Below, one piece after another: positions 1 through 45,651 of a stretch of 45,651 nt of DNA. Position 1 is the first letter of the stretch. Each line of letters starts with the position of its first letter. Below the pieces are notes generated by a model, which worked only from the letters and a program-made list of their open reading frames with translations, ran no database searches and was not told the DNA's origin. The stretch comes from Leptolyngbya sp. PCC 6406 (lineage in GTDB: Bacteria; Cyanobacteriota; Cyanobacteriia; Phormidesmidales; Phormidesmidaceae): positions 1,040,540-1,086,190 of the forward strand of contig NZ_KI913949.1 of the NCBI RefSeq assembly GCF_000332095.2, given 5' to 3'. The position numbers and the translations under genes are program-made.

Positions 1-204
1 CTGCATCTGCGCCTCATCCAGTTCCCTCGGTCGCCCAGGACTGGTCTTGGGGGCAAGCTCACCCGTTTCCCGATACTGCTTCAGCAGTTTCACGATAAAA
101 CTTAGAGTCACTCGAAATCGCTGGGCTAACTGGCGCTGCGAAATGCGCTCGTTCTCATAGGTCTCAATAATCTTCTGTCGCAAATCGGTGCTGTAGGCCT
201 TCAT
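1..204 (-). CDS. IS630 family transposase, N-terminal 68 residues (partial)
   Basis: Read from the minus strand, ATG at 204-202 opens a frame of 68 codons that runs off the window. The product starts MKAYSTDLRQKIIETYE and contains a helix-turn-helix (ISQRQLAQRFRVTLSFIVKLLKQY, residues about 22-45) followed by a GRP-containing linker. This is the DNA-binding N-terminus typical of IS630/Tc1-mariner transposases. The DDE catalytic domain would lie left of base 1. The start codon overlaps the last bases of the interrupted host frame, whose stop is at 201-203. Confidence 0.85.
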   Translation of the reverse strand, partial: MKAYSTDLRQKIIETYENERISQRQLAQRFRVTLSFIVKLLKQYRETGELAPKTSPGRPRELDEAQMQ

Positions 205-261
205 CGGCTCCTCGCGCTTTTTCTACCCGCTATTCGTACCACATCTTTGTGAAATCCGCTA
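1..261 (-). mobile_element. IS630-type insertion sequence, left part cut by window edge
   Basis: Seen: the N-terminal end of a transposase gene, its short leader and a terminal sequence that stops at a TA dinucleotide (260-263) inside a host gene. On the minus strand the host reading frame runs up to GGC-TA and then continues into TAGCGGATTTCACAAAG, which I read as the IS end. IS630/Tc1 elements insert at TA and duplicate it. The other end lies outside the window. Its terminal bases differ from those of the IS630-type element at the right edge, so these are two different elements. Confidence 0.75.
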
Positions 262-2312
262 TAGCCACCAAAAATTAGCTGATCCCTAACATCTCTATTC
301 TCTGCAATCTTTCCGGCTTCCCTCCAGTCTTCAACTCGACAAAAATGCTCAAATGCCTCCAAGTAGCCGCGCACGGTTTCCAGGTTGGGAGCATCCGGGG
401 CGGGTTGGTACTCCGTGAGCCAGAGGTGGGCGGCTTGGCGTTCGGCGGCTTCCCAGATGGGTGGGGCAGCTTTGAGCAGGGCGTAGGCGACGGCGCGGAT
501 GAGGTTGTGTTGGCGGACTAAGAGGGGAGTGGGTGGATGGGTGGATGGGTTTGGGGGTAAGGCGTATTCGACGAGGTGGCGATCTTGGAGGGTGTCGAAG
601 GCGGCTTGGGGGTCGCCATCGGGCAGCATGGCGTGCCAAAACTCGATGGGCACAGGGCGGCGGAAGACCGCACTGGCGCAGAGCATTTGGCGGGCGGGTT
701 CGGGGAGGCGTTGGAGGGTTTGCTCCACCCGCTGACGGACGCGGCGACGGAAGAGGCGGCTGCGATCGAGCTTGGTGGCGGTGGCAGGCGTGGTGGGGGT
801 GAATTCGGCCTCGTAGTGGTGCCAGTATTGGCGGATGTTGCCCAGAAAGGGGCGCTGGCGGACTTCCTCAGCAATCACCTGCAACACCAGGGGATGCCCG
901 TCGTAGAAGGCTCCAATGCGTTGAAGGATTTCCCAGTCGGTATCGGTGGGGGTTAAGCCTAGGTTTTGGAATAGGGTGCGCTGTTCGTCGGGGGTCCAGC
1001 CCTGGAGGGGTTCGCAGTGCCAGAACTGGGGATAGCGGGAGGCGACGGCATCCAGGTCTCCGGGGATGTATTGGCTGGTGAGGAGCAGTTGGCTGGGGCA
1101 GTCGGTACCCGCCAGGATTTTTTGCAGCAGATCCAGCCAGAGGGGGTCGCAAAACTCACTCCAGCCCTCCTGCTCATTGCCCCGCAGCAATCGCTCCAGG
1201 GAGTCAATTTGCAAGCGGCAGGGCTGGTGGTGCAGCCGTTGGAGAATGTGCTCCACCAGGTTGGCGGGATCTTGCTGATCCGCCAGGGTGGGTTCTTCCC
1301 CCAGTTCCCGCAACAGGGCCGCGCCACTGTTGGCAAAGTCGGGGGCGAGGCTGAGAGTTTCATATAGTCTAAAGCAATAGTAGGGCAGGGCGTTGCCCTC
1401 ATCCCCTAGCCCCTTCTCCCCAGGGAGAAGGGGAACCGGATTGTAGTCCCTCGCTCCTTGGGAGAGGGATATCGGGAGAGGGGCATCCATCAGATTAGCC
1501 ACCACCCGTTCCGCCAGGGCCGTTTTGCCGATGCCCGTCATGCCTGCGATCGCCAAAATCCGGCAACTGCCCTGGAGACAAGCGGTGAGGGTTGCCGTTT
1601 CAGCGGTGCGTCCGACGAAGGTGGCGGGATTATAGGTGGAAAATTGGGGCGGCGGCACCGCAGACCGAGGCTGGGATACCGCCGGGGATTGCAGCGGCAG
1701 CGTCAACCAGAGGGAGTCCTTGGGGTGGGCCGCCTGGTTTTGGGCTTGAAGATCGGGAAAGTGGCTGAATACGGTCGAAACCGGAATCAGGAGTCCGCCC
1801 AAGTCCGTTGAGCGGCTGCGGGTGACACTCACCACCCCGCACACCAGCCCCGTTTCCCAGTTGAGGGCCGGGGAACCGCTGTGCCCCGGTCGCACCTGCC
1901 CCGCCTGGGCCTTAATCAGGGTCACCCCTTGCTCCTGCACCTCGCCCTCACACTGAATCGTCACCGATCCCCCATCGGGGAAGTCATCGGGATAGCCATA
2001 GACATACAACCGATCAAAGGGGTTGAAGGTTTCGCTCAGCAACACCGAGGGCGTTTGTTCGCCCTCGGTGGGTGCAATCTGCAATAGGGCCAGATCAACG
2101 GGCGGCGGCAAACTCTGCTCTACCCTGGCCGTCGCCCACGCTTGCCCCCGCCACCAGACCGGAATCACCTCGTACCCTGCCACCACATGGGCACAGGTGA
2201 GAATGTGATTGGGCGTGACCAAAAAGCCCGTGCCCCAATTGCTGGAATTAGCCGGGACAAGCTTAACCGTGCAGTGCTGAAGCAGGCGATCGCGGGATGA
2301 CGGCATCGGCAA
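201..2312 (-). pseudogene. Trypsin-like protease/NB-ARC NTPase, truncated by IS630 insertion
   Basis: The 703-residue product has two parts. Residues 25-170 form a trypsin-like serine protease domain with the triad visible as H42 (CAHVV), D73 (PVDLALL) and S147 (GHSGSP). Residues about 230-560 form an NB-ARC/STAND NTPase with Walker A GMTGIGKT (257-264), a Walker B-like LQIDSLERLL, an LLLTSQ sensor strand and a GHPLVL motif. The helical or TPR sensor region expected after the winged helix is missing: from GGY (near base 262) the frame runs about 20 codons into IS630 sequence and stops. The family is known as a signal-activated protease in predicted bacterial conflict systems. The Trypco1-like gene ends 10 bp upstream, so the two were probably co-transcribed. 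Residues about 277-309, right after Walker A, are encoded by a dispersed repeat. The truncated product may still be made, but without the sensor part it is probably inactive or unregulated. Confidence 0.85.
1386..1484. repeat. Dispersed cyanobacterial repeat inside the NB-ARC coding frame
   Basis: This stretch consists of nested inverted repeats (agggcgttgccct; ccccttctccccagggagaagggg; ccctcgctccttgggagaggg). It resembles a repeat that I know as frequent between cyanobacterial genes (the GGGAGAAGGGGAACCGG type). Here it is read in frame and gives about 33 residues rich in Pro, Gly and Leu between Walker A and the next NB-ARC strand. A related core (ccggtcccctctccccgtgggagaggg) occurs near 9510 and 28190. 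Confidence 0.6.
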
Positions 2313-2322
2313 GTAGGGGGCG

Positions 2323-2658
2323 CTAAGGGGCGGGCTTGTCTGATTTTGGCTTGTTTTCCCACTCCAGGGTAATTTCTAAATTGGCGGTGCCCGTACCCCG
2401 GACAATGGCGGCGACTAAACTGCCTTGCTCAATGCCGATCGCTAAACCATATTTCACCGTGGCTTTGGTGGGCTTCGCCGCCTGAATCGGGGCCGCGATG
2501 ACCTGGGAAATTTTTGCGATCGCTCTACCCACCGAGTCAAAAGGCAAGGTTCCGGCCCGCACCTGCTCCCGTCCGGTTTCCGTGACTTCAACCTGAGCGA
2601 TCAGGCCATCCCCCAAGTCCACCGAGATCAATTCAGTCCGCCTATCTAAATCTGACAT
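2323..2658 (-). CDS. Trypco1-like (CU044_2847 family) partner protein
   Basis: A 111-residue protein in which a short N-terminal strand region (ISVDLGDGLIAQVEVTETG) is followed by a helix (FDSVGRAIAKISQVI) and a KYGLAIGIEQGSLVAAIVRGTGTANLEITLEW segment. This pattern is that of the trypsin-co-occurring domain 1, which accompanies trypsin-like or other effectors in NTP-dependent conflict systems. Its position 10 bp upstream of a trypsin/NB-ARC gene on the same strand fits. The molecular role of Trypco1 is unknown; a regulator or substrate of the protease is an inference. No signal peptide or membrane segment is present. Confidence 0.75.
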   Translation of the reverse strand: MSDLDRRTELISVDLGDGLIAQVEVTETGREQVRAGTLPFDSVGRAIAKISQVIAAPIQAAKPTKATVKYGLAIGIEQGSLVAAIVRGTGTANLEITLEWENKPKSDKPAP

Positions 2659-2793
2659 TTATGGTTGCTCAAACGTTATGCGGCTCAAAAGTTAGTCGCA
2701 TTTTAGCCCCATAACTTGATCGGTATTTGGAATCAACATTTGGGTTTGCCCTTAGTACTGGGCAGCATAAATATCCTTCCCGTTTTCTAACGA

Positions 2794-2834
2794 CGAGGCA
2801 GAGCCTCGGTGAGGATTCCCAGGCAGAGCCTGGG
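2794..2834. repeat. Twin palindromes of a cyanobacterial intergenic repeat
   Basis: Two short palindromes follow each other: CGAGGCAGAGCCTCG (2794-2808) and CCCAGGCAGAGCCTGGG (2818-2834). The AGGCAGAGCCT core is a frequently repeated cyanobacterial intergenic motif. It fills much of the 300-base gap between the divergently oriented Trypco1-like and pentapeptide-repeat genes; the rest (2659-2790, 2835-2960) shows nothing I can name. Confidence 0.6.
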
Positions 2835-2968
2835 AACCAGGAAAGAAGTTTCGTAGGGTGCATATCCCATCGATGCTGGGGATAGGACTGAATAAACCAT
2901 AGCCTAGTTGACATTGCTTCTCATAAAGCAGAGGATAAGTCCAGATACAGCTATCGGATTTGAAAGCT

Positions 2969-3466
2969 ATGGGGCAGTTCTTGAGTCTAATTTGCCGGGG
3001 CACTGGAGCTGCCATCATTCTGACCTTAATGACACTGGTTAAACTCCCCTCATCCTCAGCCGAGATCCGAGAGATCAACGGCTGTGTCATTGAACCGGGC
3101 ACAGACTGTACCCATGTAGAGACAGGTCTCAAGTACAAAGACCTGAATGGTGTTGACCTCAGCGGCGCTAATCTTTCCGGCATCACCCTCCACGGATCCT
3201 CACTACGGGGGGCCAATCTCAGGGGAGCCAATCTGCGAGGCACGGAATTTGATATGGCCGTGCTCACGGATGCGGACTTGTCGGAGGCTGACTTGACCGA
3301 TGCCTACCTCAGTCTGTCCATAGTGACGAACATTAACTTACAGGGCGCTATTCTCACCAACGTGGATCTGCGTTATGCCCAGGGGATTGACTCCGCCAAT
3401 CTGGAAGGCGCTCAATTTTGCCACACCACTCTGCCGGGGGGGATTGTCCGCAACGATCATTGTTGA
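2969..3466 (+). CDS. Secreted or membrane-anchored pentapeptide-repeat protein
   Basis: About 165 residues starting at ATG 2969 (a TTG nine bases earlier is in frame but less likely). A hydrophobic N-terminal segment (AAIILTLMTLVKL) ending in a small-residue stretch (SSSAEI) looks like a signal peptide or anchor. The body carries A(D/N)LXX pentapeptide repeats (GVDLSGANLSG, GANLRGANLRG, DADLSEADLTDA, SANLEGAQF), which fold as a right-handed quadrilateral beta helix. There are four Cys residues in the mature part (two early, one in AQFC, one terminal), so disulphides outside the cytoplasm are possible. Such proteins are very common in cyanobacteria and their role is mostly unknown. Confidence 0.7.
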   Translation: MGQFLSLICRGTGAAIILTLMTLVKLPSSSAEIREINGCVIEPGTDCTHVETGLKYKDLNGVDLSGANLSGITLHGSSLRGANLRGANLRGTEFDMAVLTDADLSEADLTDAYLSLSIVTNINLQGAILTNVDLRYAQGIDSANLEGAQFCHTTLPGGIVRNDHC

Positions 3467-3584
3467 AGCCATTGTTGAGGCAGAACCAGAAGGACGGTTG
3501 TTAATGGGCAATTGCCTGGGACACAGACTGGGGTAGGATGCTGAGAATACTGGCGGGTGTCACGCCTGATTGACCCGAGCCATA

Positions 3585-3636
3585 CCAAGTCCAGAAGTGG
3601 AGTTTTCCACCGGGGAAACTCCACTTCTGGACTTGG
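3585..3636. repeat. Long perfect inverted repeat upstream of murF
   Basis: The 21-bp left arm (3585-3605, starting CCAAGTCCAGAAGTGG) is exactly complementary to the right arm (3616-3636) across a 10-base loop; G-C and G-U pairs can extend the stem by three more steps. It ends 34 bp before the murF ATG. No T-run follows, so an intrinsic terminator is unlikely. It could be a small palindromic repeat or a leader hairpin in the murF transcript. Confidence 0.8.
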
Positions 3637-3670
3637 GCAAGGTTTATATATCCTGCTTCTTTCTCTGACC

Positions 3671-5035
3671 ATGGCCTTTCAAGCATCACTTAGGGATATT
3701 GCGATCGCGCTCCAAGGCAAGTTCCCGCCCTCCGTCGATATCCGGCAAGACATTGCCGTTACCGGCGTCTCCACCGATACCCGCCAGATTCAACCCGGCG
3801 ATCTATTCTTTGCCCTCCAGGGAGACAGCTTTGATGGCCACCAGTTTGTGGCCGCCGCCCTAGCAGCGGGAGCCGTGGCCGCCGTGGTGCAGCGGCCCGT
3901 GGTCGGAACCGAATCCTGCCTCCTGGTACCCGATACCCTCGCCGCCTACCAACGCCTTGCCCAATGGTGGCGACAGCGCCTCGCCATCCCCATCGTCGCC
4001 ATTACCGGCTCCGTAGGCAAAACCACTACCAAGGAATTGATCGCCGCCGCCCTCTCAACCCAGGGCAACGTGCTCAAAACCCGCGCCAACTACAACAACG
4101 AGATTGGCGTCCCCAAAACCCTGCTAGAGCTGAGCCCAGACCACGACTTTGGCGTGGTGGAAATGGGGATGCGGGGACCAGGGGAAATCGCCCTACTGAC
4201 CCAAATCGCCCAACCCACCGTGGCGGTGATCACCAACGTCGGCACCGCCCACATTGGTCGCCTGGGGTCAGAACAGGCGATCGCCGATGCTAAATGTGAA
4301 CTTCTGGCCCAGCTCGCCCCCGAGGGCATCGCCGTCCTTAATGCTGAAAATCAGCGCCTGATGGTCACCGCAGCAGGGGTGTGGTCAGGTCGCCAGATCA
4401 GCTTTGGCCTGACCCAGGGAGATGTCCAAGGCCAAGAGGGACCAGAAAACACCCTCCTCGTGGATGGGCTGACCATTCCCCTGCCCCTGCCCGGTCGCCA
4501 CAATGCCTTGAACTACCTAGCCGCGATCGCAGTCATGCGCGCCCTAGATCTGGATTGGACCCAGCTCCAAACCAGAATAGAGGTGACCCTACCGGCGGGT
4601 CGGGGGCGTCGCCTTACGCTCCCCGAAGACATCGTGATCCTAGACGAAACCTACAATGCCGGGGTGGAATCCATGCAGGCCGCCCTCCACCTCTTGGCGG
4701 CAACCCCTGGCCAGCGGCGCATCGCCGTCCTAGGCACGATGAAAGAATTAGGCACCCATTCCCTAGCCCTGCACCGCCAAGTAGGAGCAACGGTACAGCA
4801 GCTAGGCATTGATCAGCTCCTGATCCTGGCGGATCCGGCAGAGGCAGAGACCCTAGCCGCCGGGGCCGATCCAGTCCCATCCCTGGCCTTCCCCGATGCC
4901 GACAGCCTCACTGCTCACCTACGCACCCTAATGCAGCCAGGAGATCGCCTCCTTTTCAAAGCCTCCCGCGCCGTAGCCCTAGATCAAGTCGTGGCCACCC
5001 TCCTAAAAGGGCTACCGTCTCTACATAACTCCTAA
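3671..5035 (+). CDS. murF: UDP-N-acetylmuramoyl-tripeptide--D-alanyl-D-alanine ligase
   Basis: Adds D-Ala-D-Ala to UDP-MurNAc-tripeptide, the last cytoplasmic peptide step of peptidoglycan precursor synthesis. From ATG 3671 (MAFQASLRDIAIALQG) the protein has 454 residues, normal for MurF; the same frame is open further upstream through the long hairpin but that part does not look coding. Visible are the N-terminal Mur ligase domain (VSTDTRQIQPGDLFFALQG), the ATP-binding loop GSVGKTTT (about 113-120), the central-domain NNEIGVPKTLL and VVEMGMRGPGEI motifs, and a C-terminal domain with LDETYNAGVESMQAAL. It appears to be a single-gene unit. Confidence 0.95.
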   Translation: MAFQASLRDIAIALQGKFPPSVDIRQDIAVTGVSTDTRQIQPGDLFFALQGDSFDGHQFVAAALAAGAVAAVVQRPVVGTESCLLVPDTLAAYQRLAQWWRQRLAIPIVAITGSVGKTTTKELIAAALSTQGNVLKTRANYNNEIGVPKTLLELSPDHDFGVVEMGMRGPGEIALLTQIAQPTVAVITNVGTAHIGRLGSEQAIADAKCELLAQLAPEGIAVLNAENQRLMVTAAGVWSGRQISFGLTQGDVQGQEGPENTLLVDGLTIPLPLPGRHNALNYLAAIAVMRALDLDWTQLQTRIEVTLPAGRGRRLTLPEDIVILDETYNAGVESMQAALHLLAATPGQRRIAVLGTMKELGTHSLALHRQVGATVQQLGIDQLLILADPAEAETLAAGADPVPSLAFPDADSLTAHLRTLMQPGDRLLFKASRAVALDQVVATLLKGLPSLHNS

Positions 5036-5041
5036 AACCCT

Positions 5042-5180
5042 CGCAGACAGGGCTTGCCCCACCCTGCGGAATAACCACATTTCATTTTCAAAGACCGTCG
5101 TAGCCTCGGTTGAACCCTGCCTTCGCGCAGCGTCTCCGCCAAGAGAAAACCCACAGAGACGCGGGCTCAACGGTCATCCC
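5042..5180. repeat. Intergenic palindromic repeats downstream of murF
   Basis: The 289-base gap after murF contains a hairpin (cgcagacaggg...ccaccctgcg, about 5042-5070) and a stretch with CTTCGCGCAGCGTCTCCGCC followed by AGAGACGCGGGCTC. These motifs resemble dispersed cyanobacterial intergenic repeats. The hairpin after murF could also serve as its terminator although it has no strong T-run. The short open frame across 5110-5316 is made of this repeat sequence and I do not consider it a gene. Confidence 0.45.
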
Positions 5181-5324
5181 GGATCGCTATATTCCATACC
5201 GTAGGGGCGAAAGGCTTTTCGCCCTTTGCAGAATTGTGCATAATCAGCTAAACACCATAAATACCCAGACCTGCAACAGGATTAAAGTAATCCCCGGTAT
5301 CCCAGTCGGGATATAGTAGTTTTA

Positions 5325-5852
5325 ATGACGGCACAGGATTTGGCAGTGATGAACTCCGAGGAAGCCAGCTTCTACTACTTCGCCTACGGGTCCTGCATGT
5401 GTCCAGTGGACCTCAAACGATCCCTGGGGGAAAGCACCCACCACTACGTCCTTGGCCCTGCCACCCTGCCCCACTATCGTCTTGGATTTTTCTGGCGTTC
5501 AGAGCGACGCAACTGTGGCGTCCTAGACGTAGTTAAGGATCCAACCGCCTCCGTAGAAGGTGTCCTCTACCGTCTGCCCCAGCGCCTCAGCCCCCTCCTA
5601 GATGCGCGGGAGATCGGCTACAACCAAGAGAAGGTCTCCGTGTGCTGCAACGGCGTCACCTATTCCACCGTGCGGACCTACACCGTCATCGAAAAACTCT
5701 CCCAAGAAATTGCCCCCAATGACTGGTATTTCAATGTGGTGCTGCGGGGGGCCTACACCTGTGGCCTACCGGAGCAATATTGCTGGAAATTATTCCACCA
5801 CATGCACCACCTCCAACGCTCCCAGAGCTGGTCCCTACCCCAGTCTGCCTAG
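5325..5852 (+). CDS. Gamma-glutamylcyclotransferase-like protein
   Basis: A 175-residue protein. The motif YYFAYGSCMC (residues about 17-26) is the family's YGSN(M/L) loop with Cys in place of Asn, and LLDAREIGYNQEKVSV matches the region holding the catalytic Glu (LDxxE..Y..xxV). The family cleaves gamma-glutamyl amines or dipeptides to 5-oxoproline, but the substrate cannot be told here. Start at ATG 5325 is chosen for the longest frame; a second ATG at 5349 gives MNSEEASFYYFAYGS and is equally plausible. The stop codon TAG (5850-5852) coincides with the first bases of a transposon-like remnant (GCCTAGTAC). Confidence 0.75.
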   Translation: MTAQDLAVMNSEEASFYYFAYGSCMCPVDLKRSLGESTHHYVLGPATLPHYRLGFFWRSERRNCGVLDVVKDPTASVEGVLYRLPQRLSPLLDAREIGYNQEKVSVCCNGVTYSTVRTYTVIEKLSQEIAPNDWYFNVVLRGAYTCGLPEQYCWKLFHHMHHLQRSQSWSLPQSA

Positions 5853-5912
5853 TACAGAAACGCCCCTCACCGTTCGACTGAGATCACGCCTCATCCTAGT
5901 ACCGCAGGATGA
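5850..5912. repeat. Remnant of a TAGTAC-ended dispersed element
   Basis: Starts at CTAGTACAG on the stop codon of the preceding gene. It contains cccctcaccgttcgactgag, also found at about 28143-28163, and a second CTAGTACCG at about 5895. It looks like a decayed copy or nested ends of the small elements seen at 9354-9598 and 28094-28232. Confidence 0.45.
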
Positions 5913-5978
5913 TATTTTGGCCTGTCTTTTGTTCGCAAAATAAATACTCTATCCTTATCCTTACTTCATCCTTACTTC

Positions 5979-6962
5979 TTAGGCACTGCCCGGATTTCTA
6001 TGTTGAGGCCCGTGATTTTCGTATTTTTCATAGGCGGCGACAATCCGCTGCACTAGGGGGTGGCGGACCACATCCGAGGCGGTGAGCCGACAAAACGCTA
6101 CCCCCTCTACCCCCGCCAAAATTTTCTGCGCCACCGCTAGCCCCGATGGTTGGCGCGTATCCAGGTCGGTTTGGGTCGTGTCCCCCGTCACCACCATGCG
6201 GGACTGAAATCCTAACCGCGTCAGCACCATCTTCATCTGGGCCGGGGTCGTATTCTGGGCCTCGTCCATGATTACAAAGGCATTGCTGAGGGTCCGGCCC
6301 CGCATATAGGCCAGGGGGGCAATTTCAATCATGCCCCGGTCCATCAGATGGGGGATTTTCTCTGGGTCAATCAACTCATGGAGGGCATCGTAGAGGGGCC
6401 GCAGGTAGGGATTCACCTTTTGCTGAAGATCTCCCGGCAGAAAGCCTAATCTTTCCCCCGCTTCCACTGCTGGGCGGGTCAAAATCAGGCGTTCGTAGTC
6501 TCCACTCAAGAGCGCCTGAACCCCCACCATCGCCGCCAAAAAGGTCTTTCCGGTCCCCGCTGGCCCCGAACAAAAAATCAGATCATGCCGCTTGAGCGCC
6601 TGCACGTACTGGCGCTGGCGAAAGGTTTTGGCCCGAATCACCTCACCCCGGCGGGTGCGGGTTACGACTTCAGTCTGCATCGCCTGGAATTCTTCTAGGC
6701 GATCCCCTTCCAAGGCTTGACGTGCGGTCAAAATATCGGCACGGCTGAGGGGGTTTCCCTGGCTGCACAGGGGTTCCAAGAGTCCGATCAGCCGTCGGCT
6801 CAGCTCCACCGCATTCTCAGGGCCAGAAATGCGAATCTCCTGTCCCCGCAGGACCACAGTGGCCCCCGTTTGCTGGGACAGGAGATTCAGATTTTCGTTT
6901 TGGTAGCCTGAGAGTGCGATCGCACTTTCAGGACTGGGCAAGCTGACGACAATGGTCTGCAT
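5979..6962 (-). CDS. phoH: PhoH family ATPase (YbeZ-like)
   Basis: 327 residues. The N-terminus has a KH-like fold region (LNLLSQQTGATVVLRGQEIRISG). The PhoH NTPase follows with Walker A GPAGTGKT (about 133-140), LTRPAVEAGERLGFLPGDLQQK, Walker B VIMDEAQNTTP (D233, E234) and GDTTQTDL. PhoH proteins are cytoplasmic ATPases linked to RNA and ribosome metabolism together with YbeY. It is the last gene of an rpsP-khpA-phoH cluster and begins 14 bp after khpA; the KH and S16 neighbours support an RNA/ribosome role rather than a strict phosphate-starvation one. Confidence 0.92.
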   Translation of the reverse strand: MQTIVVSLPSPESAIALSGYQNENLNLLSQQTGATVVLRGQEIRISGPENAVELSRRLIGLLEPLCSQGNPLSRADILTARQALEGDRLEEFQAMQTEVVTRTRRGEVIRAKTFRQRQYVQALKRHDLIFCSGPAGTGKTFLAAMVGVQALLSGDYERLILTRPAVEAGERLGFLPGDLQQKVNPYLRPLYDALHELIDPEKIPHLMDRGMIEIAPLAYMRGRTLSNAFVIMDEAQNTTPAQMKMVLTRLGFQSRMVVTGDTTQTDLDTRQPSGLAVAQKILAGVEGVAFCRLTASDVVRHPLVQRIVAAYEKYENHGPQHRNPGSA

Positions 6963-6976
6963 ATTGCAGGTGGAGC

Positions 6977-7438
6977 CTAATCCCCTTGGGTGCGAGGTCG
7001 GGGCCGGGGTCGGGGCCGAGGACTCTCGTCACGGCTGGGAGCATCGTTGTTTTGGGGAGCGCTTTTATGGGGAGCGCTTTTATGGGGAGGACTATGGCGG
7101 GGAGCATGGTGCTCTTCGTCTGCGGGGGACATGCCATAGACATCTAGGTGAGCCACCTGCCCGGCGATCGCGGCGGTCGCCCTCAACACCGTGCGAATAG
7201 CCTGGATATTACGCCCCCCGCGACCAAAGACGCGCCCTCGATCATCCCCTTCAAAGGCGACTCGTACCCAAACCTTACTGGCGTTGGCCGCAGTTTCACA
7301 ATCGATCTTGAGGGAGTCCGTTACTTCTAAAAAGGGCTCCATCAAGAACCGCACCATCGCCGGATAGTCCGGTGGGCTGGGGGCCACAGGGTTAACCAAT
7401 GGCTCAGGACTCGGAGGATTTAAGCTGCTCGAAGACAT
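6977..7438 (-). CDS. khpA: KH-domain RNA-binding protein KhpA with long basic tail
   Basis: 153 residues. The KH domain occupies about 27-103 ([19 protein letters not shown] ... [20 protein letters not shown]) with the RNA-contacting loop GRGG at 72-75. The tail (104-153) is low complexity: [14 protein letters not shown] and then alternating Arg-Pro near the end. The tail DNA contains a 15-bp tandem repeat. The start ATG at 7438 lies 35 bp inside rpsP in another frame, implying translational coupling. Cyanobacterial homologues also carry a short Pro-rich N-terminal extension before VRFL. KhpA binds small and messenger RNAs in other bacteria. Confidence 0.88.
7054..7089. repeat. 15-bp tandem repeat in the khpA tail
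   Basis: Two exact copies of ggggagcgcttttat (7054-7068 and 7069-7083) plus a partial third (7084-7089). On the coding strand they give the repeated HKSAP block of KhpA. As 15 is a multiple of three, copy-number change would keep the frame. Confidence 0.9.
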
Positions 7439-7661
7439 TGGCCTTTGTCAGAATGTGCTGCACCGTTTTGGTGGGCTGGGCTCCCTGCTGGAGGCGGCGC
7501 ACAATAGCGGGCACCTCTAGACGGGTTTCATCAGTCCGGGGATTGTAGTATCCCAGTTCCTCTAAGGGTCGGCCATCTCGTCGAGAGGTGCTGTTGACCG
7601 CTACAATCCGGTAGCTGACCTCCCGCTTTTTACCAAAACGCTTCAAACGCAACTTAATCAT
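7404..7661 (-). CDS. rpsP: 30S ribosomal protein S16
   Basis: 85 residues, normal length for S16. The start [21 protein letters not shown] and the following [15 protein letters not shown] are the family signature. It is the first gene of the rpsP-khpA-phoH cluster, so its promoter should lie in 7662-7800. The 3' end overlaps khpA by 35 bp in a different frame. Confidence 0.97.
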
Positions 7662-7863
7662 GAATGGTTGTGGACTTCGCTAAACACTGTTACGCAGGAG
7701 TGCAGGACTTAGCCAACGCCCGGAAACCCAATTCCGGAAACGCACACTCTTGACCAGTCTCTAATCTTAGCAGGCTACCCAGGTTCTCATAAAGCCCCCT
7801 GAGCAAAATCGCCAGAATTGGTCCTCTGTAGGGGCCTAAGGCGTAGAGATTAAATTAGCCTGT

Positions 7864-8002
7864 GGGATAGCCGTCCCGGCTGTCCATTGAGCCTGGGATA
7901 GCCGTCCCGGCTGCCCAGGGTCAGGCATTCTGCCTGACCCACAAGAATTGCAGATTAATAAAGGATCTAAATTCCGAGGTAGGGGCGCACGGCTGTGCGC
8001 CC
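7864..8002. repeat. Intergenic repeats between rpsP and the DUF3326 gene
   Basis: This part of the 372-base gap holds two exact copies of GGGATAGCCGTCCCGGCTG (7864-7882 and 7895-7913), the palindrome GGGTCAGGCATTCTGCCTGACCC (7918-7940) and GGGCGCACGGCTGTGCGCCC (7983-8002). All are of the kind dispersed between cyanobacterial genes. The palindromes could act as terminators for the DUF3326 transcript (minus strand). Nothing recognisable lies in 7662-7863 apart from the presumed rpsP leader. Confidence 0.7.
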
Positions 8003-8033
8003 TCAGGGATGTACGCAATCCAACTGCATGTCG

Positions 8034-9119
8034 CTATAGGGGTGCGAGAGGTGCGATCGCACTTGTTAGGGAATTGGGATCAATTCCCGCCTTGTGGGCC
8101 GCCATCACCCCAATCGCCGCCAGGTAGGAGGGCACCCGAATCGCCCGGAGCCCGAGGGCTTCCGGCGACACCGATAACGCTGTCCTGTTCTCCTCCACCG
8201 CAATGATCGGCACCCGCCGACTCAGGGTCAGCACCGCACTGCCGCCGCAGGCCGTCGCGGGCACCACCACCGCATCCACTTGATGCGCCCAGAGGGTTCC
8301 ACCCAAAAGGGGATCCTCCCTGGAACCAGACTCCGTTACCCCTTTCGTCCCATCCCCCTTCGTCACGAACTGGGGGGCGCGACTCAACCCCGCCAGCACA
8401 CAGGGCAAAAAGGTGTAGCCGATTTCCTCCGCCGCCGCCTTGGGGGCAACTGTAGCGTCAAAGGGCAGGGGTAACAGGGCCGGAGCATGGGCGCAGGGCA
8501 CCTGGAACTGGCGCACGACAAGATGGCTGATCACCGCCTCCGCCCCCGCTAAGGGATCCACCCCCTGGCCCTGGCGATACTGGTGTAGAGCCGGGGAATC
8601 AACGTCATCGGGAAAGCGGGCCACCACTGCGATCGCATTTGCCCCCGCCTGCAACAGCCGTTCCGCCCCCCGTAACAATGCCCCCGGATTAGCAATCGTG
8701 CCCCAAGTGGCCCCCGAAGCAGCCCGGTCTAAAGTCACCCCCAGCGGGGCATCGGTGACACCATAATCCGTCAAGGTTATGCCCAGGGTGGCCCGCGCCG
8801 CCGCCGCCGCTTGCAGGTGGCGTCCCCGCAGGTCCGGCTCAATGGCCGCATCCAGCAATAGCCCCACCCGGTTATGGTGCACCGGAGCCAATCCCCAATC
8901 CCCCGCTGCAAACCGATCCAACCCGTACCCCTCCACATAGAGAGCCTGGGGGAGGGGCCAGTAGAGCTGGGCTCCATTCAGAACATTGGGATGGGTGATC
9001 AGGATATCAGCCACCTGGGCCATAGCCCGCGCCACAGGCAGTGCATCCCCGGCATAGCCACCAATGGCAGCGCCAATTCCCGTGGGGACAATCAGGACAG
9101 CGATGTAGGGCCGAGTCAT
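8034..9119 (-). CDS. DUF3326 domain-containing protein
   Basis: 361 residues, largely Ala/Gly/Val rich. MTRPYIAVLIVPTGIGAAIGGYAGDALPVARAMA at the N-terminus, THPNVLNGAQLYWPLP, and a C-terminal VDAVVVPATACGGSAVLTLS ... IAVEEN segment are what I recognise as the DUF3326 family, common in cyanobacteria and plastid-bearing plants. Function is unknown. The glycine-rich loops suggest nucleotide or phosphate binding (inference). Its ATG overlaps the TGA of the small upstream gene (ATGA at 9116-9119), so the two are translationally coupled. Confidence 0.8.
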   Translation of the reverse strand: MTRPYIAVLIVPTGIGAAIGGYAGDALPVARAMAQVADILITHPNVLNGAQLYWPLPQALYVEGYGLDRFAAGDWGLAPVHHNRVGLLLDAAIEPDLRGRHLQAAAAARATLGITLTDYGVTDAPLGVTLDRAASGATWGTIANPGALLRGAERLLQAGANAIAVVARFPDDVDSPALHQYRQGQGVDPLAGAEAVISHLVVRQFQVPCAHAPALLPLPFDATVAPKAAAEEIGYTFLPCVLAGLSRAPQFVTKGDGTKGVTESGSREDPLLGGTLWAHQVDAVVVPATACGGSAVLTLSRRVPIIAVEENRTALSVSPEALGLRAIRVPSYLAAIGVMAAHKAGIDPNSLTSAIAPLAPL

Positions 9120-9304
9120 TCCCCAGCGGTCACGCCAGCGGTCACCACCGCCTCTACCTGAGCCGTTTGAGCGGTCTCATCTACAGCGGTCACCGCCCAG
9201 CGCAGGGGCTCTCCCCGTTTTTGCAGTTCCGCCTCCACTGCCCTGGGGAGATCGGCGGGATTTTCGGTCAGGGTGATCTCAGCGCTGATGAAGTGGGTTG
9301 TCAT
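9116..9304 (-). CDS. Small conserved protein coupled to DUF3326
   Basis: 62 residues (MTTHFISAEITLTENPADLPRAVEAELQKRGEPLRWAVTAVDETAQTAQVEAVVT and a short tail). The alternating strand-helix-strand pattern suggests a compact alpha/beta fold. The start-stop overlap with the DUF3326 gene argues that it is real. I recall similar short proteins in cyanobacteria but no function. The tail repeats VTAGVTAGE, from a 9-bp DNA repeat (cagcggtca) near its 3' end. Confidence 0.65.
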   Translation of the reverse strand: MTTHFISAEITLTENPADLPRAVEAELQKRGEPLRWAVTAVDETAQTAQVEAVVTAGVTAGE

Positions 9305-9353
9305 GGGTCAGAATCCTGAAGTGTAGAAACTGTGGATGGTCTAGTAGGACGAC

Positions 9354-9455
9354 TAGTGCTGCAAGGCAGAAGGATGAAGGATGAAAGGGGATTCCGGGAC
9401 ACATAAGGGCTTCTGCGTTAGCAGATAGGTGGGTCACTTCCGCCGCAGAGTACTA
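9354..9455. mobile_element. Small non-coding element with IS630-like ends (MITE-like)
   Basis: The left end tagtgctgcaaggcagaag (9354-9372) and the inverted right end cttccgccgcagagtacta match at 13 of 19 positions. The left end matches 15 of 19 bases of the IS630-type terminus at 45558. It sits between CTAG motifs, the target favoured by IS630. It has no coding capacity. The right TA is shared with the next element. Confidence 0.55.
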
Positions 9456-9598
9456 GTACCGCACGGTGTAAATCAGCCCACCATTGTCGCGTCAGCCCAA
9501 CATTTTCCGGTCCCCTCTCCCCGTGGGAGAGGGTTAGGGTGAGGGGCCGAGGTGTATCACGATAGAACGGTTAGGGTATTTACGCCGCAGAGTGCTGT
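9454..9598. mobile_element. Second small non-coding element (MITE-like), GGYGTAAAT ends
   Basis: The left end agtaccgcacggtgtaaat (9455-9473) and the inverted right end atttacgccgcagagtgct (9578-9596) match at 13 of 19 positions. The interior carries the core ccggtcccctctccccgtgggagaggg. The same sequence, inverted and with a 25-bp insertion, is found at 28094-28232. Together with 9354-9455 it fills the 300-base gap between the DUF3326 partner and the ferredoxin gene. Confidence 0.6.
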
Positions 9599-9604
9599 AA
9601 CACC

Positions 9605-9925
9605 CTACTTAGGTTGGCCAAACTGCTTTTCGTAGACAATATCTTCCTTTTCCGTTTCCAGTTTCAAGTCAGAGCGGGGATAGGACACACAGAGCAAGGC
9701 GTAGCCCTCCGCTTGGAGGTCTGGGCTTACCCCCATCCCCTCGTCTTGGTTTACCTCACCCTCTGTAATCAAGGCGGCACAGGTGGTACAAACCCCCGCA
9801 CTACAGGAATAGGGAATTTCGATCCCCGCATCCTGGGCCGCTGCTAGTACCGTCTGGTCAGCAGCCACTTGAAGCTGATGCAGGGTGCCTTGATGATTAA
9901 TTTCAACCGTATAGGTCTCTGCCAT
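9605..9925 (-). CDS. [2Fe-2S] ferredoxin, plant type
   Basis: 106 residues from ATG 9925 (MAETYTVEINHQG); an in-frame start 15 bases upstream is less likely. Cluster ligands are C41, C46, C49 (YSCSAGVCTTCA) and C79 (LLCVSYP). It differs from the abundant photosynthetic ferredoxin by a longer C-terminal end (EDIVYEKQFGQPK), so it is probably one of the minor cyanobacterial isoforms. It is a soluble one-electron carrier; its partner cannot be told from context. A 58-residue gene lies 37 bp upstream on the same strand. Confidence 0.9.
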   Translation of the reverse strand: MAETYTVEINHQGTLHQLQVAADQTVLAAAQDAGIEIPYSCSAGVCTTCAALITEGEVNQDEGMGVSPDLQAEGYALLCVSYPRSDLKLETEKEDIVYEKQFGQPK

Positions 9926-9962
9926 GGGTCTTGGAATCAAAATCCGTTAATTCGTCGCCGTC

Positions 9963-10139
9963 TTAATTCGTCACCGTAAAGGTGCTGTCAAAATCCTCCA
10001 GCAAGTCATCCATTTCCTCTAGGGCTTGGTTGACATCTATGCGAAGGGTGCCTAAATCAGGCTGCTCCAGCAGTTTCAGCAGAACTTCCCGCTTACTGCG
10101 GATGAGCTCAATGCGATCGCGAATCGCCTGTGTATCCAT
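9963..10139 (-). CDS. Small acidic conserved cyanobacterial protein
   Basis: ATG at 10139 opens a 58-codon frame: MDTQAIRDRIELIRSKREVL, then LKLLEQPDLG and an acidic helix LEEMDDLLEDFD. It is predicted to be almost entirely helical. The start is followed by the HIP1-containing segment gcgatcgcgaat. It lies directly upstream of the ferredoxin gene on the same strand (37 bp gap), so they may be co-transcribed. Function unknown. Confidence 0.55.
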   Translation of the reverse strand: MDTQAIRDRIELIRSKREVLLKLLEQPDLGTLRIDVNQALEEMDDLLEDFDSTFTVTN

Positions 10140-10357
10140 GCTTCAGGTCCAGGTTGTATAACACTCCAGCTTCCCAGCATAGGAAACTTTCACCACTTTA
10201 GGCGACTAGAAGCCCTCTTGATCCGCCAGCACCGATGCCTAATCAGCACCGATGCATCAACACCAAACGGAATTTTATGAAGAAGCTCCAGAATTATCGC
10301 GCTTTTTTCGTTTGGGCCTTTTTTTAGGTGTAAATCCCTTAGACCCAAAAACCAACC

Positions 10358-11317
10358 TCAGCTCTCTGCCTCTAGCTGCTTCTCTACCTTGTCTGCCTTC
10401 AGCATGTGGTAAGTGATCAGCAATTGCGTTAGGGCTAGAGGATAGCTTTGCAGCGTTTCTCCGGTGGTGCCCACCAGCTTACCAATGTTGTCGTTGCCCT
10501 CAATGCTGCAAAACCGCCCCAGATAGGGCACTTCACTACAGAGAATGCGTTCCAGTTCCTGCACCTGTTGCTGGGTGGCATTGCCGTCAATCTCCAGGAC
10601 ATCCACCGGCTTGCCCATGTCTCGGTCCAGCACCAGCCGTACCGCATCGCCCAGGTGGTTGCCCTTGTCATCCAACAAATGGGTAAAGTCCGGGTGGGGA
10701 ATGGTGGGACGCAGAACAAGGCGTACATTCAGCAGCAGGTCATCCTGATCGGTCTTGTCGCTGGGGGGATAAAAAGACACAATCACATCGGCCCACTGCC
10801 GTTGGGGCTGGATAAAGGCCGTAGAATCCGATTCTCGCTGTTTGAGTTGCTCCAGCACCTGGGCCTCAGTGTAGCCCCGCTTGCTCGTATCTCGCTTGAC
10901 CTTCCACGTGGCCCGCAAGGGTTCTGGGGGAGCCAAGTACACCATCACGTCATAGCAGTTGCGGGCGGTGGCGGTGGAGTAGCCCAACAACCCCTCCACA
11001 ATCACAAACTTACGGGGTTGGATATATTCAGGAGGATCAAAGGCCCCGCTGGAATGGTTGTAAATTGGCTTCAGGATGGACTTGCCTTCCCGCAACAGCT
11101 CTAGGTGCTGCTCAATAATGTCTAGATAGTTGCAGTCCGGATGCAGTGCGGAAATGCCCATTTCCTTCCGCTGCTGGCGATCGTAGCGATGGTAGTCGTC
11201 GGTGCAGATGGCGGTCACTTGATCTTCGCCTAGGATTTGGGCAATCCCTCGGGTCAAAGTGGTTTTACCGGCTGCGCTGTCGCCCACGATACCGAGAATG
11301 ATGGGACGGCTGGGCAT
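10358..11317 (-). CDS. Phosphoribulokinase paralogue lacking the P-loop regulatory Cys
   Basis: 319 residues. Walker A GDSAAGKTT (12-20), CTDDYHRYDRQQRKE (C38 onward) and PIYNHSSGAFDPPE identify the phosphoribulokinase/uridine kinase family; IVEGLLGYS and WKVKRDTSKRGYTEAQV follow. Canonical Calvin-cycle PRK reads GDSGCGKST here, with a Cys in the P-loop that pairs with the Cys before DDYH. In this protein that first residue is A16 while C38 is kept, so the thioredoxin/CP12 disulphide cannot form. A C-terminal extension (about 250-319) has no equal that I recall in the canonical enzyme. I infer a second PRK-like enzyme, with the main prk elsewhere. A strong ribosome site (AGGAGGAAC) precedes ATG 11317. 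Confidence 0.8.
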   Translation of the reverse strand: MPSRPIILGIVGDSAAGKTTLTRGIAQILGEDQVTAICTDDYHRYDRQQRKEMGISALHPDCNYLDIIEQHLELLREGKSILKPIYNHSSGAFDPPEYIQPRKFVIVEGLLGYSTATARNCYDVMVYLAPPEPLRATWKVKRDTSKRGYTEAQVLEQLKQRESDSTAFIQPQRQWADVIVSFYPPSDKTDQDDLLLNVRLVLRPTIPHPDFTHLLDDKGNHLGDAVRLVLDRDMGKPVDVLEIDGNATQQQVQELERILCSEVPYLGRFCSIEGNDNIGKLVGTTGETLQSYPLALTQLLITYHMLKADKVEKQLEAES

Positions 11318-11478
11318 AGTTCCTCCTGGCTGAACTTGGACAGGGAACCTGATCCAAGAATGTGTGTCAATTCTAGGGATCTATGGTTCCCGACTCAAGA
11401 CACATAACTCAAGACACCTAGGGCAGGTGGGGGCTTGCCCATGGTGGCAACCCCTGGGAATAGAGTCGGATTTTCCTG

Positions 11479-13641
11479 TTATGACTCCAATTTGGCGCGG
11501 TGATAGTAGCCCCGCACGAGGCGAATTTCGTCATAGGAATAGCCATCACCCAAGCGATCGCGGATTTCCCCCAGCCGATCACCGCCCACCTCCTCCAACG
11601 CCGCCCAGATGGTCTGCTGTCGTTCCGGCGACACCAGATCATCCAGCTCCACCCCATCATCCGCCTCAATCAGGTCCGACAAATGACGAATGATGGTGCT
11701 GCGCCGCAGGTCACGGAGCTCCGCAATCTGATCGGGGGAATGGCCCTGTTGGTAGAGTTGCCGGGTAATGGCATGGGTATCTCCGGTTTGGAGGGGCGGC
11801 GGGGGTGTAGCGGTAGCGGTGATGCCCTGCTCTCCACAGAACGCCGTGATTTCCTCCACAAAGGTTTGACCGTACTGTTCTAGCTTGCGGCTGCCGACCC
11901 CGGAAATGCGGGCAAAGGCATCTAGGGACTGAGGCAGTCGCTGGGCCATTTGTCGCAGGGTAGTTTCCGTAAACACCACATAGGGCGGCACCCCCTGGGC
12001 ATCTGCCAGTCGTTTCCGCAGCGCCTTTAGGCGGGCCAAGAGTCCATCCTCCGTCGCCGAAGTCGTTCCCGTCGCTACGCCTTGGAGTCCTTCCGGCATG
12101 GCCACCTCTACGGTGAGTTGTTTCCGCAATACCTGCCAACTGGCGGCATTCAGTTTCAATACGGGAAAGCCATCTACGGTTTCTTCCAAAAGGCCCTGGT
12201 GCAGGAGCGATCGCCCCAGGATTTTCCACTCCTCCGCCGTCCGGTCCTTGCCGATGCCGTAGGTGGAGAGCTGGTCGTGTTGGAGATCGCGAATCCGTTT
12301 TTTCCCCGACCCCCGGAGGACATCGATAATGTGGGTCATGCCAAAGCGTTCTCGGCAGCGGGCTACGCAGGAAAGGAATTTTTGGGCCTCGATGGTCCAG
12401 TCCTGTTTGGGTTTGGGAAAGCGGCAGTTATCACAGCGATCGCAGGACTCACTGAGAAATTCGCCAAAATAACCCAACTGAATTTGACGGCGGCAGACGG
12501 TGCTTTCGGCATAGTCAATCACCTGGCGGAGCTGCTGGCGGGCAATATTTTGCTCCCGTTCGTCGGGCTTTTGGTCGATTAAATAATTGACGGTGGAGAC
12601 ATCGGCATAGCCAAAGTACACCGTGCAGTGGGCAGGCTCCCCGTCTCGTCCCGCCCGCCCTGATTCCTGGTAGTAGCTTTCGAGGGTGCGGGGCAGATCG
12701 TAGTGGACCACAAAGCGCACATCTGGCTTGTTGATGCCCATCCCAAAGGCGATCGTGGCTACCATCACCCGCACATCGTCTCGAATAAAGCGCCGCTGAT
12801 TTTCTGCGCGGGTCAGGTCCGGTAGCCCCGCATGGTAGGGCAGTGCAGCGATGCCGTCATTCTGTAACCGCAGAGCAATTTCATCCACCCGCTTGCGGCT
12901 GAGGCAGTAAATGATGCCTGCACCGTTAATACTTTGCACCTGTTGGAGTAGATGGCCGTAGGTTTGCCGATCCTTGGGTCGGACTTCGTAGTAGAGGTTG
13001 GGCCGGTTAAAGCTGGCCACCAGTACTTCAGGCTTTTGAAGCTGGAGCTGCTGCACGATATCCTGGCGCACCCGTTCTGTGGCGGTGGCGGTCAGGGCCA
13101 GCATCGGTATCCCGGCAAAGGCGGATCGGAGGCGATGGAGTTGGCGATATTCTGGGCGGAAATCGTGACCCCACTCCGAAACGCAGTGGGCCTCGTCAAT
13201 GGCAAATCCCGCCAGTCCGACCTGCTGCTGGAGCCGGGTCAGGAAGGGCCAGAAGTTCTCGCTCAGCAGCCGTTCGGGAGCGACGTACAGTAACTTGGTG
13301 CGGCCCTGGAGCAGATCATATTCCCGCGATCGCGCCTCCATGAGATCTAAACTGCTATTCAGGAACGTGGCGGCAATCCCGTTATTGTTCAACGCCTCCA
13401 CCTGATCCTGCATTAGGGCAATCAGGGGAGAGACCACAATCGTCACCCCCAACCGCAGAAGGGCCGGAAGCTGATAGCAGAGGGACTTGCCGCCCCCAGT
13501 GGGCATGACCACTAGGGCATCCTGCTGATTCAGGACGGCTTCAATGGCCGCCCGCTGCTGAAGGCGAAACTGGTCGTAGCCAAAAAAGTGCTTGAGGGCT
13601 GCCTCTAGGGAAGGAAAAGCAGCGGTGGAGGTGGAGGTCAT
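11479..13641 (-). CDS. recQ: ATP-dependent DNA helicase RecQ
   Basis: 720 residues. Domains in order: superfamily II helicase with Walker A TGGGKS (48-53) and DEAH (149-152), AHCVSEWGHDFRPEY, the second RecA lobe with HAGL and QESGRAGRDG, a zinc-binding region with four Cys (CRRQIQLGYFGE ... CDRCDNC, about 385-408), an RQC winged helix, an HRDC domain (about 535-605; FTETTLRQMAQRLPQ), and a C-terminal helix-turn-helix extension (HSPDQIAELRDLRRSTIIRHL). It unwinds DNA 3' to 5' in recombination and fork repair. The C-terminal HTH extension is shared with other long RecQ forms. It appears to be monocistronic. Confidence 0.95.
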   Translation of the reverse strand: MTSTSTAAFPSLEAALKHFFGYDQFRLQQRAAIEAVLNQQDALVVMPTGGGKSLCYQLPALLRLGVTIVVSPLIALMQDQVEALNNNGIAATFLNSSLDLMEARSREYDLLQGRTKLLYVAPERLLSENFWPFLTRLQQQVGLAGFAIDEAHCVSEWGHDFRPEYRQLHRLRSAFAGIPMLALTATATERVRQDIVQQLQLQKPEVLVASFNRPNLYYEVRPKDRQTYGHLLQQVQSINGAGIIYCLSRKRVDEIALRLQNDGIAALPYHAGLPDLTRAENQRRFIRDDVRVMVATIAFGMGINKPDVRFVVHYDLPRTLESYYQESGRAGRDGEPAHCTVYFGYADVSTVNYLIDQKPDEREQNIARQQLRQVIDYAESTVCRRQIQLGYFGEFLSESCDRCDNCRFPKPKQDWTIEAQKFLSCVARCRERFGMTHIIDVLRGSGKKRIRDLQHDQLSTYGIGKDRTAEEWKILGRSLLHQGLLEETVDGFPVLKLNAASWQVLRKQLTVEVAMPEGLQGVATGTTSATEDGLLARLKALRKRLADAQGVPPYVVFTETTLRQMAQRLPQSLDAFARISGVGSRKLEQYGQTFVEEITAFCGEQGITATATPPPPLQTGDTHAITRQLYQQGHSPDQIAELRDLRRSTIIRHLSDLIEADDGVELDDLVSPERQQTIWAALEEVGGDRLGEIRDRLGDGYSYDEIRLVRGYYHRAKLES

Positions 13642-13688
13642 AGTGCCTACTCTGATGCATTCCCCAATGGTTTCAGTGTAGTACAGGC

Positions 13689-14162
13689 TTACATGGGCAC
13701 GACAGCTAATTTCTCTATGCGCTTAACTAGGCGTTTCAGCCCAGCTTTCATCCGGCCTAAGGGACGTTTCTGGGCGGGAAAACGCGCTGCCCCCAAAGCT
13801 TGCTGGTAGCTGGCGTAGGCTTCTCCATGGCGATTTAGCTGCTGTAGGGCTACGCCTCGAAATAGGGCTGCCCGCTCATGGCGAGGCATCAACACCAAGG
13901 CCCGATTACAGCAGGTCAAAGCTTTCTCAGGCTTTTCTAGGTGCAGGTAGCACACTGACTGAGAGACCCACAAGTCCGCCGATTCTCCCCCCAAGTTCAC
14001 CGCTTGGGCGAAGGCAGCCTGGGCGGCGGCGTACTGGCCAAGATTGATTAGGGCTTCTCCCTGAAAAGCCCAATCTCGACTCCCCTGAGGTGCCCCCACA
14101 GCTTGAAAATAATCTAGGACGGCTTGGTATTGGTGCGCGGCAATAAGTTTCTCAATCTCCAT
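13689..14162 (-). CDS. Tetratricopeptide-repeat protein
   Basis: 157 residues with about three TPR units (WAFQGEALINLGQYAAAQAAFAQAV; LWVSQSVCYLHLEKPEKALTCCNRAL; AALFRGVALQQLNRHGEAYASYQQAL) followed by a basic C-terminal helix (RMKAGLKRLVKRIEKL). There is no signal peptide. TPR proteins act as protein-interaction scaffolds; the partner is unknown. It lies 47 bp upstream of recQ on the same strand, so co-transcription is possible. Confidence 0.75.
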   Translation of the reverse strand: MEIEKLIAAHQYQAVLDYFQAVGAPQGSRDWAFQGEALINLGQYAAAQAAFAQAVNLGGESADLWVSQSVCYLHLEKPEKALTCCNRALVLMPRHERAALFRGVALQQLNRHGEAYASYQQALGAARFPAQKRPLGRMKAGLKRLVKRIEKLAVVPM

Positions 14163-14492
14163 ACAACTGCCGAATCCTCCCCTTCGAGTTCAGCCCAGAG
14201 ATCACCGTCAGTGTTCTCGCTATACCCCTGCGGCCAACTATACCGGGCTAGAGAAACCTGCTCCGTCAGTTCGTTGCAGAACGTTAACTCCAGGTTAATC
14301 CATCTCTAATCTTTGTACAATCTGACTTCCAGACTTCACCAGCACCGAAGCCACCCCGCTCTCTAGACCAGACCGTCAATGTATTGCGCTTTGTAAACAA
14401 AATGCCGTCATACCAGTATGCCGTCTTGACAGCACCGAACAGAGTCGTTACGGTAATTCCCATACCCGGGTCCAATAGATTTGAAACGCGAT
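14163..14492. promoter_or_regulatory. Divergent intergenic region with possible promoter and operator
   Basis: A 330-base gap between divergent genes. TTGACA (14426-14431) followed 17 bp later by TACGGT (14449-14454) is a weak sigma-70-like promoter towards the ribbon-helix-helix-like gene. Two copies of ATGCCGTC (14402-14409, 14418-14425), 16 bp apart, sit immediately upstream of the -35 and could be an operator. The rest shows nothing I recognise. Confidence 0.3.
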
Positions 14493-14849
14493 ATGCAAGA
14501 CCAGCAAAAGGCCAACAAAGTCACGCTTTATCTGCCGTCTGAACTCCACCGGCAGCTAAAGATCCGGTCTGCGGTCGATGGTGAGGCTATGTCTGCCATT
14601 GCGGAACGGGCGCTGGAGTTCTACATGAGTCATGCTGAAGTGGTCAATGACCATTCCGAGGGCTATGGTCAGACCCACCGCCTCTATAGCTGCCCTTCTT
14701 GCTCGGAGTCCCTAGTGGTACGGGACGGAGAATTGATACCGATTCAGTCTGCGATCGCACCTGCCCAGGCCGACGACCTACCCGTCGCCATGCAGGGCGT
14801 AGCAACAGGGGCCAATCTACCGGACGAAGGAGAGTTGGTGACCTGTTAG
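14493..14849 (+). CDS. Ribbon-helix-helix-like protein with a CxxC tail
   Basis: 118 residues from ATG 14493; an in-frame TTG 12 bases earlier is less likely. The N-terminus (KVTLYLPSELHRQLKIRSAVDGEAMSAIAERALEFYMSH) is a strand followed by two helices, as in CopG/Arc-type DNA-binding proteins. The middle holds YSCPSCSESLVVRDGELIPI, half of a zinc-ribbon pattern; only one further Cys is present, as the last residue. The gene is 78 bp upstream of ycf46 on the same strand. It may be a regulator of the ycf46-ycf35 transcript or of itself (inference). Confidence 0.6.
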   Translation: MQDQQKANKVTLYLPSELHRQLKIRSAVDGEAMSAIAERALEFYMSHAEVVNDHSEGYGQTHRLYSCPSCSESLVVRDGELIPIQSAIAPAQADDLPVAMQGVATGANLPDEGELVTC

Positions 14850-14927
14850 TCCCGCAGGGGGCGAATATCATTTGAAGCCAGAGCATCAGCACTGGCGCGT
14901 AGGGAATTCCCCCACCGGGAAGTATGC

Positions 14928-16475
14928 ATGGGGCCACCAGTCACAGCGGGAGCGACGATTGTGAGAGAAGATCTCAACGTACTCATACAGGCTCAATATC
15001 CTCTGATCTATTTGGTCACCTTCGAGGAAGAACGCGCCGAGCAGATGGTCGCCGCCGTTGCTCAACGCCTACGGCCCCAGCGCCGGATATTTTCCTGGAC
15101 CATGACCCACGGCATTGTGGAATATGGCCAGCCCCGTAATGTCACCCAGCACAACAGCACCGTTTCTCCCGAAGCGGCCATTGAGTGGGTGATGCGCCAG
15201 CGGGAACCCGGCATTTTTATCTTTAAGGATCTGCACCCCTTTCGCGATTCCCCCGCCGTTACTCGATGCTTGCGGGATGCTATCTCTAGCTTCCGAGACA
15301 CCCAGAAAACGGTAATTCTGATGTCTCCGGTTCAGGAAATTCCCATTGAACTAGAGAAAGAGGTTGTCCTCCTCGACTTCCAACTGCCCACCATGGGAGA
15401 ACTGAATCAAGTCCTCACCCAGGAGCTAGGGCAGTCCAAGAGCACCACCATCACCACCGATGTGCGGGAAAAGTTGCTGAAGGCTGCCTTGGGGCTGACT
15501 CGGGACGAAGCCGAGAAGGTATATCGCAAAGCCCGTGTCATCACCGGACAATTGACCGAAGCCGAGGTAGAAATTGTCCTGTCGGAGAAAAAACAGCTCA
15601 TCCGGCGCAATGGCATCCTGGAATTTATGGAGGTAGACGAAACCATAGAATCCGTAGGGGGCTTGGAGGAACTCAAGCATTGGCTGACCCAGCGCTCCAA
15701 TGCCTTTACCGAGCGTGCCCGTGAGTATGGATTGCCCCAGCCTAAAGGGATGCTAATTCTTGGGGTTCCGGGCTGCGGTAAGTCCCTAATTGCCAAGACC
15801 ACCTCACGCCTCTGGGGACTGCCCCTATTGCGCCTAGATTTGGGACGGGTCTACGACGGGTCTACGGTAGGTCGCTCGGAAGCCAATTTACGGAATGCCC
15901 TGCGAACCGCTGAGTCCATTTCCCCCGCCATTCTATTTATTGATGAAATCGACAAGGCGTTTTCCGGTAGCAGCGGCTCCTCCGACTCCGATGGCGGCAC
16001 CTCAGGCCGGATTTTTGGTACCTTTCTCACTTGGATGCAGGAGAAAACCTCCCCAGTGTTTGTCATGGCCACGGCTAACCGGGTGGAGCGTTTGCCCAGT
16101 GAGTTTCTCCGCAAGGGCCGATTTGATGAAATCTTCTTTGTGGATCTACCCAACGAAGAAGAGCGCAAAGAAATCTTTCATATTCATCTCCAGAAGCGGC
16201 GAGGGGACATCTCCCGCTTTGACCTCGACCAGCTCATCAAAGTGTGTGAGGGCTTTTCCGGGGCAGAGATTGAGCAGGGCTTGATCTCCGCCATGTATGA
16301 AGCCTTTGCCCAGGGTCGAGAGTTTACCCAACTGGACATTATTGCTGCGATTCGAGCTACGTTGCCCCTATCGAAGACCATGAGTGAACAGGTCACCGCG
16401 CTCCGGGACTGGGCGCGGCAGCGGGCACGACCAGCAGCAGCCTCCGTCGCTGAATATCAGCGCATGGAGTTTTAA
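14928..16475 (+). CDS. ycf46: AAA ATPase, Ycf46 family
   Basis: 515 residues. The N-terminal half (REDLNVLIQAQYPLIYLVTFEEERAEQ ...) is specific to the Ycf46/Slr0374-type family. A single AAA module follows: Walker A GVPGCGKS (279-286), Walker B LFIDEIDKAF (D339, E340), and the second region GRFDEIFFVDLPNEEER. The family is found in cyanobacteria and red-algal plastids, and the Synechocystis member responds to stress and carbon conditions. Start uncertain: ATG 14928 is preceded by GGGAAG, while GTG 14961 has GGGAG at good spacing and starts at the conserved REDLN. Ycf35 follows 141 bp downstream and the pair ends at a clear terminator. Confidence 0.88.
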   Translation: MGPPVTAGATIVREDLNVLIQAQYPLIYLVTFEEERAEQMVAAVAQRLRPQRRIFSWTMTHGIVEYGQPRNVTQHNSTVSPEAAIEWVMRQREPGIFIFKDLHPFRDSPAVTRCLRDAISSFRDTQKTVILMSPVQEIPIELEKEVVLLDFQLPTMGELNQVLTQELGQSKSTTITTDVREKLLKAALGLTRDEAEKVYRKARVITGQLTEAEVEIVLSEKKQLIRRNGILEFMEVDETIESVGGLEELKHWLTQRSNAFTERAREYGLPQPKGMLILGVPGCGKSLIAKTTSRLWGLPLLRLDLGRVYDGSTVGRSEANLRNALRTAESISPAILFIDEIDKAFSGSSGSSDSDGGTSGRIFGTFLTWMQEKTSPVFVMATANRVERLPSEFLRKGRFDEIFFVDLPNEEERKEIFHIHLQKRRGDISRFDLDQLIKVCEGFSGAEIEQGLISAMYEAFAQGREFTQLDIIAAIRATLPLSKTMSEQVTALRDWARQRARPAAASVAEYQRMEF

Positions 16476-16616
16476 CAGGCTTTTTCTCCGGAGCCACCGG
16501 AGAAAGGGGCTAGCACTTTTGCTAGCAGCACACCAGGTAACTGTTGATTTTATCTTGAGTTACCGTTCTCTCTCAACTCGTTGTCTCTCTCAAGTTCTCT
16601 TCAGGAGGAAATACCC

Positions 16617-16967
16617 ATGTCTCACTTCAGCACCCTGCGCACGAAAGTTGCCGACGCCGAGGTTCTCACCCAATCTCTGCGGGATCTGGGCATCTCTGTC
16701 AGAAATGACGCTGATGTTCGGGGCTACAACGGTCAGCGTGTTCGTGCCGACATCGTTGCTGTTTTAGAAGGCGAGTACGATCTAGGCTGGTCTCGCAATG
16801 GCGATGGCAGCTTTGATCTCATTGCTGATCTCTGGGGAGTTGCTAAAAAGCACAATCAAACCGAGCTAATCAACTCCATTAACCAGAAGTACGCGGTCAA
16901 TAAGACCCTGGCTGAAGTCAAGCGGCCCGGTCTTCAGAACGCCAACGTCAAGCTGGTGCTCCAGTAA
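16617..16967 (+). CDS. ycf35: Ycf35 (DUF1257) protein
   Basis: 116 residues from ATG 16617, which is preceded by a strong AGGAGGA ribosome site. MSHFSTLRTKVADAEVLTQSLRDLGI, VRGYNGQRVRADIV and GWSRNGDGSFDLIADLWGV are the family signature (DUF1257, plastid-conserved Ycf35). Function is not established. The neighbourhood with a Ycf46-type ATPase is meaningful because both are plastid-conserved genes of unclear function. The frame is open about 36 bases further up but the ribosome site fixes the start. Confidence 0.9.
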   Translation: MSHFSTLRTKVADAEVLTQSLRDLGISVRNDADVRGYNGQRVRADIVAVLEGEYDLGWSRNGDGSFDLIADLWGVAKKHNQTELINSINQKYAVNKTLAEVKRPGLQNANVKLVLQ

Positions 16968-16997
16968 AGCACGTCCCAGAGCGTTCCCAAACTTTGT

Positions 16998-17027
16998 GGG
17001 CTGGTCCATTGGACCAGCCCATTTTTT
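16998..17027 (+). terminator. Intrinsic terminator after ycf35
   Basis: A perfect 10-bp stem GGGCTGGTCC (16998-17007) / GGACCAGCCC (17011-17020) with a 3-base loop is followed by A and a run of six T (17022-17027). It lies 31 bp after the ycf35 stop. Confidence 0.9.
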
Positions 17028-17138
17028 CATGGGTCCATTTTTCATCGGTAAATGGATAGCATGGAAAGGCGTAGGGCGCTGGACTCGATGCCGCCCTGAT
17101 GGTACTTTGGTCACGATCCTCCAGGAAATGGGTATCCC

Positions 17139-17966
17139 TTGGCAAAGCAGCGACTAGATATGGTGCTGGTAGACCTGGGGCTATGCGAAACTCGCCAGCA
17201 GGCTCAGCGGGTGATTCGGGCGGGGGAGGTGCAGGTCAACCATCAGGTGGTGGATAAGCCGGGAACTGCGATCGCACCTGAAGCCGAGATCCAGGTCAAG
17301 GCCAAGCCCCCTTACGTGTCCCGAGGGGGGGAGAAGCTGGCCAAGGCGCTCCAGACCTTTGAGATTTCTGTCACAGACCGGGTTTGCCTGGATGGCGGCA
17401 TTTCCACTGGAGGATTCACCGACTGCCTGCTGCAACAGGGCGCTGCTTTGGTCTACGGCATTGATGTAGGCTACGGTCAGGTGGCTTGGAAACTGCGCCA
17501 GGATGAGCGTTTGGTATTGCGAGAACGGACTAACCTACGCCACCTAACCCCAGAGGATTTATTTACCTTAGAAGCGCCGCGCCCCGATCTGGGGGTGATG
17601 GATGTGTCCTTCATTGCCCTAGGTAAGGTGCTGCCCGCCCTGTGGGCATTACTAGGGCAACCTCGGGAGGTGGTGCTGCTGGTGAAGCCCCAGTTTGAGG
17701 TGGGCAAGGATAAGGTGGGCAAGGGGGGCGTGGTGCGAGATCCAGCGGATCAGGCTCAGGCTATCTGCCAGGTGCTGTCTACAGCGCGGACGTTGGGGTG
17801 GCGCGATCGCGGCCTGACCTACTCCCCCATCACAGGACCAGCGGGCAACGTGGAATACCTGCTATGGCTGGCGATGGACGCCCCAACTGAGGATCTGCTG
17901 ACCCCAGAAGCCGTGCTCAGCTTGACCCGTCAGGCCAAGACAGATCTGGGACAAGGCAAACCCTAA
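17139..17966 (+). CDS. tlyA: TlyA family rRNA 2'-O-methyltransferase
   Basis: 275 residues from a TTG start (17139): MAKQRLDMVLVDLGLCETRQQAQRVIRAGEV is the expected S4 RNA-binding N-terminus, so the TTG is preferred over the later ATG 17160, which would cut the S4 domain. CCAGGAAA upstream can serve as ribosome site. The FtsJ-like domain follows with VCLDGGISTGGFTDCLLQ (SAM site; family usually LDxGxSTGGFTD), GIDVGYGQ, DLGVMDVSFIAL and LLVKPQFEVGK. In other bacteria TlyA methylates 16S/23S rRNA 2'-OH groups; some homologues are called haemolysins by old convention only. Confidence 0.92.
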   Translation: MAKQRLDMVLVDLGLCETRQQAQRVIRAGEVQVNHQVVDKPGTAIAPEAEIQVKAKPPYVSRGGEKLAKALQTFEISVTDRVCLDGGISTGGFTDCLLQQGAALVYGIDVGYGQVAWKLRQDERLVLRERTNLRHLTPEDLFTLEAPRPDLGVMDVSFIALGKVLPALWALLGQPREVVLLVKPQFEVGKDKVGKGGVVRDPADQAQAICQVLSTARTLGWRDRGLTYSPITGPAGNVEYLLWLAMDAPTEDLLTPEAVLSLTRQAKTDLGQGKP

Positions 17967-18047
17967 CTGCGTTCCCTAACTGCGTTTCACCCAACCTGCC
18001 GGAAATGGTTTGTCAGTCCATCAGGAAGGATACTTACTAAGCTCGGT

Positions 18048-18770
18048 CTAAGCTCGGTTAAATCCCTTGGAAAACCGTTCTAAGAACTGGTGATGGCGCT
18101 TTTGGAAACTTTCTGGCAAGGATAACCCCAAGGTGCTGTGGAAGTCTTCCTGGACCTTGTGGGTCAGACATCGAGACACTTGGCGGACCACCTGGCTGAG
18201 GAGATGATCCCCCGTGCGCTGAAGTAGGGTGGGGGGTAAGGCCCGGATGAAGCGGGGGAACTGCACCGCCACGTCTAAATCCAAAGTCCACTCCACTGTG
18301 GTCAATACCGCTGCCCCTGGTGCGGCGGGTTGTTCCTTGAGTTCTAGGGCGGCCCGGAAGTCTACGTCATACCCCTGGGGGGTGTAACCGGGTACTGGAA
18401 TGGTCTCAATACGATACACCCCATGGTCTTGGGGCAGTAGGTTGAGACCAATGCGGGGCTCAATGTCGTAGCCCATAGCGCCAAAATGGCCCACGGTCAG
18501 GGCATAGCCCGTATCCCCAATGGCTTCTGCGGTCATAGGGTGGGCGCAGCGACGAAACCAGTCTTGGTGGATATCTAGGTAATTGGCGACAGTTTGGCGA
18601 TCTGCTGCCATCTCCATGCTGCCCACGTAGGCCCCATGGAAAATAAATGGCTTCACTAAGGATGGCCCCACCATTTCGCGAGGGGCGGTGCTGTCTCCCC
18701 AACCCGATACAGCGTGGATTGGCTGTTCGGGCAGGCTAGCGGAGGATAGATCAGTAAACGGTGTCTGCAT
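18048..18770 (-). CDS. DUF1997 family protein
   Basis: 240 residues. After a variable N-terminus, VKPFIFHGAYVGSMEMAADRQTVANYLDIHQDWFRRCAHPMTAEAI and GHFGAMGYDIEPRIGLNLLP match the DUF1997 family of cyanobacteria and plants; the fold looks like a START/SRPBCC-type lipid-binding domain (inference). No signal peptide. Function unknown. It converges with tlyA, and an 81-bp gap separates the two. Confidence 0.8.
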   Translation of the reverse strand: MQTPFTDLSSASLPEQPIHAVSGWGDSTAPREMVGPSLVKPFIFHGAYVGSMEMAADRQTVANYLDIHQDWFRRCAHPMTAEAIGDTGYALTVGHFGAMGYDIEPRIGLNLLPQDHGVYRIETIPVPGYTPQGYDVDFRAALELKEQPAAPGAAVLTTVEWTLDLDVAVQFPRFIRALPPTLLQRTGDHLLSQVVRQVSRCLTHKVQEDFHSTLGLSLPESFQKRHHQFLERFSKGFNRA

Positions 18771-19128
18771 AGATGCGCCGGAACCTCACAGGTCTTTGCG
18801 TCGATGCCAAGGGGGCAATTCACCAAATCCCCTTAATTCTTACCCATTCTAATAGTAGTACCCTGTGATCAGGATCTACCTGGGGGGTGAATTTGAGGAC
18901 CAATGCCACGATCGCTGGAGATAGCTTAACCCAGTCATCCTTGATCCCATCAGGGGGAATTACACTGAGAGCGGGTCTATTTCCCAACGGAGACCTACTG
19001 GCATTTGCTGAGGTTTGCCTCCCGTTGCCGTAGCTTAGAGGCGCACGCCTCCCGAAAATGATGCCTAGGATACGCTTTCCCCCAGTGACCCTCTTGTGGG
19101 GACATCCATTCAATCCTGTAAGGAAACC
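18771..19128. other. 358-base intergenic region, no gene recognised
   Basis: This region lies between the divergent DUF1997 and SDR-like genes, so it must hold both promoters, but I cannot name convincing -35/-10 boxes. It contains short inverted segments such as gaggcgcacgcctc (about 19040-19053). An open frame on the minus strand across most of it (18820-19113) has no ribosome site, odd composition and no family I know; I do not call it. Confidence 0.4.
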
Positions 19129-19797
19129 ATGATGAAAGCCCTTGTTGCTGGAGCTACGGGTGAGACGGGTCGGCGAATTGTGCAGCAGTTGGTGGCTAAA
19201 AATATCTCAGTGAAGGCTCTCGTGCGTGATCTGGACCAGGCGCGGTCTCAACTTCCCGCTGGGGTCGAATGTGTTCAGGGTGACGTGCTGAAGCGGGAGA
19301 GTTTAGAAATTGCGATCGCAGATTGCACCGTCGTCCTCTGCGCAACTGGAGCCCGACCCAGTTTTGACCCCACTGGCCCCTACCAGGTGGACTACGAAGG
19401 CACCAAAAACTTAGTAAACGTGGCCAAGGCCCACCAGATCCAGCAGTTTGTCCTGGTCTCCTCCCTCTGTGTCTCCCAATTTTTCCATCCCCTGAACCTG
19501 TTCTGGCTGGTGCTGTGGTGGAAAAAGCAGGCGGAGGACTACCTGCGGAAGAGCGGCCTGACCTACACCATTGTCCGTCCCGGTGGCCTCAAGAGTGACG
19601 ATAGTGATAGCCGTCCCTTGATCATGGCTGCCCCCGATACCCTGTTTGAAGGCAATGTTCCCCGCTGGAAGGTCGCGGAAACCTGTATCGAAGCCCTATC
19701 CCTCCCCGCCGCCCAGAACAAGACCGTGGAGATTGTGGCTCAGGATACCGCCACCGTTCAATCCTACGGTGACCTATTCGCTGGGGTGGTGGGGTAG
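19129..19797 (+). CDS. NAD(P)H-binding atypical SDR protein
   Basis: 222 residues from ATG 19129, with AAGGAAA just upstream; a second ATG follows at once. MMKALVAGATGETGRRIVQQL has the nucleotide-binding GATGETG (8-14), then ALVRDLDQA and VLCATGARPSFDPTGPYQVDYEGTKNLVNVAKA; FVLVSSLCV replaces the classical SDR Tyr-Lys region and YTIVRPGGL follows. This is the NmrA/Tic62-like atypical short-chain dehydrogenase type common in cyanobacteria and plastids. It may be a redox-sensing or chaperone-like oxidoreductase; the substrate is unknown. Confidence 0.85.
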   Translation: MMKALVAGATGETGRRIVQQLVAKNISVKALVRDLDQARSQLPAGVECVQGDVLKRESLEIAIADCTVVLCATGARPSFDPTGPYQVDYEGTKNLVNVAKAHQIQQFVLVSSLCVSQFFHPLNLFWLVLWWKKQAEDYLRKSGLTYTIVRPGGLKSDDSDSRPLIMAAPDTLFEGNVPRWKVAETCIEALSLPAAQNKTVEIVAQDTATVQSYGDLFAGVVG

Positions 19798-19867
19798 TTC
19801 TCGGGCGTGTGGAGCATTAACGGGGAAACCCTTGCGGGGTAGGCATGACCACGCCCGTCTGAATCAA

Positions 19868-19926
19868 GCTAGGGGCTGTAACCGCCCCATAACCAACAAT
19901 CTGGTTTTGATTGTCCACAGCCCCTA
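19868..19926. terminator. Possible bidirectional terminator between convergent genes
   Basis: AGGGGCTG near 19870 pairs with CAGCCCCT near 19917 across a long loop that holds a second GGGGC-like segment. It lies between the ends of the SDR-like and YciI genes. The loop is long and no T-run is obvious, so this is weak. Confidence 0.3.
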
Positions 19927-20193
19927 GAACACCTGATTCCAGGCGTGAACCTCATAGTCGGTCCAGATGCCGTTTTGCCAGTAGGGATCTTGCTCAATCA
20001 GCGATCGCACCTGAGCCTCGTCCTCGGCTTCGTAAATGCCAAACACCTTGGCATTGTCCACCGTTGGCCCTAGGGCTACGAGAATGCCTGTCTCCTTCTG
20101 TTCCTGAAGCCCCTTGAGGTGGGCCTCCCGGTAGGGGGTGCGCTTTTCCAGGGCATTTTCGCAATAGCTGCCCCACATCACATATTTCGCCAT
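19924..20193 (-). CDS. YciI family protein
   Basis: 89 residues: MAKYVMWGSYCENALEKRTPYREAHLKGLQ, then ILVALGPTVDNAKVFGIYEAEDEAQVRSLIEQDPYWQNGIWTDYEVHAW. This is a ferredoxin-like YCII domain with the conserved His (about 25) and Asp (about 69). The function is generic and often enzymatic or accessory. It starts 3 bp after the ureidoglycolate-lyase stop codon, so it is part of a comM-allA-yciI unit. Confidence 0.85.
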   Translation of the reverse strand: MAKYVMWGSYCENALEKRTPYREAHLKGLQEQKETGILVALGPTVDNAKVFGIYEAEDEAQVRSLIEQDPYWQNGIWTDYEVHAWNQVF

Positions 20194-20196
20194 GGG

Positions 20197-20703
20197 TCAT
20201 CCTCCTGAGCCGGAATCTACAATCTCAAATTCTAGGTGGTAGCGGCTGCGCAGGTTACAGGTGTGGTGGTCTGTAAGGTTGGTGTCGCTCAGTTCTAGGT
20301 TGTAGAAATTGACCACAGGGGCATCAAAGTAGGGGCCAGCGTGCCAGGTGCCCCGGTGGAGTTTGACAAAACAGTCTCCCGGAATCTGGAAGGCGCGAAT
20401 GGCATTGGGATCCGGTTCCTCACCTTCACCGGGGGCAGCCACCGCCAAGAGCCAAGTCGCCCCCGCCAGCGCCCCTAGACATTGGGTACAGCGCTGGTGG
20501 CGGGTGATGGTGTGGAACCGCCGCCCTTTGCGGGTGAGTTGCATGATGTAGAACCGGGGAATGCCCTGGCTCAGGTCAAGCTGGGCATCTTCGGGACCCA
20601 ATACCGCGCCATCACCACTGGGAAAAATCACCTGGCCAAAGGGGGCAAAGCCCTCCGTTGTAATGGGATTGGCGGGTAGCGATCGCAGGGTAGAGAGCAT
20701 CAT
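20197..20703 (-). CDS. allA: Ureidoglycolate lyase-like cupin protein
   Basis: 168 residues from ATG 20703 (MMLSTLRSLPANPITTEGFAPFGQVI); the frame stays open upstream into comM but that part is not family-like. FYIMQLTRKGRRFHTITRHQRCTQCLGAL, FVKLHRGTWHAGPYFD and VNFYNLELSDTNLTDHHTC are AllA-type cupin motifs. AllA cleaves ureidoglycolate to glyoxylate and urea. No other purine-degradation gene is nearby, so the physiological substrate is open. Confidence 0.8.
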   Translation of the reverse strand: MMLSTLRSLPANPITTEGFAPFGQVIFPSGDGAVLGPEDAQLDLSQGIPRFYIMQLTRKGRRFHTITRHQRCTQCLGALAGATWLLAVAAPGEGEEPDPNAIRAFQIPGDCFVKLHRGTWHAGPYFDAPVVNFYNLELSDTNLTDHHTCNLRSRYHLEFEIVDSGSGG

Positions 20704-20713
20704 GGGATGGGAA

Positions 20714-22243
20714 TTACTGCATTCGGTCAATGGTGCGATATTGAATCGCTTCCGCCACGTGCTGGGCCTCCAGATGCTCTGCCCCATCTAGGTCAGCGAT
20801 GGTGCGAGCTACTTTGAGAATCCGGTCCGTAGCGCGGGCAGAGAGGCCCAACTTGCCCACGGCGGCCTCGATCAGGGTACGAGTGGTGTCATTCAGAGGA
20901 CACCACTGGCGCAGGTGGCGGCTTTGCATATCGGCGTTGCACTGAAGCTCCGGATCCGAGTGGAACCGTTGACGCGCCCGTTCCCTTGCCTTATCCACCC
21001 GCTGGCGCACTTTTTCGGAGGGCTCCCCCGATTGGGTCTGGGTCATTTCCTCCGGTTTGAGCCGCCCCACTACCACCTGGAGATCAATGCGATCCATCAG
21101 CGGGCCGGAAAGTCTGGCCCAATATTGCTCCCGGCTGCGGGGGGAACAGGTGCAGGGCTGTACCGGGTCGCCGTAGTAGCCGCAGGGGCAGGGGTTGGTA
21201 CTGGCGATCAGGGTGAACTGGGCGGGAAACTCGACGGACTGGCGGGTGCGGGTGATGGTGACGTAGCCGTCCTCTAGGGGCTGGCGCAGAAACTCCAGCA
21301 CATCCCGTTTAAACTCTGTCAGCTCGTCCAGAAAAAGCACGCCTCGGTGGGCCAGAGAGATTTCTCCCGGCTTGGGAAAGCTCCCCCCCCCGACCAAGGA
21401 GGGGCCGGAGGCGGAATGGTGAGGGCTGCGAAAGGGGCGGTGGGCGACGAGGGAGCCCTTTTCTTTGAGCAGTCCTGCCACGGAATGGATCTGGGTTACC
21501 TCTAGGGCTTCGCTAAAGGTGAGGGGCGGCAAAATGCTGGGCAACCGTCGGGCCAGCATGGTTTTACCGCTGCCGGGGGGGCCGACAAAGACCAGGTTAT
21601 GACCGCCAGCGGCGGCGATCTCTAGGGCGCGGCGGGCCTGGGCCTGTCCCTTCACATCCTTTAAGTCCAGACTGGCGCGGGGTGATCGAGCTAGAGCTGC
21701 CTGTCCATCGACTTGCACTGGGGTATGGCGGGCAGGATTATTCAAAAAGTCAGCGACGGCCTGCAAATTGGCACAGCCATACACCGTCAAATCGGGCACG
21801 ACCGCCGCTTCCTGAGCATTACCACTGGGCACCACCAGACCCTTGATGCCCATACGCTGGGCGGCGGCGGCGATGGCCAGCACCCCCGCCACGGGGCGCA
21901 GAGATCCGTCGAGGGACACTTCTCCTAGAAATAGCAGGTCGTTGAGGGCTTCGGTGCGGACCTGAGCTGAGGCGGCGAGGATGCCGACACTAATGGGGAG
22001 GTCAAAGCTGGGGCCTTCCTTGCGCAGATCCGCCGGGGTCAGGTTAATCACGATCTTGCGCATGGGGAAGGGGAATCCGGCATTTTTCAGTGCTGCCTTG
22101 GTGCGCTCTCGGGATTCCTGCACCGCCGTATCCGGTAGCCCCACGACCACCATGGCGGGCAACCCCCCGGAAATATCCACTTCTACCCCGACCTTGACGG
22201 CATCAATGCCGACGATCGCGGCACTCCAAATCCGTGCCAGCAT
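20714..22243 (-). CDS. comM: YifB/ComM-type Mg-chelatase-like AAA ATPase
   Basis: 509 residues, normal for the family. MLARIWSAAIVGIDAVKVGVEVDISGGLPAMVVVGLPD is the Lon-protease-like N-terminal domain. Walker A GPPGSGKTMLARRLPSILP and HSVAG follow, then RPFRSPHHSAS, FLDELTEFKRDVLEFLRQPLEDG, and a C-terminal domain with four Cys in NPCPCGYYGDPVQPCTCS. ComM promotes branch migration during natural transformation. A HTH-like helical end (LSARATDRILKVARTIADL) is present. It is first in a unit with allA and yciI. Confidence 0.95.
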   Translation of the reverse strand: MLARIWSAAIVGIDAVKVGVEVDISGGLPAMVVVGLPDTAVQESRERTKAALKNAGFPFPMRKIVINLTPADLRKEGPSFDLPISVGILAASAQVRTEALNDLLFLGEVSLDGSLRPVAGVLAIAAAAQRMGIKGLVVPSGNAQEAAVVPDLTVYGCANLQAVADFLNNPARHTPVQVDGQAALARSPRASLDLKDVKGQAQARRALEIAAAGGHNLVFVGPPGSGKTMLARRLPSILPPLTFSEALEVTQIHSVAGLLKEKGSLVAHRPFRSPHHSASGPSLVGGGSFPKPGEISLAHRGVLFLDELTEFKRDVLEFLRQPLEDGYVTITRTRQSVEFPAQFTLIASTNPCPCGYYGDPVQPCTCSPRSREQYWARLSGPLMDRIDLQVVVGRLKPEEMTQTQSGEPSEKVRQRVDKARERARQRFHSDPELQCNADMQSRHLRQWCPLNDTTRTLIEAAVGKLGLSARATDRILKVARTIADLDGAEHLEAQHVAEAIQYRTIDRMQ

Positions 22244-22391
22244 TGCATTCGTATGTGTTGTGGATAAACCCAGTTTAGGATGCCCGCTGTCCTAAGGGAG
22301 AAAAAAACGGTCTATCCTATCACCCCAGATTCAGCGTCCTTTCAGCTTTGGTCTCCACGCTAAGAAATATTCTGTTGGCTTCTTTTTACCA

Positions 22392-24722
22392 ATGGCATCT
22401 ACTCCTGTGAAACCTCTCTCCTCTAAGCCTTCATTGAGATTTACCCCTCGGGTGACGCAACGGTCTCGGGTCCCCTGGGCGACGGGGATTGTGGTGGGAT
22501 CGGTGCTGGGAATCTGCGTACTGATGGTTGCTTGGTTTGTCGGGAACAATCCCGTCGCTGAATTTTTCCAGGCTTTGGCTCTAGACCAAGCCTATCCGCC
22601 TATGTGGGTTCAAGCGCCTGAGGGCACGGTCAAAACCCTATTGCTGCCGACGGTGGTGCTGAGTGGGGTGGCTTGGGGGATTACGAAAGGGTCTCGGGTG
22701 CCGAGGCGCTGGTCTCGCTTTTGGGTGGTGGTGATTTTGCTGGCGCTGTTGATGCGTTATCTGGGCTGGCGGATGCTCTCGACCTTGAACCTGAGCACGC
22801 CCTTGAATGGGACTGCCAGTTTGCTACTACTGGGCATGGAGTTGCTGGGGATTGCGGGCAGTGTGATTCAACTGCTGTTGTTGCTGGGAATCCGCGATCG
22901 CAGATCCCAGGCCGCGCAACTCCAGGAAGACGTGATCTCGGGCCACTACCAGCCGACAGTGGACGTGTTGATCCCCACCTATGACGAACCCGAATTCATC
23001 CTACGGCGCACAATCATCGGCTGTCAGGCGTTGGCCTACCCCCACAAGACGGTGTATCTGCTGGACGATACCCGCCGTCCTGAAATCCGGGCCTTGGCGA
23101 CGGAACTGGGGTGTGAATACCTGACCCGGCCTGACAATCGCCATGCCAAGGCGGGCAACCTCAACCACGCCCTTGCCCACACCCAAGGGGAACTCATCGC
23201 TTGCTTCGATGCGGACTTTGTGCCGACGCGAAACTTTTTGCACCGCACCCTAGGCTTTTTTCAAGAGTCCCACTTGGCCTTGGTGCAAACCCCCCAGAGC
23301 TTTTACAACCCCGACCCCATTGCCCGCAATTTGGGGCTGGAGGGCATTCTCACCCCCGATGAAGAGGTGTTCTACCGCCAGATCCAGCCCATGCGGGATG
23401 GGGTGGGTAGTGTGGTCTGCTCCGGTACCTCCTTTGTGGTGCGCCGCAGCGCCCTAGAGCGGGCCGGAGGCTTTGTCACCGATTCCCTCAGCGAAGACTA
23501 TTTCACCGCCATTCGCCTTGCCGCCCAGGGAGATCGGGTGGTGTACCTGGATGAAAAGCTGAGTGCGGGCTTGGCGGCGGAAACCATCGGCATTCAGGCC
23601 ACCCAGCGCATCCGCTGGGCGCGGGGCACGCTGCAAGCCTTTTTCATCGACTCCAATCCCCTGACAATTCCGGGGCTGAGACCGCTGCAACGGCTGGGCC
23701 ATTTGGAGGGGCTATTGCACTGGTTTGGCAGTATTCCCCGCTTGGTGTTCCTGCTGATGCCCTTGGCCTATCCCCTGTTTGGCGTGATTCCGATCCAGGC
23801 GACGGCAGCGGAGGCGCTGTATTTTTTTGCCCCTTACTATTTCGTTCAACTGACGGTGTTTTCCTGGCTCAACCACCGTTCCCGATCGGCGCTGTTGTCG
23901 GATATCTATTCCCTGGTGCTGGTGTTTCCCCTGGCGGTGACGGTGGTGCAGGCCCTATTACGCCCCTTTGCCCAGGGTTTTTCCGTGACGCCGAAGGGGC
24001 AGCGGCGCGATCGCTTTCGCTTCAACTGGTCTTTGGCATGGCCTCTGCTGATAACCTGGGGCCTCACGGCGGTTAGTCTGGCCATCGCTTGGACAACGCC
24101 ACCGCCGCTTAATGCTCCCCCTGGGCTGGGACTGGGGTGGATCTGGGGAGCCTACAACCTGGTGATGATCGCGATCGCACTTTTTACCCTGCTGGATGTG
24201 CCGGATCCAGACCCCGCCGTGTGGCTGGGGCTGCGGCGGGTGGTGCGATTGATCCTATCCCCTGGCCTAGGTGCAGAAATCCCAGGTGCGATGGCCCCTT
24301 GGGGCCAGTCTCTAACCATTGCAGAAAATTCACCCCGGACTTCCTGGTGGGGAACCACGGTGGAACTCTCGGAAAAGGGGGCTAAAATTACTCTGACTCA
24401 GTCGGATTTACCCCCTTTACTACCGGGTGAAACCCGCCCTGTGACGCTGGTGCTGGCGGAGGAATCCCTCGCCCTTCCTGGCACCCTGGTGGCAATCGGT
24501 AGTGGCGATGTTGGGATGGAAGCACAGATCCGCTTTGCTCCCCTGTCCCTACCGCAGCAGAGACAGTTAGTCGAACTACTGTTTTGCCGTCCCGGCCAGT
24601 GGCAGCGGTGGAATTCCCCAGGAGAACTGCGATCGCTGTGGCTGCTGCTGCGTATTTTTTGCCGTCCTCGCATCCTCACCCGTAACACCCAGGTCAAGCC
24701 CATCCCCATTGTTCAGGGCTGA
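22392..24722 (+). CDS. Cellulose-synthase-like glycosyltransferase with PilZ domain
   Basis: 776 residues. Membrane segments lie at about 33-50, 82-96, 110-125, 143-166, then cytoplasmic GT2 (185-420), then further segments (448-475, 478-495, 503-522, 548-568, 583-602). Catalytic motifs: DD (225-226), DAD (273-275), SED (367-369, TED in most enzymes) and QRIRW (405-409). A C-terminal PilZ-like domain shows RRVVR (615-619, RxxxR) and ELSEKG (658-663), a variant of (D/N)xSxxG, so c-di-GMP activation is likely. Product: beta-1,4-glucan or a related exopolysaccharide across the inner membrane (inference). No bcsB-like partner is adjacent. Confidence 0.88.
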   Translation: MASTPVKPLSSKPSLRFTPRVTQRSRVPWATGIVVGSVLGICVLMVAWFVGNNPVAEFFQALALDQAYPPMWVQAPEGTVKTLLLPTVVLSGVAWGITKGSRVPRRWSRFWVVVILLALLMRYLGWRMLSTLNLSTPLNGTASLLLLGMELLGIAGSVIQLLLLLGIRDRRSQAAQLQEDVISGHYQPTVDVLIPTYDEPEFILRRTIIGCQALAYPHKTVYLLDDTRRPEIRALATELGCEYLTRPDNRHAKAGNLNHALAHTQGELIACFDADFVPTRNFLHRTLGFFQESHLALVQTPQSFYNPDPIARNLGLEGILTPDEEVFYRQIQPMRDGVGSVVCSGTSFVVRRSALERAGGFVTDSLSEDYFTAIRLAAQGDRVVYLDEKLSAGLAAETIGIQATQRIRWARGTLQAFFIDSNPLTIPGLRPLQRLGHLEGLLHWFGSIPRLVFLLMPLAYPLFGVIPIQATAAEALYFFAPYYFVQLTVFSWLNHRSRSALLSDIYSLVLVFPLAVTVVQALLRPFAQGFSVTPKGQRRDRFRFNWSLAWPLLITWGLTAVSLAIAWTTPPPLNAPPGLGLGWIWGAYNLVMIAIALFTLLDVPDPDPAVWLGLRRVVRLILSPGLGAEIPGAMAPWGQSLTIAENSPRTSWWGTTVELSEKGAKITLTQSDLPPLLPGETRPVTLVLAEESLALPGTLVAIGSGDVGMEAQIRFAPLSLPQQRQLVELLFCRPGQWQRWNSPGELRSLWLLLRIFCRPRILTRNTQVKPIPIVQG

Positions 24723-24773
24723 AGAATGACTCTCGTGCTCTGTGAATGCTGAAATTTAGCGTGGCACCTATGC

Positions 24774-24797
24774 GGTGCATTGCTTCGCTAATGCACC
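24774..24797. repeat. Palindromic intergenic repeat (GGTGCATT...AATGCACC)
   Basis: ggtgcattgcttcgctaatgcacc lies in the convergent gap after the cellulose-synthase-like gene. TGTAGGGTGCATTAGCGAAGCAATGCACC-type sequences are widespread cyanobacterial repeats, and a related cgtagggtgcat occurs at about 2850. It might also terminate both converging genes. Confidence 0.6.
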
Positions 24798-24826
24798 CTA
24801 CAGAACTCGTTAATTGTCCACACGCA

Positions 24827-26080
24827 CTAGAAGGAATAACCCACGTTATTGAAGTTGGTAATCAGGGCCACATTCGTATGCTCCAGAGCTTCAATCAGCC
24901 AGGGAGCCTCACCACAGCGGGTTGGTTCGTGGTGATTGAACAGGATCGCCATCCTATTCTCCAGCCAGGGCTTCACCGTGGCGCAGAACAGTACAACCCG
25001 TAGCAACACTCCCATGGTCACACTGGAGCCGACATCATTCAGCAGTTGGCGAAAGCGACGGAAAATAGGTTCCTTGCGACTGTGGATCACCAGGAAGTTT
25101 AGCAAGCGGCGGCAGAAGGTGACGATGGTGAAATCCTTGGGACATTGATCGTCAAACTCCCGCATGGTTTCCCGAACAAACTGCCGTAGAGAGCGGGTAA
25201 AGGTGTTGTTGTGATACCGAGAATCAGCATTGGTCAGGGGAGCCAGTAAATACTCCAGAAACTCCTCCTTAAACTCGCGGAAGGAGCGCACGGTTTGTCG
25301 ATAGGTCTCGAACATCTTGGCGATGTCCCGGTGACTGCGATTGCCCTCCACCTTACCCGTGTAGTATTCCAGCGCCTGCCTTAGCTCATCGTCGGGTAGC
25401 CGGGTGGGGTTGGGGAAGGAGCCGCCGGTGCCCAATCGGCACTGTGCCCAATAGCGGGCTAGCTTGATGCCCAACTGAGCTTCACTCTGCTGGCGCAAAT
25501 TGTGAGCGCGATCCTTTTGTTCGCGATCGCTGTCCTTGGTCACCAAAAGACTACTGTCATGTAGGAAGGGATAGTGACGCAACTGCTGGGCAACGGACTG
25601 ATCCTCAAAATTTACCGCCTCGGCCTCATCAGTCGTGGGCTCAAACAGCGCCGCCAACCGTCGTAGGGAGGCGAACTGTTCCGTGGTGGTAAAGTTTTGG
25701 CTAAGCTGACGAATGCGCCAAGTCGCATCCTCCGTATCGGTGGTGGTTGCGGGAATCTGGTCAAACAGATCCACTAAGGCGGGAATAGCCCAGTGATCGC
25801 GGGGTTGGGTATACCAGGGATTGACGAGGGTATAGCTACAGCGGTTTAGGGTGTACTTAAACTCCCGCTCGGCTTCGGGCTGATAAATCAGCTCCAGCAG
25901 GGCCGCCCAAATTTCCTCATCCCCGTAGCGATTGCCCTCGATAAATAGCGATTGGAATCGCTGGAGCAATGCTTCAGTGCTTTCTTGATGGCGACATTCG
26001 GCCAAGTGGCCATATAGTTGCGCCTGTAGATCCGATACTGGCCGACTCGACCAGGATGCAAAGGAGTCCATTGAACTCAT
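24827..26080 (-). CDS. Large conserved protein of unknown function
   Basis: 417 residues from ATG 26080 (MSSMDSFASWSS); a TTG-started longer form to 26122 is less likely. I do not recognise a domain. The sequence is soluble, helix-rich and charged, with many Arg/Glu/Phe (FETYRQTVRSFREFKEEFLEYLL) and a hydrophobic-rich segment near 370-385 (MGVLLRVVLFCATV). It has no signal peptide. The length and intact frame make it a real gene. A helical scaffold protein is a guess only. It lies alone on the minus strand between two plus-strand genes. Confidence 0.65.
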   Translation of the reverse strand: MSSMDSFASWSSRPVSDLQAQLYGHLAECRHQESTEALLQRFQSLFIEGNRYGDEEIWAALLELIYQPEAEREFKYTLNRCSYTLVNPWYTQPRDHWAIPALVDLFDQIPATTTDTEDATWRIRQLSQNFTTTEQFASLRRLAALFEPTTDEAEAVNFEDQSVAQQLRHYPFLHDSSLLVTKDSDREQKDRAHNLRQQSEAQLGIKLARYWAQCRLGTGGSFPNPTRLPDDELRQALEYYTGKVEGNRSHRDIAKMFETYRQTVRSFREFKEEFLEYLLAPLTNADSRYHNNTFTRSLRQFVRETMREFDDQCPKDFTIVTFCRRLLNFLVIHSRKEPIFRRFRQLLNDVGSSVTMGVLLRVVLFCATVKPWLENRMAILFNHHEPTRCGEAPWLIEALEHTNVALITNFNNVGYSF

Positions 26081-26344
26081 GGTGGTGGATGCCCCAGTTG
26101 GATGGAGTAGAAACCGATCCAAATGCCATAACTCAGCCCTAGCGATCGTGCCTAGGGCACATGCCTTATTGTCAGTGATAGCACGTATTACGCATAGCGC
26201 AAAATGTAGTGTGTCAATCTGTCAAGGAATGGAGATGAAATTTTCCGATCCAAGACAGGGGTACCGTTCTCTGGACGCAACTCGCTACAATCAACTCGCT
26301 CCTATTCAACCCGCTGCGACTAACGGCGTTGCGTCCTAATTCCC

Positions 26345-27220
26345 ATGACAGCCCAGGCAAAAATCGGCATCATCGGCGGTAGTGGCCTCTATAAAATGGA
26401 TGCCCTCACAGATATTGAAGAAGTGAGCATCGAGACCCCCTTTGGGCCTCCCTCCGATGCCCTAATTGTGGGCACCTTGGCGGGGGCACGGGTGGCATTT
26501 TTAGCCCGCCACGGGCGCAACCATACCCTGATGCCTTCGGAGCTACCGTTCCGCGCCAACATCTACGCTATGAAAACCCTGGGGGTGGAGTACTTGATTT
26601 CCGCCTCGGCGGTGGGCTCCTTGCAGGCAGCGGCCAAGCCCCTAGACATGGTGGTGCCGGATCAGTTCATTGATCGCACGAAAAATCGAGTCTCTACTTT
26701 CTTTGGGGAAGGGATTGTCGGCCATATTGCCTTTGGCGACCCCATCTGTGGGAATTTGGCAGCAGTCCTGGCTGATGCGGTGGATAGCCTAGCGCTGCCT
26801 GAGGTCACCTTGCACCGGGGGGGCACCTATGTCTGTATGGAAGGACCGGCTTTTTCTACCCGAGCGGAGTCTAATCTCTACCGCAGTTGGGGCGCGACGA
26901 TCATTGGCATGACTAATCTGCCAGAGGCGAAGCTAGCGCGGGAGGCGGAGATTGCCTACGCGACGTTGGCGCTGGTGACGGACTATGACTGCTGGCACCC
27001 TGACCATGACAGCGTCACGGTGGAGATGGTAATTGGCAATCTGATGAAAAATGCCACCAATGCTCAGCGGGTGATTCAAACGGTGGTGGAACGCCTTCAC
27101 GCTAATCCGCCAGCATCTGAGGCCCACTCGGCCCTCAAATATGCGGTGATTACGCCTTTGGACAAGGCTCCCGCCGCCACCCTGGAGAAGCTACGGCTTC
27201 TGCTGGGCAAGTACCTGTAG
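26345..27220 (+). CDS. mtnP: S-methyl-5'-thioadenosine phosphorylase
   Basis: 291 residues. [13 protein letters not shown] is the phosphate-binding start, with [52 protein letters not shown] (substrate Met and Glu) and [18 protein letters not shown]. It splits methylthioadenosine, a by-product of polyamine synthesis, into adenine and methylthioribose-1-phosphate. The length and motifs are complete. It stands alone; a purine nucleoside phosphorylase is less likely because of the MTAP-type motif EAKLAREAE. Confidence 0.95.
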
Positions 27221-27307
27221 GGGATCAGGTTAGGCAAACTGGCACAGGTTCCCGGTATTTCCCCATGGTCGGCCCATAATTCAGCATATGTGCTGCGGAG
27301 GCTGGCT

Positions 27308-28096
27308 ATGAATTCTCGGGCTATGAGTGGATTTGCCTTTTCTTCGGTCGTTCTGGCGCTGGTGCTGCTACTGGTATTTGGTCTTTTGCAGTGGCTGCAA
27401 GTGCCTGCGGGCAACTTTTTGGATTGGGTGATTGGCACGGCGAGTTTTTGGTGGCTGTTGGTAATTGTGACGGTGCCGTGGAATATCTACTTTGATGCCA
27501 AGGGGGTATTGGCGGAGGCGGCGGAGTCTCGCCGGAAGGAGATCACGGTGGATATGGGTCAGGTGCGCTATGTGCAGGTGGTGGCGCAGCGATCGCTGTG
27601 GGTGGCGATTGCCCTCCATGGGGTGTCGGCGCTGGGGTTGTATGGGTTGGCGGCGATCGGCATTAGTCCCATCGGCTATATCAGTTCGGCGGCAGCCCTA
27701 TTGCTGACGGGGTTGCGGCCTGCGGTGTCGTTTTATCAATATCTGGCGATGCGGCTCAGCGCTATTCGCAAGGAGGTGCAGTATCCCCGTGAGGATGTCA
27801 TGGAGTTACGGCAGCGGGTGATGGATATGGTCTCTCAGGTGAAGGATCTACGGTATCAACTCAACCTGGATCAGTCCCATTCAGACAGTTGGGCCACAAC
27901 GCAGGAAACTACGTTGAAAACCCTGCGTCAAGATCTAACCAATCTGGCGGCAGAACATCGCAATCTGATGAGCGATAACCAGGCTGCCCATACCCAACTG
28001 GCTCGTGATGCTCGAACTGCGATCGCGCAAGTTTCTGAGGATGGGCGCGTCCTAGAAAATGTTCGCGAAATCATCCGCTTTTTCAAGTCGGCCTAG
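27308..28096 (+). CDS. Membrane protein with C-terminal coiled coil, unknown function
   Basis: 262 residues from ATG 27308, preceded by GGAGG at proper distance; the GTG 18 bases earlier is rejected for lack of such a site. Four hydrophobic segments (about 9-30, 39-58, 98-118, 121-140) precede a hydrophilic helical part from 145 on with heptad-like spacing (VMELRQRVMDMVSQVKDLRYQL; TTLKTLRQDLTNLAAEHRNLMSDNQ). Found widely in cyanobacteria to my memory; no function is known. The stop codon TAG (28094-28096) is also the first triplet of a small dispersed element. Confidence 0.7.
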   Translation: MNSRAMSGFAFSSVVLALVLLLVFGLLQWLQVPAGNFLDWVIGTASFWWLLVIVTVPWNIYFDAKGVLAEAAESRRKEITVDMGQVRYVQVVAQRSLWVAIALHGVSALGLYGLAAIGISPIGYISSAAALLLTGLRPAVSFYQYLAMRLSAIRKEVQYPREDVMELRQRVMDMVSQVKDLRYQLNLDQSHSDSWATTQETTLKTLRQDLTNLAAEHRNLMSDNQAAHTQLARDARTAIAQVSEDGRVLENVREIIRFFKSA

Positions 28097-28232
28097 TACT
28101 GTGCGGCGTAAATACCCTGGCCGTTCCATCGTGGCACACTCGGCCCCTCACCGTTCGACTGAGCTCACGCCGAAGCCCTAGCCCTCTCCCACGGGGAGAG
28201 GGGACCGGAAAATGTTGGGCTGGTGCGACAAT
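28094..28232. mobile_element. Small non-coding element, inverted copy of the 9454-9598 type
   Basis: tagtactgtgcggcgtaaataccc at 28094 corresponds to the right end of the 9454-9598 element in reverse. The shared stretch runs to about 28232 (reading back gtcgca..cagcccaacattttccggtcccctctcccc). Relative to that copy it has a 25-bp insertion (cttcggcgtgagctcagtcgaacgg read on the minus strand). The other terminal repeat is replaced by short cacccctcac tandem units. Confidence 0.65.
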
Positions 28233-28280
28233 TCACCCCTCACCCCTTCACCCCTCACCCTTCACCCCTCACCCCTCACC
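28232..28280. repeat. CACCCCTCAC-type tandem repeats
   Basis: About five imperfect tandem units of cacccctcac/ttcaccc fill the region between the small dispersed element and the end of the glycosyltransferase gene. They reach the last codons of that gene, so its C-terminus may vary in length. Confidence 0.7.
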
Positions 28281-29248
28281 CGCTCACTATAATCCTTCGC
28301 CCGAACTTGACGGAAACCCTGAAACACCCACCGCCGCAGGGCTAGAGGCAGGCGGGAGAGGAGCCGCCCGATCTGGGCGCGACGGGAGTTGTGGCCCGAT
28401 TGCCAGAGTTCTGTGAGGAGTTGCCGCCCCCGTTGATCCTCCCCTTTTTCAATCAGTCTTAGGGCTAGCACCTGTTTTAGACCCTGGATCTTGCTCCGGC
28501 GGGATTGCTCCAATTCAGGACGGTCAAAGCGATAGTCCTCCAGGCAAAACAGTTTGGCGGAGAGGAAATGAATATCCTGCCGTAGACTGGTTTGGCCACC
28601 GTGGAAGCGGTACTCCATTAGCCGCTCCGGGATGAAATAGCCCACCTGCCCCGCCAGCGCCAGCCGCACCAACAGGTCAAAGTCCTCACAGCCATCGGCC
28701 TCGAACCGCATAAAGTCCACTGCCTCCAAGCTGGATCTGCGGAACAGGGTAGAGCCCACCTGCAAACTCTGGTGCTCAAAGGTTTCCGTCACCAGATCGG
28801 GAATGACACTGTGGGTCAGCCGATCCTTGCCCCACTTAGCAGAGTTGGCCTGGGTAGCGGCTTCATCCCGCTGGTTGCGGGCGTTGATCACCCAATGGTC
28901 GGTGCAGACAAAATCCACCTCAGGGTGCTGATCCAGCACCGCTACGGTTTGGGCGAGAAATTCCGGGGTCAGGGCATCGTCATCGTCGAATTTGACAAAA
29001 TAATCTCCAGTGGCAGCTTCGTAGCCAGAGCGCATGTTGCGGCTGCGCTGGATGTTCTGGGGATGACGAATGTAGCGCAGACGGGGATCCTGCCACTGGG
29101 CTACAACTTCCGAGGTTTGGTCGGGGGAGGCATCATCGCAGATGATCAGCTCAAAGTCGCCATAGGTCTGGTTGAGGACGCTGTTGACGGCATAGGGCAG
29201 GATCTCGGCCCGGTTATAGGTGGGGATACAGACGGTGACTTTGGGCAT
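28262..29248 (-). CDS. Family 2 glycosyltransferase
   Basis: 328 residues. The start MPKVTVCIPTYNRAEILPYAVNSVLNQTYGDFELIICDDASPDQT and VKFDDDDALTPEFLAQT (DDDD with the DxD metal site) are the GT-A fold signature of GT2 enzymes. A basic C-terminal part follows without membrane segments, so it is probably peripheral to the membrane. The acceptor and sugar are unknown. A second GT2 gene ends 40 bp upstream on the same strand, so the two may act in the same surface glycan pathway. Confidence 0.88.
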   Translation of the reverse strand: MPKVTVCIPTYNRAEILPYAVNSVLNQTYGDFELIICDDASPDQTSEVVAQWQDPRLRYIRHPQNIQRSRNMRSGYEAATGDYFVKFDDDDALTPEFLAQTVAVLDQHPEVDFVCTDHWVINARNQRDEAATQANSAKWGKDRLTHSVIPDLVTETFEHQSLQVGSTLFRRSSLEAVDFMRFEADGCEDFDLLVRLALAGQVGYFIPERLMEYRFHGGQTSLRQDIHFLSAKLFCLEDYRFDRPELEQSRRSKIQGLKQVLALRLIEKGEDQRGRQLLTELWQSGHNSRRAQIGRLLSRLPLALRRWVFQGFRQVRAKDYSERVRGEG

Positions 29249-29258
29249 GGGGTCTGGC

Positions 29259-29298
29259 TTATTCGGAGTTATTCGGAGTTATTCGGAGTTATTTGGAG
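29259..29298. repeat. 10-bp tandem repeat (TTATTCGGAG x4)
   Basis: Three exact units ttattcggag (29259-29268, 29269-29278, 29279-29288) and a fourth, ttatttggag (29289-29298), between two glycosyltransferase genes. The fourth unit provides the stop codon (TAA on the minus strand) of the upstream gene. Confidence 0.9.
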
Positions 29299-30305
29299 GG
29301 GGAAACTTGATCGTCTGGTACTGGTGGGGTAAGCCATTCGATCTGTCGCGCCGCCTCGGGTAACTGGGCATCGCGCTGCCCTTGCTCCCGCGATCGCGCA
29401 CAAAACAGATCCACCAGCCCCGCCACCATCGCCACCGCTGGAGCCCGCCCCCGCAGCCAGCGCCAAGTACTTTTGGGTAATTCCTTAAACAGCCAGCGCA
29501 GGACATGGGCTTGTTGCTGTCGGCGGCTGATCTCGGGTCGCAGGGGAACGCCGTGCAGGTCATGGAGATAGCGATTGGAGCGCCCATAGCGCCGCCACTG
29601 GCTCGCCAGTTCTGAAAACGTGGCCCGGTGGCGATGGCGAATAATGGCCGTTTCTGCAAACTCGACCCGCCAAGACCCCGCCATCTGCACCCGCCAGCAT
29701 AGATCGGCGTCTCCCCCCGTGGTTAAGTAGGGCCGAAAGAGCCCCGCCTTTTCCAAAGCCACCCGTCGTACCCCCAGGTTGGCGGTTTGGCCATAGGGAT
29801 AGAAACTGTGGGCCAAGGTGTATGCCTGGGTCAACACGCTCCGATATTCAGCATATTGCTCTAGCCACGTCCGACCCGGTAAGGCTCGGATCTCGCCCAC
29901 CACTAGGGCCACATCTGGATCGGTAAAGGGCTGCACCATGTTTGCCAGCCAGTCCGGTTCAGGACGGCAATCGGCATCGGTAAACACCAAAAGTTCCCCC
30001 ACCGCTGCCCGAATGCCGCGATTACGGGCAGCGTAGGAGCTTTGAATTTCGGCCTCGGTTAAGGACACCACCCGCAGTCCCTGGGTTGCCGCTTGGGTCG
30101 CGAAGTCTTGGATCAATTCAGGGGTGGTGTCTTGGCTATTGTTGTCTACTAGCAAGTATTCCACCCCTGCCGCTGGGTAGGTCTGGGCCAAGAGGCAAGC
30201 CCCCAACTCGGGGATATCCGCCGCGCCGTTGTAGATGGGCACGATCACAGACACCCGAGGGGGCTGGGCTGGATCAGCAGCGGCGGTAGCAGTGGACTTA
30301 GACAT
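29289..30305 (-). CDS. Family 2 glycosyltransferase
   Basis: 338 residues from ATG 30305 (MSKSTATAAADPAQPPRVSVIVPIYNG); the frame remains open for about 28 further codons upstream but that part does not look like the family. VSVIVPIYNGAADI, YLLVDNNSQDTTPELI, RNRGIRAAVGELLVFTDADCRPEPDWLA (DAD metal site), and TTGGDADLCWRVQMAG are GT2 motifs. A C-terminal part (FKELPKSTWRWLRGRAPAVAMVAGLVDLF) has one weakly hydrophobic helix. It is paired with the next GT2 gene downstream. Substrates unknown. Confidence 0.85.
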   Translation of the reverse strand: MSKSTATAAADPAQPPRVSVIVPIYNGAADIPELGACLLAQTYPAAGVEYLLVDNNSQDTTPELIQDFATQAATQGLRVVSLTEAEIQSSYAARNRGIRAAVGELLVFTDADCRPEPDWLANMVQPFTDPDVALVVGEIRALPGRTWLEQYAEYRSVLTQAYTLAHSFYPYGQTANLGVRRVALEKAGLFRPYLTTGGDADLCWRVQMAGSWRVEFAETAIIRHRHRATFSELASQWRRYGRSNRYLHDLHGVPLRPEISRRQQQAHVLRWLFKELPKSTWRWLRGRAPAVAMVAGLVDLFCARSREQGQRDAQLPEAARQIEWLTPPVPDDQVSPSK

Positions 30306-30523
30306 CACAGCGATCGCAATTGGTCCGCATTGATCTGAGACGGGGTAGATCTGAGACAGGGCAGATCCCCCTCCAGAATCGTAAGGCATGGCTCTGGAAG
30401 ATCATCCCAGCCTTCGGAGTATGCCCCAGATTGCCCCTGGGTTGCCAAGCGGGAACCCAGAACTTGCCGACAGGGTAGCCTAGGGGTAAGGGGCTGGGCT
30501 CCTCGCCGTTTCCCTCATCCCCT

Positions 30524-30568
30524 GGACTGTAAATGGGAGGACTGTGAATGGGAGGACTGTGAATGGGA
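30524..30568. repeat. 15-bp tandem repeat (x3) reaching the DUF2256 start
   Basis: Units ggactgtaaatggga (30524-30538), ggactgtgaatggga (30539-30553) and ggactgtgaatggga (30554-30568). The third contains the start codon of the DUF2256 gene (30563). Each unit carries an ATG in the same frame phase, so copy number may add alternative starts. Confidence 0.9.
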
Positions 30569-30724
30569 CGCGATCGCGCTAAATCTGATCTGCCCGTCAA
30601 GGTCTGCCCTGTCTGCCAGCGGCCCTTCACTTGGCGCAAAAAATGGGCCGACTGTTGGGATCAGGTGAAGTACTGTTCGGAGCGCTGCCGCCGCCGCCGC
30701 TCCCAAGCTTCTGGGCCGGAGTAG
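30563..30724 (+). CDS. DUF2256 domain-containing small Cys-rich protein
   Basis: 53 residues: [20 protein letters not shown], then [22 protein letters not shown] and an Arg-rich tail. The CPVCxRPFxWRKKW...C...YCSxRC pattern is the DUF2256 family, probably a zinc finger with two CxxC-type pairs. Short proteins of this kind are widespread and their function is unknown. It is just upstream of tRNA-Val on the same strand. Confidence 0.85.
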
Positions 30725-30824
30725 GGGGGATGGTCGGGTGGCTCTACACGCTTGTTGGCGCAATCCGTACCGCAATCCTCGATTGCATCTCCTCAGTCGA
30801 GTATGTTACTTTGATTCTCTGCAA

Positions 30825-30898
30825 GGACGTATAGCTCAGTTGGTTAGAGCACCACGTTGACATCGTGGGGGTCACTGGTTCGAGTCCAGTTACGTCCA
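30825..30898 (+). tRNA. tRNA-Val (anticodon GAC)
   Basis: 74 nt. The acceptor stem GGACGTA/TACGTCC is perfect and is followed by the discriminator A (30898). The D arm is GCTCAGTTGGTTAGAGC, the anticodon stem is CCACG/CGTGG around the loop TTGACAT (anticodon GAC) and the T arm is ACTGG TTCGAGT CCAGT. CCA is not encoded after the discriminator. Confidence 0.95.
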
Positions 30899-30906
30899 TT
30901 CTCCCC

Positions 30907-30932
30907 AAAGCCCTGACACTAGGGCTTTTCGT
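30907..30932 (+). terminator. Terminator after tRNA-Val
   Basis: Stem AAAGCCCT (30907-30914) / AGGGCTTT (30921-30928) with a 6-base loop, followed by TCGTGTTT. It lies 8 bp after the tRNA. Confidence 0.75.
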
Positions 30933-30969
30933 GTTTCTGGGATGATTTTGTAGAGGCGATCGCGCTTTA

Positions 30970-31855
30970 GAGGGTGTTTGAGAAATCGAAGCGGGTATCG
31001 AATTAGGCCAATCGGCGCACCATAATGCGGATCATGGCCAGATAGATAAAGGTCTCACTGGTCTGGGTCAAGCGTTCATAATCCTTGCTCAAGCGTCGGT
31101 AGCGGTTCCACCAGCCAAAAGTACGTTCTACCTTCCAACGCTGAGGGACAGGGACAAATTCCTTGCGCTCCGTGGGGCGTAAGGTCACCCAAATCACCCA
31201 GTCCAGCACATCAATGCCCCAGCGATAGAGGGGGTTACCGTCATAACCGCCATCGGCCCACACCGTGATCACCCGAGAGACCCTCTGCCCCATTGCCTTA
31301 ACGTTTGCCAGCACTTGTTTGGCCCCATCGCGTTCACCGACATTGGCCGCAGTGATCAGCACCCGTAACACCAAACCCAGGGTATCGACGACTAGGTGAC
31401 GCTTGCGACCCTTGATGTGCTTGGCCCCGTCATAGCCCACATCCTCATGCGTAAAGTTAGCCGTTTTCACGCTTTGACTATCGATGATCAACTCTGAGGG
31501 GCTTTCGGCACGACCCGAAACCAAACGGGTCAGGACATAGAACTCGTCATGAATCCTCTGCCAGGTGCCGTCTTTTTTCCAGCGACGGAAGTAGGTGTAA
31601 ACCGTTTGCCAGGGGGGGAAGTCTCCTGGTAGACCGCGCCAGGTGCACCCTTCGCACAGCACGTAGAAGATGGCGTTGAGGACTGCCCATAGGTCAGTGC
31701 TGCGAGGCCGGCCCCGTTCCTTGTTGGCAGGCAATCTAGCGGCAATCAACTCCAACTGGTCGTGGGTGAGATCACTCGGATATGCTTTGCTCATGCTCTC
31801 TGGGAAACTGATGCGTCATGTTCAGCTTATGCCTGGAGAGCTTTTTTACACCCTG
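30970..31855 (-). mobile_element. IS5-type insertion sequence, complete
   Basis: About 0.89 kb with one transposase gene. The left end GAGGGTGTTTGAGAAATC (30970 on) and the inverted right end CAGGGTGTAAAAAAG (to 31855) share AGGGTGT and some further bases, so terminal repeats are imperfect. I find no clear target duplication, so the exact ends are uncertain by a few bases. It sits between tRNA-Val and the PIN-domain gene. Confidence 0.75.
31003..31794 (-). CDS. IS5 family transposase
   Basis: 263 residues starting MSKAYPSDLTHDQLELIAARLP. The IS5 DDE motifs are visible: first D in IIDSQSVKTANF, second D in VWADGGYDG, and E in WKVERTFGWWNRYRRLSKDYERL. It is a complete single-frame transposase, so the element may be active. 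It is related to, but clearly different from, the second IS5-type transposase at 34324-35118. Confidence 0.93.
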   Translation of the reverse strand: MSKAYPSDLTHDQLELIAARLPANKERGRPRSTDLWAVLNAIFYVLCEGCTWRGLPGDFPPWQTVYTYFRRWKKDGTWQRIHDEFYVLTRLVSGRAESPSELIIDSQSVKTANFTHEDVGYDGAKHIKGRKRHLVVDTLGLVLRVLITAANVGERDGAKQVLANVKAMGQRVSRVITVWADGGYDGNPLYRWGIDVLDWVIWVTLRPTERKEFVPVPQRWKVERTFGWWNRYRRLSKDYERLTQTSETFIYLAMIRIMVRRLA

Positions 31856-31876
31856 ACCCCTTTATCAAACCCCCTC

Positions 31877-32551
31877 TTACCAAGCTGGCGGGATTGGGTC
31901 AATATCTTCTAACAAAAAGTCGCCATAGACCCATACCCGCGACTGATTGTAAAGATCGCTCAGCGTGGATTTTCGACTGCCTGTTTTATCCCAGGGTTGG
32001 AGATCTGAATCCAGTTCACAAAAGCCAGTCCAGGGGTGCCCTGCTTGCTGCAATTCTTCGGATTTAACTAATACAGCCGCTAATATGGCTAGATCATAAG
32101 GCTTCAAAGTCAGATCCATCGCGCCGATGGTGATTTGACGCGCTAGCATCGCCTCTGAAAGTGGAAAAATCTTGAGTCCTGAATGGGATGATAGTTGACT
32201 GATTCTCTCCGAAACCTTGGTGATTTCGTTGGTCACCAGTCCATCGAATTGGTCAAATACTCGAAACGTCGCCTCTGCATCATCAGCACTAATGTAATTA
32301 GCTTCCCTTGCCCATCGAACAAATTTTCGCAAATCTGTGGACCGCGATCGCGGGGCAAACCTACGGGGTACGGTTTCGCGGGCCTCAATCAGAGAGATGG
32401 CAGGGACGAAAAGCTGAAACTCACCCGCATCAGCGCGTTCTAGCAACTGAATCGCTTGTGGGCTTTGCAAGTGGGCGGGGGCGGTGACATCAACGACCCA
32501 ATTGGTTTCAACGAAAACTATGCTCGGCTTCAACTGGCAATTCTGCTCCAT
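31877..32551 (-). CDS. PIN-domain protein
   Basis: 224 residues. The N-terminus IVFVETNWVVDV has the PIN first acidic position as Glu (E15, usually Asp in DTN). PAISLIEARE supplies E56 and AMDLTLKPYDLAILAAVL supplies D146 and D153; FCELDSDLQPWD carries the last acidic residues. PIN domains are usually RNases of toxin-antitoxin or defence modules. The first 22 bp overlap the 3' end of the PD-(D/E)XK-like gene, so the pair is translated together. The E15 substitution could lower activity. The protein is longer than most VapC toxins (about 130), so it is not a typical VapC. Confidence 0.7.
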   Translation of the reverse strand: MEQNCQLKPSIVFVETNWVVDVTAPAHLQSPQAIQLLERADAGEFQLFVPAISLIEARETVPRRFAPRSRSTDLRKFVRWAREANYISADDAEATFRVFDQFDGLVTNEITKVSERISQLSSHSGLKIFPLSEAMLARQITIGAMDLTLKPYDLAILAAVLVKSEELQQAGHPWTGFCELDSDLQPWDKTGSRKSTLSDLYNQSRVWVYGDFLLEDIDPIPPAW

Positions 32552-33000
32552 CTGGGACCAGCGGCCCGAATTTCACCTAACTTTAGCAGGTTGATAATCG
32601 GCTCTCCTAGCAGTGTTCTGAGATCTTTAGGGAGCGCTGCTAGGCTTGTCGGTGTCTGTTTCAAGTGTTCTAGCCACCGTTGTACCCGAGATTCAAATTC
32701 AAGGCCCCGTTGCCCTTTCCACTGATCGTCCGCTGGGGGCAGTAGAGACTCGGGTAAGGTTGCCTCACCGACGACGGCAATGGATTCTCCGTGGGGTTTT
32801 TCTAGCGAATCTTTTAGCAGAGAAATTCGCTCTCCTGTCACGGCTAGGCCCACTGAGCAACCCATAGCTGTCATCAGGTGTTTCAACTGCATAACAGCAC
32901 CGTTATGGTCATCTGGTGTATCGGTGAGCTTAATCTCAACAACCGCCAGATATTCCCCATCGGGGCTCATGACAACAATGTCTGGATGTGGCGTTCTCAT
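32530..33000 (-). CDS. PD-(D/E)XK nuclease-like protein
   Basis: 156 residues. The N-terminus HPDIVVMSPDGEYLAVVEIKLTD has the D-X14-E-X-K pattern (D7, E22, K24) of restriction-type nucleases, with a following hydrophobic helix (AVMQLKHLMTAMGCSVGLAVTG). The C-terminal half is charged and ends in EIRAAGPRWSRIAS. It lacks the first helix with its Glu that many members have, as a stop lies 12 bp before the ATG (33000). With the overlapping PIN gene it forms a two-gene unit. An HsdR-N-like or NERD-like role in defence is an inference. Confidence 0.6.
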   Translation of the reverse strand: MRTPHPDIVVMSPDGEYLAVVEIKLTDTPDDHNGAVMQLKHLMTAMGCSVGLAVTGERISLLKDSLEKPHGESIAVVGEATLPESLLPPADDQWKGQRGLEFESRVQRWLEHLKQTPTSLAALPKDLRTLLGEPIINLLKLGEIRAAGPRWSRIAS

Positions 33001-33119
33001 GTATCCATCCTAGGGGCTGCACCCCTATCATGCCAGACCCTGACCTGCTCCATCCATGCCCTTTGGGCTAAGGCGGGAGCCCGGTATGCTTTGGGGGTTC
33101 CCTCGGTTGGGCGAAGGCT

Positions 33120-33446
33120 ATGCTGACGCTGATCAGAGCGCTACACACCCTGGTCTTTGGGGTCATGTTTGGCGCGATCCTCTTTTTGCTCTACTGCGGG
33201 ATGGTGAATCAGCTCTCGGTGTGGACGGCGATCGCCTTTGTCACTATCGCGATCGAGGTGGTGATCTATGCCAGCAATGGGATGAAGTGTCCCCTCAGAA
33301 CCTGGGCCGAACGCCTCACCCCCACCGGGCAACCTGTGGTGGATATCTACCTACCGCCTTGGCTATCGAGTCGGGTGGTGGCCATCTCGACGCCGTTGCT
33401 GGGGGTAGCCTGTGGTTTGCTTGTCCTGCGGTTGCTTACCCACTGA
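33120..33446 (+). CDS. Small membrane protein, unknown function
   Basis: 108 residues from ATG 33120. Hydrophobic segments: about 9-28 (LHTLVFGVMFGAILFLLYCG), 33-51 (VWTAIAFVTIAIEVVIYAS) and 83-105 (SSRVVAISTPLLGVACGLLVLRLL). The loop MKCPLRTWAERLTPTGQPVVDIYLP is conserved-looking and would lie between helices 2 and 3. I do not recognise a named family. It lies opposite in strand to the accessory genes around it and may belong to the older chromosome. Confidence 0.6.
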   Translation: MLTLIRALHTLVFGVMFGAILFLLYCGMVNQLSVWTAIAFVTIAIEVVIYASNGMKCPLRTWAERLTPTGQPVVDIYLPPWLSSRVVAISTPLLGVACGLLVLRLLTH

Positions 33447-33650
33447 CAGGACAAGGGCCGGAAAGTGAGCCAAAAACTGAGCCAAAAATTGCGGCCACGG
33501 CCAACGGTTGTCGTCAAACCCACGGGAACCATAGGACAGTCCTACAGGACATAGGACAGCTTTGTAAGAGCCACCCTGACTATTTTCTATTCGCTCTAGA
33601 AGACATGCATGTTATTTTCAACACTGGTAAATCATCAATGCTGTGAAAGT
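33447..33650. other. Intergenic stretch with short direct repeats
   Basis: Contains gtgagccaaaaactgagccaaaaat (about 33466-33490) and two copies of cataggacag (about 33530 and 33550). No gene is visible and the base composition becomes AT-richer towards 33600, where the CoiA-like gene begins. Confidence 0.4.
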
Positions 33651-34289
33651 TTATCTTTTTCGATAAACGGTTTTTTCACCGTCCAAGTTAATCTCGCAGT
33701 TACTACAGACATGTCCAGTTGCTATTATCTCCTTTGGCAAGTCAAGATCTGGGTTTACATGTTCATCCCAAAGCCATTTCAAACCTACAGTCCTGCTACA
33801 TTTAGGGCAGGCACTGGTGGGGTATGACCAATTAGATTGCTTATTATCCCAATAGCGAATCCGCACGCCTTTCTGTTCAGCCACCTTTAAATCTGAAGGG
33901 AAAAAATTGCCGCATAAGATTCCCTTGCTCAAGTTTGCTGCAACCAGCATTGGCTGCTGACACCATTTACAGTGACTTTGGATGACAGCTAGGTCCTTAC
34001 GGTTGGTGCGACAGCCACAGCGCTTGCACGTTGGATTCAGGCAGGACAATACGTCGTCTGGAATCATTGAGGATGAAATCCTGTCAAGGTCTGCTTCAGA
34101 TTTGATACGAAAAATAACTACCCCAATCTTTTGCCGCTCATAGTAGTCGAGAACCTTGGTCTCTGGTTCATGTGTGACGACAATCTCAACAACTGCAATC
34201 ACCTTCCCTGATGCATTGAAGAGAGCGACATCTGGCCGACAACGACCAAGATCATGTTCAATTGCAACACGAGTCGCCTGTTTAATTAA

Positions 34290-35200
34290 GAGGGTGTCTG
34301 AAAAGCTGGAATGTAGGTATGAATTAGCACGTTAGTCGCCTTAACATGACTCGAATATTGGCCACATAAATCCATGCCTCAGCGGTCTCTGGTAGGCGCT
34401 CATAGTCTTTACTCAAGCGGCGGCAAAAAGTAAACCAGCCAAATGTGCGCTCCACCACCCACCGCTTGGGTAACAGCACAAATCCCTGCGCACAGTCGGG
34501 GCGCTTGATCACCTCAATCACCCATCGAAAGCGGTCCATGATCTCTTTCATGAAATCGTTACCGCTATATCCCCCATCAACCCAAATGACACACAGGCGA
34601 GTGAACCACTGACTAACCTGATGCATTTTTTCTAGCACCTTTCGTGCGCCATCCCGCTCAGGGAGACTCGCTGCGGTAACCACAACCATCAGCACTAAAC
34701 CCATTGTGTCGACCACCACGTTTCGCTTCCGACCTTTGACCTTTTTGTTTGCATCGAAGCCGACCGACTCCGAAATGTAGACATCGCTGTTCACCGACTG
34801 ACTATCCATCACCGCTGCACTGGGAGACGCTTCGCGCCCCTCCGTTAACCGCACCAACTCCCGCAATCGGTGATTGATGTGTTCCCACACCCCATCATTG
34901 CGCCATTGGCGAAAATAATGGTAGACCGTTTTGGCCTTCGGGAAATCATGGGGTAAGCACCGCCACTTGGTGCTATTGTCCAGAACGTACAGAATCGCAT
35001 TGACCACTTCTCGCATATCCGTGCTCCGAGGTCGTCCACCAGGCTTCGCCGGAGGAATCAAGAGAGAGAGAATATCCCATTGTTCATCAGTCAAATCGGT
35101 GGGGTAGGATAATCGCATTGCCCTCAAAAACCCTATCAAGTGTACTTACTGACTGATAGAGTAGCGTTTTTGAGGGCCTTTCTACTTCTCAGACACCCTC
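34290..35200 (-). mobile_element. IS5-type insertion sequence with TAA target duplication
   Basis: 911 bp. The left end GAGGGTGTCTGAAAAG (34290 on) and the inverted right end GAGGGTGTCTGAGAAG (from 35200) match in 15 of 16 bases. Direct repeats of TAA flank it (34287-34289, 35201-35203). The element is inserted in the same orientation as the gene it disrupts. Confidence 0.95.
34324..35118 (-). CDS. IS5 family transposase
   Basis: 264 residues from ATG 35118 (MRLSYPTDLTDEQWDIL); the frame extends a few codons further upstream but this start is the family's usual one. DDE motifs: VMDSQSVNSD, VWVDGGYSGND, WVVERTFGWFTFCRRLSKDYERLPE. The frame is intact, so the element is potentially active. Confidence 0.93.
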   Translation of the reverse strand: MRLSYPTDLTDEQWDILSLLIPPAKPGGRPRSTDMREVVNAILYVLDNSTKWRCLPHDFPKAKTVYHYFRQWRNDGVWEHINHRLRELVRLTEGREASPSAAVMDSQSVNSDVYISESVGFDANKKVKGRKRNVVVDTMGLVLMVVVTAASLPERDGARKVLEKMHQVSQWFTRLCVIWVDGGYSGNDFMKEIMDRFRWVIEVIKRPDCAQGFVLLPKRWVVERTFGWFTFCRRLSKDYERLPETAEAWIYVANIRVMLRRLTC

Positions 35201-35644
35201 TAAGTTGCCAGTATGTTCTTCTAGGCAATAGCGACACCCCCAAGTAATCTGTAGTGCCTCCTTGGATGCGATGTGTGCTTCAAGCTTTTGGGCTATAAGC
35301 TTTTTGAAGCTGTAGTGCAGTACTGATTCAGGTGTACAGTTCTCTGTCAGTGCTTTGTGAGAAAAGTGGTGACGTTTTTTTTCTCCTTTCCGAGGAATCA
35401 TCTGCCCCTTGCAAATTGGGCAGGCATAAATCTGTATCTTGTCTGCTGCATCAATAAGAACTAATTTCCCTGTGCTATCAAGCGCGGCAGTGTACAGAAT
35501 TTGTTTGGATTTTTCCATCTCAGATATTGTAAAATCAGCGCGAACAGGAAACACTGCGTAAGCAAGAGAAGAGATTCTGGGTTCCAGTCTGATGCCAGAC
35601 TACTCTCAGCTTAAAATTCGTACATTCTTCAGAGATAACTACCT

Positions 35645-36219
35645 TCAACATTCCCACTGAATGCGATCAAACCTAGCTGGGTTGGCAGCGGTATACCTAA
35701 CCGTGTGCTGGATGTTTTTGTGGCCCAGGTATTCCTGAATGTCGCGGGTGGGTAAGCCCTGTTCCGCCAGAAAGTAACCGCAGGAGTGGCGCAGCATGTG
35801 GAGGTGAACAGGTAAGGGCAGCTCTGCCAACTCCCCAGCCCGCTTCATGATTTTGGCGATCGCGCCTGTGGTCAACGCCTTGCGTCGTTCTCCCGTGAAT
35901 ACGTGGGCGCTGTCGGGAAACTGCGATCGCAGCTCCGCCAGGGCCTCTAGTTCATCCTCCTGGAGGCGATGCACTCCGCTCATGCTGCCTTTGAGCCTGG
36001 TGATGCTGATGCTGCGGGCTTCCACCATGACGGCATCCCACTTCAGCAAACAAGCTTCCCCGGCCCTGAGGCCGTGGCGAAACATAACCAGTAGCAGGGT
36101 GCTGTCTCGCCATGGATAGCGCCCCGCAACCCGGCCACCTCGATCAACCGCTCCACTTCCTCGGCGGTGAGGTGTTCGCGGCTGCGATAGACCCAATTCT
36201 TCTGCCGAACCAGCATCAT
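35645..36219 (-). pseudogene. Tyrosine recombinase (core only), frameshifted
   Basis: From ATG 36219 (MMLVRQKNWVYRSREHLTAEEVERLIEVAGLRG) the frame leads out of the integrase sequence near 36120-36130; the rest (GRYPWRDSTLLLVMFRHGLRAGEACLLKW...) is in another frame. The total length is 575 bp, one base short of a multiple of three. All catalytic motifs are present: RHGLRAGEA (R), HMLRHSCGYF (HxxR), LGHKNIQHTVRYT (H, Y). No N-terminal SAM-like core-binding domain exists, as in the FimB-like short integrases. The shift falls in a G-rich stretch (cggggcgc), so a sequencing error or recent mutation is possible. Confidence 0.75.
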
Positions 36220-36396
36220 AGTCTTTCTGTACTACTGTCCATAAAATAGCTTCTTTTCGGACAGTTGGGGGTGCTGAAACCCTTGGTTTCTCGTTGGAGC
36301 AAGTTGGCTTCAGGATTCCTTATCAGTGGTCATCATGGGGCAAACGGCTGAAACCCTTGATTTTCCGTGGATTGTCTGCCAATTCATAAGAAGCGC

Positions 36397-36571
36397 TGAT
36401 GACAGGCTGAAAATAGCCTGCTGTGGGGGTGTCATCAAGTTGCCATCATCGTGTAATCAGATTGTCATCACTATCTGTCATCAGGTTGGGTCGGAGAGTG
36501 TCATCAGCAATCAGGGGTGACGTTATTAAATTGTCATCAGGGGTAATCTGAGAATTAAATCAGTGTCATCA
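36397..36571. promoter_or_regulatory. Array of TGTCATCA sites upstream of the small regulator-like gene
   Basis: Exact direct copies of TGTCATCA start at 36430, 36463, 36476, 36499, 36532 and 36564; an inverted copy (TGATGACA) lies at 36397, a 7-base copy (GTCATCA) at 36329, and near matches at 36442. Spacings between starts are 33, 13, 23, 33 and 32 bp. The last copy ends 9 bp before ATG 36581. It looks like iterated operator or iteron sites for a small DNA-binding protein, most simply the product of the gene it precedes. The gap 36220-36396 shows nothing else. Confidence 0.65.
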
Positions 36572-36580
36572 TTACCCACC

Positions 36581-36787
36581 ATGCCGAAACCACTGGGCTC
36601 TGTGCGGATTGCGCCTGAGCTATATCAACAAATCGAAACCTGTGCTGCTGAAGAAGGCTGCGATCGCGCCAAGGTGACTATCCCAGCGCTGGAGCATTCT
36701 CTGAGTCCCAGTAATGACAGCAGCCCCCAAACGAAACGACTAAAGGCCCGTATTGCCAAGCTGGAGGCCGCACTTCAGGCTCATTAG
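36581..36787 (+). CDS. Small regulator-like protein (possible ribbon-helix-helix)
   Basis: 68 residues from ATG 36581 (MPKPLGSVRIAPELYQQIETCAAEEGCDRAKVTIPALEHSL); GTG 36563, which overlaps the last TGTCATCA copy, is in frame but less likely. A short strand (SVRIAPELYQQI) followed by helices is what one expects of a ribbon-helix-helix protein, then a linker and a Lys/Arg-rich coiled coil (KRLKARIAKLEAALQA). The gene ends 20 bp before the NERD-helicase. I infer an autorepressor acting at the upstream array. The fold assignment is uncertain. Confidence 0.55.
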   Translation: MPKPLGSVRIAPELYQQIETCAAEEGCDRAKVTIPALEHSLSPSNDSSPQTKRLKARIAKLEAALQAH

Positions 36788-36807
36788 GGTCTGTCGGCTG
36801 AAACCCA

Positions 36808-38766
36808 ATGGCTCAAATGATTCCCGAAGCTATTCCGGGAAAGGCTAGTCAGGGAGAGCAGATGCTGTTCGCAATTTTGCGCGATCGCTTACCCCATGAC
36901 TTTCTGGTGTGGTACGAACCTCGGGTGAAAAATTTCTACCCTGACTTCCTGGTGTTGGGGCCGGGGTTTGGGGTGCTGATTCTGGAGGTGAAGGGCTGGT
37001 ATGCCAAGCAGATTGAACGGGCTAGCGATCGCACTTTTGACGTGCGCTGGAAGCGGGGAAATACGGTCAAGTTAGAAAGCTATCCCTCTCCGCTGCGCCA
37101 GGGTCATGGCTACTTTGGGCAGGTATCTGATGTGCTGATGGGCTATCCCATCATCTGCCAACCAGAGGGCAACTACCAGGGCCGATTGTCCTTCCCCGTG
37201 GGGGTGGGGGCGATCATGAGCAACATGACTGAGGCCCAGGCTCGTGAAGATAACCTCTATGGCCTCCTAGAAAAGCCCCAAACAGCCTACCGAGACGAAG
37301 TTTTGGACTGGGCTAACTGCACAGGCGATGCCTTGGTCCAGCGCCTCAAAGCCATGTTTACCGTGGACTTTGCCTTTTCCTGTCTCACCCCTGATCAAAT
37401 CAGCACGATCAAGGGCTGTCTTCATCCTGAAATGGCTATCAAAGAGGTGCCTGCCACCCAAATGAGCCTGCCGCTCTACCCCGGCGATGAAGTGCCAGAT
37501 CTGCCTGAAGATGCCACGGTGCTGCTGAGTCTGGATGTGGAGCAGGAGCGCCTGACCCGCCGCATGAAAGATGGCCATCGGGTGTTCTCTGGGGTGGCTG
37601 GCAGCGGTAAAACCCTAATTCTGCTGGCCCGTGCCAAAGCGTTGGCCAATCGTCTCCAGGCCCACCGCATTTTGGTGCTGTGCTTCAACACCACCCTAGC
37701 GGCTCACCTGCGATCTACTCTCCATGGGGATGGCCGTAACCCTCAGTATCGCCAACGAATAGAAGTGCGACATTTCCACGATTGGGCGCGATCGCTGCTG
37801 GGCAGTTTGCCCAACCATCGAGAATTTGCTGATGAAGAGGAATATAACGACTTTCTAGGCCAGCAGGTCTTGAAACGCCTCGTTGAACTGCCCCCCACAG
37901 ATCACTACGATTCCGTGTTGGTGGATGAAGGACATACCTTCTCCAGCAGTTGGTTCCTATGCTGTGTGGCGGCCCTGAAAGACCCTGAGAACGGTGATTT
38001 GCTGATCGTAAATGATGGTAGCCAGAGTCTCTACAAGCGCCGTAAGTTCACTTGGAAGTCAGTTGGCGTCCAAGCCCTAGGCCGCTCCAAGCGCCTCAAC
38101 CAGAACTATCGCAACACCCAAGAGATTTTGTCAGCGGCTTGGTCAGTGGTGCAGGGAACAGGCACCGATGGGGATGATGAAACTTTTCCCGCCGTCGAGC
38201 CCTCAGCGGCTCTCCGCCGTGGCCCCCGGCCTACACTCCACCTGGCCACCAGCCGCCCCGATGCGGTTGAGGCATTGTTGGAGAAAGTGCGATCGCTGTG
38301 TGAGAGCGGCTATTCACCAGCAGATCTGGCCATCGTCTACCGCCGCAAGGAAAAACGAGATGAAGCCCTCTTCCAAGACCTGTTGAAGCGCTTGACTGAT
38401 ATGGATCTGCGGCCCTACTGGGTAACCCAGAGCACGGCCAGCAAACAGACCTACAGTGCCACTGCTTCCGGTATTCGCATCGTAACGGCTCTATCATCCC
38501 TGGGTCTGGAGTTCAAAGTGGTGCTGCTGCTGTGGGTGGAGCAGTTTGCCGATTGCTGCAATGACGATGGGGAAATTGCAGCGATCGCCCGCCGTCAGCT
38601 CTATGTCGCCATGACCCGCGCCCAAGATGAGCTCCACCTGTTTGCTGGCAAGTATGCGCGACTGGTGGGGGAGTTGAAGGATTGTGGGGAAACGGATTGC
38701 CCTGAGTTTCTAGGGGGCCAGATGCAGTCCCTAGGAGAAACCGCCGTTACCCGATATTGTTCGTAG
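36808..38766 (+). CDS. NERD nuclease-superfamily I helicase fusion
   Basis: 652 residues. The N-terminal NERD domain (about 8-175) has E17 (SQGEQM), FYPDFLVLGPGFGVLILEVKGW with D46, E60 and K62, a PD-(D/E)XK nuclease pattern. The helicase part has Walker A GVAGSGKT (262-269), VLVDEGHTFSS (D373, E374), QSLYKRRKFTW, RLNQNYRNT, and motif VI RQLYVAMTRAQDEL near 600 (UvrD/Rep-like). Such NERD-helicases occur in phage-defence neighbourhoods. An alternative start at the fourth codon is possible. HIP1 sites are present in the gene, so it is not a very recent acquisition. The operon with the small regulator-like gene is the core of the possible system. Confidence 0.85.
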   Translation: MAQMIPEAIPGKASQGEQMLFAILRDRLPHDFLVWYEPRVKNFYPDFLVLGPGFGVLILEVKGWYAKQIERASDRTFDVRWKRGNTVKLESYPSPLRQGHGYFGQVSDVLMGYPIICQPEGNYQGRLSFPVGVGAIMSNMTEAQAREDNLYGLLEKPQTAYRDEVLDWANCTGDALVQRLKAMFTVDFAFSCLTPDQISTIKGCLHPEMAIKEVPATQMSLPLYPGDEVPDLPEDATVLLSLDVEQERLTRRMKDGHRVFSGVAGSGKTLILLARAKALANRLQAHRILVLCFNTTLAAHLRSTLHGDGRNPQYRQRIEVRHFHDWARSLLGSLPNHREFADEEEYNDFLGQQVLKRLVELPPTDHYDSVLVDEGHTFSSSWFLCCVAALKDPENGDLLIVNDGSQSLYKRRKFTWKSVGVQALGRSKRLNQNYRNTQEILSAAWSVVQGTGTDGDDETFPAVEPSAALRRGPRPTLHLATSRPDAVEALLEKVRSLCESGYSPADLAIVYRRKEKRDEALFQDLLKRLTDMDLRPYWVTQSTASKQTYSATASGIRIVTALSSLGLEFKVVLLLWVEQFADCCNDDGEIAAIARRQLYVAMTRAQDELHLFAGKYARLVGELKDCGETDCPEFLGGQMQSLGETAVTRYCS

Positions 38767-38794
38767 AATAGGGCAAAGCTTTCTCTAGATCCGT

Positions 38795-41053
38795 ATGAGC
38801 CCCTCCCCGCCGCCGAACCCGCCCCCTCGGACCTTTTTGGGTACTGTTACCCATGCTCTGAAGGCGGTTAAACAGCAGGTCAACTTCAAAGAACTGACTC
38901 TCAAATCGGGGGCGCGTCCAGCCCTCCTAGAGGTAGAGGTGAAGGGCGAACAGCAGCGCTATCCCTTGCTGGGGGACCGTTACATTGTGGGCCGCAGCTC
39001 CCAGAACAGCGACATCACGATTGATAGCCCCATCGTCAGCCAGGTTCACGCCTCCCTCACCCGCGACCCCAATCGGCCCGGACGGCCCTTTATCCTCAAG
39101 GATAAAAACTCTACCAACGGCCTGTATCGGGGCAAAAAGCGGCTGAACTACTGGATCTTGCAGCACGGGGATCGGCTCACCCTGGGGCCAGCGGACTTGG
39201 CCGATGCGGTAACGGTACATTACATTGATCCGCCGCCTTGGTATGTGCGGACTGCTCGCTATAGCCTCTACGGCTTCAGTGGCCTCACGGCGCTGGTGGG
39301 GCTGTGGATTGTGGGGTTGGAATGGCCTCGGATTCCCCTGCGACCGCTGCCGGAGTCGGTGCAGGGGCCGGTGATTATCTACGCCGAGGAGGGGGGGCAG
39401 ACGGTGCCTCTGCGGCCCGAGCCCACCCAAGCCCACCAGGAAAAGCGACGACTGGGGGAGTTTTCGGCCTTTCTGCCCAAGGCGGTGGTGGCGTCGGAGG
39501 ATTCCCGCTACTACTGGCACTTGGGGGTGGATCCCCTGGGGGTGACGCGGGCCTTGGTGACCAATGTGCGCGGGGGGGAGATTCGCGAGGGGGGCAGTAC
39601 GCTGACCCAGCAGCTTGCCCGTAGCATCTATCGGGAATATGTGGGGACGGAGGATTCTGCCGGACGCAAGGTGCGAGAGGCGGTGGTGGCGCTGAAGCTG
39701 GAGAGCTTCTACAGCAAGAATGATTTGTTGTTGCTGTACCTGAATCGGGTGTATTTGGGGGGCAATCTCTACGGCTTTGAGGATGCGGCTCAGTTTTACT
39801 TTGGCAAGTCGGCGTCAGATCTGGATCTGTCGGAGGCGGCGACGCTGGTGGGGATTTTGCCTGCCCCCAATGCGTTTAACCCGGTGCAGAACTATGAGGC
39901 GGCGGTGGCCTATCGCGATCGCGTTTTAGATCGTATGGCGGCTTTGGGGATGGTCAGCACTGAGGAGGCGCGGCGGGCACGGCGATCGCGGATTGAGATT
40001 AGCCCTAGGGCACGGCAGGAGTTGCAGAGTATTCGTGCTCCCTACTTTTACAGCCATGTCTTTGATGAGCTGGATCGGGTACTGGGGGCAGAGTTGGCGC
40101 GGGAGGGCAATTTCATTGTTGAGACCAGCCTTAATTTAACCCTGCAAACGCGGGCGGAACGGACCCTGGCGGAGGATATCGCCAGTAATGGCCAAGCCCT
40201 GGGCTATTCCCAGGGAGCCCTGGTGACTTTGAACAGCCAAAATGGCGAAATCCAAGCTCTCGTGGGGGGGGCCGACTACCAGACCAGCCAGTTCAATCGG
40301 GCGACCCAGGCCCTGCGGCAACCGGGATCTACCTTCAAGGTGTTTGCCTTTGCGGCGGCGTTGGAGGCGGGGATCTCCCCCGGTCGGGCTTGGGACTGTA
40401 GCGGACTGAACTGGGAGGGCCAGTTTTTTGAAGGCTGTCGCTCTGGCGGCGGCGCGGTGGATATGTATGGGGGCATGGCCCGCTCAGACAATGTGGTGGC
40501 GCTGCGGATGGCCCAGGAGGTGGGGTTAGACGCGGTGGTGCGGGTGGCCCAGCGCCTCGGCATCACCACAGAACTGCGGCTGTCGCCGGGATTGGTGTTG
40601 GGGGAAAGTGAGGTGACACCGATAGATCTGACGGGAGCCTTTGGTGCGATCTCAAATAGCGGGGTCTGGAATCCGCCCCATGGCATTCGGCGGGTACTGG
40701 ACAGCAGCGACTGCACCGACCCTAACGATGCCAATAGCTGTCGGGTGATCTACGAATTTGGCCAAACCGGAGACACCCAGCAGCAGGTGCTGGCCCCGCA
40801 AATTGCCGATCAGCTCACGGGCCTCCTTCAGGGGGTGGTACAGAGCGGCACCGGACGGGCAGCGGCCCTGGGACTGGGAGAAGCGGGGAAAACCGGGACC
40901 ACGAATGACAACCGAGATCTGTGGTTTGTGGGCTATGTCCCCAGTCGCAATCTGGTGACCGGTATTTGGCTAGGCAATGATGATAATGAACCCACCAGCG
41001 GCAGTAGTGGCCAAGCCGCCGCCCTCTGGGGCCGGTATATGAATGGCCTGTAG
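38795..41053 (+). CDS. Class A penicillin-binding protein with N-terminal FHA domain
   Basis: 752 residues. The FHA domain (about 42-143) shows YIVGRSSQNSDITID, SQVHASL (S82, H85) and KNSTNG (105-109), for binding phospho-threonine. One membrane helix (about 157-176) follows, then GT51 glycosyltransferase (EDSRYYWHLGVDP, catalytic E235; EGGSTLTQQLAR), and the transpeptidase with STFK (512-515), SDN (564-566) and KTGT (699-702). All active-site motifs are complete. It makes and cross-links peptidoglycan in the periplasm while the cytoplasmic FHA can receive Ser/Thr-kinase signals. FHA-PBP fusions are known from cyanobacteria. Confidence 0.92.
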   Translation: MSPSPPPNPPPRTFLGTVTHALKAVKQQVNFKELTLKSGARPALLEVEVKGEQQRYPLLGDRYIVGRSSQNSDITIDSPIVSQVHASLTRDPNRPGRPFILKDKNSTNGLYRGKKRLNYWILQHGDRLTLGPADLADAVTVHYIDPPPWYVRTARYSLYGFSGLTALVGLWIVGLEWPRIPLRPLPESVQGPVIIYAEEGGQTVPLRPEPTQAHQEKRRLGEFSAFLPKAVVASEDSRYYWHLGVDPLGVTRALVTNVRGGEIREGGSTLTQQLARSIYREYVGTEDSAGRKVREAVVALKLESFYSKNDLLLLYLNRVYLGGNLYGFEDAAQFYFGKSASDLDLSEAATLVGILPAPNAFNPVQNYEAAVAYRDRVLDRMAALGMVSTEEARRARRSRIEISPRARQELQSIRAPYFYSHVFDELDRVLGAELAREGNFIVETSLNLTLQTRAERTLAEDIASNGQALGYSQGALVTLNSQNGEIQALVGGADYQTSQFNRATQALRQPGSTFKVFAFAAALEAGISPGRAWDCSGLNWEGQFFEGCRSGGGAVDMYGGMARSDNVVALRMAQEVGLDAVVRVAQRLGITTELRLSPGLVLGESEVTPIDLTGAFGAISNSGVWNPPHGIRRVLDSSDCTDPNDANSCRVIYEFGQTGDTQQQVLAPQIADQLTGLLQGVVQSGTGRAAALGLGEAGKTGTTNDNRDLWFVGYVPSRNLVTGIWLGNDDNEPTSGSSGQAAALWGRYMNGL

Positions 41054-41182
41054 GGTCGTCGGTGGAGCCACCCATCCAGACTACCCAGACTGGATGCAGC
41101 CCATGGGCTCCGCTTTCCGCCTGTCGTGGAAAGACGGGGCCGGGATGGATCGTTCCTGAATCTCACCCAACCCCAATCCATC

Positions 41183-44100
41183 ATGGTCACCCTTAGCAAT
41201 AGTTGTGATGGTCAGAGACCGACCCCAAGGGGCTATCGCACCCTCTACGAACGCACCCCAGCCCTGCTCTGGACCTTACGCCCCAATGGCACCATTGCCC
41301 TCGTCAGTGATTATTGGCTCAAGACCCTAGGCTATAGCCGAAAGCAGGTAGTGGGGCAACCTGCGATCGCCTTTATCGACCCTCCAGCGCGATCAGCCGT
41401 GACCCAGGCTTGGCAAGGCTGCTGGCAGGGGGATGGAGAGCCCACAACCGTTCACTGCAATTTGGTCACCTCTGAGGGAACCTATCGCCCCATCACCTGG
41501 AGTGTATCGGGTATTCGGGATACAGCGGGTCAGCCCAGCTATGCCACCGTCGCCATGGCAGACTGTTCGGCTTCCCAGCAACTGCTCCAGACGATCCTAG
41601 ACACCCTGCCCCAGCGAGTGTTCTGGAAAGATGTCCAGGGACGATTTTTGGGCTGCAATCGCCAATTCGCCGAGGACATGGGGCGTTCGGACCCGGCTCA
41701 GATTATTGGCAAAACCGATGAGGAGCTGGGGCTTAGTCCACAACAAATCAGCCAATATCGCAGGGCTGATGAGGCCGTGATCGCCACGGGTCGCCCCCAT
41801 CTCCAAGTCGAACATTGCCAAAACTACCCCGATGGCCTGCAACGTTGGGTGAGGACCAACAAGGTTCCTCTGCGGCAGTCTAGGGGAGGTGCTGGAGAAT
41901 CTTCAGAAGACGCCATTGTCGGCGTCGTGGGTGCCTACGAGGACATCCTCACCCAAAAGCAGACCGAACAGTCCCTCCATCGCTATGTGCAAATGGTGGA
42001 GGCTGCCAACGATGGCATCTGTCTGGTGGATCGAAACTATCGCTATCAAGTTGCCAACCAAACCTATACCGAGTGGTATGGCGAGGATGGCCAGTCTATT
42101 TTGGGGCGTACCGTGGCGGAGGTGCTGGGGCGGGATGCCTTTATCCATCGTCTCCAGCCCCTCCTGAAGCGATGTTTGGCCGGAGAAACCATTCACTATG
42201 CCCGTTGGTTTGACTTTCCTCACTTAGGGCGGCGGTTCCGGAGTGTCACCTGCATTCCCTATGCGGAAGCCAATGGGGAGGTTTCTGGCTTTGTCACCAC
42301 CATTCGAGACTTGACGGATCTTAAGTTGGCTATGGTTCGGCAGCAGGAGCTGTTGGAAATCATCGAAAGTACTGCTGATTTCATTGGCATGGCCACATTG
42401 GATGGGCGGGTTATCTATCTGAACCCGGCTCTGGAGGGTTTTTTGGGCAAGAGTGCCAGTTCCCAGCTCGGAGAGAGCGGGTGGATCCATCAGGGTCTGA
42501 TTCAGGATTTTTATCCCTCCGAAGCCTGGACTACCCTCTTGGAAACTGGGATTCCCACTGCGATCGCGACGGGGACTTGGCGGGGCGAATCTGCCTTGAT
42601 TAGTGCGGCGGGGGAAGTTGTGCCCGTCTCCCAAGTCATCACCGCCCATCAGGACGACAGCGGCATGGTGTCTATGCTCTCCACCACCATTCGAGACATC
42701 CGCGATCGCAAACAGCTAGAGAACACCCTGCGCCGCCAGCAGCACTATTTTCAAGCTCTGACGGAACAAGCCTCAGAAATTGTGGTGATTACCCGCGACC
42801 AGGACATCATTCAGTACGTGTCCCCCGCCGTAGAACGGAACCTGGGCTATACTCCCCAAGCCCTGGTGGGCCGCCATGTCGCCGAATATCTGCATCCTGA
42901 AGATCAGACTATAGTTCTAGACCGGATGCGATTGATCGTGGCCCAACCTGGTGTGAATCTTCCCTTCATCACCTATCGCCTACGACACCAAAACGGTTCC
43001 TGGCGTACCTTTGAATCCAGCAGCATCAACCTGCTCCACGACCCCATTGTTCACGGCATTGTCACCCACTGCCGAGATGTGACCGATCGGGTCCGGGCCG
43101 AAAAGGCTCTCCGTCATGTGATTGAAGGCACCGCCGCCCTCACCGGGGAGGATTTTTTCGACGCCCTAGCCCAACATCTGGCCACCGCCCTCGGCGTCGT
43201 TTACGTCCTCATTAGCGAAGTTTCCCAGGCGGGGCAGCTCTCGACCTTGGCCTTCTGGAGCCACAACCAGCCCCAATCTTGCTTTACCTATGTCGTCAAC
43301 AGCACCCCCTGCGAACGTACCTTACGCCAAGGGTATTACCTCTGTCCCCAGGGCGTAATGGAGGCGTTTCCAGCGGACTTAGATTTGGTGACTATGCAGG
43401 CCCAGAGCTACGTGGGCGTTGCCCTTGTGAGCCGCGATGGAGAAACGTTGGGGGAAATTTGTGTTCTGGATACTCGACCCATGGCAGATCCAGAATACAT
43501 CCGAGATATTTTGCAGATTTTTGCCGCCCGCGCCACCGCCGAGTTAGAGCGTCAGCGATCCAATTCAGCCCTCCAGGCCAGTGAAGTCCGCTTTCAACGA
43601 CTAGCGGCGAATATGCCGGGAATTATCTGCCGCTACCACACTTACCCCGATGGCCGGGACAGCTTTAGCTATGTCAGTGCCGCCTGTCGCAATCTGTGGG
43701 GACTAGACCCCGAAACGGTGTACGCCGACAGCAGATCTGTTTGGGCCTTGGTCCATCCCGACGATGTCGCAGGATTCAGTCAGTCCATCCAGGTGGCCAT
43801 TGATCAGGGCACCGTTTGGTCCTACGAGCACCGCATCATGCATCCCTCTGGGCAGATCAAATGGTTTCAGGCCGTGGCCAAACCTGAGCCCCAACCCGAC
43901 GGCAGTTGGATCTGGGATGGCCTTGTCATTGAGATCAGCGATCGCAAACAGACAGAAGCCGCCCTGCGCCAGAGTGAGGCGGTCAATCAGGCGATCATCA
44001 ATGCTCTGCCGGATATGCTGATTCGCCAACGGATCGATGGCAAATGCCTGGATTTGTCTTACCCGCCGGACTATCCGGTGGTGGTGCCCTTACCCCAGGC

Positions 44101-45484
44101 TAAGGGGGGCATGATTCAGGACATGCTTCCTGCCTCAATTGTGGAGCAGCGACTGATAGTTGCAGCCTGCGCGATCGCAACGGGGCGCACCCAGATTTAT
44201 GAATTTCAAATTGCCGTTGCGGATCAACTCCGCTGGGAAGAGGCCCGCATTGTCCCCCTAACAACGGATGAGGTGCTGATTTTGGTGCGCGACATCGATG
44301 AACGCAAGCGCGCTGAGGAGGAAGTCATCCGCCTGAACCAAGAACTAGCCCGCCAAAACCAGCACCTAGAGCAGTTGGTGGAACAGCGCACCGCCGAACT
44401 CATGACCTTCATTAACGCCCTGCCAGACCAAATCTTTGTGGTAGATCGGGCAACGGGGCAAATGCCCTTGGGCAATGAGGCCGTAGCTGCCGCAGCGGGA
44501 CGGCGACGAAATCAGTTTGAAGGACACACCGTAGCCGAGATCTTTGCGCCTGAGCAGGCCGCCTGTTATGAACGCCAAAATCATCAAGTGTTCACCACTG
44601 GAGAGATTTTCCATATTGAAGAGACCATGGATACGGCCCAAGGAAAGCGCTTTGTAGATACCTACAAAATTCCCCTCAGGCGTCCCAACGGAGAAGTCTA
44701 TGCCCTGATTGGCACCTCCCGCGATATTACGGACCGGGTCAAGGCCCAGAAAGCCCTAACCGCCAAAACCCGTCAGCTAGAGGCCGCTAACCGAGAACTG
44801 GAATCCTTTTCCTATTCCGTATCCCACGACCTGCGGGCTCCCCTGCGTCACATCAACGGCTTTATTGCCGCCCTCCAGCGGCAACTTGGCCCCATAGCCA
44901 CAGAGGATGCCAAGATCTCTCACTACATCGGGGTGATTCAGCGCAGCAGTCTCAGAATGGAGCAGCTCATCGACGGTCTCTTGACCCTATCCCGTGCTGG
45001 ACGACGGGAGCTAAAACTGTGTCCCGTAGATCTAGGGTCTCTGGTGGAAGCCTCGCTAGCCCTACTCAATCTTCTGCCTCCAGAAACGGGTGATGGCTCT
45101 CAAGGGTCGGCCCTTGAGCATCTTAGTATCCAAACCCATCCTCTCCCCACCGTTAACGGTGACAGCGCCCTGTTGCAGCAGGTCTTCACTAACCTGTTGG
45201 AAAATGCGGTGAAATTTAGCCGCGATGCCACCCCCGCCCGCATCACCATCGGCTGCCGCCCCGATGGCGTCCTCTACGTTCAAGACAACGGCATCGGCTT
45301 TGACATGACCTATGCCGACAAACTTTTCAGCCCCTTCCAACGGCTCCACAGCGGCGACACCTTTCAGGGCATGGGTATCGGATTGGCCATTGTGCAGCGC
45401 ATTATCCATCGCCACGGCGGCAGGATTTGGGCTGAAAGCGCTCCGAATCAGGGAACCACTATGTTTTTTACGCTGGAGCTGTAG
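41183..45484 (+). CDS. Very large multi-PAS/GAF sensor histidine kinase
   Basis: 1433 residues from ATG 41183; a GTG 57 bases earlier is in frame but lies in unlikely sequence. There is a long series of PAS/PAC units (for example TLRPNGTIALVSDYW; LDTLPQRVFWKDVQGRFLGCN; IESTADFIGMATLDGRVIYLN; SEIVVITRDQDIIQYVSPAVERNLGY; RYHTYPDGRDSFSYVS; NALPDQIFVVDRATGQ), roughly seven in all, and one GAF domain (about 660-790). A coiled coil (EEVIRLNQELARQNQHLEQLVEQRTAEL) precedes HisKA with H1215 (VSHDLRAPLRHINGF) and the ATPase domain (FTNLLENAVKFS, DNGIGFDM, GMGIGLAIVQRIIHRHGG). No membrane segment is obvious, so it is a soluble kinase. Its response regulator is not in the window. The dimer-phosphoacceptor type resembles phytochrome-like kinases. 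Confidence 0.92.
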   Translation: MVTLSNSCDGQRPTPRGYRTLYERTPALLWTLRPNGTIALVSDYWLKTLGYSRKQVVGQPAIAFIDPPARSAVTQAWQGCWQGDGEPTTVHCNLVTSEGTYRPITWSVSGIRDTAGQPSYATVAMADCSASQQLLQTILDTLPQRVFWKDVQGRFLGCNRQFAEDMGRSDPAQIIGKTDEELGLSPQQISQYRRADEAVIATGRPHLQVEHCQNYPDGLQRWVRTNKVPLRQSRGGAGESSEDAIVGVVGAYEDILTQKQTEQSLHRYVQMVEAANDGICLVDRNYRYQVANQTYTEWYGEDGQSILGRTVAEVLGRDAFIHRLQPLLKRCLAGETIHYARWFDFPHLGRRFRSVTCIPYAEANGEVSGFVTTIRDLTDLKLAMVRQQELLEIIESTADFIGMATLDGRVIYLNPALEGFLGKSASSQLGESGWIHQGLIQDFYPSEAWTTLLETGIPTAIATGTWRGESALISAAGEVVPVSQVITAHQDDSGMVSMLSTTIRDIRDRKQLENTLRRQQHYFQALTEQASEIVVITRDQDIIQYVSPAVERNLGYTPQALVGRHVAEYLHPEDQTIVLDRMRLIVAQPGVNLPFITYRLRHQNGSWRTFESSSINLLHDPIVHGIVTHCRDVTDRVRAEKALRHVIEGTAALTGEDFFDALAQHLATALGVVYVLISEVSQAGQLSTLAFWSHNQPQSCFTYVVNSTPCERTLRQGYYLCPQGVMEAFPADLDLVTMQAQSYVGVALVSRDGETLGEICVLDTRPMADPEYIRDILQIFAARATAELERQRSNSALQASEVRFQRLAANMPGIICRYHTYPDGRDSFSYVSAACRNLWGLDPETVYADSRSVWALVHPDDVAGFSQSIQVAIDQGTVWSYEHRIMHPSGQIKWFQAVAKPEPQPDGSWIWDGLVIEISDRKQTEAALRQSEAVNQAIINALPDMLIRQRIDGKCLDLSYPPDYPVVVPLPQAKGGMIQDMLPASIVEQRLIVAACAIATGRTQIYEFQIAVADQLRWEEARIVPLTTDEVLILVRDIDERKRAEEEVIRLNQELARQNQHLEQLVEQRTAELMTFINALPDQIFVVDRATGQMPLGNEAVAAAAGRRRNQFEGHTVAEIFAPEQAACYERQNHQVFTTGEIFHIEETMDTAQGKRFVDTYKIPLRRPNGEVYALIGTSRDITDRVKAQKALTAKTRQLEAANRELESFSYSVSHDLRAPLRHINGFIAALQRQLGPIATEDAKISHYIGVIQRSSLRMEQLIDGLLTLSRAGRRELKLCPVDLGSLVEASLALLNLLPPETGDGSQGSALEHLSIQTHPLPTVNGDSALLQQVFTNLLENAVKFSRDATPARITIGCRPDGVLYVQDNGIGFDMTYADKLFSPFQRLHSGDTFQGMGIGLAIVQRIIHRHGGRIWAESAPNQGTTMFFTLEL

Positions 45485-45557
45485 CGACTGACCTAGGCAA
45501 GGCTTAGAGGATGTTTTAAAAGTCCCATTTGTCATTCCGAGAATTGTCCCCAGGCCC

Positions 45558-45651
45558 TAGTACTGCTTGGCGGAAGTGGCCAAGGCATTTATGCGACCAA
45601 GGGCTTACCCGTGTAGTTCCACTTGAAGGGCTTAGCCATGGTGCGATTGAA
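45558..45651 (-). mobile_element. IS630-type insertion sequence, 3' end only (runs off window)
   Basis: Starts at CTAG/TA with the end gtactgcttggcggaagtgg (45560 on). The transposase C-terminus is encoded inward. It matches the ends of the small non-coding element at 9354-9455, and begins 74 bp after the kinase gene. Confidence 0.75.
45589..45651 (-). CDS. IS630 family transposase, C-terminal 20 residues (partial)
   Basis: Read from the minus strand the last codons give FNRTMAKPFKWNYTGKPLVA and stop at 45589-45591. The (F/W)xxxMAKPFKW(x)YTGK ending is typical of IS630 transposases of cyanobacteria. The rest lies to the right of the window. Confidence 0.85.
   Translation of the reverse strand, partial: FNRTMAKPFKWNYTGKPLVA

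What the first reader, a model, noticed from the sequence alone, without database searches (positions are those of the whole stretch)
36397..38766. Regulator-like gene with TGTCATCA array in operon with a NERD-helicase: candidate self-controlled defence module
Six exact direct TGTCATCA copies plus one inverted copy lie within 175 bp directly before a 68-residue regulator-like gene, which ends 20 bp before a NERD-nuclease/SF1-helicase fusion. Spacings (33, 13, 23, 33, 32 bp) are irregular, yet several are near three helical turns. An octamer in this number is far above chance. NERD-helicases are recurrent in defence islands, but a small protein with an iterated-site operator and this helicase in one operon is an arrangement I do not know as described. 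Inference: the small protein binds the array cooperatively and keeps the nuclease-helicase silent until needed.
Basis: partly seen in the sequence, partly recalled or inferred. Interest (0 to 1): 0.7.

Follow-up and report, generated by a model that had tools for sequence, protein, structure and literature searches.

The report
Recombinase-linked repressor array before NERD-helicase
The repeated DNA word and the small protein behind it look like the regulatory half of a recombination module that recurs on cyanobacterial plasmids and chromosomes; here its recombinase gene reads as broken and a nuclease-helicase gene sits directly behind it.

Summary
In detail: six direct and one inverted TGTCATCA within 175 bp, a 68-residue gene, and a NERD/SF1 helicase 20 bp downstream. 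The small protein is a ribbon-helix-helix (RHH) protein by family profile. The array goes with the RHH gene, not the helicase: of 22 helicase loci examined only the window has it, whereas such arrays precede related RHH genes in seven other genomes of four families (an eighth is split between contigs). All 44 spacings under 40 bp in eight arrays are 10-13, 21-24 or 31-34 bp (period 10.8): one face of the DNA.

The recurrent unit is: divergent small tyrosine recombinase, inverted-repeat core, iterated operator, RHH gene. Core sequence follows the recombinase, array type follows the RHH protein. Three of eight named plasmid regions viewed carry the gene pair. In the window the recombinase reads frameshifted.

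Best reading: RHH dimers fill the array, repress their own operon (here perhaps with the helicase) and, by analogy with TnpS/TnpT, may serve the recombinase. RHH-helicase adjacency recurs in two other genomes with another array. No binding, repression or recombination was measured. New variant of a known kind.

The parts
35645..36213 (-). small tyrosine recombinase, divergent from the RHH gene; reads in two frames that meet near 36121-36124
   Evidence: Pfam Phage_integrase E 7e-34. tblastn of three relatives matches frame -1 up to 36124 and frame -2 from 36121 to 36213. R, K, H, R, H and Y columns all present in the window copy
36234..36265 (.). candidate recombinase core site ACTGTCC-N18-GGACAGT
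   Evidence: Inverted repeat; no other copy found in the genome; outer 8-nt arms 94-100% identical to the cores of L147 and L158, whose recombinases are 65-66% identical but whose RHH proteins are 23-25% identical
36270..36370 (+). two copies of GCTGAAACCCTTG between core and array; GAAAC blocks at a similar place in part of the relatives
   Evidence: role unknown
36397..36404 (-). inverted TGTCATCA copy
36430..36571 (+). six exact TGTCATCA repeats (36430, 36463, 36476, 36499, 36532, 36564) plus one-mismatch copies at 36441 and 36452: probable RHH operator array
36581..36787 (+). 68-aa ribbon-helix-helix protein with a predicted C-terminal helix
   Evidence: Profile alignment with relatives, two of which pass Pfam RHH_1; PDB profile hit 2k9i; low-confidence model with helices 12-25, 29-40, 49-67
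36797..36806 (+). GCTGAAACCC motif between RHH stop and helicase start, unexplained
36808..38766 (+). NERD nuclease-related domain / SF1 helicase fusion, 652 aa
   Evidence: Pfam NERD, UvrD-helicase and UvrD_C above cut-off; PADLOC C3a187 E 5.5e-92

Best explanation
The array and the 68-aa gene are the operator and RHH protein of a cyanobacterial plasmid-type site-specific recombination module (recombinase <- core site | phased operator array | -> RHH). RHH dimers bind the octamers side by side on one face of the DNA, cover the region up to the RHH start and so repress the RHH operon; when another gene stands directly downstream in the same direction, as the NERD-helicase does here, it shares that control. 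In intact modules the same RHH filament probably also shapes the recombination site, as a divergently encoded helper does for TnpS/TnpT. In this window the recombinase reads frameshifted, so what remains is a self-repressed RHH-helicase operon. Shown by comparison: recurrent module, array type tracking RHH, core tracking recombinase, helical phasing. Inferred: binding, repression, accessory role in recombination, control of the helicase.
For: Divergent recombinase directly upstream in 23 of 38 assessable RHH loci, and in 23 of 28 once the ten NPF-type RHH loci (none has one) are set apart. Array search in 388 genomes: 11 have at least 4 clustered TGTCATCA copies; in 9 the array belongs to an RHH gene, one of them (G007) split between two contigs and one (G331) with the RHH in two frames. 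Phasing: 44 of 44 spacings under 40 bp at 10-13, 21-24 or 31-34 bp, best period 10.78, 0 of 5000 uniform null sets as good. TGTCACCA x7 goes with a changed strand NPRLSLRI; GTTWAC-type sites go with KPxxxAR/GR strands, in most cases as two triads of 9-bp steps, about -98/-89/-80 and -30/-21/-12; 75 sites against a shuffle mean of 2.4 in 19 modules. The last repeat overlaps the RHH ATG in L144, L148 and L165. Core similarity follows recombinase (partial r 0.56, 0 of 5000 permutations); array type follows RHH (partial r 0.75) and not recombinase (-0.04) in 18 modules. Same gene pair on three named plasmids.
Against: No binding, repression or recombination has been measured. The 23 of 28 is biased: the survey profile was built from six RHH proteins of which five had a recombinase neighbour, and many loci are related. 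L136, L148 and L165 have arrays but no adjacent full recombinase, nor has L183. In L136 the octamers face the other way. Core similarity also correlates weakly with RHH (partial r 0.30, 124 of 5000), and cores were picked by hand. A core-type inverted repeat starting at 232-266 bp was found in 15 of 20 GTTWAC/KPMVGAR modules, without shuffle control. The GTTWAC triad by itself is not rare: the reversed control pattern hit more genomes (28 by my count) than the pattern (13). No second core in the genome. No sigma-70-like promoter found in 36190-36860. In 4 of 7 TGTCATCA/TGTCACCA relatives the next ORF after RHH is on the other strand. Structure model weak (pLDDT 67), no PDB fold match at E <= 0.001. 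Five of eight plasmid regions viewed have an RHH relative without an adjacent annotated recombinase.
Confidence: 0.6

Rival explanations
1. Dedicated defence switch: the RHH and its array evolved to keep the NERD-helicase silent until infection.
For: Codirectional genes 20 bp apart. RHH-NERD adjacency in L009/L134 and L019/L132 with a different array, and a third kind of array plus an unrelated 115-aa gene before NERD in L018, which suggests repeated coupling. PADLOC model C3a187.
Against: 0 of 21 other NERD loci have clustered TGTCATCA and 19 of 21 have no RHH gene. NERD follows RHH in only 2 of 40 fetched RHH loci besides the window.
Confidence: 0.15
2. Partition site: the array is a centromere and the RHH a centromere-binding protein of a plasmid partition system.
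For: Phased direct repeats upstream of an RHH gene resemble plasmid centromeres bound by RHH proteins (recalled). The profile reaches ORF omega only at E 0.78. ParA-like ORFs (by eye) lie near several modules, and one is annotated on the Calothrix plasmid.
Against: Where seen upstream, the ParA-like ORF lies beyond the recombinase. No ParA is annotated on L171 or in the shown part of L173 (that gene table is incomplete).
Confidence: 0.12
3. Plain autorepressor without any part in recombination; recombinase and RHH are merely neighbours in a plasmid backbone.
For: Repeats run into the RHH start codon in three relatives. Arrays persist beside RHH genes without an adjacent full recombinase in L136, L148 and L165.
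Against: The pair recurs across at least four recombinase groups and several RHH types, and a core-type repeat stands at a similar distance from the RHH start in 15 of 20 modules.
Confidence: 0.3
4. Transposon end: the octamers are transposase sites of a Tn7-like or CRISPR-associated transposon.
For: Such ends carry several direct repeats, some with a similar word (recalled, not tested).
Against: 9 of 11 clusters of at least 4 copies belong to an RHH gene. I saw no transposase of that kind among the window ORFs of at least 130 aa (by eye; the relevant profiles were not run).
Confidence: 0.02

Closest known systems
TnpS/TnpT-rst resolution system of Tn4651-type Tn3-family transposons (PMC7157771, passages seen)
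   Same: Tyrosine recombinase and helper protein encoded divergently, with the recombination site, built of inverted repeats, between the two genes
   Different: [quoted passage not shown] here the partner is an RHH protein with a phased array of direct repeats, seen on plasmids and chromosomes; a transposase partner was not looked for
KfrA autoregulator of plasmid RA3 (PMC7783346, passages seen)
   Same: Plasmid-borne DNA-binding autoregulator whose operator is a set of short repeats over its own promoter
   Different: KfrA binds by a helix-turn-helix and is almost entirely alpha-helical; its operator is five 9-nt repeats; no recombinase partner in the passages read
ORF56-type RHH protein (2k9i)
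   Same: Sequence match of the family profile over the RHH region (E 1.5e-6)
   Different: Here a C-terminal helical extension, a phased octamer array and a recombinase neighbour
cer-type plasmid resolution with ArgR/PepA accessory sequences (recalled)
   Same: Short core site plus an accessory stretch of comparable length bound by other proteins
   Different: Accessory proteins there are host factors; here the accessory candidate is encoded beside the site

Membership tests
Ribbon-helix-helix (Pfam RHH_1/CopG) | Sequence match to RHH profile | tested here: met
   Met through relatives: window protein has no RHH match of its own; of eight relatives scanned, L145 (22.6 bits) and L147 (21.7) pass the 20.5-bit RHH_1 cut-off, three more are listed below it, three show none; family profile hits 2k9i E 1.5e-6
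Ribbon-helix-helix (Pfam RHH_1/CopG) | Strand-helix-helix fold as dimer | tested here: inconclusive
   Monomer model: coil, helix 12-25, helix 29-40, helix 49-67, mean pLDDT 67; no PDB fold match E <= 0.001
Tyrosine recombinase | R, K, H, R, H and Y columns and Phage_integrase match | tested here: met
   Phage_integrase E 7e-34 for the window (relatives not scanned); R, K, H, R, Y in 27 of 27 sequences and the second H in 24 of 27; window copy reads frameshifted
TnpS/TnpT-type resolution system | Divergent recombinase and helper with site between | tested here: met
   Layout only: 23 of 28 non-NPF RHH loci; core inverted repeats between the genes
TnpS/TnpT-type resolution system | Helper homologous to TnpT and link to a Tn3-family transposase | not tested
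   No TnpT sequence was compared; no tnpA-like gene was looked for
TnpS/TnpT-type resolution system | Helper needed for recombination at the core | not testable with these tools
   Needs a recombination assay
RHH centromere partition system | Array and RHH paired with their own ParA or ParM | tested here: inconclusive
   ParA-like ORFs near several modules, read by eye, one annotated; none annotated on L171 or in the shown part of L173
NERD-helicase defence system | Homology to a listed defence model | tested here: met
   PADLOC C3a187 NERD+UvrD E 5.5e-92; the model name does not show tested function
NERD-helicase defence system | Protection against phage or plasmid | not testable with these tools
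   Needs challenge experiments

The most novel reading that the evidence does not exclude
A family of self-contained recombination modules, spread over cyanobacterial plasmids and islands, in which the RHH autorepressor doubles as the architectural partner of a divergently encoded tyrosine recombinase: a helically phased RHH filament next to the core senses or sets site geometry. Recombinase-core and RHH-array are two interchangeable lock-and-key pairs that have been reshuffled, and the operon end downstream of RHH takes up passengers such as NERD-helicases, placing a possible defence nuclease under the element's own repressor.
Probability: 0.35. Interest if true: 0.65.

Novelty: new variant of a known kind. 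Interest (0 to 1): 0.5.

Why it matters
It gives a DNA-recognition series (TGTCATCA, TGTCACCA and GTTWAC arrays against matching RHH strands) and a recombinase-core series, useful for testing how RHH proteins read iterated operators. It also suggests how small cyanobacterial plasmids may control a recombinase, a point for which the listings of my searches of the held open-access library showed no description. For the finding as given, it moves the array from a helicase switch to a mobile-element module.

Tried and rejected
Helicase-specific operator: rejected as the general rule by the 22-locus comparison (one search listed further hits for which no locus was fetched). Idea that GCTGAAACCC is the recombinase attachment site joining the helicase as a cassette (note): CGGCTGAAACCC with up to one mismatch has 63 places in the genome against 46 for the reversed pattern, and the better core candidate is the inverted repeat at 36234-36265; the copy before the helicase start stays unexplained. 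Integrated plasmid with two core copies: only one core found. A six-genome search for the AGTTGCT core found six exact places, five at modules and one (G005:C5:2477380) without RHH or recombinase nearby. RHH in viral contigs: single-protein scan found none. Fold search uninformative. Rfam: only the tRNA in 30500-39000. Transposon-end idea came from memory and was dropped. Island boundaries: six PBP-gene loci of relatives have no NERD-helicase and no RHH or recombinase profile hit; in L213, L214 and L216 an ORF that looks like lspA (by eye) stands upstream, so the window region differs, but ends were not found.

Rows dropped before counts: from 41 RHH loci, L129, L138 and L167 (cut contig or run of N upstream) were set aside, leaving 38; one 45-bp spacing in L144 was left out of the 44 spacings; L096 and L097 repeat the contigs of L019 and L015 (same length and position) and were not counted again. 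Of the RHH hits I fetched 40 loci, nearly all from the top of the list; weaker hits were not examined. The output was cut in the middle.

Full report
What is there. The window lies in a 5.78-Mb genome of three contigs. TGTCATCA occurs nine times in the window against 1.34 expected, seven of them in 36397-36571. Two same-strand copies with 1-30 nt between them occur nowhere else in the genome. The 68-aa ORF and the 652-aa NERD/UvrD-type ORF follow as described, 20 bp apart.

The small protein. Pfam gives nothing useful for the window protein. A profile made from it and five relatives finds matches in 182 of 388 genomes of the class at E <= 0.01, with at most 15 candidates scored per genome; the weak hits were not examined. 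Of eight relatives scanned, two pass the Pfam RHH_1 cut-off and three more are listed below it, and the 21-member profile hits the solved protein ORF56 at 1.5e-6. The structure model has the expected helices but low confidence and no fold match. I call it an RHH protein on sequence grounds.

The array belongs to the RHH gene, not to the helicase. A search of 388 genomes for three clustered octamers matched 19; the reversed control pattern matched 5 by my count of rows. Eleven of the 19 have at least four copies in a cluster. Eight of these lie directly before an RHH gene (G000, G017, G024, G041, G066, G192, G289, G331, the last with the RHH in two frames); in G007 array and RHH lie on two contig ends and the array matches that of G066. 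The two others are G170 (mixed orientations, no RHH hit) and G098 (24-bp tandem repeat, no RHH hit). The eight genomes with only three copies have no RHH hit in the fetched loci. Conversely, 0 of 21 other NERD-helicase loci have clustered octamers (single copies in L024, L027, L095) and 2 of 21 have an RHH gene. A relative with strand NPRLSLRI has seven TGTCACCA instead.

Geometry. In eight arrays (window, L128, L130, L136, L144, L145, L148, L165) all 44 spacings below 40 bp are 10-13 (17), 21-24 (19) or 31-34 bp (8); the best period is 10.78 bp, and 0 of 5000 random sets drawn uniformly from 9-34 bp reach that concentration. L130 and L145 share part of their spacing pattern, so the arrays are not fully independent. 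The last repeat overlaps the RHH start codon in L144, L148 and L165. RHH proteins with KPxxxAR or GR strands have instead GTTWAC-like hexamers, in most cases as two triads at 9-bp steps close to -98/-89/-80 and -30/-21/-12 from the anchor codon; L142 and L143 show few. In 19 modules 75 GT[TC][TA]AC sites lie in the last 130 bp against a shuffle mean of 2.4 and a maximum of 9, and 2 in the control block further upstream. A genome-wide search for one triad gave 18 places by my grouping of its rows, 10 of them at recombinase-RHH modules; but the reversed control pattern hit more genomes (28 against 13), so a single triad is no marker by itself.

The recombinase. Of 41 RHH loci, 38 could be judged; 23 have a divergent small tyrosine recombinase directly upstream. 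The ten loci of the NPF type lack it, so the figure is 23 of 28 for the rest, the exceptions being L136, L142, L148, L164 and L165. The survey started from RHH proteins mostly beside a recombinase, so this figure is biased upward. R, K, H, R and Y are present in 27 of 27 aligned recombinases and the second H in 24. Of eight plasmid regions viewed (13 records hit), the pair is annotated on three: Gloeocapsa pGLO7428.04, a Calothrix sp. 336/3 plasmid and Scytonema sp. HK-05 plasmid2. The other five, three Crinalium plasmids, pAQ1 and a Gloeocapsopsis plasmid, show an RHH relative without an adjacent annotated recombinase; the plasmid gene table is incomplete. In the window the recombinase reads in two frames that meet near 36121-36124, so it is broken or misread.

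Two lock-and-key pairs. Between recombinase and array lies an inverted repeat that I take as the core site: in the window 36234-36265, with no other copy found in the genome. In 15 of 20 GTTWAC/KPMVGAR modules such a repeat starts 232-266 bp before the RHH anchor (no shuffle control). In 18 modules, with cores picked by hand, core-arm similarity follows recombinase similarity when RHH similarity is held constant (partial r 0.56, 0 of 5000 permutations as high) and RHH less (0.30, 124 of 5000), while array type, assigned by me, follows RHH (0.75) and not recombinase (-0.04; no permutation run for these two). The window and L158 make the point: recombinases 66% and core arms 100% identical, RHH proteins 23% identical, arrays different.

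The helicase. RHH directly before NERD is seen in the window, G005 and G061, the last two with the GTTWAC-type array; in G061 the helicase match is in two frames near its end. Among 40 fetched RHH loci only these two hold a NERD homologue, and some contigs end soon after the RHH gene. In G075 (L018) a recombinase, an array of CACCCG-containing repeats and an unrelated 115-aa gene stand before NERD. So 4 of 22 NERD loci follow an array-preceded small gene, with three array types; this recurrence suggests that sharing the promoter is tolerated or useful. Three plasmid NERD genes show no RHH or recombinase profile hit within 4 kb. After the RHH gene of the seven other TGTCATCA/TGTCACCA loci the next ORF is on the other strand in L144, L145, L148 and L165, close and codirectional in L128 and L130.

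Mechanism. Most likely RHH dimers fill the phased array up to the start codon and repress the operon. I rate operator and autorepression as likely (about 0.8), a part in recombination as open (about 0.4), and control of the helicase in this strain as plausible (about 0.5); none was measured. A sigma-70 scan found no promoter in 36190-36860 (0.9 expected in shuffles) and one weak terminator-like site at 36294-36313 (0.7 expected), so the promoter is not placed.

Comparison with known systems. The layout matches TnpS/TnpT, where recombinase and helper are divergent and the rst site lies between (PMC7157771, passages); the helper there is described as without homologues, so membership is not claimed. 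An operator of short repeats over the gene's own promoter is known for KfrA (PMC7783346, passages). Partition by RHH proteins and cer-type resolution are recalled. Four searches of the held open-access library, judged from their listings, gave no paper that describes a recombinase-RHH-array module in cyanobacteria; subscription papers are mostly not held. (38 papers, 20 listed) and on NERD and defence (6 listed) were judged by their listings only.

Noticed in passing
31003-31794 and 34324-35139: IS5-like transposases on the minus strand (Pfam DUF4096 and DDE_Tnp_1 for the second; the first by resemblance); with the tRNA-Val at 30825-30898 and lower GC they suggest a mobile, decayed stretch before the module.
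   Followed up: partly
35189-35554: CoiA N-terminal-like ORF (PF25164) between the second IS and the recombinase; looks incomplete.
   Followed up: no
36797-36806: GCTGAAACCC, also found twice before the array, stands directly between the RHH stop and the helicase start. Possible trace of how the two genes were joined.
   Followed up: partly
L018 about 900-1100 (G075:C13): A recombinase with a different array (CACCCG-containing repeats) and an unrelated 115-aa gene before a NERD-helicase: a non-RHH version of the same layout.
   Followed up: partly
L177 (G170:C2 near 85100): Nine TGTCATCA copies in both orientations with no RHH hit, beside an ORF that looks like a KilA-N or antirepressor protein (by eye).
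   Followed up: no
L153-L157, L159-L163: NPF-type RHH genes in ten genomes without recombinase neighbour or octamer array: a separate gene of unknown role.
   Followed up: no
G083:C1, G083:C7, G076:C593: Pairs of TGTCATCA in near-identical 34-nt units at several places, some near contig ends; possibly ends of a repeated element.
   Followed up: no
L017: Recombinase profile hit (E 2e-20) in an ORF that reads like RNase H; not resolved, possibly a profile artefact.
   Followed up: no
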